A DNA stretch of 39,356 nt from Glycocaulis sp. (lineage in GTDB: Bacteria; Pseudomonadota; Alphaproteobacteria; Caulobacterales; Maricaulaceae): assembly GCA_022565665.1 (NCBI GenBank), contig JAIUMI010000021.1:1-39356 (forward strand), written 5' to 3'. The notes below the pieces were generated by a model that ran no database searches, was not told the origin of the DNA, and saw only the letters and a list, made by a program, of their open reading frames with translations. Both the position numbers and the translations under genes were made by a program. This document shows, piece after piece, positions 1 to 39,356 of the stretch (its first letter is position 1; every line of letters starts with the position of its first letter).

Positions 1-330
<330 letters not shown>

Positions 331-517
331 ATCCGACTACGACACTGTATAAAGCGTACTCAAAGTGACGGAGATTGTGGTCGCCGGACCCGAAGGGCCG
401 ACGAACAATCGTCACTAATAAGAAACGCAAAGTGTCGGCGTCTCGATGGACGGCCTAGGCCAGTGGCCAGTTCCGTCCGCAGAGCGCCGCCGCCTGCGTT
501 TCCCTTTCCAAAACCAA

Positions 518-531
518 CAATGTCAAAGAGC
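518..531 (-). promoter_or_regulatory. boxA antitermination element of the rRNA leader
   Basis: The minus strand reads GCTCTTTGACATTG, close to the bacterial rRNA boxA core (GCTCTTTAACA) and to forms usual in alphaproteobacteria. It lies about 190 nt upstream of the 16S 5' end and downstream of both promoters, where NusB/NusE would load on the transcript. Confidence 0.75.
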
Positions 532-613
532 TGGTTCAAAATCAGGAACTTCCGTTCTGATCCGAACCCGCCGCGCCGCCCGTTTCGTGGGCCACCCGGC
601 GTCGGGAGCGCGG

Positions 614-642
614 TGTCTATTGGACCCCTTACTCCCTGTCAA
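614..642 (-). promoter_or_regulatory. rRNA promoter, proximal
   Basis: On the minus strand a perfect -35 TTGACA (637-642) is separated by exactly 17 bp from a -10 TAGACA (614-619). Transcription would start near 607 and run through boxA into 16S. It is the nearer of two tandem promoters. Confidence 0.65.
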
Positions 643-758
643 CGCCCTGCTTCAGACTTTTGCAGCGCCTCTGTCAGTCCGGTGTGGAGAGCAACAGCTT
701 TCCGCCCCGGCGCTCAACTGACCGCCGCCGATGTCTTCCGCTTGACGCGAGGTGGCGG

Positions 759-787
759 CTTTTATGGAACCGTCACGCACGTGTCAA
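759..787 (-). promoter_or_regulatory. rRNA promoter, distal
   Basis: On the minus strand a perfect -35 TTGACA (782-787) is separated by 17 bp from a -10 TAAAAG (759-764). The design matches that of the promoter 145 bp downstream, and both are preceded by the same 13-bp repeat, so the two were probably created by duplication. Confidence 0.55.
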
Positions 788-1021
788 CCGCGTATTTCGT
801 GACTTGCTGCAAAACTCCCGAAAGAGCCCTGCTTCAGAGCGCAAAACTCTGCGGCAGCGCCGGTAGCGCGGCCTTCGCAAGTCCTGTCCTACGCGGAAAG
901 GACGCATAATATGAAGAGGTTTGGCGCCAATTGCAAGAGCGAATTGGCTGGAAAGCACGGTTTTCCACAAGGCCGCCCACTGGTTCGCGGCCCTTTGCGG
1001 CGTATGCCGTGAAACAGGTGC

Positions 1022-1453
1022 TCAGGCCGTCTCTATATAGGCTTTTAGCGCGCCCGCTTCCGCCTCTGCGGTTTCGATCTTGCGCTTGACGACATCGCCA
1101 ATGGACACAAAGCCCGCCATGCGCCCCTCATCCATGATGATGATATGGCGCACCCGCTTCTCGGTCATCAGCTCCATGAGCGCATCAATGGATGTGCTGG
1201 GCGCGGCAGTGACAAGCGCGCGGGTCATGACGGATGACACGGGCTGGCTGAGCACGCCGGGTCCGTCCCGCGAGATGGCGCGTACCAGATCACGTTCGGA
1301 ATAGACGCCGGCCACATCGCCATCCTTGCCGGCAACGACAACGGCTCCGATCCGGTGTTCCGTAAGCACGTGGCACGCTTCGGTGAGCGTGGCGTCAGGC
1401 GCAATCGTGATGACGTCACGGCCTTTTTGCGCAAGTATCCCGGCAACATTCAT
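1022..1453 (-). CDS. CBS-domain protein (two CBS repeats)
   Basis: A 143-residue cytoplasmic protein made almost wholly of a Bateman module, that is two CBS motifs. The first covers residues 8-62 (ITIAPDATLTEACHVL, then GDVAGVYSERDLVRAI). The second covers about 75-130 (LVTAAPSTSIDALMELM, then GRMAGFVSIGDVVK). Stand-alone CBS proteins of this size bind adenine nucleotides and act as energy or redox sensors; no partner is evident here. The start at 1453 follows a strong AAGGAGG, so the longer frame starting at 1498 is unlikely. The gene lies upstream of, and in the same direction as, the rRNA operon and is divergent from the DUF2157 gene. The family call is secure, the ligand unknown. Confidence 0.9.
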   Translation of the reverse strand: MNVAGILAQKGRDVITIAPDATLTEACHVLTEHRIGAVVVAGKDGDVAGVYSERDLVRAISRDGPGVLSQPVSSVMTRALVTAAPSTSIDALMELMTEKRVRHIIIMDEGRMAGFVSIGDVVKRKIETAEAEAGALKAYIETA

Positions 1454-1551
1454 GGCTGCCTCCTTATTGGCGTATTTGCCATGAGCATAGTGCCGCAATG
1501 AAGGCCGCTGCGCAATTTTTCCTGCGCCCGGCCATCTGGAAAGGATATCGC

Positions 1552-2838
1552 ATGGCAGGCCGGAAGAAGCTGGAGCGCGATATCGACCGATGGATATCGC
1601 AGGGCTGGATCGACCCCGCGCACCGCGATTCGATCATCACCGACGCTGCAAACCGCCCCGGAAAATGGAGCGCCGCCGGTGCGGGCCTGATTCTCGGGGC
1701 GGTTCTTCTCGCGCTGGCTGCGCTGACATTCGTGGCGGCCAACTGGGCCGGAATGCCCAAGCTTGCCCGTTTTGCGGTGATTCTCGCCGCAATCTGGGCG
1801 AGCCTTGGTGGCGCAGGCTGGGCCTTTGCCAAGAACAATCCGGCCCTTGGCCATGCCCTGGCGCTTGTGGGCGCAGCGCTGTTCGGTGCGGCGATCATGC
1901 TGACGGCCCAGACCTTCAATATGAGCGCCTACCGCAACACCGCCGTACTGGTCTGGTCGCTGGCCGCGCTCAGCACCGCCCTGGTGATTCCCTCCCGCCC
2001 CGTGCTCGGCTTTGCCGCGCTGCTGGGCGTGAGCTGGCTGATGCTGGAAACCTTCAACCCGCTGGCACCCGGTCTGATCTGGGGCTTCATCCCGCTCTGG
2101 CTGGTGCTGGGCGCGGCGGCGCTGCGTTTGCAGTCGATGATCACGGCCAATCTCCTGGGGGCTGGCGCGATTATCTGGCTGGCGAGCTTCGTGCGCTTCC
2201 TGGATGGCGGGAGAGGCGTGTTCGAGGGCGCTGCCCCGCCGTTATTGCTCGCCCTGTTCTGCGGAGCGGGCGCGCTGGCCTTCGCCTTCGCGGAGGAACG
2301 CGGGCTTGCCTATAGCCGCATCGCCTCGCGCTGGCTGTCGGCCGGGGCGGTCTTTGCCGCCTTCATCGCGCAGTTCACGCTGGATGAACGCGCTGCCGTC
2401 GCTGGCATGGGCTTCGTACTGCCTGCGGCCATAGCGGCGGGCGTCATAGCACTGCTGTCCTTAACTCGCGTGCGCGCAGGCGCGCTGCGGCCGGTTCTGG
2501 CGCTGGCCATCGCAATTGCGGTCATAGCCGCTCTGGCGTTGCCCTTTATCGCCGCAGCAGAGGGCATGGAGGGTGTAGTGAAGGTGACCGCAGGGGCCGC
2601 GATCTTTGCGCTGGCAGCCGCCATGGTGGCCGAAGGCGCACGCGCCGGGCGCGGCTTTACCGGCGGGCTGGGGCTGATTCTCTTCATCGCGCAGGCCCTG
2701 CACGTCTACACGGCGCTCTTTGGCAGCCTGCTCGACACCGCGCTCTTCTTCCTCATCGGAGGTCTGCTCCTGATCGCGCTTTCCGTCATCGCCATGCGCT
2801 GGCAGAAGCGCACCAGAGTGGAAGGAGCCAGGCCATGA
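1552..2838 (+). CDS. DUF2157 domain membrane protein
   Basis: A 428-residue integral membrane protein. The N-terminal 50 residues are hydrophilic (RKKLERDIDRWISQGWID), the typical DUF2157 head. About ten to twelve hydrophobic helices follow, starting with GAGLILGAVLLALAALTFVA. The start at 1552 is preferred because GGAAAGGA lies 7 nt upstream; an in-frame ATG at 1498 lacks such a site and runs into the upstream promoter space. The gene overlaps the following GDYXXLXY gene by 4 bp. These two families are regularly found as neighbours and may form a membrane complex, but the function is unknown. Confidence 0.88.
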   Translation: MAGRKKLERDIDRWISQGWIDPAHRDSIITDAANRPGKWSAAGAGLILGAVLLALAALTFVAANWAGMPKLARFAVILAAIWASLGGAGWAFAKNNPALGHALALVGAALFGAAIMLTAQTFNMSAYRNTAVLVWSLAALSTALVIPSRPVLGFAALLGVSWLMLETFNPLAPGLIWGFIPLWLVLGAAALRLQSMITANLLGAGAIIWLASFVRFLDGGRGVFEGAAPPLLLALFCGAGALAFAFAEERGLAYSRIASRWLSAGAVFAAFIAQFTLDERAAVAGMGFVLPAAIAAGVIALLSLTRVRAGALRPVLALAIAIAVIAALALPFIAAAEGMEGVVKVTAGAAIFALAAAMVAEGARAGRGFTGGLGLILFIAQALHVYTALFGSLLDTALFFLIGGLLLIALSVIAMRWQKRTRVEGARP

Positions 2839-3389
2839 GCCTGATGCTTCGCCTTCTCGTCATCGCCTTTGCCATGAGCGTGTTCCTCACCGGCATGGTC
2901 ATCACCCACGCCAGCGCCCGCGCGGGCGGCACGGAAATCCGCCTTGATATGGAGCCGGTCGATCCGCGCGACCTGCTACTCGGCCATTACGTGGTGCTGG
3001 ATACCCCGCTGCACCGGCTCTGGCTGGACGAGCTGTCCGGAGACACCAGCCATGAGTGGAAAAGCGGGGACCGGCTCTGGGTAGGGCTGGAAGCCGGCGA
3101 AATCGGCTCCTTCCAGCCCGTATCCGTACACACCCGCCAGCCCGAGGGCCTGTCCATACAGGGACGGGTCTTCCAGGCGGGCAGCGGCGGCATCGGGCGC
3201 TCAGGCAGGGTGATGAGCGTGCGGTATAATCTCGAACGCTATTTCGCTTCGCCGGAAGACGCGCTGGCGCTGGAAGCCCTGCGTGAGGAATCCCGTCTGC
3301 GCCTGATCGTGTCGATGGGCCCGGATGGCAACGCCATCATTCGCGGACTGGAGATTGACGGCGAGGACCATATCGACCGGCTGTTCTGA
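2835..3389 (+). CDS. GDYXXLXY family membrane-anchored protein
   Basis: A 184-residue protein with one N-terminal hydrophobic segment (LRLLVIAFAMSVFLTGMVI, about residues 4-22) acting as anchor or signal, then a periplasmic domain. After it, DPRDLLLGHYVVLDTP holds the family signature, here GHYVVL where the family name has GDY. A later segment of the form QGRVFQAG and repeated beta-strand-like stretches fit the family. The ATG overlaps the stop of the DUF2157 gene (ATGA), so the two are translationally coupled. The role is unknown. Confidence 0.85.
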   Translation: MSLMLRLLVIAFAMSVFLTGMVITHASARAGGTEIRLDMEPVDPRDLLLGHYVVLDTPLHRLWLDELSGDTSHEWKSGDRLWVGLEAGEIGSFQPVSVHTRQPEGLSIQGRVFQAGSGGIGRSGRVMSVRYNLERYFASPEDALALEALREESRLRLIVSMGPDGNAIIRGLEIDGEDHIDRLF

Positions 3390-3403
3390 AGGAGACCGGG
3401 CAA

Positions 3404-4036
3404 ATGACCATGCAACTTTACGCCAATGCAGGCTGGGGATCGGCCATCGTGGAGGCCCAGCTGGCATGGTATGGGATCAAATTCGAACTGGTCGAAAGCG
3501 GCGATCTTTTTCAGGACGCCGCCGCGCGGGAAAAGCTGGCGACCATTAACCCACTCGCACAGATACCGACGCTCGTTCTGGATACCGGCGAGATACTGAC
3601 CGAAAGCGCCGCCATCACGCTGCACCTTGCGGATATGACCGGCAGCGACGCGCTCGTGCCCGGACCCGGCAACCGCGAACGCATGGCCTTCCTGCGCTGG
3701 CTCGTCTTCATCGTGGCCAATATCTATCCGACTTACACCTACGCCGACGACCCGTCCCGCTTCGTTGCGGAGGAATCCGCCCGCAAACCCTTCTTCAAGG
3801 CGGTCAACGCCTATGCCGAGCGGCTCTACGGACAGCTGGAGAATGCTGCCGGCGCACCATGGTTTCTCGGTGAGCGTATGAGCGCGCTGGATATCTATAT
3901 CGGCGTGATGACCCACTGGCGCCCGGGCAAGGCGTGGCACGAAGCGAACTCCCCCCGCCTGACCGCCATTGCTGGTACGGTCGGCGAGAAACCTGCCGTC
4001 CGTGCTGTGCTGGACCGCAACTTTCCAGAAGACTAG
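3404..4036 (+). CDS. Glutathione S-transferase family protein
   Basis: A 210-residue soluble protein. The thioredoxin-fold domain covers about residues 1-80, with the cis-proline segment NPLAQIPTLVLD and the glutathione gamma-glutamyl contact motif ILTESAAI. The all-helical C-terminal domain includes the fold-stabilising stretch MSALDIYIGVM. Family members conjugate or reduce electrophiles using glutathione. The first helix lacks an obvious Cys and offers Ser/Tyr candidates (for example in NAGWGS), so the catalytic residue is not certain. AAGGAG upstream supports the start. It lies 14 bp after the GDYXXLXY gene and may be its third operon member. It converges with the rhomboid gene, leaving only 9 bp between stops. 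Confidence 0.9.
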   Translation: MTMQLYANAGWGSAIVEAQLAWYGIKFELVESGDLFQDAAAREKLATINPLAQIPTLVLDTGEILTESAAITLHLADMTGSDALVPGPGNRERMAFLRWLVFIVANIYPTYTYADDPSRFVAEESARKPFFKAVNAYAERLYGQLENAAGAPWFLGERMSALDIYIGVMTHWRPGKAWHEANSPRLTAIAGTVGEKPAVRAVLDRNFPED

Positions 4037-4045
4037 ACCGCAGCT

Positions 4046-4744
4046 TCACCTCCGCCTGAACGCTCTCACGAACAGCGGATAGAGCAACATCCCCGCGAAC
4101 AGTCCGCCCACATGGCCGGCCCAGGCCAGAGGAATGGGCTGGAAGATGTCGATCACGCCTATCGCTACGTTGATCAGCAGCCAGGGAATGGCAAGGCGCA
4201 GCATGCCCGCCCTGCCCCCGCTCGCCCAGCCGGCCGCAGCCAGCACGCCCGACACCGCCGTGGAGGCGCCTACCATGAAGGTCGGCTCATTGATGTGCAG
4301 AAGGGCATGGAGGGCGGCTCCCGCGATGGCACAGGTGAAGTAGAAGGCGAGAAATCCCGCCGCCGCGATCATCCCCCGCCCGAAGGGTGCTGCCGCCGCG
4401 CTGCCAAAGGCCAGCAACGCCCCGGCATTGAGAAACGCGTGCCACCAGCCGCCATGCACGAAGACGTGCAGCACATAGGGGCTCAAGCCCCCCAGCGGTG
4501 CTTCGGGCGCACCCATGATCTGCGGCGCGGTGACCAGCGCGCCGGCCCACATGATATAGCCGTGAAGCACGTTGCCGGCCGCCTGTGCCCACACGTCCAC
4601 GCCATGCGTGGCGACGATCAGCGCGCACATGACCAGCACCGTCACCGACACCCCTGCACCCAGGAATGGCGCGCGCGGCGGCGCGGCCGGTTCTGCCTCG
4701 GGGTCCGGCGGCAGATCCCGGCCGTCATTGTCTTGCTCACGCAT
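4046..4744 (-). CDS. Rhomboid family intramembrane serine protease
   Basis: A 232-residue membrane protein with a proline/acid-rich cytoplasmic head (residues 1-28) and six or seven helices. All rhomboid hallmarks are present: HxxxN in WWHAFLN, the nucleophile serine in GASTAVSG, and the catalytic histidine in WAGHVGGLFAG in the last helix. Rhomboids cleave single-pass membrane proteins within the bilayer; the substrate is unknown. AAAGGA lies 7 nt before the ATG. Its 5' end faces the hfa operon, about 95 bp from hfaA, so the promoters share that gap. Confidence 0.92.
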   Translation of the reverse strand: MREQDNDGRDLPPDPEAEPAAPPRAPFLGAGVSVTVLVMCALIVATHGVDVWAQAAGNVLHGYIMWAGALVTAPQIMGAPEAPLGGLSPYVLHVFVHGGWWHAFLNAGALLAFGSAAAAPFGRGMIAAAGFLAFYFTCAIAGAALHALLHINEPTFMVGASTAVSGVLAAAGWASGGRAGMLRLAIPWLLINVAIGVIDIFQPIPLAWAGHVGGLFAGMLLYPLFVRAFRRR

Positions 4745-4782
4745 TCACGATTCCTTTCGCGCCAGACCGGGCATGAACGCTC

Positions 4783-4798
4783 TGGCATGGGCGTTGCA
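4783..4798 (+). promoter_or_regulatory. Sigma-54 (-24/-12) promoter of hfaABD
   Basis: TGGCATGGGCGTTGCA matches the RpoN consensus TGGCAC-N5-TTGCA at every conserved position except the last base of the first block, with the correct GG-to-GC spacing. Transcription would start near 4810, about 30 nt before the hfaA ATG. No clear FlbD-like dyad was found 80-150 bp upstream, where the rhomboid gene lies. Confidence 0.7.
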
Positions 4799-4839
4799 GC
4801 ACCACCGTCCAAAGCGTCTTCAAACAGGACACCCAAATT

Positions 4840-5328
4840 ATGCTGCGTCTTGCCAAAGTCACCCTCTCCGCCTCAGCCATCGCGCTTGCGGGCACCAGTA
4901 TAGCCCAGGCCCAGCAGGCCGGGGATAACTGGAGCCGCCCCTATGGTATGGCCCATGGTGAGGAAGGCCGTCCCTATGTTGGCCAGCGTGGAAAAGGTGC
5001 CAACCGGGTCGTCATCAACGGGATCATCCAGGCTGGCGTCGGCGTTTCGGCGCGCGCTGCGGCCACCGGAACCGGTACGGTTGCGGGCGGTGTGGGCGCG
5101 AACGGGCAGTATCTCGGCTCGTCCGCGACCGCCATCGCCAACCAGCTCAACGTGGTCGTGAACGGGAATTACAACACCGTCGTGGTCAATTCCCGTCAGA
5201 TCAATACCGGCAACATCTCCGCCAACACCAGCAACAACGCCAATCCGCCCCAGACCGGCGGACCGGTAACGGCTGGTGTCGGCACTCCCCCCTCCTCCGC
5301 CCCTCATAGTCCGGAGACCCCTCAATGA
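4840..5328 (+). CDS. hfaA: Holdfast anchor protein HfaA (curlin-like)
   Basis: A 162-residue secreted protein. It has a signal peptide ending near AQA/QQ (residue 24), then a mature region rich in Asn, Gly, Val and Ser, with short amyloid-like strands such as NQLNVVVNGNYNTVVVN and QINTGNISANTS. In Caulobacter, HfaA is the small curlin-like component that, with HfaB and HfaD, anchors the polysaccharide holdfast to the cell pole. The identification rests on the composition, the ANRVVINGIIQ segment and above all the directly following CsgG-type gene. The gene lies about 40 bp downstream of a sigma-54 promoter and overlaps hfaB by 4 bp (ATGA). The tail is Pro/Thr/Ser-rich. Confidence 0.82.
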   Translation: MLRLAKVTLSASAIALAGTSIAQAQQAGDNWSRPYGMAHGEEGRPYVGQRGKGANRVVINGIIQAGVGVSARAAATGTGTVAGGVGANGQYLGSSATAIANQLNVVVNGNYNTVVVNSRQINTGNISANTSNNANPPQTGGPVTAGVGTPPSSAPHSPETPQ

Positions 5329-6317
5329 CCCGTATCAAAAGCCTCTTTGTGGCAGCCGTCTCGGCTTTTGCGGTATCGGCCTGCGCCACTTCGAGCTCCG
5401 GCTCTGACGGACTGTACGCCACCCCTACGGGCGGCGCGCCGGTAACCGTCAACCCGACACCCTATTCCCAGGCACTGGTCTGCCTGTCGGGCTATGCCCG
5501 CCAGCATGGCCGCGCAGCGCCGCGCGTCGCGGTCGGCCGCATCGCGGACTATACCGGCCAGCTTGCCCCTGAGGGCGGCACGCGGGTGACGCAGGGCGCC
5601 GCCCTGATGGCGATGAGCGCCTTTTCCAAGGCGGGTGCCCGCCTGGTGGAGCGTTTCGATACGTCGGTCGCCGAGCTGGAGCTGCGCTATGCCAACAGCC
5701 AGCTTCTGGGCGATGAGGCCGAGGAGCAGGGTTTCCGCCAGATCTACGCCGGGGCCATGCCGGGCTCGGACTATTTCCTGATCGGCGGCATCACAGAGCT
5801 GAACGCAAATATCCGCTCCAACGGGCAGGACCTGTTCGCCGGTGACCGCATCGATTCGAGCCCCGCTGGTGTGTTCTCGCGCCGCGCCTATGTGATGAAC
5901 GTCGCGCTGGACCTGCGTCTTGTGGACAGCCGCACGCTCGAAGTGGTCGATGTGGTGTCCTACCAGAAGCAGATCATCGGGCGTGAACTCTCTGCCGGCG
6001 TCTTTGCCTTCTTCGGCGACGCGGTAGTGGATGTGTCCGCCGGTGGCCGCTCGCTTGAGCCCATCCAGCTTGCCGTGCGCTCCGTGATCGAGCGCGCCGT
6101 GCTTGAAATCTCGTCCCAGCTTTACGGCGTGTCCGCTCAGGATGTCTGCCGGTTTAACGATCCGCTCGGCCCGTCCAACGCGTCCGGCGGTGTCCAGCTC
6201 AATACGGCTTATGCCGGTACGGAGGCCCCTTATGTCCAGGCTCGCACTGACGTCAATCGCGGCCATGACCGCCGCGATAGCGACATCCGCAGCGTCCTTC
6301 GCGGAACCTATCGATAG
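5325..6317 (+). CDS. hfaB: Holdfast anchor lipoprotein HfaB (CsgG-like outer-membrane pore)
   Basis: A 330-residue lipoprotein. The lipobox VSAC puts the acylated Cys at residue 20. The CsgG domain covers about residues 45-275, seen in PRVAVGRIADYTG, the strand DYFLIGGITELNANI and the amphipathic transmembrane-type region RAYVMNVALDLRLVDSRTLEVV. CsgG proteins form the outer-membrane channel for curli; in holdfast-bearing bacteria HfaB is needed to export and stabilise HfaA and HfaD. The start overlaps the hfaA stop. The last 28 codons overlap the start of hfaD by 86 bp in another frame, so the charged C-terminal tail (rich in Arg and Asp) is under double coding constraint. Confidence 0.88.
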   Translation: MTRIKSLFVAAVSAFAVSACATSSSGSDGLYATPTGGAPVTVNPTPYSQALVCLSGYARQHGRAAPRVAVGRIADYTGQLAPEGGTRVTQGAALMAMSAFSKAGARLVERFDTSVAELELRYANSQLLGDEAEEQGFRQIYAGAMPGSDYFLIGGITELNANIRSNGQDLFAGDRIDSSPAGVFSRRAYVMNVALDLRLVDSRTLEVVDVVSYQKQIIGRELSAGVFAFFGDAVVDVSAGGRSLEPIQLAVRSVIERAVLEISSQLYGVSAQDVCRFNDPLGPSNASGGVQLNTAYAGTEAPYVQARTDVNRGHDRRDSDIRSVLRGTYR

Positions 6318-7443
6318 GGTCGAGAACGATCAGGCGAACTCCGCTCCGGTCAGCGCGGTCGTAGAGACCGATACCGACCAGACCGAAGTGGCGACCGCCA
6401 TCGCAACGGCCCAGTCGAACTCCGCTGGCGGCACGCTTGCCAGCCAGGGCGAGGTCAGCTCGACGCAAACGACGAGCGGCACCACCAGCGCGGTGACGGA
6501 CATCCAGGCCGGTTCGGTCTGGGGTCTGTCGACCGGGTTCGCCACCGCGCAGGGCAATGCCCTGACCGTGGGCGCGCAGGATGGCCTCACGATGGACGCC
6601 GAACAGACGGCAGAAGCCGGCGCCAGCGTATCGGCGCTCTCGGCCCTGCGGCTCGATTCCTATGGCGGCAACACCGCCCAGTCGGCCATCGCCGCAGCGA
6701 ACGCCATCGAGGTCGCCGGCACCGGCAATATGCCGATGGACACGCGCCAGCGCTCTGATGCCGATGTGGATGCGGAATCCAGCGTCGAAGCGGCAGAGGT
6801 GGAAACTGCGCTTGCGACCGCGCAGAGCGCAGGCAACAGCCTGACCATCACGGGCTATGAAGCCAATATCATTGCGATGGCCGAGCAGGAGAATACCGGC
6901 AATGTCCGCTCCACGGTCGATGCCGATATCGCTGCCGCCAACTGGGGCGTCACCGCGATGAGCGAGGCGTCCGGCAACACGGCTTCGATCCAGAATGACT
7001 GGGGCTACGGCCATCTGCAGGGCAGCCAGACCAATTCCGGCGATGTGCGCGCCACCACCACGCTTGCTGTCGGCACGTTTGGTGACGGACCGGTCGTGGG
7101 CTCTGCCCATGCGGTCGGCAACAATTCGCTGGTGTCCAATATCGGGGCAGATGCCTATTCAGGCGTGGTGCAGAACAATTCCGGCGCCGTGACCGGCGAA
7201 GTCACCATGCAGCTTGGCCATGGCATGGCGGCCTATGGCACATCTTCAGCCATCGGCAATGCGCAATCGGCCTATCTGTGCGCCAACTGCCCGGTGGGCC
7301 TCAACGCGCCGATCAGCCAGACCAATTCCGGTGCCATCACCGCGAACACGCAGATGCGTTCAACGAGTTGGGTGGGCGGCATGACCGGCTCTGCCACAGC
7401 GGTAGGCAATGTCGCCACCTTCTCTACCGTGGGCGGCAATTAG
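6232..7443 (+). CDS. hfaD: Holdfast anchor protein HfaD
   Basis: A 403-residue secreted protein. The start at 6232 is chosen because GGAGG lies 6 nt upstream and the product then begins with a clean signal peptide (MSRLALTSIAAM, ending near SFA/EP). The open frame extends upstream to 6103, but that part has no signal sequence. The mature protein is low in charge and rich in Ala, Thr, Ser, Asn and Gly. It carries repeated units of the type QTNSGDVRATT, QNNSGAVTGEV and QTNSGAITANT, each followed by a stretch ending in a Val/Ile-Gly-Asn triplet, as in a beta-solenoid adhesin. In Caulobacter, HfaD is a surface protein that fixes the holdfast to the stalk pole. It overlaps hfaB by 86 bp. No hfaC transporter gene follows. 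Confidence 0.82.
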   Translation: MSRLALTSIAAMTAAIATSAASFAEPIDRVENDQANSAPVSAVVETDTDQTEVATAIATAQSNSAGGTLASQGEVSSTQTTSGTTSAVTDIQAGSVWGLSTGFATAQGNALTVGAQDGLTMDAEQTAEAGASVSALSALRLDSYGGNTAQSAIAAANAIEVAGTGNMPMDTRQRSDADVDAESSVEAAEVETALATAQSAGNSLTITGYEANIIAMAEQENTGNVRSTVDADIAAANWGVTAMSEASGNTASIQNDWGYGHLQGSQTNSGDVRATTTLAVGTFGDGPVVGSAHAVGNNSLVSNIGADAYSGVVQNNSGAVTGEVTMQLGHGMAAYGTSSAIGNAQSAYLCANCPVGLNAPISQTNSGAITANTQMRSTSWVGGMTGSATAVGNVATFSTVGGN

Positions 7444-7468
7444 CATTAGGGGTTCCTCTACCGCGTCA

Positions 7469-7501
7469 TTCCCCGGCCGAGCGCAAGTGAGGTCCGGGGA
7501 A
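7469..7501. repeat. REP-like intergenic inverted repeat
   Basis: TTCCCCGG (7469-7476) and CCGGGGAA (7494-7501) form an 8-bp perfect stem around a 17-nt loop. The flanks CGTCA before and CCCATTCC after resemble dispersed alphaproteobacterial intergenic repeats. It sits between the convergent hfaD and flaEY genes and may also end transcription, but no T-run follows. Confidence 0.5.
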
Positions 7502-7583
7502 CCCATTCCGGCGACGAGAACCCAAGCTGACCCGTTCAGGAATGGATCACCCGCATGAGGCGGGCGATGACCCCATCGGGACG

Positions 7584-10340
7584 CTAGAAAAATCCGAGAG
7601 TCGCGCCTTGCGGGTTACCGGCCATCAGCCGGTCGAGCCCTGCATTATAGTTGGCGATCTGGTTCTGCAGATGGGACGGTACGACCCCGCCACGGTTTCC
7701 CGCTTTCGGCCCGTTGATCAGTTCCTTGAGCGCCGGGTCCTGCGTCAGCTCCCGCCAGGCACGCTGGATGATGTTCATCGCATTGGTCAGCGCCTCGCCG
7801 GCGATCAGCGCGCCATCACGGCTGGCGATATCCATCGCCTTGCCCAGCTCCAGCGCAAAGGTCGGCGGGGCCGCCGCACTCTCATCGCGCGAGCTGCTGC
7901 GCCGGGTAAGGTCCTTGCCAATGATGGTGCCGCTGGGCAGGCCGAGGCTTTCCAGCGCGTCCTGTCCATCCGCGCCGCCGCGCAGCTGGATGTTCACGCC
8001 ATCGCGCGGCGTGATGCGCAGCACATCGCCGTTCGGACTGCGCCCCACGGCCGAGGTTCCATTAAGGAGCAGTACCGCATTGAGCTTGAAGGTCAGCGAG
8101 CGCATCGTCTCGCCCGCCTCGATAGTGATCTTGCGTTCGCGCCCGCCATCAACCGAGACGAAGAAGTGGTCGCCCGCGCGCACCGAACTGCGCGCGCTGA
8201 TCACGCGGCTGTCGGCATAGACGACCCGGCCATCAGGCAGGCCGAGCCGGGAGAGAGCCGAATCACCGCTTTCGCTCACCACCAGTCCCGCGCCTTGCGA
8301 AACACCGCCACGCCCCGACACCTGCTGTGTCCAGTCCAGCGCACCCGTCGCGGCATCGAACGCAGCGGCGAACGCGTTCTGCGTGCCCGCCTGCTGGGAG
8401 CCGGGCAGCGCGCCGTTTGTCGTGCCGGAGAGATAGACCTTGCCGCCTGACACCTGAATGGCGTTGGCGATATCGTCCACCCCGGTGCCGAGGAATGTGG
8501 TGTAGGCCACCGAGGGCGTGGCCCCGTCGTCGATCTTTACAAGGAACGCGTCACGACCGCCCTGATTGGCGTTGACCGGTGCAGAAGGGGCAAAGCCGCC
8601 ACGCGCCGCGCCGGTGAGATAGATCGCGCCGTCCTCGTCTACCGTCATGGCGGTGATGCGTCCGCCATCGAGCGAGCCCATATCCATCGACCAGAGCGGC
8701 GCGCCCGTGCCGTCATCGCCGGGCGCAAACTTGGTGATGACCGCGCGGCCATCCACCTCGCTCGCGATCAGCAGGCCGCCATCAGCCGCCATTGCCGTCG
8801 CGCGGGCGCGCTCGATGCCTGCGCCAGCTTCCACGCCGCGCGTGTAGAGAACGCTTCCATCTGCGCCGATTGCGCGCACATAGCCGTCAAGACCGCCCTG
8901 ATTGGCCATGCCGCCAAAGCTGCCGCGCGCCTCGCCGACTACGTAGATGGTGCCATCCTGACCGATGGTGACGCCATTGGCGCGGTCATCGCCGGCCGCG
9001 CCGAACCGCTGGGTCCATTGTTCCACACCATCGGCGTTGAACTTGACGACGAGGGAGTCCTCTCCGCCGAGATCATTGGTGCCGCCCAGCCCGCCCTTCA
9101 CTGATCCGGCCACGACGATATTGCCTGCATTGTCCACAGCTACAGACGCGCCATTGGCCTCCCCGGCTGCACCGAGCACCCGGCTCCAGACCTGCTTGCC
9201 ATTGGAATCATAGCGCATCAGCACGAGGTCGGATTCGCCCCGGATCTCCTGACCGCCCACGCCGGCATTGGTTCGGCCAACAACATAGATACCGCCATCA
9301 GGGCCTTGCGTGATTGCATCAATCTTCAGCGCATTGGGCTGCGAGGAGGTGCGCGTATCGTCACTGCCGGGTATCGGCACTTCGCTTGTGGTGAAATCCG
9401 CCTCGATCCGGCGGGCAAAGGCGACCATCGGGTCATCTTCCACGCCGGTGATCTTGGTCAGCTGGCCCGCCGCGCTGTCGCCCGTGCCTGATACGCCTGC
9501 CATGAAGATCGCCGGGCGCGCTTCCGGGGCGGAGAAGGATATCTGCTCGGTCAGTACGCCATTGATACGCAGCGCCCAGTCATTGGCCGTCACGATACCG
9601 GCAGGGCCGACCTCCCCGACCCGCGTGGCGGAGAAGCGCGTGACAATCTCGTTCTCTTCGAGCCGCTCGTTGATGAAGCTGGTGACATTGGCCATGGTGC
9701 GCGGGGTCGCGCCCATCTGCGACAGGTCAATATCGACATTGATGTCGACACCCATCTTGCGCACGGACACGGTAAAGCGGGTATCGCCTGCGAAGGCGGC
9801 CACTTCCTGATCGGCCGGACCGCGATGGATGATGCCGGTCGTGTATTCGCTTATGCCGCGCGATACCGCCACCTCGCTCTCGGCGCGGGTCAGCTTCTTG
9901 TTCTGCAGCACGGAAATTTCATCAAGCTGAAGCTTGGAGAAATACGTGCTCATCTGCTCGATGCCCTCCTGGAACCGCCGGTTCCAGAAATTGAGATCGG
10001 TCTGACTGGCTCCACGCTCTGAGGCAGCAGACGCCAGCGAGTAAAGGGCGCGCAGCCCGGAATACATTTCGTAGAGCTTCTTCTCGTCCGCGCTGACATT
10101 GAGCCCGGAAAAGGCTTTCGCGCCGGGCTCGAAGAATTTTCCGCTGGCCAGCACCGAGCGCCTTATGTCCTCCAGCGCCCGGACCTCGCCGCGCGGATCC
10201 CAGGGCGGCAGGACAGACTTGTCGCGCTGGGAACCAAGTGTCTTGTCAGGCATGGCCTTGGGGTTTGCGGCCGCTGTGCGCACCGCATTCTGGGACTGGA
10301 ACCAGGCCCCCAGAACATCCCCTGTGATACCGACAAACAC
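7584..10340 (-). CDS. flaEY: FlaEY-type flagellar protein with beta-propeller repeats
   Basis: A 918-residue protein starting with GTG (GGAGG lies 9 nt upstream). There is no signal peptide. Residues 1-170 are helical and flagellar-like (for example LNFWNRRFQEGIEQMSTYFSK). Residues 170-310 form a beta-rich domain. About 330-680 hold at least five SBBP/beta-propeller repeats of the form DGGIYVVGRTNAG, NIVVAGSVKGGLGG and TIYVVGEARGSFGG, alternating with GxDxFLVK-type strands. A second beta domain and a helical C-terminus (NAMNIIQRAWREL) follow. The size, architecture and position beside flmA fit the Caulobacter FlaEY protein, which is needed for a normal flagellar filament, but its biochemical role is not established. 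An alternative reading is a secreted, flagellum-associated propeller protein. It is divergent from flmA. Confidence 0.7.
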   Translation of the reverse strand: MFVGITGDVLGAWFQSQNAVRTAAANPKAMPDKTLGSQRDKSVLPPWDPRGEVRALEDIRRSVLASGKFFEPGAKAFSGLNVSADEKKLYEMYSGLRALYSLASAASERGASQTDLNFWNRRFQEGIEQMSTYFSKLQLDEISVLQNKKLTRAESEVAVSRGISEYTTGIIHRGPADQEVAAFAGDTRFTVSVRKMGVDINVDIDLSQMGATPRTMANVTSFINERLEENEIVTRFSATRVGEVGPAGIVTANDWALRINGVLTEQISFSAPEARPAIFMAGVSGTGDSAAGQLTKITGVEDDPMVAFARRIEADFTTSEVPIPGSDDTRTSSQPNALKIDAITQGPDGGIYVVGRTNAGVGGQEIRGESDLVLMRYDSNGKQVWSRVLGAAGEANGASVAVDNAGNIVVAGSVKGGLGGTNDLGGEDSLVVKFNADGVEQWTQRFGAAGDDRANGVTIGQDGTIYVVGEARGSFGGMANQGGLDGYVRAIGADGSVLYTRGVEAGAGIERARATAMAADGGLLIASEVDGRAVITKFAPGDDGTGAPLWSMDMGSLDGGRITAMTVDEDGAIYLTGAARGGFAPSAPVNANQGGRDAFLVKIDDGATPSVAYTTFLGTGVDDIANAIQVSGGKVYLSGTTNGALPGSQQAGTQNAFAAAFDAATGALDWTQQVSGRGGVSQGAGLVVSESGDSALSRLGLPDGRVVYADSRVISARSSVRAGDHFFVSVDGGRERKITIEAGETMRSLTFKLNAVLLLNGTSAVGRSPNGDVLRITPRDGVNIQLRGGADGQDALESLGLPSGTIIGKDLTRRSSSRDESAAAPPTFALELGKAMDIASRDGALIAGEALTNAMNIIQRAWRELTQDPALKELINGPKAGNRGGVVPSHLQNQIANYNAGLDRLMAGNPQGATLGFF

Positions 10341-10448
10341 GCCCGGAAACCTCCATACGGATTTCGAGGTGTGCAGAGTCGCACGATAACGGCAAACAAA
10401 GTGTTATGGCGCATCCAGCAGCAACAGCCGAACGGGAGCGAGGCCTAA

Positions 10449-12796
<2,348 letters not shown>

Positions 12797-13385
12797 GGCC
12801 TGCTCCCGCGCTGCCAGCATGTTGCGCCAGCGATACTGATATGAGTCGGATCATCGGGGAGCCTTGCCCGTGCGCCGGGCATGCGCGCCTCTTTTCCAAG
12901 CACAGGCCTTAATATAGATGGCCTTTGCCTCAAAATAACGCCGGTTAATTGACTCCTCGCGCCGCATGCCCGCCGCTTGAGAAGCGGTCATTGCGACGCG
13001 CATTTGCAGATAACTTGAGGCCGTGTGCACGCGGCCTCACTTTCTGCCGTAAATAAATGATATACCAAACTCAGAACTGCTCGCAGCATCAACTGCTGTA
13101 AAATTGTCACAAATTTTTGCGCCGCAGCGAAACTGGCCAGAAATCATGTTGCACCGCATCAACCGCTCTGCAAGGGTTTGACGGCAAGGGCAGCGAAAAG
13201 ACCGCCCTCACCTGCAAACGCGCCGTACCGGACCGCTGATCGATGCGGAGGAGACGGCCATGCTGTCAGCAGCAACATCAGGTCCGGCGGAGCGTTCTGT
13301 GCGCCCGCGCCATGTCCTTGTTCAAGCCCCTTTCCGCATTCCTGCCGGGCGACCGGCTGCAGAACACGTCGAAGGGGATGTATCC
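12797..13385. other. Intergenic region between flmB and amt, no gene seen
   Basis: A 589-bp gap between divergent genes, noticeably richer in A and T from 12905 to 13160 than its surroundings. It holds an inverted repeat GAGGCCG (13017-13023) / CGGCCTC (13032-13038). Both flmB and amt promoters must lie here. I looked for a correctly spaced sigma-54 site for amt and did not find one. A PII gene (glnK/glnB), often next to amt, is absent. Confidence 0.6.
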
Positions 13386-14774
13386 ATGACAATGAAATCC
13401 AAGTGGACCGGTGCAGGGGCGGAACTGATGCGACCCTCGCGCCGGGCAGCATGGGCGGGCGCCCTCCTGCTGGGCGGCACGCTGGCGCTCGCCGCGCCCG
13501 CCCACGCCGAGGTGACCGAAGAAACCGCCTATGTGCTCAACACTTTCCTCTTTCTCATTGGCGGCTTTCTGGTCATGTGGATGGCCGCAGGCTTCGCCAT
13601 GCTGGAAGCGGGATCTGTGCGCGGCAAGCACGCCGCCGTCATCTGTCTGAAAAATATCGGGCTTTATTCTATCGCCGGCATCATGTTCTACGCCGTCGGC
13701 TATAATCTGATGTATTTCGGCGTCGACCAGAGCGGCGGATATTTCGGTATTCCCTTCCCGTGGGGGCCGGACGAACTGACCGGTGACGAGATCATTGATG
13801 TGGCCGAGAACGGCTATGCCACCGCCTCTGACTGGTTCTTCCAGATGGTGTTCGTCGCCACCACCGCCTCCATCGTCTCCGGCGCTGTGGCCGAACGGGT
13901 GCGCGTGGGCGCGTTCTTCCTGTTCGTGGTCGTGCTGACCGCCGTTATCTACCCCATTCAGGGCGCCTGGACGTGGGGCGAAGGCTGGCTTGAAGAGCTC
14001 GGTTTTGCCGACTTTGCCGGCTCCACCATCGTGCACTCGGTGGGCGGCTGGGCCGCGCTGGCCGGCATCATCCTGCTCGGCGCACGCACTGGGCGTTTTG
14101 TCGACGGCAAGGCCGTGCCCATGCCCTCTTCCAGCCTGCCCCTGGCAACGCTTGGCACCTTCATCCTGTGGCTCGGCTGGTTCGGCTTTAACGGCGCATC
14201 CCAACTGGCGCTGGGGTCGGCCGCAGACGCCACCGCCATCGCACAGATATTCGCCAATACCAACATGGCCGCCGCCGGTGGGGTGGTGGCGACCTATCTG
14301 CTCACGCTGGCCCTCGGGCGTGGCAAGGCCAATCTGGGCGCCGTGCTCAATGGCGCGCTGGCAGGCCTTGTCTCGATCACGGCTGAACCGCTGACCCCGA
14401 CTATCGGTCAGGCCATCCTGTTCGGCGGGGCGGGCGGCGTCATCGCCACTTTCGGCGCGATCCTTCTGGAGAAGCTGCGGCTTGATGACGTGGTGGGCGC
14501 GATCCCCGTCCACCTGTTCGCCGGCATCTGGGGCACGATGATCGTGCCACTGACCAATCCCGACGCCAACTTCGTCACCCAAGCGATCGGCATCGGTGCG
14601 ATCGGCGCGTTCGTCTTCACCGCCAGCTTTGTCGTCTTCCTGATGCTGAAGATCACGGTCGGCATCCGCCTGAAGCCCGATGAGGAGACTGTGGGCGGCG
14701 ACTACACCGAGCTTGGCCACAGCGCCTATCCGGAGTTCCTGCCGGGAAAGGAGAAAGCCCCGGCCTCGGCGTGA
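13386..14774 (+). CDS. amt: Ammonium transporter (Amt/MEP/Rh family)
   Basis: A 462-residue inner-membrane ammonium channel/transporter with a signal peptide (RRAAWAGALLLGGTLALA, cleavage near AHA/EV at residue 41) and about eleven helices. The family signature MWMAAGFAMLEAGSVRGK follows the first helix. Both pore histidines are present, in STIVHSVGGWAA and AIPVHLFAGIWG. The start at 13386 is preferred over 13260 because a purine-rich AAGGGGA precedes it and the signal peptide then begins properly. There is no adjacent glnK; instead a TorF-type porin follows 316 bp downstream. The pair may provide outer- and inner-membrane steps of ammonium or amine uptake, which is an inference from context. 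Confidence 0.93.
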   Translation: MTMKSKWTGAGAELMRPSRRAAWAGALLLGGTLALAAPAHAEVTEETAYVLNTFLFLIGGFLVMWMAAGFAMLEAGSVRGKHAAVICLKNIGLYSIAGIMFYAVGYNLMYFGVDQSGGYFGIPFPWGPDELTGDEIIDVAENGYATASDWFFQMVFVATTASIVSGAVAERVRVGAFFLFVVVLTAVIYPIQGAWTWGEGWLEELGFADFAGSTIVHSVGGWAALAGIILLGARTGRFVDGKAVPMPSSSLPLATLGTFILWLGWFGFNGASQLALGSAADATAIAQIFANTNMAAAGGVVATYLLTLALGRGKANLGAVLNGALAGLVSITAEPLTPTIGQAILFGGAGGVIATFGAILLEKLRLDDVVGAIPVHLFAGIWGTMIVPLTNPDANFVTQAIGIGAIGAFVFTASFVVFLMLKITVGIRLKPDEETVGGDYTELGHSAYPEFLPGKEKAPASA

Positions 14775-15090
14775 CCGCCCCTGCGGACCGGGTTACCGCC
14801 CGGCCGCTGCACGCGGATCCATCCGGGGCAGGCACGCCATCGCCTGAAACGAACCTGCCAACGGCTCCGGCTAGGAGCGGTGCACCTCGCACGCCGCGCC
14901 CGGCCAGACCAGCGCAGATCCGGCGGCGCCTTTTCCGGGTGACCATACTGGACTGCAACGGCCCCGCGCCCGACCGCAAGGCGTGGCCGGGACCGGTGCA
15001 GCCCACGCGCGGCGCCACGGGCGTGGCCCGCCGACCTTCAACGAGGCCCGGCCGCATGCGAGGCGGCCCTGATAAAGACAGGACAGACTC
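14775..15090 (+). other. Intergenic leader between amt and the porin gene
   Basis: A 316-bp, very GC-rich stretch. One frame stays open for 107 codons (14771-15094), but it is Pro/Arg/Ala-rich, lacks family resemblance and looks like a GC artefact. A hairpin GGCCGC (15050-15055) / GCGGCC (15063-15068) lies 22 nt before the porin ATG and its GACAGGA ribosome site. It could be a processing or attenuation element between the two genes. Confidence 0.45.
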
Positions 15091-15810
15091 ATGACACACC
15101 TCGCATCACGCAAATTCACCGCACTTTCCGGCGCACTGGCTCTGGGCGTATCCGCCCTCGCCTTAACCGCACCTGCGGCCCATGCCGATGAACTGGTCAT
15201 CGAGGCCAATGTCGCATTGGTCAGCGATTACCGCTTCCGCGGCGTTTCACTGTCCGACAAGGACCCCGCCATTCAGGGCGGTTTCGACCTGACCCTGCCA
15301 AGCGGCTTCTATGTCGGCACCTGGGCATCAAGCATAGAGCCCGTCGGCAGCTCGGAACTGGAGCTGGATCTTTATGCCGGCTTCGGTTTTGAGGCAGGCG
15401 GCGCCGAGTTTGATATCGGCGTGCTCGTCTATACCTATCCGGGCGCCTCCGACAGCCATTACTGGGAAGTGTATGGCTCTGCCGGCTTCGAGACCGGATT
15501 GCTGGAGTCCACCTTCGGCTTCGCCTACGCGCCCGATCAGGACAATATCGGCGGAGAGGACAATCTCTACCTCTATTACGAGGGCGCCTTTCCGCTGGGC
15601 GATACCGGCCTCTCGCTAGTCGGCAGGCTGGGCTACGAGACCGGCGCATTTGGCGATCTCGATGGCGATGGTGACGACAAGTGGGACTGGCGGCTCGGCG
15701 TGGCCTGGAGTGCGCTCGGGGTCGATTTCGAACTCGCCTATATCGACACCTCAGAGAACACCCGCGAAAGCAATGCCACGGCCGTGTTCTCCATCTCCAA
15801 GGCGTTCTGA
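15091..15810 (+). CDS. TorF family putative outer-membrane porin
   Basis: A 239-residue beta-barrel protein. The signal peptide ends near AHA/DE (residue 32). The mature start NVALVSDYRFRGVSLSDKDPAIQGGFDL is the hallmark of this family (TIGR02001-type), followed by alternating amphipathic strands and the C-terminal Phe expected of an outer-membrane barrel (FSISKAF). Family members are suspected small-solute channels and in alphaproteobacteria often lie next to amt, as here. The ribosome site is GACAGGA. The gene ends at a strong terminator. Confidence 0.85.
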   Translation: MTHLASRKFTALSGALALGVSALALTAPAAHADELVIEANVALVSDYRFRGVSLSDKDPAIQGGFDLTLPSGFYVGTWASSIEPVGSSELELDLYAGFGFEAGGAEFDIGVLVYTYPGASDSHYWEVYGSAGFETGLLESTFGFAYAPDQDNIGGEDNLYLYYEGAFPLGDTGLSLVGRLGYETGAFGDLDGDGDDKWDWRLGVAWSALGVDFELAYIDTSENTRESNATAVFSISKAF

Positions 15811-15836
15811 CATCCTTTTGGGTGCCTTGATAGAGC

Positions 15837-15863
15837 AAGGGCGGGACCATCGGTCCCGCCCTT
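15837..15863. terminator. Bidirectional intrinsic terminator (porin / first flagellin)
   Basis: A perfect 12-bp stem AAGGGCGGGACC (15837-15848) / GGTCCCGCCCTT (15852-15863) with a 3-nt loop, ending in a T-run on the plus strand. It lies between the convergent porin and flagellin genes. On the minus strand the stem ends CCCTT without a longer T-run, so it probably works best for the porin. Confidence 0.88.
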
Positions 15864-15893
15864 TTCGCATTCCAGGTCCTGTAGCGGCCCGAA

Positions 15894-16727
15894 TTACCGC
15901 CCGAACAGTGACAGGATGATCTGCGGCTCGGAGTTGGCGATCGACAGGGCCTGCACACCAAGCTGCTGCTTGACCTGTAGCGCCGTTAGCTGCGCACTTT
16001 CCTTTGCGAGATCCGCATCGACCAGATTGCCTACCCCGGCGGTCAGGCTGTCGGTCAGCTTTCCGATAAAGCTCCGGTGAGCTTCCATCTTCTTCAGATC
16101 AGACCCCAGCCGCGCCAGAGCGGCGTTCACATTATCAAGGCTCTGATTGACGAAGGAGACCGCCGCTGCTGCCAGCGACACCGTGCCAAGGCTGGCCGTG
16201 CCCGACAGGGTGATGATGGCGCCCGAGAAATTCATGTCCTGGGTATTCAGGGTCACCGCCCGGGCCGCATCCGCATCAGCGAGGAATGCAATACCGTTGG
16301 AGATGGAGCCATTAAGCATGTTGGCGCCGTCAAAGGCCGCATTCTCCAGGATGACCTGAATCTGGCTGATCAGCGCCTTGAAGTCGCTGTCATAGGCAGC
16401 GCGCGCGAAGCTGTCGATGGACGGATCCATCGCCGCTGTCGCCTTCTCGCGCATCTCGATCAGGAGATCGGAGATCGACTCGCCTGCCGCAATCGCGACA
16501 TCACCGATGGAAACCGCCCGGTCGAGCGATGTCTTCACCGAACCCAGCGCACCGATATCGGCCCGCATGCTCTGGGCCACCGCAAACACCGAGGAGTTGT
16601 CCTTCGCTCCTGAAATGCGAAGCCCCGTATTGATCCGGTTCTGGGTGGTCTGCAGGTCGGAATTGGTCTTGTTCAGATTCTGCAGGGCGATCATCGCCGA
16701 AACATTGGTTTGGACGCTCAGCGCCAT
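15894..16727 (-). CDS. Flagellin (divergent copy)
   Basis: A 277-residue flagellin. The N-terminal D0/D1 helices start MALSVQTNVSAMIALQNLNK, with the NRINTGLRISGAKDN segment, and the C-terminal helix ends ALQVKQQLGVQALSIANSEP. The central part is short, so D2/D3 outer domains are absent, as in alphaproteobacteria. It differs clearly from the two flagellins upstream (a DSDFKALISQIQ linker and the ILSLFGR end), so it may have a distinct place in the filament, comparable with the minor flagellin FljJ of Caulobacter; this is inference. The start follows GGGAGA. It has its own sigma-54 promoter and dyad pair. Substrate for FlmG glycosylation and regulation by FlbT/FlaF are expected. Confidence 0.95.
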   Translation of the reverse strand: MALSVQTNVSAMIALQNLNKTNSDLQTTQNRINTGLRISGAKDNSSVFAVAQSMRADIGALGSVKTSLDRAVSIGDVAIAAGESISDLLIEMREKATAAMDPSIDSFARAAYDSDFKALISQIQVILENAAFDGANMLNGSISNGIAFLADADAARAVTLNTQDMNFSGAIITLSGTASLGTVSLAAAAVSFVNQSLDNVNAALARLGSDLKKMEAHRSFIGKLTDSLTAGVGNLVDADLAKESAQLTALQVKQQLGVQALSIANSEPQIILSLFGR

Positions 16728-16782
16728 TGGTCTTCTCCCAGTCTGCAAGACCGCCCTTTCGCGGCCGCTCGCGGGAGTAAGG

Positions 16783-16798
16783 AGCAAATCCGGGGCCA
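16783..16798 (-). promoter_or_regulatory. Sigma-54 promoter of the divergent flagellin
   Basis: On the minus strand TGGCCCCGGATTTGCT gives the GG-N10-GC core in a TGGC...TTGCW frame. Transcription would start near 16772, giving a leader of about 45 nt before the flagellin ATG. Confidence 0.85.
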
Positions 16799-16884
16799 CC
16801 CATGGTTAACACCCCAAATCTTCATATAAAACATGTGCTTAAATAAAAGGATGCGCCACGGCGGACCGGAGCGGATCGCATGCG

Positions 16885-16924
16885 CGGCACAAAAACTGCC
16901 GGGCTGTCAGGTCAATTTTGCCGG
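16885..16924. promoter_or_regulatory. Pair of FlbD (ftr)-like dyads upstream of the divergent flagellin
   Basis: The first element is CGGCACAAAAACTGCCG at 16885-16901, with matching CGGCA/TGCCG arms. The second is CAGGTCAATTTTGCCGG at 16908-16924, one degenerate and one good arm. Their centres lie about 120 and 145 bp upstream of the predicted start. The same arrangement recurs at the other two flagellins. FlbD as the protein is inferred from Caulobacter; flbD is not in the window. Confidence 0.65.
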
Positions 16925-16928
16925 GTGC

Positions 16929-17312
16929 TCACACCCGCTCGTTCAGCAAGCCCTGGTCCTTGCCTCCCAGAAAGGAGATCAGATCGCCGAACTTATCGGG
17001 CGGCCAGCGGCGCAGCGTCTCACCGGTGTCGGGATCGAGCAGCCGGTAAATGAAGCGGCCATTCTTATCTTCGTCGCGCTCGATCTGCAGACGGGTGCGG
17101 GCATTGGCGCTCAGTTCGGCGCGCATCCGCTCGATGGCTTCGCTCTGGCGCAGCACATCACGGGTATCGCTGGATGGTTGCCGTGTGATGCGGTCAGCAG
17201 GCTGCACGGCGCTGGCGCCGGCGCGGCTGGCCGTCTGCGAACTGGCCTGAGCAGCAGGCGCGGCCAAGGCTGCGGCGGGCTCGGAGTTCGAAACTGGTCC
17301 TATAGTGCTCAT
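16929..17312 (-). CDS. flaG: FlaG family flagellar protein
   Basis: A 127-residue soluble protein. The first 60 residues are Ala/Ser/Gln-rich and probably disordered. The C-terminal FlaG domain shows RTRLQIERDEDKNGRFIYRL and DPDTGETLRRWPPDKF, matching the family pattern of two strands followed by a Pro-Pro turn. FlaG proteins influence filament length or assembly; the mechanism is not settled. The ATG at 17312 follows GGTGA; a GTG at 17321 is in frame but lacks a site. No sigma-54 promoter was found between it and the flagellin terminator upstream. Its stop lies 5 bp from the ftr-like dyad of the next flagellin. Confidence 0.85.
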   Translation of the reverse strand: MSTIGPVSNSEPAAALAAPAAQASSQTASRAGASAVQPADRITRQPSSDTRDVLRQSEAIERMRAELSANARTRLQIERDEDKNGRFIYRLLDPDTGETLRRWPPDKFGDLISFLGGKDQGLLNERV

Positions 17313-17421
17313 ATCTGTCACCAGGTTGGCGCCGATAGTCCGGCAAGGCGCCCCTTTCCCCCTTTAACGATCGTCCCCGTATCCGCGATGCACCCTTTGA
17401 AACGTTGAAGAGAAAGAAAGC

Positions 17422-17454
17422 GGCGGAGGCAGAACCCCACGTAATGCCTCCGCC
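17422..17454 (-). terminator. Intrinsic terminator of the middle flagellin
   Basis: A 10-bp perfect stem GGCGGAGGCA (17422-17431) / TGCCTCCGCC (17445-17454) with a 13-nt loop. On the minus strand it is followed by the pyrimidine-rich CTTTCTTTCTC. It separates the flagellin from flaG. Confidence 0.8.
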
Positions 17455-17472
17455 ACTCTCCCCACCACTAAC

Positions 17473-18300
17473 TTAGCGGAAGAAGCCCAGCACCGTGGCC
17501 GGCGCCGAGTTGGCAATCGACAGCGCCTGAATGCCAAGCTGCTGCTTGACCTGCAGGGACTGCAGACGCGCCGACTCCTTCGCAAGATCGGCGTCCACCA
17601 GGTTGCCGATACCTTTTTCAAGGCTGTCGGACAGCTTGGAGACGAACGTTTTGTGGATTTCGAGCGACTTCGAACCCGTACCCAGACGCGACAGCGCCGA
17701 GTTCAGGTTGGTCAGGGCCGACTCAATGGCCGTCACCGCCGCAGCGGCGTCAGACTGGGACGCGATATCCGTACCACCTGACAGACCGAGAATGGTGCCG
17801 GACAGCGACATGTCTTCGTCGGTCACGTTGATCGTGTTGGTGCCCTTGGCATTGGCCAGAGCCGAAATGCCGCCAGACATCGAACCGTCGATCAGGTTCG
17901 ACCCGTTGAACTCGGCGTTCTCAACGATCGTCGAGATCTGGTCACGCAGAGCCTTGAAGTCCTCGTTCAGAGCAGTGCGCGAAGCACTGTCCAGCGACAC
18001 GTCTGAAGCGGCCAGCGCCTTTTCCTTCATCTCGATCAGAAGATCGGAGATGGCATCGCCGGCGGCCAGAGACACGTCAACGACAGAAATGGCAAGATCG
18101 AGGGAGTTGTTTACAGCCCGAAGACTGCCGACTTCCGCACGCATGTTCTGGGCAATGGCATAGATGGCACCATTGTCCTTCGCGGACGAAACAGCCAGGC
18201 CGGTATTGATCCGGTTCTGGACGGTTTGCAGTTCCTGATTGGTGCGATTGAGATTTTGCAGGGCGACCATCGCGCCCGCATTGGTATTTACACTAGCCAT
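17473..18300 (-). CDS. Flagellin (middle copy)
   Basis: A 275-residue flagellin starting MASVNTNAGAMVALQNLN, with NRINTGLAVSSAKDN in the N-terminal coiled region and LQVKQQLGIQALSIANSAP at the C-terminus, and no outer D2/D3 domains. The central region carries Ser/Thr-rich stretches (MSLSGTILGLSGGTD) that could be the glycosylated surface. It resembles the flagellin upstream (18660-19490) far more than the downstream one; both share stretches such as DEDFKALRDQI-like FKALRDQI and IVENAEFNG. AAGGAG lies 8 nt before the ATG, which rules out the longer frame from 18378 that would run across the promoter. Sigma-54 promoter, dyad pair and terminator are all present. Confidence 0.96.
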   Translation of the reverse strand: MASVNTNAGAMVALQNLNRTNQELQTVQNRINTGLAVSSAKDNGAIYAIAQNMRAEVGSLRAVNNSLDLAISVVDVSLAAGDAISDLLIEMKEKALAASDVSLDSASRTALNEDFKALRDQISTIVENAEFNGSNLIDGSMSGGISALANAKGTNTINVTDEDMSLSGTILGLSGGTDIASQSDAAAAVTAIESALTNLNSALSRLGTGSKSLEIHKTFVSKLSDSLEKGIGNLVDADLAKESARLQSLQVKQQLGIQALSIANSAPATVLGFFR

Positions 18301-18373
18301 TTCTTGGCTCCTTTCACGTTCTATGGTGTGACGTGCGTTTTGCACGACAGGTCTTCTGACCCGCCATCGCACC

Positions 18374-18389
18374 AGCAAGCCCGGGGCCA
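18374..18389 (-). promoter_or_regulatory. Sigma-54 promoter of the middle flagellin
   Basis: On the minus strand TGGCCCCGGGCTTGCT fits the -24/-12 consensus with correct spacing and nearly equals the promoter of the divergent flagellin. The predicted start near 18363 gives a leader of about 63 nt, the part on which FlbT acts in Caulobacter. Confidence 0.88.
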
Positions 18390-18475
18390 GTTTCCTGACT
18401 CCAACGTCAAAGATCTCATTTAGCTATGTTTTTCAGAGTGATATGTTTTATTTTGAATCCAGAGCATGAAACCGG

Positions 18476-18526
18476 CCAGGCAATAATTGCCCGTTTTAGA
18501 CCTGCCAGCCGGGCAAATTTTGCCGG
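18476..18526. promoter_or_regulatory. Pair of FlbD (ftr)-like dyads upstream of the middle flagellin
   Basis: CCAGGCAATAATTGCCCG (18476-18493) contains the perfect dyad GGCAATAATTGCC. CCGGGCAAATTTTGCCGG (18509-18526) is an almost perfect 18-bp dyad. The centres lie about 122 and 154 bp upstream of the predicted start, 33 bp apart, and an AT-rich tract (18424-18460) lies between them and the promoter, suited to DNA bending. Confidence 0.72.
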
Positions 18527-18619
18527 ATAGGCAGTTTTTACCCTGCGTCGAATCAGAAATTCATATTTAGATTCAGTTAATTAATAATAGAAGGTTAATT
18601 GATGCGTGAGCAAGAAAAA

Positions 18620-18648
18620 GGGCCGCCCCCGATCTCGGGAAGCGGCCC
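18620..18648 (-). terminator. Intrinsic terminator of the upstream flagellin
   Basis: Stem GGGCCGC (18620-18626) / GCGGCCC (18642-18648), with an inner CCCGA/TCGGG extension. On the minus strand it is followed by TTTTT from 18615-18619. It lies 12 nt past the flagellin stop codon. Confidence 0.88.
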
Positions 18649-18659
18649 CTTGTCCGAAC

Positions 18660-19490
18660 CTATCTGAAGAAGCCAAGCACGGACTGTGGCGCGGCATTGG
18701 CAATAGACAGCGCCTGAATGCCAAGCTGCTGCTTGACCTGCAGGGACTGGAGTTTCGCCGATTCCTTTGCCATGTCCGCATCGACAAGATTGCCGATACC
18801 GCTTTCCAGAGCGTCGGAAAGTTTCGTGACGAAAGTCTGATGGATTTCGAGCGCCTTTGACTTGGTGCCCAGACGCGCGAGCGCGCTGTTGACCAGGTCA
18901 AGCGAGGTGCCGATCTGTGAAGCAATCGCGGCGGCTTGCGACGCGGTGCCGAACGAAGCAGTAGCGCTGAGCGTCACGATGGAACCGGAGAGAGAGAGAT
19001 TCTCGGTGCCCACCGTGATCGTTTTGCTGCCCGTCGCGTTCGCCAGAGCGATGAAGCCGCCCGTAGAGCTGCCATCGATCAGGTTGAGCCCGTTGAACTC
19101 GGCATTCTCGACAATCGTCGCGATCTGGTCGCGAAGCGCCTTGAAGTCCTCGTTCAACGCCGTACGGCTGGCCGAGTCCAGCGAGGTATCGCCAGCGGCC
19201 AGGGCCTTTTCCTTCATTTCGATAAGCAGATCCGAAATCGCTTCACCCGCAGCAAGGGTGACATCAACGGTCGAGATGCCGCGGTTCAGACTGTCCTGAA
19301 CAACACCATAGCCACTCACTTCCGACCGCATGCGCTGGGCAATGGCGTAGATACCGCCATTATCCTTCGCGCTTGCGATATTCAGGCCGGTATTGATCCG
19401 GTTCTGAGTGGTTTCGAGTTGCATATTGGTCTTGTTCAGGTTCTGCAGGGCGACCATCGCCCCGTAGTTCGTGTTCACGGAGTTGTACAT
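18660..19490 (-). CDS. Flagellin (upstream copy)
   Basis: A 276-residue flagellin, MYNSVNTNYGAMVALQNLNK at the start and LQVKQQLGIQALSIANAAP at the end. It is close to the middle copy through both terminal domains and differs mainly at the N-terminal few residues and in the central Ser/Thr-rich part (GSIVTLSATASFG). This points to tandem duplication. GGAGG sits 10 nt before the ATG. It is the first flagellin after flaF and is separated from it by its own sigma-54 promoter and dyad pair. The product is exported by the flagellar type III apparatus without a signal peptide and, by analogy with Caulobacter, glycosylated by FlmG. Confidence 0.96.
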   Translation of the reverse strand: MYNSVNTNYGAMVALQNLNKTNMQLETTQNRINTGLNIASAKDNGGIYAIAQRMRSEVSGYGVVQDSLNRGISTVDVTLAAGEAISDLLIEMKEKALAAGDTSLDSASRTALNEDFKALRDQIATIVENAEFNGLNLIDGSSTGGFIALANATGSKTITVGTENLSLSGSIVTLSATASFGTASQAAAIASQIGTSLDLVNSALARLGTKSKALEIHQTFVTKLSDALESGIGNLVDADMAKESAKLQSLQVKQQLGIQALSIANAAPQSVLGFFR

Positions 19491-19547
19491 TGTGGGGTTC
19501 CTCCATTCTGGAAGCGGGTTACGGACGTTTTGTCCTGCAGGCGCAGG

Positions 19548-19563
19548 CGCAAACCCCGTGCCG
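19548..19563 (-). promoter_or_regulatory. Sigma-54 promoter of the upstream flagellin
   Basis: On the minus strand CGGCACGGGGTTTGCG keeps GGCACG-N4-TTGC exactly. Transcription would begin near 19537, about 47 nt before the ATG. A partial IHF-like site (CAACTTGCTGATT, 19588-19600) lies between it and the dyads. Confidence 0.85.
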
Positions 19564-19642
19564 CGCTGCGCACCCTGGAGACATCGACAACTTGCTGATT
19601 TCTATAGCGGTTTAACTGGCGCACGCAGAGGATGCGCCGTCA

Positions 19643-19693
19643 CCGGCCAAACTTGCCGGGTCATATTGTCCGCTGGCAGGAAAAATGAGCCGG
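19643..19693. promoter_or_regulatory. Pair of FlbD (ftr)-like dyads upstream of the upstream flagellin
   Basis: CCGGCCAAACTTGCCGG (19643-19659) is a 17-bp dyad. The second element is weaker, with GGCA at 19675-19678 and GCCGG at 19689-19693. The centres lie about 114 and 146 bp upstream of the predicted start, matching the other two flagellins. Confidence 0.62.
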
Positions 19694-19708
19694 GCGGCTC
19701 GTCCGCTG

Positions 19709-20092
19709 CTAGGCAGCAGGCTGGGCAGCCTCTGCACTGGCGCCCGCAGGAGCAAGCCCCTGCATGATGGTGCGGTTGATCTCGATCAGCCCGTCCAGCT
19801 CGTCATTATCACGCATCGCGGCACTGGATTGGCGCGAGATGTAGATCGACAGCGAAATGATGGCCGCGCGCAGCGATTCAGGCAGCTGATTGGCATCACT
19901 CGCACAATCAGCTGCAAAGGCGGTCCACATGCGCCGGTTCCAGTCCAGGGCATCGGCCCGCCGGGCAATCGCTTCTGGGCCGGCATCTCTCGCCTGCAGG
20001 AGTGCGCGTGTGACCTGGCCAAACAGCCGGTACTCGGCCGAGCGCGGATCTTCGTGACGCGAAGCTGCTGTCTGATAGGCCTTGTAGGACAT
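19709..20092 (-). CDS. flaF: Flagellar biosynthesis regulator FlaF
   Basis: A 127-residue, all-helical cytoplasmic protein. [31 protein letters not shown] is the conserved FlaF opening; further on it shows ALDWNRRMW and [14 protein letters not shown], both typical. In Caulobacter, FlaF is required for flagellin synthesis or secretion and acts against FlbT. The start at 20092 lies 7 bp after the flbT stop, so the two form one operon; a longer in-frame start at 20146 would overlap flbT and add non-conserved residues. The C-terminus is Ala-rich. Confidence 0.93.
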
Positions 20093-20099
20093 GGAGACT

Positions 20100-20510
20100 C
20101 TAACCCTTGGAAGCTTTGCTGGCGCGCCCGGTGCGCTCATCTTCATAGGCGATGAGCTTGCGGCACCGGATCAGGGCCTTGTAGAAATCACCCGCCATCA
20201 CATCCCGGCTCACCGACACGCACTCGGCCAGCACTTCAGGATTGGCGATGGCGCCCATGAATTCAGTCATGCGCATGACGAACTGGTCATAGACGGCGCC
20301 CTCGGCCCGGTTTTCCAGATACATCATCATGACGGGGAAATAGATGCGCCGGGCCGGGCTGTCGGCCTCGTGCTCCTGCATGATGTCCTTTTCCCGCAGC
20401 ACCGAGGCCTTGTTCTGCAGGACGAGTGTCGCGCGCCGATCGCCGTTTTCCACCACGGCCCCGTTGAGAACAAACTTCTCACCGGGCTTTAGCGACAGCT
20501 TCAGCGGCAT
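20100..20510 (-). CDS. flbT: Flagellin synthesis repressor FlbT
   Basis: A 136-residue protein with [20 protein letters not shown], then [20 protein letters not shown] and [13 protein letters not shown], all diagnostic of FlbT. In Caulobacter, FlbT binds the 5' untranslated region of flagellin mRNA and promotes its decay until hook assembly is complete. The three flagellin leaders in this window are its presumed targets. GGGGAGGGG precedes the ATG. Basic residues at the C-terminus ([11 protein letters not shown]) may contact RNA, an inference. Gene order flbT-flaF-flagellins is as in Caulobacter. It is divergent from flmG. Confidence 0.95.
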
Positions 20511-20655
20511 GGCAGCCCCTCCCCTTGGAACGCGTTGAAAGTCCCGCCATTGGGCAGGCCGGACCCTCGCACGTCAACTCTTGCGCGTCAGGGTGAAGAA
20601 AGCGTTGCACATGCGTGCTTTCACTGCATTTGGCTGCACGCCATCCCGCCCAATC

Positions 20656-20671
20656 GTTAGCAGCTTCTTAA
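20656..20671. promoter_or_regulatory. Possible CtrA box between flbT and flmG
   Basis: The minus strand reads TTAAGAAGCTGCTAAC, that is TTAA-N7-CTAAC, one mismatch from the CtrA consensus TTAA-N7-TTAAC. It lies 57 bp before flmG and about 145 bp before flbT, so it could serve either gene. Short sites of this kind occur by chance, hence the low score. Confidence 0.35.
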
Positions 20672-20727
20672 TCGAAGCACGTCCACCTCGACCCTGATAC
20701 AAGCAGGCAGCGGGGCATTGGACACCG

Positions 20728-22518
20728 ATGAGCAGACTTCTCGATCTCGATGCGGAACTGGCCAAAGGCGTTGAACAGGCCGTTGAACGCGATGCCGACA
20801 CCAGCGCTGCCATTCCCGGCCTTGACCTGACGGCCGCGACCGCACGCACGAAGGCAGACGCGAAAACGGTGGCGAAACTGCGCCGTGCCATGGCCCTTGT
20901 CGATGCCGGCAAGGCGACCGAAGGCGCACGCCTTGCCCTGAAAGTGCTGGATGAGAATCCAGAGCTTGGCGTCGCCAACCAGGCGGTCGGCATGGCGCTG
21001 GAGCATCTGGGCAGGCTCTCCAAGGCGCTGGAATTCTATGAGCGCGCCCTGCAGCGCGATCCGAAGAATCCGGAAATCTACCAGAGCCTTGGCCTGCTGG
21101 CCTCCAAGCTCGGCCTTCTGCCTACGGCTGAGAAATTCATGCGCCTTTACCTGCAGATGAACCCCAAGGCGAAAAACGGCCTGCTCAACCTTGCTGCCGT
21201 CCTGAGAGATCAGGCCAAGTTCGATGATGCGATCGAGCTTTTGCGGCAGGCCATCTATGCCGATCAGGAAAATCCCGATCTGTGGAACGCGCTTGGTACT
21301 GCGGTCATGGAGGCGGGTGATGCCGCCGAGGCCGCAACCTTCCATGCCGAAGCCCTGCGCCTGAAGCCGGGCTATGGCCGCGCGCACCACAATCTGGCTC
21401 ACGTGCTTGAACTGCAGGGTGATGTGCAAGGCGCGCTCACCCATTTCCGCGCAGCCCTGGCCAATGCGGAGTCAGAGCGCGACAGCGTGATTACCAGCCA
21501 CGGGCTTTCCCACACCCTGCTGTCTGCGGGCGAGCTGGAAGAGGGCTGGGAAATGTATCGCTGGCGGCTGGACCGGCATTACAGCTTTGCCACCAATTAT
21601 CTCATACCCGCCCCGCCCTGGGATGGAGCAGACCCGGCCGAACTGAATGGGCAGACGCTGGTCATTGTCGGCGAGCAGGGCATTGGCGACGAGGTGCTGT
21701 TTGCCAATACATTTGCTGATGCCATCCGCGCTGTCGGCAAGGATGGCGAGGTGCGCATCGCGTGTGAAAAGCGACTGATCCCGCTCTTCCGGCGCTCCTT
21801 CCCCAAAGCAGTAGTGGAGCGTCACTTCACGGTGGAGCGCGAAGGCCGCCAGCACCGCCACGCGCCCGACCTGTTCAAGGACGGCAAGGCAAACCTGTGG
21901 ACGCCTGCGGGCAATCTGTGCCGCACCTTCCGCTCCGATGCCAGCCGGTTCCCGTCAGAGTCCGGCTTCCTGAAAGCCGATCCGGCGCGCGTGGATGCGT
22001 TTGCAAAGCAGCTTGCCGCGCTGGGGCCCGGCCCCAAGGTCGGCGTGCTCTGGAAGTCGCTGAAGATGAACGCTGCGCGTTCAAAGCACTTCGCGCCGTT
22101 CGAGATGTGGAAGCCCATCCTGAAAACGCCCGGCGCCGTCTTCATCAATCTCCAGTATGGCGAGGTGGACGAGGAACTGGCAGAGGCCGAAGCGCGCTTT
22201 GGCGTGAAAATCCACCAGCCGCAGGGCATTGATCTGAAAGACGATCTTGATGGCGTGGCGGCGCTCGGCAAGGCCTGCGATCTTGTGCTGGGCCCGATGA
22301 ACGCGACGACCAACCTTACGGCCTCGGTCGGCGGACTCGTCTGGTTCATCCGCCCGATTGCGGTCAGCTGGACACTTCTGGGGCGCGATCAGATGCTCTG
22401 GTATCCGCAGACGCGCACCTTTGCCGGTGAACGCTATCGCGACTGGGCAGGCGGCATGAAGAAAATGGCGCAGGCCTTTGGCAAGTTTATCGAAAACCAC
22501 GCGAGGAAAGCGGCTTAA
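20728..22518 (+). CDS. flmG: TPR-containing flagellin glycosyltransferase FlmG
   Basis: A 596-residue protein. Residues about 45-255 hold five or six tetratricopeptide repeats (for example ALEFYERALQRDPKNPEIYQSLG, given here only by its register, and AIELLRQAIYADQENPDLWNALG in the same register). Residues about 300-590 form a GT-B-like transferase domain with LVIVGEQGIGDEVLFANTF, VGVLWKSLKMN and DLVLGPMNATTNLTASVGG. Caulobacter FlmG has this architecture and transfers pseudaminic acid to flagellins, using the TPR part to bind them. Position next to flbT and the presence of flmA/flmB support the call. The ribosome site is weak. It converges on ybgC with 2 bp between stops. Confidence 0.85.
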   Translation: MSRLLDLDAELAKGVEQAVERDADTSAAIPGLDLTAATARTKADAKTVAKLRRAMALVDAGKATEGARLALKVLDENPELGVANQAVGMALEHLGRLSKALEFYERALQRDPKNPEIYQSLGLLASKLGLLPTAEKFMRLYLQMNPKAKNGLLNLAAVLRDQAKFDDAIELLRQAIYADQENPDLWNALGTAVMEAGDAAEAATFHAEALRLKPGYGRAHHNLAHVLELQGDVQGALTHFRAALANAESERDSVITSHGLSHTLLSAGELEEGWEMYRWRLDRHYSFATNYLIPAPPWDGADPAELNGQTLVIVGEQGIGDEVLFANTFADAIRAVGKDGEVRIACEKRLIPLFRRSFPKAVVERHFTVEREGRQHRHAPDLFKDGKANLWTPAGNLCRTFRSDASRFPSESGFLKADPARVDAFAKQLAALGPGPKVGVLWKSLKMNAARSKHFAPFEMWKPILKTPGAVFINLQYGEVDEELAEAEARFGVKIHQPQGIDLKDDLDGVAALGKACDLVLGPMNATTNLTASVGGLVWFIRPIAVSWTLLGRDQMLWYPQTRTFAGERYRDWAGGMKKMAQAFGKFIENHARKAA

Positions 22519-22520
22519 GC

Positions 22521-22958
22521 TTACCCCGCCACGCGTCCCAAAGCCTCTTTCAGGCCTGCGGGCAGGCGCTTCGGGCGGCCTTCCAGATCGATACAGACCG
22601 CCTCCACTTGCGCGCTGGCGAGCAGCGTGCCGCCCCGCGTGATCGCCTGTTCGATCTGCATGCGCACACCGGAGAGGCTGGCGAAGCGGGTTTTCACCAT
22701 CAGCGCATCATCGATGCGGGCGGGTGCGTGGTATTCCACCGTGACCTTGCGCACGGCAAAGCCAAGCGGCGGATCGGCTTTCAGCAGTTCTGCGTGGCTG
22801 AGGCCCGCCGTACGCAGCGCGTCAGTGCGTCCGCGCTCGAAGAATTTGAGATAATTGGCGTAATAGACGATGCCGGTGAAATCGGTGTCCTCGTAATAGA
22901 CCCGCACGGGCAGATGATGCGCGCCGCCCTGCCAGCGTCCGGCCTCCGGTGTGCTCAT
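22521..22958 (-). CDS. ybgC: Tol-Pal-associated acyl-CoA thioesterase YbgC
   Basis: A 145-residue hotdog-fold thioesterase. [29 protein letters not shown] carries the catalytic Asp of the family (D in YEDTD) and the following Tyr-Ala-Asn motif; [13 protein letters not shown] is the second conserved strand. YbgC enzymes hydrolyse short acyl-CoA or acyl-ACP thioesters and normally precede tolQRAB. Here the gene overlaps ruvB by 4 bp as the last member of ruvC-ruvA-ruvB-ybgC, and the tol genes are not found downstream because flmG intervenes. Confidence 0.93.
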
Positions 22959-23986
22959 TTATCGCCTCCAAACAGGTCCGGCGATGAACGTGGCGGCTCC
23001 AGCCCCATATGCGTCCAGGCGCGCGGGGCGGCGATGCGGCCCCTTGGCGTGCGCTGGATGAAGCCCTGCTGGATCAGGAAGGGTTCGACCACTTCTTCGA
23101 GCGCATCACGCGCTTCGGCGCAGGCAGCCGCCAGCGTTTCCACGCCCGCAGGCCCGCCCGCAAACCCCTCGATGAGGACGCGCAGATATCGCCGGTCGAG
23201 ACTGTCCAGGCCCACCTCATCCACCTCAAGGCGTTTGAGGGCCAGGTCAGCGACCTTCGCCGAAATACTGGTTTCGCCATCGGCCTCGGCAAAGTCTCGC
23301 ACCCGGCGCAGGAGGCGGCCTGCCACGCGCGGCGTGCCTCTGGCCCGGCGGGCAATCTCGCGCGCGCCGTCAGGCTCTATGGCCGCGCCGAGCTTCCCGG
23401 CGGCGCGGGTAACGATGCTGGTCAGTTCCTTTTCGCCATAAAATTCAAGGCGCACCGGCACGCCGAACCGGTCCCGCAAGGGCGTCGCCAGCAGGCCTGC
23501 GCGCGTGGTCGCGCCAACGAGCGTGAAGGGCGGCAGATCGATGCGCACCGTGCGCGCGCTCGGCCCCTCCCCGATCACGAGATCGAGCGCGAAATCCTCC
23601 ATGGCGGGGTACAGGATTTCCTCCACCACCGGCAGCAGGCGGTGGATTTCATCGATGAAGAGCACGTCGCGCTCTTCCAGATTGGTCAGGATCGCGGCGA
23701 GATCGCCTGCGCGGGCAATGACGGGGCCAGACGTGGCGCGGAAATTGACACCGAGCTCCCTCGCCACGATCTGCGCCAGCGTGGTCTTGCCAAGCCCCGG
23801 CGGACCGGACAGCAGCACGTGATCGAGCGCCTCGCCCCGGCTGGCGGCGGCGCTCACGAAGACCTTGAGATTATCGATCGCCGCACGTTGGCCCACGAAC
23901 TCGTCAAAGCTCAAGGGACGCAGCGCCTTGTCGCGCCCGTCCCCGGCCACGGCGTCAGAGGTGACGATTCGATCTGCCTCACTCAC
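22955..23986 (-). CDS. ruvB: Holliday junction branch migration helicase RuvB
   Basis: A 343-residue AAA+ motor that drives branch migration with RuvA. It shows [12 protein letters not shown], Walker [12 protein letters not shown], Walker [11 protein letters not shown], sensor 1 [12 protein letters not shown] with the arginine-finger segment after it (PLRDRFG), and the winged-helix C-terminus ([22 protein letters not shown], quoted only in part by role). The start is GTG at 23984-23986, overlapping the ruvA stop as GTGA. The length is normal. Confidence 0.98.
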
Positions 23987-24642
23987 CGTGCCAGCTCCTT
24001 CAGGGCCGCGCGGATCAGCATGGTCTCGCCCGCAGCTGGGTTGGCGGTGATGGCCAGCGCCACCGCATGGCGGGCTTCGCTCTCGCCATAGCCCAGATTG
24101 GTGAGCGCGCTGATCGCCACTTCGCGGGCGTCGTCATTTTCGGTTTCAGGGGGCGCTGCGGGCGCGCTGACCGCCACCGGAGCCTCGCTGTTCGACAATG
24201 CCTCTACAAGGCTCTCAGAGCCCTTCTGGGAGCGCCGGCGCGCAGGCGGCGCCTTGCCCTTCAGTTCCACCGCGATGCGCTCAGCGAGCTTTCTACCCAC
24301 CCCCTTGGCGCGCTCAAAAGCGGACGCATCGCCCAGCGCCGCCGCCGTCTCGATACCCGATGCCGAAACAGCATCCAGCAGCGCCAGCGCGTGCTTCGCG
24401 CCAACGCCCTGCACGCCCTGCAGGCGCACAAACCAGGCGCGTTCCGCCTCTGTCAGGAAGCCGAACAGGCGGAACGCGTCCTCGCGTACGTAGGTCTCAA
24501 TATGCAGGGTAATGCCGGTGCCGATCTCGAGGCGCGAGCGCGCCCGTGTGCCGAGCGAGACGAGATAGCCCACCCCGCCCACATCGATGACGGCGTCCTC
24601 ATCGCCCAGCGCCACCACCACACCTTTGAGCATCCCGATCAT
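23983..24642 (-). CDS. ruvA: Holliday junction DNA-binding subunit RuvA
   Basis: A 219-residue protein with three RuvA domains: the OB fold ([20 protein letters not shown]), the helix-hairpin-helix region ([19 protein letters not shown] and [19 protein letters not shown]) that grips the junction, and a C-terminal domain III ([18 protein letters not shown]) that regulates RuvB. The linker (about 140-170) is long and Pro/Ala-rich. It is coupled by a 4-bp ATGA overlap to ruvC. Confidence 0.97.
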
Positions 24643-25136
24643 GCGCTGAGCCCTATTTTCACGCCGCGATGATGCGCATGACAGATGGCGACCGCCAGCG
24701 CGTCGGCAGCATCCGCGCTGGCCTTCGCGCCGGGCAGGAGGATGGCAATCATCGCGGCGACCTGCGTCTTCTCCGCCGCGCCGGTACCGACAACGGATTT
24801 CTTCACCAGACGCGGCGCGTATTCGGCCACGCTAAGGCCCGCCCGCGCGGCAGGCAGGATCGCCGCTGCGCGCGCCTGACCCAGCTTCAGGGCCGTGCCT
24901 GCATTCGCACTGACGAACTGGTCTTCCACCGCCGCCTCATGGGGGCCGTGCTCGGCCACCAGCGCCTCCACAGCAGCAAAGATCGTTTCCAGACGCTGTG
25001 GCAGCGGGGCCTTTACGGGGGCGCGGATCGTGCCGTGGGCGACGAGCGACAGGCGCGTGCCGGTCTGGTCGATCACGCCCCAGCCCGTGGCGGCCAGGCC
25101 CGGATCAATGCCAAGAATGCGAATCGTCTGGCTCAT
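24639..25136 (-). CDS. ruvC: Crossover junction endonuclease RuvC
   Basis: A 165-residue RNase H-fold resolvase. The catalytic acidic residues are visible in RILGIDPGLAATGWG (Asp), HEAAVEDQFVSANAG (Glu) and ASADAADALAVAICHAHH (Asp), giving a full active site. First gene of the ruvCAB-ybgC operon; it starts 45 bp after the E2 stop codon of the preceding minus-strand operon, so its promoter is either in that short gap or further upstream. Confidence 0.97.
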   Translation of the reverse strand: MSQTIRILGIDPGLAATGWGVIDQTGTRLSLVAHGTIRAPVKAPLPQRLETIFAAVEALVAEHGPHEAAVEDQFVSANAGTALKLGQARAAAILPAARAGLSVAEYAPRLVKKSVVGTGAAEKTQVAAMIAILLPGAKASADAADALAVAICHAHHRGVKIGLSA

Positions 25137-25181
25137 CGGTCGAGCATAGACCGCGCTCCGCTACGGAGCACGGCCAATGGC

Positions 25182-26525
25182 TCACATGAACAGCGTTGCG
25201 GGGTTTTCGAGATAGCCCTTGATGGCCTGAACCAGCAGGGCGGCTTCATAGCCATCCACGATGCGGTGATCGAAGCTCGATGAGAGGTTCATGATCTTCC
25301 TAGGCACCACGCGGCCCGCCTCGTCATAGCGCGGCAATACCTGCATCTTGTTCACGCCGATAATCGCCGTCTCGGGCAGGTTGATGACCGGGGTGGAAAC
25401 CAGCCCGCCAATCGCGCCGAGAGACGTGATGGTGATGGTGGAGCCGGAAAGCTCTTCCTTGGTGGCCTTGCCATCGCGGCAGGCATCGGCAAGGCGTTTC
25501 ACCTCGTCGGCGATCTGCCAGAGGTCCAGCGCCTCGGCATGGCGGATCACCGGCACCATCAGCCCATTAGGCGTGGCGGTGGCGATGCCGCAATGCACGC
25601 CCTCATACTTCGTCAGTACCGATTCTTCGGTGTCGAAATGCGCATTGGCCTGCGGAAATTGCGGCAGGGCCCGCGCCATCGCGGCGACGAGGAAGGGGAT
25701 GAGCGTCAGCTTGGGCTGGCCGTCCTTGCGGGTGGCATTGAGATGCGCACGCAAATCTTCCAGAGCCGTCAGATCGATCTCGTCCACATAGGTGATGTGG
25801 GGGATGGTGCGCTTGGCGGCGGCCATGTTCTGCGCGATTTTCCGGCGCAGCCCGATAACCTTTTCTTCTGTAACGCCCTTGCGGGGGGTGCGTGACGGGC
25901 CGGAGGCAGAACCGCCCGCCTTGGAGGCCAGACGCCCGCCCGCCGCGATGAAGTCATCGAGATCGGCATGGGTAATGCGCCCGGCCGGACCGGTGCCCGG
26001 CACGGCGGCAAGATCAATATCTGCGTCCAGAGCGCGCTTGCGCACGGCGGGGCTAGCCAGAGGGCGTTCACCTGCAGGGCGGGCTGGGGCTGCAGAGGCT
26101 TTCGGAGCGGGAGAAGCCGGCTTGGCCGGCGGGACGGCCTGCTTGCCACCTGCCGGATCTTCGCCTTTTTCCGCCGTGCGGTCTGGCCCTTCTGCGAGCG
26201 CCTTGTCCTTTTCGGGGTCGGCGGCGGGCTTGGCCTCTTCCTTCACCTCTGGCGCGGGAGCCTCTTCCTCGGTGGGCGGCGTTCCGTCAATCTCGATGAC
26301 GAGGATTTCGGTGCCCACCGGGAGCACATCGCCCGGCGCGCCGACTATCTTCTTCACCACGCCATTGACCGCGCAGGGAATTTCAACCGTCGCCTTGTCG
26401 GTCATCACGTCGAGGATGTGCTGGTCCTCGGTGACGCTGTCACCTTCCTTGATGTGCCATTCAACGATCTCGGCCTCGACCACGCCTTCGCCGACATCGG
26501 GGAGCTTGTACTTGTATTCGCTCAT
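25182..26525 (-). CDS. bkdB: Branched-chain 2-oxoacid dehydrogenase E2 (dihydrolipoyl transacylase)
   Basis: A 447-residue core enzyme of the complex. It has one lipoyl domain (about 1-80, lipoyl Lys in DVMTDKATVEI), a Pro/Ala/Lys linker, a peripheral subunit-binding domain (LASPAVRKRALDADIDL and GRITHADLDDFI) and a catalytic domain with the CoA-acyltransferase signature SSSFDHRIVDGYEAA (His and Asp). The start at 26525 follows GGAGG; the longer frame upstream runs into the E1 beta gene. It is 2 bp after the E1 beta stop. Which 2-oxoacid is used is inferred from E1 alpha. Confidence 0.93.
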   Translation of the reverse strand: MSEYKYKLPDVGEGVVEAEIVEWHIKEGDSVTEDQHILDVMTDKATVEIPCAVNGVVKKIVGAPGDVLPVGTEILVIEIDGTPPTEEEAPAPEVKEEAKPAADPEKDKALAEGPDRTAEKGEDPAGGKQAVPPAKPASPAPKASAAPARPAGERPLASPAVRKRALDADIDLAAVPGTGPAGRITHADLDDFIAAGGRLASKAGGSASGPSRTPRKGVTEEKVIGLRRKIAQNMAAAKRTIPHITYVDEIDLTALEDLRAHLNATRKDGQPKLTLIPFLVAAMARALPQFPQANAHFDTEESVLTKYEGVHCGIATATPNGLMVPVIRHAEALDLWQIADEVKRLADACRDGKATKEELSGSTITITSLGAIGGLVSTPVINLPETAIIGVNKMQVLPRYDEAGRVVPRKIMNLSSSFDHRIVDGYEAALLVQAIKGYLENPATLFM

Positions 26526-26527
26526 GT

Positions 26528-27544
26528 TCAGCGTGCCTCCGTGACCGTCTGCAGCGCGCGGATGAAGCGCGCCTGTCCGGGGAAATAGGCCCATTCATGG
26601 GCGTGGGGATAGGGGGTGTCCCAGCCTGTCAAGCGGAAGACCGGCGCTTCGAGCGCATAGAAGCATTCTTCCTGGATCTGGGCTGCCAGCTCCGCCCCGA
26701 AGCCGGAGGTGCGCGGCGCCTCGTGGGCCACGACCACGCGGCCCGTCTTGTTCACCGAGGCGGTAATGGTCTCGATGTCATAGGGCGCGAGCGTTTTCAG
26801 ATCGATGATTTCCGCGTCAATGCCCGCCTTCTCTGCCGCATTGACCGCGACATGGACCAGCGTGCCATAGGTGACAACCGTGCAGGCCTCGCCCTCGCGC
26901 ACGATCTCCGCCTTGCCCAATTCCACGCGGTAATGGCCTTCTGGTACCTCGCCCTTGGGGTGCTTGGCCCAGCTGGAAAGCGGAGCGTCTGGCACGCCAT
27001 CGAACGGGCCGTTATAGATGCGCTTGGGCTCAAAGAAGATGACAGGGTCATCGCCTTCGCTCGCCGCGATCAGCATGCCCTTGGCGTCGTAAGGATTGGA
27101 TGGCACCGCCACTTTCACGCCGGGCACGTGGGTGAAGAAGGCTTCCGGGCTCATCGAATGGGTCTGCCCGCCACGAATGCCGCCGCCCCAGGGCGCGCGC
27201 ACCACAACCGGGGAGACGAACTGGCCCGCCGAGCGATAGCGTATGCGGCTCATCTCGGAGATGATCTGGTCGATGGCGGGGAAGATGTAGTCGGCGAACT
27301 GGATCTCCGCGATGGGTTTCAGGCCCTTCGCCGCCATGCCGACGGCCATCGCCGCTATCGCGGCTTCATTGATCGGCGCATCGAAGACCCGGTCGAGCCC
27401 GTACTTCTTCTGCAGCCCTTGGGTGGCGCCGAAAACGCCGCCGAAATATCCGGAATCCTCGCCGAAGATCACCGTTTCCGGGTGCTTGTCGAGCAGCACG
27501 TCCATGGCCGAATTGAGGGCCTGCAGCATGTTCATCGCTGGCAT
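26528..27544 (-). CDS. bkdA2: Branched-chain 2-oxoacid dehydrogenase E1 component, beta subunit
   Basis: A 338-residue TPP-dependent subunit: MNMLQALNSAMDVLLD, VIFGEDSGYFGGVFGAT (with the TPP-interacting Glu), DAPINEAAIAAMAVGMA, QFADYIFPAIDQI and VRAPWGGGIRGGQTHS, ending in the C-terminal domain with GRVVVAHEAPRTSGFGAEL. The YFGGVFGAT segment is typical of branched-chain rather than pyruvate dehydrogenases. AGGAG precedes the ATG. It lies 4 bp after E1 alpha. Confidence 0.93.
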   Translation of the reverse strand: MPAMNMLQALNSAMDVLLDKHPETVIFGEDSGYFGGVFGATQGLQKKYGLDRVFDAPINEAAIAAMAVGMAAKGLKPIAEIQFADYIFPAIDQIISEMSRIRYRSAGQFVSPVVVRAPWGGGIRGGQTHSMSPEAFFTHVPGVKVAVPSNPYDAKGMLIAASEGDDPVIFFEPKRIYNGPFDGVPDAPLSSWAKHPKGEVPEGHYRVELGKAEIVREGEACTVVTYGTLVHVAVNAAEKAGIDAEIIDLKTLAPYDIETITASVNKTGRVVVAHEAPRTSGFGAELAAQIQEECFYALEAPVFRLTGWDTPYPHAHEWAYFPGQARFIRALQTVTEAR

Positions 27545-27548
27545 GGCG

Positions 27549-28778
27549 CTAGACTCCTAAATCCTGGCGTTGACGGCGCAGGCGCCAGTCTTCGCTCGCG
27601 TACACGTCTTCGAAAATGGTGTGGGTGGGCGCGAGCGGGCCGTCGTGCAGCGTGCCGTGGCTTTCCGCTTCCTTGTAGGATTTCACCACCAGAGCCGTCA
27701 TCTGCTCTTCCAGCGCCGCATGGCGTTCCTCATCCCATTCACCCAGACCGATGAGATGATTCTTCAACCGCTCGATCGGATCGCCCAGCGGCCAGACCTC
27801 GAACTCTGTCTTGGGGCGGTAGCGGGCCGGATCATCGGAGGTGGAGTGCGCATCGGCGCGATAGGTGAAGAGCTCGATATAGGTCGCCCCGCCGCCCTTG
27901 CGTGCCCGGTCTGCCGCCCATTTTGTCGCGGCATAGACGGCAAGGAAATCATTGCCATCAACGCGCAGCGACGCCAGGCCATAGCCCAGCCCTTTGGAGG
28001 CAAAGGTCGCCGCATCGCCGCGGGCAATACCCTGCCAGGTGGAAATCGCCCACTGATTATTGACGACATTCAGGATCACCGGCGCGCGATAGGTGGAGGC
28101 AAGCGTCATCGCGGCGTGGAAGTCCGGCGCAGCGGTCGTCCCCTCCCCGATCCAGCTGGCGGCAATCGTGTCCTCGCCCTTGTAGGCGCATCCCATCGCA
28201 TAGCCGACGGCCTGCGGGAACTGCGTGCCGAGATTGCCGGAGATGGTGAAGAAATTGCCCTCCGCCCAGGTGTAGTGGACGGGCAGCTGGCGGCCTTTGA
28301 GGTTATCGCGGCTGTTGGAGATGCAGTGGCACATCATGTCCACGATGTTGCGTCCACGCGCGAACAGAATGCCCTGCTGGCGGTAGGACGGGAACACCAT
28401 GTCGGAGAAGTTCAGCGCCATCGCGCCGGCCACCGCCACCGCCTCCTCGCCGAGCGACTTCATGTAGAAGCTCATCTTGCCCTGACGCTGGAGCTTTAGC
28501 ATGCGCGCGTCATAGATGCGCGTCAGCACCATGTGCGACAGCCCCTCGCGCAGCACTTCCGGCGACAGGCGCGGATCCCAGTCACCCACCGCCTGATGGT
28601 TGTGATCGAGCACACCGATCAGGCCGAAGGCGAGATCGGTCATCTCGCGCGGCGCGGTCAGCGGATCGGGCCGTTTGGCCTCGCCAGCCTTCTGCAGGTC
28701 GAGATGGGAGAAGTCCGGCGTGTCGCCAGGACGAAAGGGCGGGGCGGGCACATGGAAGCGGGATTGACCGTTTGACAT
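27549..28778 (-). CDS. bkdA1: Branched-chain 2-oxoacid dehydrogenase E1 component, alpha subunit
   Basis: A 409-residue subunit that decarboxylates the branched-chain keto acids from Val, Leu and Ile. The N-terminal extension (FHVPAPPFRPGDTPDFSHL) and KMSFYMKSLGEEAVAV resemble Pseudomonas BkdA1. The TPP motif runs from SWIGEGTTAAPDFHAAM to VVNNQWAIST, with GEG where pyruvate dehydrogenases have GDG. The phosphorylation-loop counterpart YRADAHSTSDDPARYR is present. It is the first gene of an E1a-E1b-E2 operon; no E3 (lpd) is in the window. Confidence 0.94.
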   Translation of the reverse strand: MSNGQSRFHVPAPPFRPGDTPDFSHLDLQKAGEAKRPDPLTAPREMTDLAFGLIGVLDHNHQAVGDWDPRLSPEVLREGLSHMVLTRIYDARMLKLQRQGKMSFYMKSLGEEAVAVAGAMALNFSDMVFPSYRQQGILFARGRNIVDMMCHCISNSRDNLKGRQLPVHYTWAEGNFFTISGNLGTQFPQAVGYAMGCAYKGEDTIAASWIGEGTTAAPDFHAAMTLASTYRAPVILNVVNNQWAISTWQGIARGDAATFASKGLGYGLASLRVDGNDFLAVYAATKWAADRARKGGGATYIELFTYRADAHSTSDDPARYRPKTEFEVWPLGDPIERLKNHLIGLGEWDEERHAALEEQMTALVVKSYKEAESHGTLHDGPLAPTHTIFEDVYASEDWRLRRQRQDLGV

Positions 28779-28972
28779 GAACTTTGTCCGTACCTTCTGC
28801 CTTGTACCATAAGGGTTTTTCGCGCGTTTTGCGCGGTCGGGGGCGCCTTAGCCGCCCCAAACCCATTTGTCCAGCTAGAGGGCAGGTGCGAAGATCATGC
28901 TGCGAGTGCGAGATGGGACTTTGCCGGCGTTCAGCGGGGCAATCCGCAGATCGGGGAACCAGACAAGATGTA

Positions 28973-29077
28973 GGTCCCGGCTCGGGGGCCGGGACCCCGG
29001 TGGGGAGGTTGATGATCAAGCGGCCAGAATAACTCAAATGCTCAATACCCGGGGCCCCGGCCCGCGAGCCGGGGTCC
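28973..29077. repeat. Inverted pair of REP-like hairpins in the gap before E1 alpha
   Basis: Hairpin one is GGTCCCGGC (28973-28981) / GCCGGGACC (28988-28996). Hairpin two is GGGCCCCGGC (29052-29061) / GCCGGGGTCC (29068-29077). Read on opposite strands, the two units are versions of the same sequence, including the bases after the stem (ATCT), so they form an inverted doublet like a bacterial interspersed mosaic element. They occupy most of the 356-bp gene-free gap 28779-29134, between the E1 alpha start and the aminotransferase stop. Nothing else was recognised in that gap. Confidence 0.7.
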
Positions 29078-29134
29078 ATCTGTTCTCGCGTACTCCGCAC
29101 ATCCCCCGCGCAGGCGGATGACAACACCCACCCC

Positions 29135-30262
29135 TTACCCCAACACCTTCCTCACAGCGGCGATAACGCGGTCCTGACGCTCCCCGCCAAGGTCTGAATC
29201 CATCGGCAGGGAGACGACGCGGGCGGCTGCGCGCTCGGTGTTCGCGAGCGAGACTGAATGGGCGGCAAAGCGCTGGTAAGGCGGCTGGGTGTGCAGCGGG
29301 CGCGGATAGTAGATCGCTGTCGGGATGCCTTCATCGGCGAGGGCTTTGCGGAAACCGTCGCGGTCATCGACCTCGATCGTGTACTGCGCCCAAGCAGAAA
29401 TCGCGCCGCCGATGACGGGCGGCGTTTTCACGATATCGCCAAAGCCCGCAGCGTAGCGGTCAGCGGCCTCATTGCGCCAGCCTATCTCGTCCTCGAACAC
29501 GTCCATCTTCACCAGCAGGATCGCGGCCTGAATGGTGTCGAGGCGCGAATTCATGCCGATGCGGGCATATTCATACCGCTCCGAGCCTTCGCCATGGATG
29601 TGCAGCGATTTGATCACCGCGCGGTCCTCATCGGACCTGATCAGCATCGCCCCGCCATCGCCATAACAGCCCAGCGGCTTGGCCGGATAGAAGCTCAGCG
29701 TGGCGATATCGGCCCAGTGGATCGGGTGATTGCCATCGAGCGTGCAGCCAAAGCCTTGCGCGCTGTCAGCGATGAGTTTCAGCCCGTTCTCGCGGGCAAT
29801 CGGCGCTATGCGGCGATAATCGGCAGGCTGGCCAAAGAGATCGACCGCAATCACCACGCGCGGGTTCAGCTTGCCTTCCGATTTCACCTTGGCGATAGAG
29901 GCCTTGAGCGCCTCAGGGTCCATGCACCAGGTGTCAGGATCGATATCGACAAAGACCGGGGTCGCGCCCAGCCACGGCACCACTTCGGCCGTCGAGGCGA
30001 AGGTGAAGCTCGGCACGAACACCGCGTCATTCGGGCGAAGGCCCCATGCCATCAGCGGCAGGGCCAGCGCATCGGTGCCGTTGGCACAGGCAATGGCGTG
30101 CGGCGCGCCGGACATGGCTTTCAGGCGGGTTTCAAGCTCGGTTACTTCCGGCCCCAGAATGTATTTGCCCTCTTCCAGCACCTTGGCGACGGCAGCATCG
30201 AGCCTGTCCTTCAGGCGCGCACGCTGGGCGGCAAGGTCGATGAAGTTGACGGGGCTGGACAT
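29135..30262 (-). CDS. DegT/DnrJ/EryC1/StrS family sugar aminotransferase
   Basis: A 375-residue PLP enzyme that aminates a nucleotide-keto-sugar. Markers are FIDLAAQ at the start, ACANGTDALALPL (phosphate binding), LIADSAQGFGC (Asp for the pyridine ring) and LSFYPAKPLGCYGDGGA (Schiff-base Lys). YYPRPLHTQPPYQ near the end is like WbpE-type UDP-3-keto-glucuronate aminotransferases, so a 3-amino sugar is possible, but the substrate is not shown by sequence alone. AGGA precedes the ATG. It follows rmlD by 102 bp in the same direction and probably serves the same surface glycan. Confidence 0.88.
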   Translation of the reverse strand: MSSPVNFIDLAAQRARLKDRLDAAVAKVLEEGKYILGPEVTELETRLKAMSGAPHAIACANGTDALALPLMAWGLRPNDAVFVPSFTFASTAEVVPWLGATPVFVDIDPDTWCMDPEALKASIAKVKSEGKLNPRVVIAVDLFGQPADYRRIAPIARENGLKLIADSAQGFGCTLDGNHPIHWADIATLSFYPAKPLGCYGDGGAMLIRSDEDRAVIKSLHIHGEGSERYEYARIGMNSRLDTIQAAILLVKMDVFEDEIGWRNEAADRYAAGFGDIVKTPPVIGGAISAWAQYTIEVDDRDGFRKALADEGIPTAIYYPRPLHTQPPYQRFAAHSVSLANTERAAARVVSLPMDSDLGGERQDRVIAAVRKVLG

Positions 30263-30364
30263 GGCAAATTCCTGTGGCTGGCAAATCAGTGCCGGTGCTG
30301 GCTAGCAGCGCACCATGGCAAGCGTGAATTCACAATTGGTTTCCGTTTGGCAACAAATGGCGGC

Positions 30365-31261
30365 TCAGAAGAGGTCCGGCTCGGCCTCGCGTAAAGCCGC
30401 CATCACGGTGTCGAGCGACATTTCCCAATGTTCCGGCCTTGTGCCGAAATCAGCCTCGAACTGCGTGCAGTCGAGCCGCGAATTGGCAGGCCTGCGCGCG
30501 AGCGTCGGGTATTCCTCGGTTGTGATGCGGTGCAGCACGGGACGCCGGCGCCAGTGCGGCTCGGCGCGGGAAAAAATCCCTTCAGCAAAGCCCGCCCAGC
30601 TGGTCTCGCCCGCGCCCGCAAGGTGATAGAGCCCGCCCGCCGCGCGATCCTCAACCATCGCAGCCGCACCGGCCAGAAGACAGCGCGCCAGCTCATGTGC
30701 AGCGGTGGGGCAGCCGTGCTGGTCGTCCACCACGCGCATCTCGTCGCGCATCTTGCCAAGGCGCAGCATGGTCTTCACGAAATTATGGCCGTGAGGCGAA
30801 TAGACCCACGCCGTGCGCGCTATCAGCCATTGCCCGCCCGCCGCCATCACCGCTTCTTCGCCTGCAAGCTTGGAGCGGCCATAGGCCCCTTGCGGCGCGG
30901 TGGCATCCTCCTCGGTATAAGGCGTGGATTTGCGCCCATCGAACACATAGTCGGTGGAGACATGCACGAAGGGCACACCTGCCTCAGCGCACTCCTTCGC
31001 CAGCGCGCCGGGTGCCTCGCCATTGATGGTATGGGCTAGCGCTTCTTCGCTCTCGGCCCTGTCGACGGAGGTGTAGGCCGCCGCATTGATGACGGCATGA
31101 GCGGGCAGCACGGCCTTCAGGGCTTCTGCCGCCCCTGCCGGACCGGAGAGATCGGCCACATCGCGGCCAAGCGCGGTTACCTGCCAGCCCGCTGTCTCGC
31201 CTTGCGTGATCAGTTCGCGGGCCAGCTGGCCGGTCTTGCCAATGATGACGAGGCGAGCCAT
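30365..31261 (-). CDS. rmlD: dTDP-4-dehydrorhamnose reductase RmlD
   Basis: A 298-residue NAD(P)H-dependent enzyme, the last step to dTDP-L-rhamnose. It has the Rossmann motif VIIGKTGQLARELI, HVSTDYVFDGRKSTPYTEEDA typical of RmlD, the catalytic YGRSKLAGE (Tyr-x-x-x-Lys), and RTAWVYSPHGHNFVKTML. The glycine loop reads GKTGQLA where most RmlD have GxxGQLG. The ATG overlaps the rmlB stop (ATGA), which excludes the longer frame from 31327. Confidence 0.95.
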   Translation of the reverse strand: MARLVIIGKTGQLARELITQGETAGWQVTALGRDVADLSGPAGAAEALKAVLPAHAVINAAAYTSVDRAESEEALAHTINGEAPGALAKECAEAGVPFVHVSTDYVFDGRKSTPYTEEDATAPQGAYGRSKLAGEEAVMAAGGQWLIARTAWVYSPHGHNFVKTMLRLGKMRDEMRVVDDQHGCPTAAHELARCLLAGAAAMVEDRAAGGLYHLAGAGETSWAGFAEGIFSRAEPHWRRRPVLHRITTEEYPTLARRPANSRLDCTQFEADFGTRPEHWEMSLDTVMAALREAEPDLF

Positions 31262-32319
31262 CAGCTCTTGGTCTCGAGCCCGAGGCGTTCCTGCCGGTAG
31301 CCGGTCTGCTGGATGGCGCGCCACCACGGCTCGTTGTCGAGATACCAGTGGACAGTCGCGCGCAGGCCCTGTTCCAGCGTCATGGACGGCTCCCAGCCCA
31401 GCTCAAGCTTGATCTTGGAGGCGTCGATCGCATAGCGGAAATCATGGCCGGGCCGGTCGGTCACGAAGCTGATCATCTCGGCATACCCGCCTGCCTCGCG
31501 CGGGCGCACCTCATCGAGAACGGAGCAGATGGCGCGCACCAGATCGATATTGCGGGCCTCGGCATTGCCGCCAACATTATACGTCTCACCGGGCTTGCCG
31601 CGCTCCAGAATGGTCAGGAGCGCCTCGGCGTGATCCTCCACGTGGAGCCAGTCACGCACATTCTCGCCCTTGCCGTAGACTGGGATGGGCTGGCCTGCGA
31701 GCGCCTTGAGGATCACCACCGGGATCAGCTTTTCGGGATACTGGCGCGGCCCGTAATTGTTCGAACAGTTGGAGATCAGGACCGGCAGGCCATAGGTCTC
31801 GCCCCAGGCCCGCACCAGCATGTCGGAAGACGCCTTGCTGGCCGCATAGGGCGAGTTTGGTTTGTAGGGCGTCTCCTCGGTGAAGAGCCCTTCAACGCCC
31901 AGCGTGCCATACACCTCGTCGGTGGAGATGTGGTGAAAGCGGAAAGCGGCCTTCGCCTCGCCGCCAAGTCCCTGCCAGTACTCCCGCGCAGTGTGCAGCA
32001 GCACGCCCGTCCCGCGCACATTGGTGTCGATGAAGGCGAGCGGGCCATCGATGGAGCGGTCCACATGGGATTCGGCCGCCAGATGCATGATCGCGTCGGG
32101 CTGGTGGCGGGCGAGAAGTTCGCGCACCAGCGCCTCATCGCCGATATCGCCATGCTGGAAGATGTAGCGCGGGTCGCCCTCCAGATCGGTGAGATTGGCC
32201 GGATTACCGGCATAGGTCAGCGCGTCCAGATTGATGACCGTAAGCCCGCGCTCCAGTACCGCCTTGCGCACTAGAGCCGAGCCGATAAAGCCCGATCCGC
32301 CCGTTACCAGCAGCTTCAT
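31261..32319 (-). CDS. rmlB: dTDP-glucose 4,6-dehydratase RmlB
   Basis: A 352-residue short-chain dehydrogenase-type enzyme, the second step of dTDP-L-rhamnose synthesis. The NAD site is LVTGGSGFIGSALV. HISTDEVYGTLG provides the Thr/Asp/Glu active-site residues, SPYAASKASSDMLV the Tyr-x-x-x-Lys, and SNNYGPRQYPEKLIP and VRDWLHVEDHAEAL complete the family pattern. Middle gene of rmlC-rmlB-rmlD, with 4-bp and 3-bp overlaps on both sides. Confidence 0.97.
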   Translation of the reverse strand: MKLLVTGGSGFIGSALVRKAVLERGLTVINLDALTYAGNPANLTDLEGDPRYIFQHGDIGDEALVRELLARHQPDAIMHLAAESHVDRSIDGPLAFIDTNVRGTGVLLHTAREYWQGLGGEAKAAFRFHHISTDEVYGTLGVEGLFTEETPYKPNSPYAASKASSDMLVRAWGETYGLPVLISNCSNNYGPRQYPEKLIPVVILKALAGQPIPVYGKGENVRDWLHVEDHAEALLTILERGKPGETYNVGGNAEARNIDLVRAICSVLDEVRPREAGGYAEMISFVTDRPGHDFRYAIDASKIKLELGWEPSMTLEQGLRATVHWYLDNEPWWRAIQQTGYRQERLGLETKS

Positions 32320-32894
32320 GGACGCGCGCTCCCTTCAAAGCTGAAGGGAGACTGGAAATCGGCCCACAAGGGCGCAGCCCTGTCCTTCTCCGAAAGCACC
32401 GCCCTGGAAGCCGGAAGCCCCCAGTCAATCGCGAGGTCGGGATCATCGAAGCGCACCGCGCCGTCGCACTCCCTGGAATAAAAGTCATCAACCTTGTAAT
32501 GGACGAGGCAATCATCCTGCAGCGTCATGAAGCCGTGCAGGAAGCCGGCAGGCACGAAGAGCTGCAAGTCATTTTCCGCGCTCAGTTCCACCGCATAGTG
32601 CTGGCCGAAGGTGGGCGAGCCTTTGCGCGCGTCCACCGCCACATCCATGATCCGGCCTGCGATCGCGCGCACGAGCTTGGCCTGCGCATGGGGCGGGGCC
32701 TGATAGTGCAGCCCGCGCACCGTGCCGGTTTTCAGCGAGCGCGAGACATTGTCCTGCACGAAATCCGCCTTCACCCCGGCAGCGGCGAAGGCGCGCGCAT
32801 TGAAAGTCTCGCAGAAATAGCCGCGCTCATCGGCAAAGCGGCGGACCCGTAGCAGTTTCACGCCGCCAAGGGCCTCATCGACCAGTTCCGCCAT
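32316..32894 (-). CDS. rmlC: dTDP-4-dehydrorhamnose 3,5-epimerase RmlC
   Basis: A 192-residue cupin-fold epimerase. RFADERGYFCETFNARAF, DFVQDNVSRSLKTGTVRGLHYQ (catalytic His in GLHYQ, quoted by role), VDARKGSPTFGQHYAVELS and VPAGFLHGFMTLQDDCLVHYKVDDFY (in part) are the usual RmlC landmarks, and YSRECDGAVRFDDPDLAIDW is close to the family end. The start at 32894 has GGGAAGG 4 nt upstream; the frame is open to 32987, but the extra 31 residues are not conserved. It is the first gene of the minus-strand rml operon, divergent from rmlA. Confidence 0.95.
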   Translation of the reverse strand: MAELVDEALGGVKLLRVRRFADERGYFCETFNARAFAAAGVKADFVQDNVSRSLKTGTVRGLHYQAPPHAQAKLVRAIAGRIMDVAVDARKGSPTFGQHYAVELSAENDLQLFVPAGFLHGFMTLQDDCLVHYKVDDFYSRECDGAVRFDDPDLAIDWGLPASRAVLSEKDRAAPLWADFQSPFSFEGSARP

Positions 32895-33097
32895 CAAGCC
32901 TTCCCGAATTTGCTGCCCGGTTCGTGAAACTGCTTTTGAGGTCTGATAGGCCAATCGGGGCAGGCTGGCCAGAGACTGCATCGCCATTGTGTCCTGCCTT
33001 GCACCCGTTAGCAGGCAGGTTTACGCCTATGGGCAATTGAGATGAGAGCTGGCGCCACGCAGAGCCGTGCGCAGCCGGCGCAGGTCGGGAGAGCGCC

Positions 33098-33961
33098 TTG
33101 AAAGGCATCATACTGGCGGGCGGGAACGGCACGCGGCTCCAGCCCATGACGCTGGCCACGTCCAAACAGCTACTCCCGATCTACGACAAGCCGATGATCT
33201 ATTATCCGCTGTCGGTGCTGATGCTGGCTGGCATACGCGAGATTCTCATCATCACCACGCCGGAGGACCAGAGCGCGTTCCAGCGCCTGATGGGCGATGG
33301 CGCCCAGTGGGGCGTCCAGCTGTCCTATGCCGTCCAGCCCAAACCGGAAGGCCTCGCACAGGCCTTCATTATCGGGCGGGACTTCATCGGCACTGACAGT
33401 GTGTGCCTCGTTCTCGGCGACAATATCTTCTATGGCGGCGGGCTGGAGAAGATGCTGGAAAACGCCGCCCGGCAAACGTCTGGCGCCACCGTGTTCGGCT
33501 ATCGCGTGCACGATCCCGAACGCTATGGCGTGGTGGAATTCGACGAGGCCGGCAACGCGGTATCGATCGAGGAAAAGCCCAAAAAGCCGAAATCCAACTA
33601 CGCCGTCACCGGGCTGTATTTCTATGACAATGACGTGGCCGACATTGCAGCCTCGGTGAAGCCGTCCGAACGTGGGGAGCTGGAAATCACCTGCGTGAAC
33701 CAGATCTATCTGGAACGCGGCAAGCTGCGCGTGGAGCGCATGGGCCGGGGCTTTGCCTGGCTGGACACCGGCACGCCGGACTCCCTGATGGACGCCGCCA
33801 AGTTCGTCGCCACGCTGGAAACCCGGCAGGGCCTGCAGATCGCCTGTCTCGAGGAAATCGCCTTCTACCGGAAATGGATCAGCGCCGAACAGCTGGCCAA
33901 GGCCTCGCGCAAGTACGGCAAGTCCAAGTACGGCGCCTATCTGCGCGCGCTGCTGCGCTGA
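33098..33961 (+). CDS. rmlA: Glucose-1-phosphate thymidylyltransferase RmlA
   Basis: A 287-residue nucleotidyltransferase, the first step of dTDP-L-rhamnose synthesis. [17 protein letters not shown] is the nucleotide-binding loop, [20 protein letters not shown] the signature, [12 protein letters not shown] holds the metal-binding Asp, and [19 protein letters not shown] (in part) the C-terminal part. The start codon is TTG (33098-33100) with GGGAG upstream; no ATG or GTG is placed to give the conserved N-terminus. It is transcribed away from rmlCBD and ends 4 bp from the stop of the glycosyltransferase gene. Confidence 0.97.
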
Positions 33962-33965
33962 ACCG

Positions 33966-36545
33966 TCAGGCCGCTTCGCCGTGTGCCCGGCGCGCCAGCC
34001 CCGCCTCAATAAGCGCCGACATTTTTCGCCCTGTCACCTCGTATGACAGGGTCGTGGCAACGCGCGCGCGCGCGGCGGCACCCAGCTGGCTGCGCAAAGC
34101 TTCATCTCCGGCCAGACGCTCCAGAGCCTGCGCTGCGGCGGCAATGTCAGGATCTGCCCACTGGCACCCTTCCCCTTGCGGGTAGGCCCCTTCAGGCACA
34201 TCCACCAGCGTGTAGGGCACCGCAATCCCGGTCGTGTCGTCCAGAAAGTCGGTATTGCCCGAATAGCCCGTCGCCACCGCCGGAAGCCCGCGTGCCATCG
34301 CCTCGGCTATCGTGAGGCCGAACCCTTCGGACCGGTGCAGGGAAATCAGGCCGTCACACGCCGCATAGAGGTCTTCCATCTCGCCGGTGCTGAGCACCCG
34401 GTCGATCACGAACACGTCGGGCAGCGCGCGTATGCGCTCCATCAGCTCGTGGCGCACCACGTCAAACCTGGAATGGCCATGACATTTGATCACCAGGCCC
34501 AGATTGCCGGCCGCGACACGGGCCTTGGCGTAGGCATCCAGCACGGCGTGCGGATTCTTGCGCTCGATCCATGAATTGAAGTCGAACGCGGTCAGGAACA
34601 GCACCTGTTCAGGCGGCAGGGCGAAACGCGCACGGGCCCGGGCCCTGTCTTCGGCGCTCGCGGGGTCGGGCACCGGCACAGGATGGGCAACCACGTGCAC
34701 GGGCTTGCCCGTGGCGGCCTGCACAGATGCCTGCGTGAAGGCACTTGGCACCCAGATCTCGTCCACCTTGTCAAAGGCGCTCTGCCAGGCCTGAGGGAAC
34801 CGGTCGAGTTCCCAGGCCCAGTAGCCGATACGCAGGCAGTCAGGCGAGAACGCCGCTTGATCAAGGCGCAGATCGGCCTGGACCAGCTCGTCGGCATTCA
34901 TGTGGAAGAGGTGGGCATCCAGCGGGGTGGCGCTGGTGTCGAAGGGCACTTCAAAGCGGATAGCCTCGGAAAAATGCCCCCGCGTAGTCAGAACGCGCGC
35001 CGCTACCGGCCAGCCCACGCTGCGCAGTGCCCTGAATGTGCGCCGCCCTGCCTCGCCTACACCGTTCTCGGTGGTGAAATACCCGTAGACTGCCGTACGC
35101 CCCTGCCCCTCCAGTACAAGCATACCCGCCTCGGACTCAGGCTTTTTCAGATCGAACGCGGCCAGTTCGGACGGCGCGGCCCTGTCCAGTTGCCGGTTGA
35201 TCAGCCGTTTGAGGCGCGTGAGCAGCCCTGTTGGCACAAGGGCTGCCACCGGCCGCAGCAGAACGCGGTATTTCAGGAGCAGGCGCAGCGGGGCGGGCAG
35301 GCGCGTGCCCTGCGCCGCGCTGTCATCCGTAGCGGTCACACCCAGATGGGCCAGATAGCGCGGCTCGATCCGCATCTCCTCAACGCCGGACCGCAGCAGC
35401 CAGCCATTGAAATCCACCCGGCCGGAAGCCGCGGCCAGATCGAAATGACTGTGCAGATCGGGGCGGCCCGCCCACACCTCATAGGCAAAGCGCGTGACGG
35501 GTCCCGGGTTCTGATCCACCTCCGGCGCGGGCGCGTTGCACAGCGCATCCAGCGCCTCGCCCGCTGCCATCGGTGCGTCCTGCGGTTCGGGGAAGACACG
35601 CCGGTAGACCGCGCGCGCCACATCGCTGATCAGCCGCCCATCGCGATCACGCCCGTAGCCATAGGGCACGCCTCTCCAGTAGCTGTGACCGTTCCCGTCC
35701 AGCGCCGCCAGATACCGCCCCAGCAGCGTTTTCAGCGGCCCGATATCGGCGACACCGAACCGGTCCTGATGCTTGGAGAATATCTGCACGTTGCCCGGCA
35801 CGACGCCGCTGAAATGGAAAAAGACCAGCGGCTCGCCCGCCGCGCGCCAGTCATCGTCGCTGCCGGTGACGGGGCGATGGGCAAGATTCCAGTAGGCCGC
35901 GTTATAGCCGGGATGGTGCAGGATATGGGTCTGGCGCACATAGGCCGGGGCCAGATCCATCCATTTCTGGTCGACAAACAATCCTTCGCCGATCGCCACC
36001 CTGCAATCCACGCGCAGCCGCTCTCCCCACCAGGCGAGAAAGCGGCGCGTTTCATCGGTATCGGCAAAGGCGGCAAAGCCCAGATTATAGGTGCCGGTGC
36101 GCAGAAGGCGCGCATCGTCGGGGTCAGCGCCGTCATCCAGCGGTGCTTCGCTGTGCGGGGTCAGCACCAGCCCGGCCCCGCCAGCCAGCGCCGCCTCGAC
36201 CGCCTCCAGCGGGCGCAATACCAGAATGTCCGGATCCAGATAGACGGCCGACTTCACCCCCATGACAGAGAAAACATGGCGGAAGCAGAACGGCTTGATA
36301 GCGGTGTTGAACTCCATGATGGAGTAGCGCAGCACCATGTCCTCAAAAGCCGGTATCGCGATCTGGCTGGCGGTGATGGTCTCGAACCCGATGCGCGCCT
36401 GGTCAGCGGGCGACGGCGCCTCGTCCGCGAGGAAAATGACAAAGCGCGCCTGAGAGTCGGCCGCCTGCAGCGACCTGCCAAGCGTGATGGCGTACGCCAG
36501 ATAATTGCGCGAGCATATGGTGAAATAGAGAGGCTTGTCAGTCAC
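33966..36545 (-). CDS. Two-domain glycosyltransferase (GT8/DXD-like plus GT4)
   Basis: An 859-residue protein. Residues 1-310 form a GT-A-like domain with FTICSRNYLAYAITLG and a DPD metal site (YLDPDILVL, about 104-106). A less conserved middle part (310-490) precedes a GT-B, GT4-type transferase with YGYFTTENGVGEAGRRTF, IGYWAWELDRFP, FDFNSWIERKNPHAVLDAY and the nucleotide-sugar motif RSEGFGLTIAEAMARG. The GTG at 36545 has AAGGAAG upstream and gives the conserved N-terminus; the longer open frame from 36656 is rejected. Likely builds a surface polysaccharide repeat by adding two sugars. It is divergent from wzm by about 130 bp. Confidence 0.85.
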   Translation of the reverse strand: MTDKPLYFTICSRNYLAYAITLGRSLQAADSQARFVIFLADEAPSPADQARIGFETITASQIAIPAFEDMVLRYSIMEFNTAIKPFCFRHVFSVMGVKSAVYLDPDILVLRPLEAVEAALAGGAGLVLTPHSEAPLDDGADPDDARLLRTGTYNLGFAAFADTDETRRFLAWWGERLRVDCRVAIGEGLFVDQKWMDLAPAYVRQTHILHHPGYNAAYWNLAHRPVTGSDDDWRAAGEPLVFFHFSGVVPGNVQIFSKHQDRFGVADIGPLKTLLGRYLAALDGNGHSYWRGVPYGYGRDRDGRLISDVARAVYRRVFPEPQDAPMAAGEALDALCNAPAPEVDQNPGPVTRFAYEVWAGRPDLHSHFDLAAASGRVDFNGWLLRSGVEEMRIEPRYLAHLGVTATDDSAAQGTRLPAPLRLLLKYRVLLRPVAALVPTGLLTRLKRLINRQLDRAAPSELAAFDLKKPESEAGMLVLEGQGRTAVYGYFTTENGVGEAGRRTFRALRSVGWPVAARVLTTRGHFSEAIRFEVPFDTSATPLDAHLFHMNADELVQADLRLDQAAFSPDCLRIGYWAWELDRFPQAWQSAFDKVDEIWVPSAFTQASVQAATGKPVHVVAHPVPVPDPASAEDRARARARFALPPEQVLFLTAFDFNSWIERKNPHAVLDAYAKARVAAGNLGLVIKCHGHSRFDVVRHELMERIRALPDVFVIDRVLSTGEMEDLYAACDGLISLHRSEGFGLTIAEAMARGLPAVATGYSGNTDFLDDTTGIAVPYTLVDVPEGAYPQGEGCQWADPDIAAAAQALERLAGDEALRSQLGAAARARVATTLSYEVTGRKMSALIEAGLARRAHGEAA

Positions 36546-36677
36546 ACGGGCTTCCTTGCTCGGCCTTTGATCTGCGATTGAGGGGCGCAAAGCTAGCCTT
36601 ACACGCCATCCTTGGGCTAAAGCCAGACCCAAGCACCGAATCTTCCCCAGCCACAAGCCAGCCGGGATTTAAAAAGC

Positions 36678-37472
36678 GTGTCATTTGCCTGGTCAGACAT
36701 GGCAGCCGCCTTTCCCCGGCTGCGCATATGGGCTTATCTCGCCTTCAAGCAGATACAGTTCGAGCACCGCCGCTCGGTGCTCGGCAGTGCTTGGATCGTG
36801 CTCTCCTATGCCATCACGGCAGCGGGTATCGGTTTTCTGATGTCACAGCTGCAGGGCCGTCCTGTAGAGGTGCACGTGCCCCACGTCATGTTCGGGCTGG
36901 CCATCTGGAACTTCATTTCCGGAGCCACCATTGCCGGCGCCGACATCATGGTGACCTCGCGCTCCTATCTGTTACAGATGAACCTGCCGCGCAGCCTGTT
37001 CGTCCTGTCCATGCTGTTGCGGCTGAGCTATCTGCTGGGCATCCAGCTGGTCACCGCCTTTGTCATCTGCCTGTTCTTCGGCTGGCGGCCAACGCTGGAG
37101 ATCGTGTGGATATTCCCGGCCTTTGCCGTCTATCTGGCCGCCGGGTTCGGCACCGCGCTTACACTGGGCATGGTGGCGGCGCGTTTCCGCGACATCTCCA
37201 CCCTCGTCGGCTCGTGCATGCGCCTGATCTTCTTCTTCACCCCGATCATCTGGGCGGTGGGCACCGCGCGCGATCAGGCCGAGGGCTTCATCGGCTTCCT
37301 GGTACGCTGGAACCCGTTCTCCTACGTCCTGAACACGCTACGCGACGGCCTTGTGGGCCTGCCGCCCGATCCGCTCAACTGGACCGTCACGCTGGCCATC
37401 ACCGCCCTTGTGCTGTTCACCGGCATACTCGCGCTGGACCGCATGGGCCGGCGGGTCACCTACTGGCTGTGA
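36678..37472 (+). CDS. wzm: ABC polysaccharide exporter, permease (Wzm-type)
   Basis: A 264-residue inner-membrane permease of the ABC-2 type. The amphipathic head (AYLAFKQIQFEHRRSVLGS) is typical of O-antigen/teichoic acid exporters, followed by six helices (for example YAITAAGIGFLMSQLQG; FGLAIWNFISGATIAG; RLIFFFTPIIWAVG) and the conserved RWNPFSYVLNTLRDGL. The start is GTG at 36678, with ATG at 36699 as alternative; neither has a strong ribosome site. It is followed after 10 bp by its ATPase. Exports a lipid-linked polysaccharide completed in the cytoplasm. Confidence 0.9.
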   Translation: MSFAWSDMAAAFPRLRIWAYLAFKQIQFEHRRSVLGSAWIVLSYAITAAGIGFLMSQLQGRPVEVHVPHVMFGLAIWNFISGATIAGADIMVTSRSYLLQMNLPRSLFVLSMLLRLSYLLGIQLVTAFVICLFFGWRPTLEIVWIFPAFAVYLAAGFGTALTLGMVAARFRDISTLVGSCMRLIFFFTPIIWAVGTARDQAEGFIGFLVRWNPFSYVLNTLRDGLVGLPPDPLNWTVTLAITALVLFTGILALDRMGRRVTYWL

Positions 37473-37482
37473 GGGCAGGATC

Positions 37483-38205
37483 ATGAACACGTCCAACGTC
37501 CACATCCACGCCCGCGACATCACGGTCAGCTTCCCGCTGCGCCGGGCCGGCATCCGGTCCACAGGCGCCAAAACGGCCCACAAGGCCCTGGATGGCGTCA
37601 GCTTCGAACTGGCACCGGGGGCGCGCGTCGGGCTTCTCGGCCGCAACGGATCGGGCAAGAGCACGCTTCTGCGCACGCTGGCCGGGGTCTATCCGGTGAC
37701 ATCCGGCGCACTGGAGATGGAAGGGCGCGTCGCCGCCATCTTCAATGCCTCGCTCGGCTTCGTGCAGGAAGCAACGGGGCTGGAAAACATCTATCTGCGC
37801 GGCGCCATGCTCGGCCTGTCATTTGACCAGATACGCGAGCTGGTCCCCTCCATCGTGGAGTTTTCCGAGCTGGGCGACTGGATCAGGGAACCGATCCACC
37901 GCTATTCAAGCGGCATGGCGCTGCGTCTGGCCTTTTCGATCACCACCGCCGTGCGCAGCGACATCCTGCTGCTGGACGAGTGGCTGGGCGCCGGTGATGC
38001 GGCCTTCCTGCGCAAGGCGCGTGCACGCATGCAGACCATGGTGAAGGATGCCAGCATCGTGGTTCTGGCCACGCATAATCTCAACCTGATGCGCAATCAG
38101 TGCAATCAGGCGATGGTTCTGGAAGAGGGCAGGCTTGTATTCTTTGGTGATCTTGATACGGCTATCGAAACCTATCAGGAATTCCGCCAGCTGACCCAGC
38201 TCTGA
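37483..38205 (+). CDS. wzt: ABC polysaccharide exporter, ATP-binding subunit (Wzt-type)
   Basis: A 240-residue ATPase: Walker A LLGRNGSGKSTLLR, Q-loop region NASLGFVQEATGLENIYLRG (in part), signature YSSGMALRLAFS, Walker B DILLLDEWLGAGDAAF and the switch His in VLATHNLNLM. The signature and the EWLGAGD are typical of the Wzt/TagH subfamily. The protein stops after the nucleotide-binding domain, without the C-terminal glycan-binding domain found in some Wzt proteins, so substrate selection by a carbohydrate module is not expected. The ATG at 37483 has AGGA upstream; the frame is open from 37351 within wzm. Confidence 0.93.
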   Translation: MNTSNVHIHARDITVSFPLRRAGIRSTGAKTAHKALDGVSFELAPGARVGLLGRNGSGKSTLLRTLAGVYPVTSGALEMEGRVAAIFNASLGFVQEATGLENIYLRGAMLGLSFDQIRELVPSIVEFSELGDWIREPIHRYSSGMALRLAFSITTAVRSDILLLDEWLGAGDAAFLRKARARMQTMVKDASIVVLATHNLNLMRNQCNQAMVLEEGRLVFFGDLDTAIETYQEFRQLTQL

Positions 38206-38215
38206 CCCCGGCCCG

Positions 38216-39172
38216 ATGACAGACAAACCCCGCTTTCATGAGGATGCCCGTCCTGTTGTCGTAACAGGCGCCCCGCGTTCGGGCACCACCTTCCTGACCG
38301 TGGCCATGAACCAGCATCCGCAGATATTGCTGACCAATGAGCTGCGCCCCTGGGTGTTCGTCAATCATGTGCGCCTGAAATCGCGCCATCCCAGCGAGCT
38401 ATTGCCGGAGCACCCCCAGCGCGAAACCTTCCAGAGGGCGATGATGGGCGAGCTCTATCGCTTCGTGGACCGGTTCTACCGCACCCGCGTGCCCCGCACC
38501 GAGATGATCGTGGCCACCGGCAAGCCGCCTTCGGTCGACCCGCAGATCCGTGCCTATGGCGACAAGAATCCAAGCTATGCTGATCCCAAGGAAACCTGGT
38601 GCACGGGCATGATCGCCAAGCACTGGCCGGGCGTGCGGTTTGTCCATATCCACCGCGATCCGCGCTCGTGCGCCGCCTCCTACAAGTCGGTGCCGGTCTA
38701 TTCAGACGAGATTGCCAAGGTCACGCAGATCTGGAAGCGCCATATCGAGTCGATGAACAAGCTCGGCCGGAGCCTTGCTGGCCAGGACCGGGTCATGACC
38801 ATCCGCTATGAAGACCTCGTCACCGAGCGCGGTCTGGATATCATGCGCGAGCTGGAAGGCTTTCTCGGCCTGGATCCGGCAGACGAGCCGGCCGATTTCC
38901 TGAAAAGCGAGATGACCCGGCGCACCCCCTACCGCTCGCCGGCAACGCCCGATGCGCTGCTTGGCCAGACCAGCTTCGACCAGCGCCTCACGCCCGACGA
39001 GATCGGCTGTGTCGAACATGAGTGCCGCAGCCTGATGGAAACGCTGGGTTATGAGCCAGGCCTCGATCCGGACACGGCGGCCACAAGCGCGCGGGCCATC
39101 AAGAAAAAGAGCCGCGCGCGCAAGGCGGCGAAATCAGCGCCCGCCAAGGCAAAGCGCGCCGCCAGGAAATGA
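38216..39172 (+). CDS. Sulfotransferase family protein with basic C-terminal tail
   Basis: A 318-residue enzyme predicted to transfer sulfate from PAPS. VVVTGAPRSGTTFLTVAM is the 5'-phosphosulfate loop, and FVHIHRDPRSCAASYKSV the 3'-phosphate motif (Arg, Ser). IRYEDLV is the third conserved strand. The last 27 residues are almost only Lys, Arg and Ala (KKKSRARKAAK and KAKRAARK), like histone H1-type tails and unlike the family's usual end. It starts 10 bp after wzt and is likely in the same operon; the target may be the exported glycan, an inference. The gene stops 4 bp before the tRNA-Leu 3' end. Confidence 0.88.
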   Translation: MTDKPRFHEDARPVVVTGAPRSGTTFLTVAMNQHPQILLTNELRPWVFVNHVRLKSRHPSELLPEHPQRETFQRAMMGELYRFVDRFYRTRVPRTEMIVATGKPPSVDPQIRAYGDKNPSYADPKETWCTGMIAKHWPGVRFVHIHRDPRSCAASYKSVPVYSDEIAKVTQIWKRHIESMNKLGRSLAGQDRVMTIRYEDLVTERGLDIMRELEGFLGLDPADEPADFLKSEMTRRTPYRSPATPDALLGQTSFDQRLTPDEIGCVEHECRSLMETLGYEPGLDPDTAATSARAIKKKSRARKAAKSAPAKAKRAARK

Positions 39173-39176
39173 TGTC

Positions 39177-39263
39177 TGGTACGGGCGGCCGGAATCGAAC
39201 CGGCAAGGCCTTGCGGCCGGCGGATTTTGAGTCCGCTGCGTCTACCAATTCCGCCACGCCCGC
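39177..39263 (-). tRNA. tRNA-Leu (anticodon CAA)
   Basis: An 87-nt gene including an encoded CCA. The acceptor stem starts GCGGGCG, paired with CGCCCGT (a G-U closing pair), followed by discriminator A and CCA. The D-loop has GGTAGACGC, the anticodon stem-loop is GCGGA CTCAAAA TCCGC with anticodon CAA, the long variable arm (GGCCGCAAGGCC-like) is typical of class II tRNAs, and the T arm has GGTTCGATTCC. It reads UUG codons. Confidence 0.95.
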
Positions 39264-39356
39264 AGCTTGGGTAGCCAGACCTGCTTCATAAGCGAGGTGC
39301 GCGCGTGCGTCGAGAGGTGCCAGCACGGCCAATCCTTGCGCTGGACGCGCCGAGCG

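Follow-up and report, generated by a model that had tools for sequence, protein, structure and literature searches.

The window, by which we mean the whole 39,356-nucleotide stretch of Glycocaulis sp. DNA that was analysed, carries a flagellin cluster on its minus strand. Three flagellin genes are present, F1 (15894..16728, start at 16728), F2 (17473..18300, start at 18300) and F3 (18660..19490, start at 19490), together with flaF (19709..20146) and, beside it, flbT (20100..20510), whose product is recognized as FlbT with E 3.5e-45. F2 and F3 are of the structural type, and the closest solved structures to F2 are those of Caulobacter FljK/L/M/N; F1 appears to belong to an FljJ-like clade. Between F2 and F1, on the same strand, lies a FlaG-like gene (16929..17321) with a Pfam score of 21.8, below the cut-off of 23.8, and no NCBIfam match.

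Each flagellin gene is preceded by a minus-strand sigma-54 promoter of the -24/-12 type: TGGCCCCGGATTTGCT for F1 (16783..16798), TGGCCCCGGGCTTGCT for F2 (18374..18389) and CGGCACGGGGTTTGCG for F3 (19548..19563), exactly where a first-pass annotation of this DNA had placed them. These account for three of the window's six sigma-54 sites at equal score, and the pattern alone was rejected as a marker (53 occurrences versus 33 for the reversed pattern). From other genomes and this one we collected 217 flagellin upstream regions, one of which was dropped, leaving 216 distinct sequences that include the window's own three; removal of 71 without a sigma-54 site in -130..-25 left 145. The promoters are AT-rich between -50 and -20, and 61 of the 145 carry an IHF-like site matching at 8 or 9 of 9 positions, versus 8.7 in mononucleotide shuffles.

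Downstream of the F2 and F3 promoters, the leaders contain tandem hairpins with ARAA(N) loops, all on the minus strand. In F2 these are GGGUC-AGAA-GACCU (18349..18362), CGUGC-AAAAC-GCACG (18332..18346) and a weak hairpin of 3 bp, CAU-AGAAC-GUG (18315..18325), which lies just upstream of the Shine-Dalgarno sequence at 18308-18312 and in this form is missing from the predicted minimum-energy fold. The F3 leader has GGAC-AAAAC-GUCC (19523..19535) followed by a hairpin at the Shine-Dalgarno itself, CUUCC-AGAAU-GGAGG (19500..19514), in which the predicted fold closes the A-U as well, reducing the loop to GAA. None of the loops in either leader (AGAA, AAAAC and AGAAC in F2; AAAAC and AGAAU in F3) contains GGA. 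The F1 leader (16726..16782, minus strand) has a single hairpin with a GAAAGG loop and no ARAA tandem; in the two nearest relatives, it has one AAAA-loop hairpin. An Rfam covariance-model search of the leaders matched no family. The flg-Rhizobiales RNA (Rfam RF01736) is a flagellar-gene RNA motif of Alphaproteobacteria, and it has no match in window positions 15500-21000 at E<=1. The leader hairpin is conserved and apparently uncatalogued. The first-pass annotation had not mentioned a leader RNA element.

Across Alphaproteobacteria, flagellin leaders contain hairpins in tandem whose stems covary while the ARAA(N) loops stay fixed. After three identical leaders were dropped from the 145, the remaining 142 contained 174 ARAA hairpins, compared to 6.6 in shuffles. 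RNAalifold on an unfitted alignment of 54 leaders with mutual identity under 80% returned just 3 pairs, because loop lengths differ in so mixed a set, and we turned instead to a homogeneous set of 22 leaders and an anchored re-deal test. The 22 leaders gave a covariation score of 0.399, versus 0.148 when shuffled and at most 0.081 when slid. When the 3' flanks were re-dealt, stems of at least 4 bp fell from 40/46 to 14.2 and from 39/49 to 8.7. With 104 model-fitted leaders (matches at E<=0.002, which came from 60 of the 78 sources in the initial search), we observed 213 double-change cells versus 50.

The element is also specific to certain flagellins. In this genome the leader model matched only F2 (4.9e-16) and F3 (1.8e-6) at E<=0.01, a threshold at which 40 genomes, including this one, gave matches; 29 loci were read. 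The ARAA hairpin is missing from 32 of 38 F1-class leaders versus 4 of 65 F2 and 3 of 39 F3 leaders. It occupies the Shine-Dalgarno arm in 20 of the 65 F2 and 19 of the 39 F3 leaders, and the third hairpin is weak. The element is also missing from a group of seven flagellins, all from a single family within this order, that branch outside the F1 part of the tree. One strong match (L187, E 5e-6) precedes mraZ and no flagellin, and we put down to chance the weak matches that lie away from flagellins (window 28793-28861, L166-L172, L191-L194, L196-L201).

Such hairpins might be passive, serving stability or RNase protection, or might act through folding alone, without a protein devoted to reading them. 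Short GC stems with purine loops are stable, and the F2 leader folds with z -2.33 relative to shuffles. Against the RNA layer proposed below stand the F1 leader, which gives a similar z of -2.43 though it lacks the element, and the F3 leader, which does no better than its own shuffles (z -1.06). However, the loop letters do not vary while the stems covary, which suggests that the loop is read, and the element tracks the presence of FlbT and is carried by few members of the F1 clade. We therefore regard a purely passive role as unlikely.

The role of FlbT as a post-transcriptional regulator of flagellin has been recognized since at least 2000. It acts on flagellin 5' UTRs, with FlbT and FljJ acting as co-repressors (PMC3930126, PMC4347634, PMC7591256), and Brucella FlbT is reported to be an activator (PMC4347634, PMC9812332). 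In the available excerpts of a 2015 review, the RNA recognition motif of FlbT is left blank and its mechanism is left open (PMC4347634). Our comparisons suggest that the ARAA leader element is probably the RNA target of the repressor. All 17 other genomes with the element before a flagellin or flbT (E<=1e-4) encode FlbT, the element lying before a flagellin in 15 and before a small ORF overlapping flbT in two of a single genus. FlbT is absent from 73 other flagellin genomes, and Fisher's test for the link between element and FlbT gives 3e-5 with kinship ignored; the test counts this genome on the side without the leader, which works against the FlbT reading. On the other side, of 25 FlbT-bearing leaders sampled, 23 of which came from other orders, 12 score for the element, versus 1.1 expected, and no counted model match at E<=1e-4 was obtained for 74 of the 91 other FlbT-bearing flagellin genomes, indicating either that the element diverges or that FlbT does not always use it. 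In the sample of 25, 20 leaders were hand-picked, not random, from among the matches listed, as were 20 leaders from CsrA-bearing genomes, and the other five came from four more loci.

The reader could instead be FlaF, a FlbT-FlaF complex or another RNA-binding protein. The adjacency of flaF and flbT in this cluster is in keeping with this, but the literature, as far as the excerpts go, names FlbT as the 5' UTR interactor and FlaF as a secretion chaperone, and it is the flbT-overlapping ORF that the element precedes in the two genomes noted above. We judge a reader other than FlbT itself to be quite improbable.

Upstream of the promoters, all three flagellins have two or three palindromes of the GGCAA-N3-TTGCC type, centred 88-147 bp upstream and carrying no strand assignment. 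Scored with a matrix learned from the 216 upstream regions, those of F1 lie at 16906..16926 (distal, centre 16916, 16.8 bits) and 16884..16904 (proximal, centre 16894, 9.5 bits); those of F2 at 18526..18546 (third, centre 18536, 15.2 bits), 18508..18528 (centre 18518, 23.3 bits) and 18475..18495 (proximal, centre 18485, 21.3 bits); and those of F3 at 19675..19695 (distal, centre 19685, 13.0 bits), 19655..19675 (weak, centre 19665, 8.7 bits) and 19641..19661 (proximal, centre 19651, 18.3 bits). The first-pass annotation had described two dyads per flagellin; the dyads are real, but the number stands only for F1, since F2 has three, the third having been absent from that annotation, and F3 has three, one of them weak. 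Their recurrence, also claimed there, exceeds what chance would give. When perfect dyads were enumerated with no motif supplied beforehand, GGCA-N5-TGCC ranked first, in 86 of the 216 upstream regions versus 2.8 in dinucleotide shuffles, and CGGCA-N5-TGCCG ranked second (52 of 216 versus 0.6). The same annotation had asked whether the motif is commoner at flagellar genes: eight of the ten best matrix matches fall in flagellar regulatory regions and two inside ORFs, in a scan of 478,597 positions, about 17% of the genome, in which flagellar regions were deliberately included. Besides the flagellins, the palindrome is found at flgK, fliF (whose start was chosen by eye), flgF and fliX/flgI. The flgK promoter region has three matches (L008 5041, 5061 and 5269), of which two lie between the promoter and the gene. 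The bare 13-mer GGCARNNNYTGCC was rejected as a genome-wide marker because it is too unspecific, with 49 places versus 17 for the reversed pattern, a mild enrichment.

An flbD gene, whose presence elsewhere in the genome had been proposed as a check, lies at C1:221057-222418 (NCBIfam NF050807, 779 bits; cut-off 750), directly before flhA and in one stretch with fliF. Its product has GAFTGA, the loop that contacts sigma-54. In Caulobacter, FlbD/ftr control is described for a flagellar set that includes flgK, fliF, flgF, fliX/flgI and the flagellins (PMC3930126, PMC3096577). We take the palindromes to be ftr-type on the basis of this genomic context, that is, the flagellar targets and the FlbD gene; the earlier proposal that they are FlbD sites is supported. 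Binding by another NtrC-type activator, either NtrX or a protein that we label TacA-like (C1:326454-327968), seems very improbable. Among the four NtrC-family proteins examined, two further weak activator-domain matches having been left out, the TacA-like protein is the only one besides FlbD to keep GAFTGA, which speaks for this alternative. Against it, NtrX and the NtrC-like protein are without GAFTGA, and the best sites within the scanned 17% are mostly flagellar, including fliF and fliX/flgI.

Taken together, these observations make it fairly likely that two switches are stacked on the flagellins, a DNA layer of FlbD and sigma-54 and an RNA layer of FlbT and the ARAA leader. In the first, by analogy with Caulobacter, FlbD would bind the two or three tandem palindromes and, across the AT-rich IHF-like stretch, which would bend, activate sigma-54 polymerase at -24/-12. 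In the second, the transcribed F2 and F3 leaders fold into the tandem hairpins, the last of which overlaps or immediately precedes the Shine-Dalgarno, and FlbT, encoded next door, would read several ARAA loops at once and keep ribosomes from entering until the hook-basal body is ready. F1 may serve as co-repressor, and within this model its leader, being without the tandem element, would allow F1 to be made first.

The DNA layer is ordinary Caulobacter-type control, a late-flagellum promoter switch of a kind already known. It resembles the class III-IV promoters of C. crescentus in its sigma-54 promoters, its FlbD and FliX genes and the set of genes with palindromes, and it differs in having two or three tandem palindromes at each flagellin. 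For the RNA layer, a close parallel is translational co-repression of Caulobacter flagellins by FlbT and FljJ (Anderson and Gober 2000; Ardissone et al. 2020, as given in citing papers). Here, too, flbT, flaF, structural flagellins and one diverged flagellin are clustered, and control is placed at the flagellin 5' UTR. Neither the tandem ARAA element nor its scarcity in the F1 clade is described in the excerpts of FlbT literature searched. A covarying, fixed-loop hairpin on structural flagellins offers a specific, testable target for FlbT, and one that is sharpened by its scarcity on the co-repressor-like paralogue and its position before flbT in two genomes.

In CsrA-FliW-flagellin homeostasis (Bacillus, Campylobacter), leader hairpins have purine-rich loops, one site is at the Shine-Dalgarno and the partner protein is tied to the flagellum. 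The leaders described here share all three traits; unlike that system, their loops are ARAA rather than GGA and FlbT would stand in CsrA's place. FlbT and CsrA occur together in only 2 of 165 flagellin-bearing genomes, and CsrA-bearing genomes have GGA-loop hairpins in place of ARAA (leaders read with fixed offsets; of the 20, 19 gave a start codon and were counted). We infer that the putative FlbT-element pair is an alphaproteobacterial equivalent of control by CsrA. In the excerpts available, this analogy has been met only as one discussion sentence (PMC4894983), and the near mutual exclusion lends it genome-scale support.

A further step, which we offer tentatively and consider doubtful, is that FlbT is a highly diverged CsrA relative reading ARAA instead of GGA loops, and that FlbT-FlaF/FljJ-ARAA-leader replaced CsrA-FliW-GGA-leader in much of Alphaproteobacteria, with the FlbD and FlbT switches stacked. 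Sequence profiles hint at a CsrA-like N-terminus in FlbT, a hint that the structure searches do not repeat. We do not adopt homology as a conclusion because the profile probability varies from 5 to 65% with the alignment: hhalign of the FlbT N-terminal domain against CsrA gave 5, 13, 65, 59 and 37%, the fall from 59 to 37% following removal of two fragment rows. Structure searches with the whole FlbT model or its N-terminal 52 residues returned no meaningful match and did not find the CsrA fold, PDB profile searches gave weak L14e matches and then none, and with a plain CsrA HMM 2-3 of 100 permutations scored as well as FlbT. Permuted controls reached the FlbT-CsrA hhalign score in 2/100, 0/300, 1/300 and 0/300 runs. 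The hhalign alignments are collinear (residues 3-40 to 2-45), and one of 42 FlbT members matches Pfam CsrA, with E 0.018.

The genome of the window, a Maricaulaceae genome of 2.74 Mb and 99.87% completeness in which the window is contig C21, was searched with flagellin F2 as the query, and the three flagellins recovered all lie inside the window. Among named organisms, Glycocaulis albus (94%) and Oceanicaulis sp. HLUCCA04 (87%) gave the best matches to F2. The cluster, on the minus strand, reads flbT (20100-20510), flaF (19709-20146), F3 (18660-19490), F2 (17473-18300), a FlaG-like gene between F2 and F1, and finally F1 (15894-16728). Nearby, at 10473-12820, genes for a polysaccharide-synthesis dehydratase and a DegT aminotransferase look as if they belong to a pathway for flagellin sugars.

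The first-pass annotation had placed a sigma-54 site and a pair of dyads, tentatively attributed to FlbD, before each flagellin. Its sigma-54 coordinates (16783-16798, 18374-18389 and 19548-19563) are exact, and dyads are present at all three promoters, but there are two only at F1 and three each at F2 and F3. The finding is correct and by itself ordinary. A de novo motif search, in which perfect dyads were enumerated across 216 distinct upstream regions of flagellin genes from the window and 79 related loci, ranked GGCA-N5-TGCC first (86 upstreams vs 2.8 in shuffles). Refinement on 408 sites yielded a score matrix for a 21-bp palindrome, approximately GCCCGGCAAAWTTTGCCGGGC. A sigma-54 site lies at -130 to -25 in 145 of the 216 upstreams, and each of these 145 has one or more matrix matches of at least 8 bits upstream of that site, a count that is partly circular, the matrix having been learned from the same sequences, and that has no shuffle control. 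These matches cluster near -95 to -100, -115 to -120, -130 to -135 and -150. The genome background is 98 matches of at least 10 bits per 478,597 positions scanned.

FlbD is indeed encoded in the genome (NCBIfam 779 bits, cut-off 750) and contains GAFTGA. Three proteins have a strong sigma-54 activator domain, among them one that we label TacA-like, with GAFTGA, and NtrX (L009:11086-12501), which lacks this sigma-54 contact motif. An NtrC-like protein (L009:7474-8772) also lacks it, as is reported for Caulobacter NtrC (PMC12421884). Of the ten best matrix matches in the genome positions scanned, F2 accounts for two and F1 and F3 for one each; another four lie at flgK, ~60 bp before the probable start of fliF (picked by eye), upstream of flgF, and in the gap separating fliX from flgI. 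FlgK, FlgF, FlgI, FlhA and FliF each exceed at least one family cut-off; FliX has a full-length family match of 135 bits, below the cut-off of 153. The gene opposite flgK matched no family, and its fliK label comes from position only. A review describes FlbD as a repressor of fliF that also acts on middle and late genes at their ftr sites (PMC3930126). Judged from sequence, we assign the DNA layer to the FlbD/ftr system, its palindromes being putative FlbD sites.

A stronger result than the promoter layer is an RNA element in the flagellin leaders, our best candidate for the target of FlbT. Between the -12 element and the ATG, structural flagellin leaders contain tandem hairpins with ARAA or ARAAN loops; with stems of at least 4 bp, 174 ARAA hairpins occur in 142 distinct leaders vs 6.6 in shuffles. 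In 22 F2-type leaders the stems covary (96.4% of cells paired; score 0.399, vs 0.148 when shuffled and no more than 0.081 when slid). In 104 model-fitted leaders, whose alignment leans to the model, double changes occur at 10 of 10 pairs (shuffles 8.1) and in 213 cells vs 50. In an alignment-free test, re-dealing the 3' flanks among leaders reduced stems of at least 4 bp from 40/46 to 14.2 for hairpin 1, from 39/49 to 8.7 for hairpin 2 and from 18/52 to 8.4 for hairpin 3. The last hairpin of the F3 leader pairs the Shine-Dalgarno GGAGG with CUUCC. An Rfam search of the leaders returned no family at E<=1.

A second model, which searches for this element, matched only F2 and F3 in this genome at E<=0.01, and matched 40 of 289 Alphaproteobacteria, own genome counted. 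At 29 non-own loci inspected at this threshold, a flagellin lay downstream in 16 (one frame breaks after ~19 residues and three end at a contig end), a small ORF overlapping flbT in 2, mraZ in 1, and nothing recognised as flagellar in 10; at E<=1e-4 the 19 loci divided as 15, 2, 1 and 1. FlbT is present in all 17 non-own genomes with the element before a flagellin or the flbT-overlapping ORF at E<=1e-4, and in 92 of 165 flagellin-bearing genomes (Fisher 3e-5, kinship ignored). No counted match was found in 74 of the 91 non-own FlbT-bearing flagellin genomes. The element is also carried by flagellins of a second family from the same order, one with structural flagellins similar to Caulobacter FljM (L263, 329 bits). 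In two genomes of one genus (L180 and L183, 1501-1562) it precedes an 81-residue ORF overlapping the flbT start, a position that suggests FlbT autoregulation.

CsrA is present in 56 of the 289 genomes. Flagellin-bearing genomes have both proteins in 2 cases, FlbT only in 90, CsrA only in 48 and neither in 25; by family code (n=105) the counts are 3, 53, 35 and 14. The 38 CsrA-bearing leaders hold 31 GGA-loop hairpins vs 11.9 expected, with ARAA in 2 (expected 1.8), and 25 sampled FlbT-bearing leaders have ARAA in 12 (expected 1.1) and 7 GGA loops (expected 8.8). FlaF/FlbT was proposed as an analogue of CsrA-FliW in a discussion sentence from 2016 (PMC4894983). Our literature search, which covered few subscription journals and did not use the hairpin itself as a query, found neither an ARAA hairpin nor a CsrA-like FlbT described.

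The predicted FlbT structure (mean pLDDT 83) begins at its N-terminus with four strands, at lower confidence, and continues with helices. In profile alignment, FlbT 3-40 aligns end to end with CsrA 2-45, with a probability that varies with the alignment used (5%, 13%, 65%, 59% and 37%); permuted controls reached the score in 2/100 (13%), 0/300 (65%), 1/300 (59%) and 0/300 (37%). A plain CsrA HMM on the FlbT N-terminus scored no higher than in 2-3 of 100 permuted sets. Pfam CsrA was matched by 1 of 42 FlbT N-termini (E 0.018) and an Sm-like family by 4 (best E 0.0057), and the Foldseek and VIA-align match lists contained no CsrA. FlbT is a possible homologue of CsrA.

A quick tree of 104 flagellins placed F1 in a 25-member clade (support 84, not starred; subclades 96 and 99), to which nine genomes of the second family contribute one flagellin each; one further F1-like row, from Hirschia, falls outside on a long branch. 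The ARAA hairpin is absent from 22 of the 24 leaders of known state in this clade and, by class, from 32/38 F1, 4/65 F2 and 3/39 F3 leaders. A group of 7 flagellins from another family, outside the clade, also lacks it. F2 is closer than F1 to the solved Caulobacter flagellins (best E on the 1e-75 vs 1e-62 scale). We infer, by comparison with the description of FljJ rather than with its sequence, that F1 is FljJ-like. Caulobacter FljJ is described as the diverged flagellin, the only one to bind FlbT, that co-represses the other flagellins (PMC7591256).

Four second flagellins of the F1 clade in the second family (L261, L264, L265 and L266) have no sigma-54 site by eye in the 90 bases inspected, and carry GTTAACCAT instead. 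This sequence resembles a CtrA half-site. In an FlbT-bearing genome, two ARAA hairpins (L187 1501-1566, E 5e-6) precede an ORF taken by eye for mraZ. A weak match to the leader model in the window (28793-28861, 14.8 bits) includes a 5-bp AAAAC hairpin immediately 5' of an E1 dehydrogenase gene and is probably due to chance.
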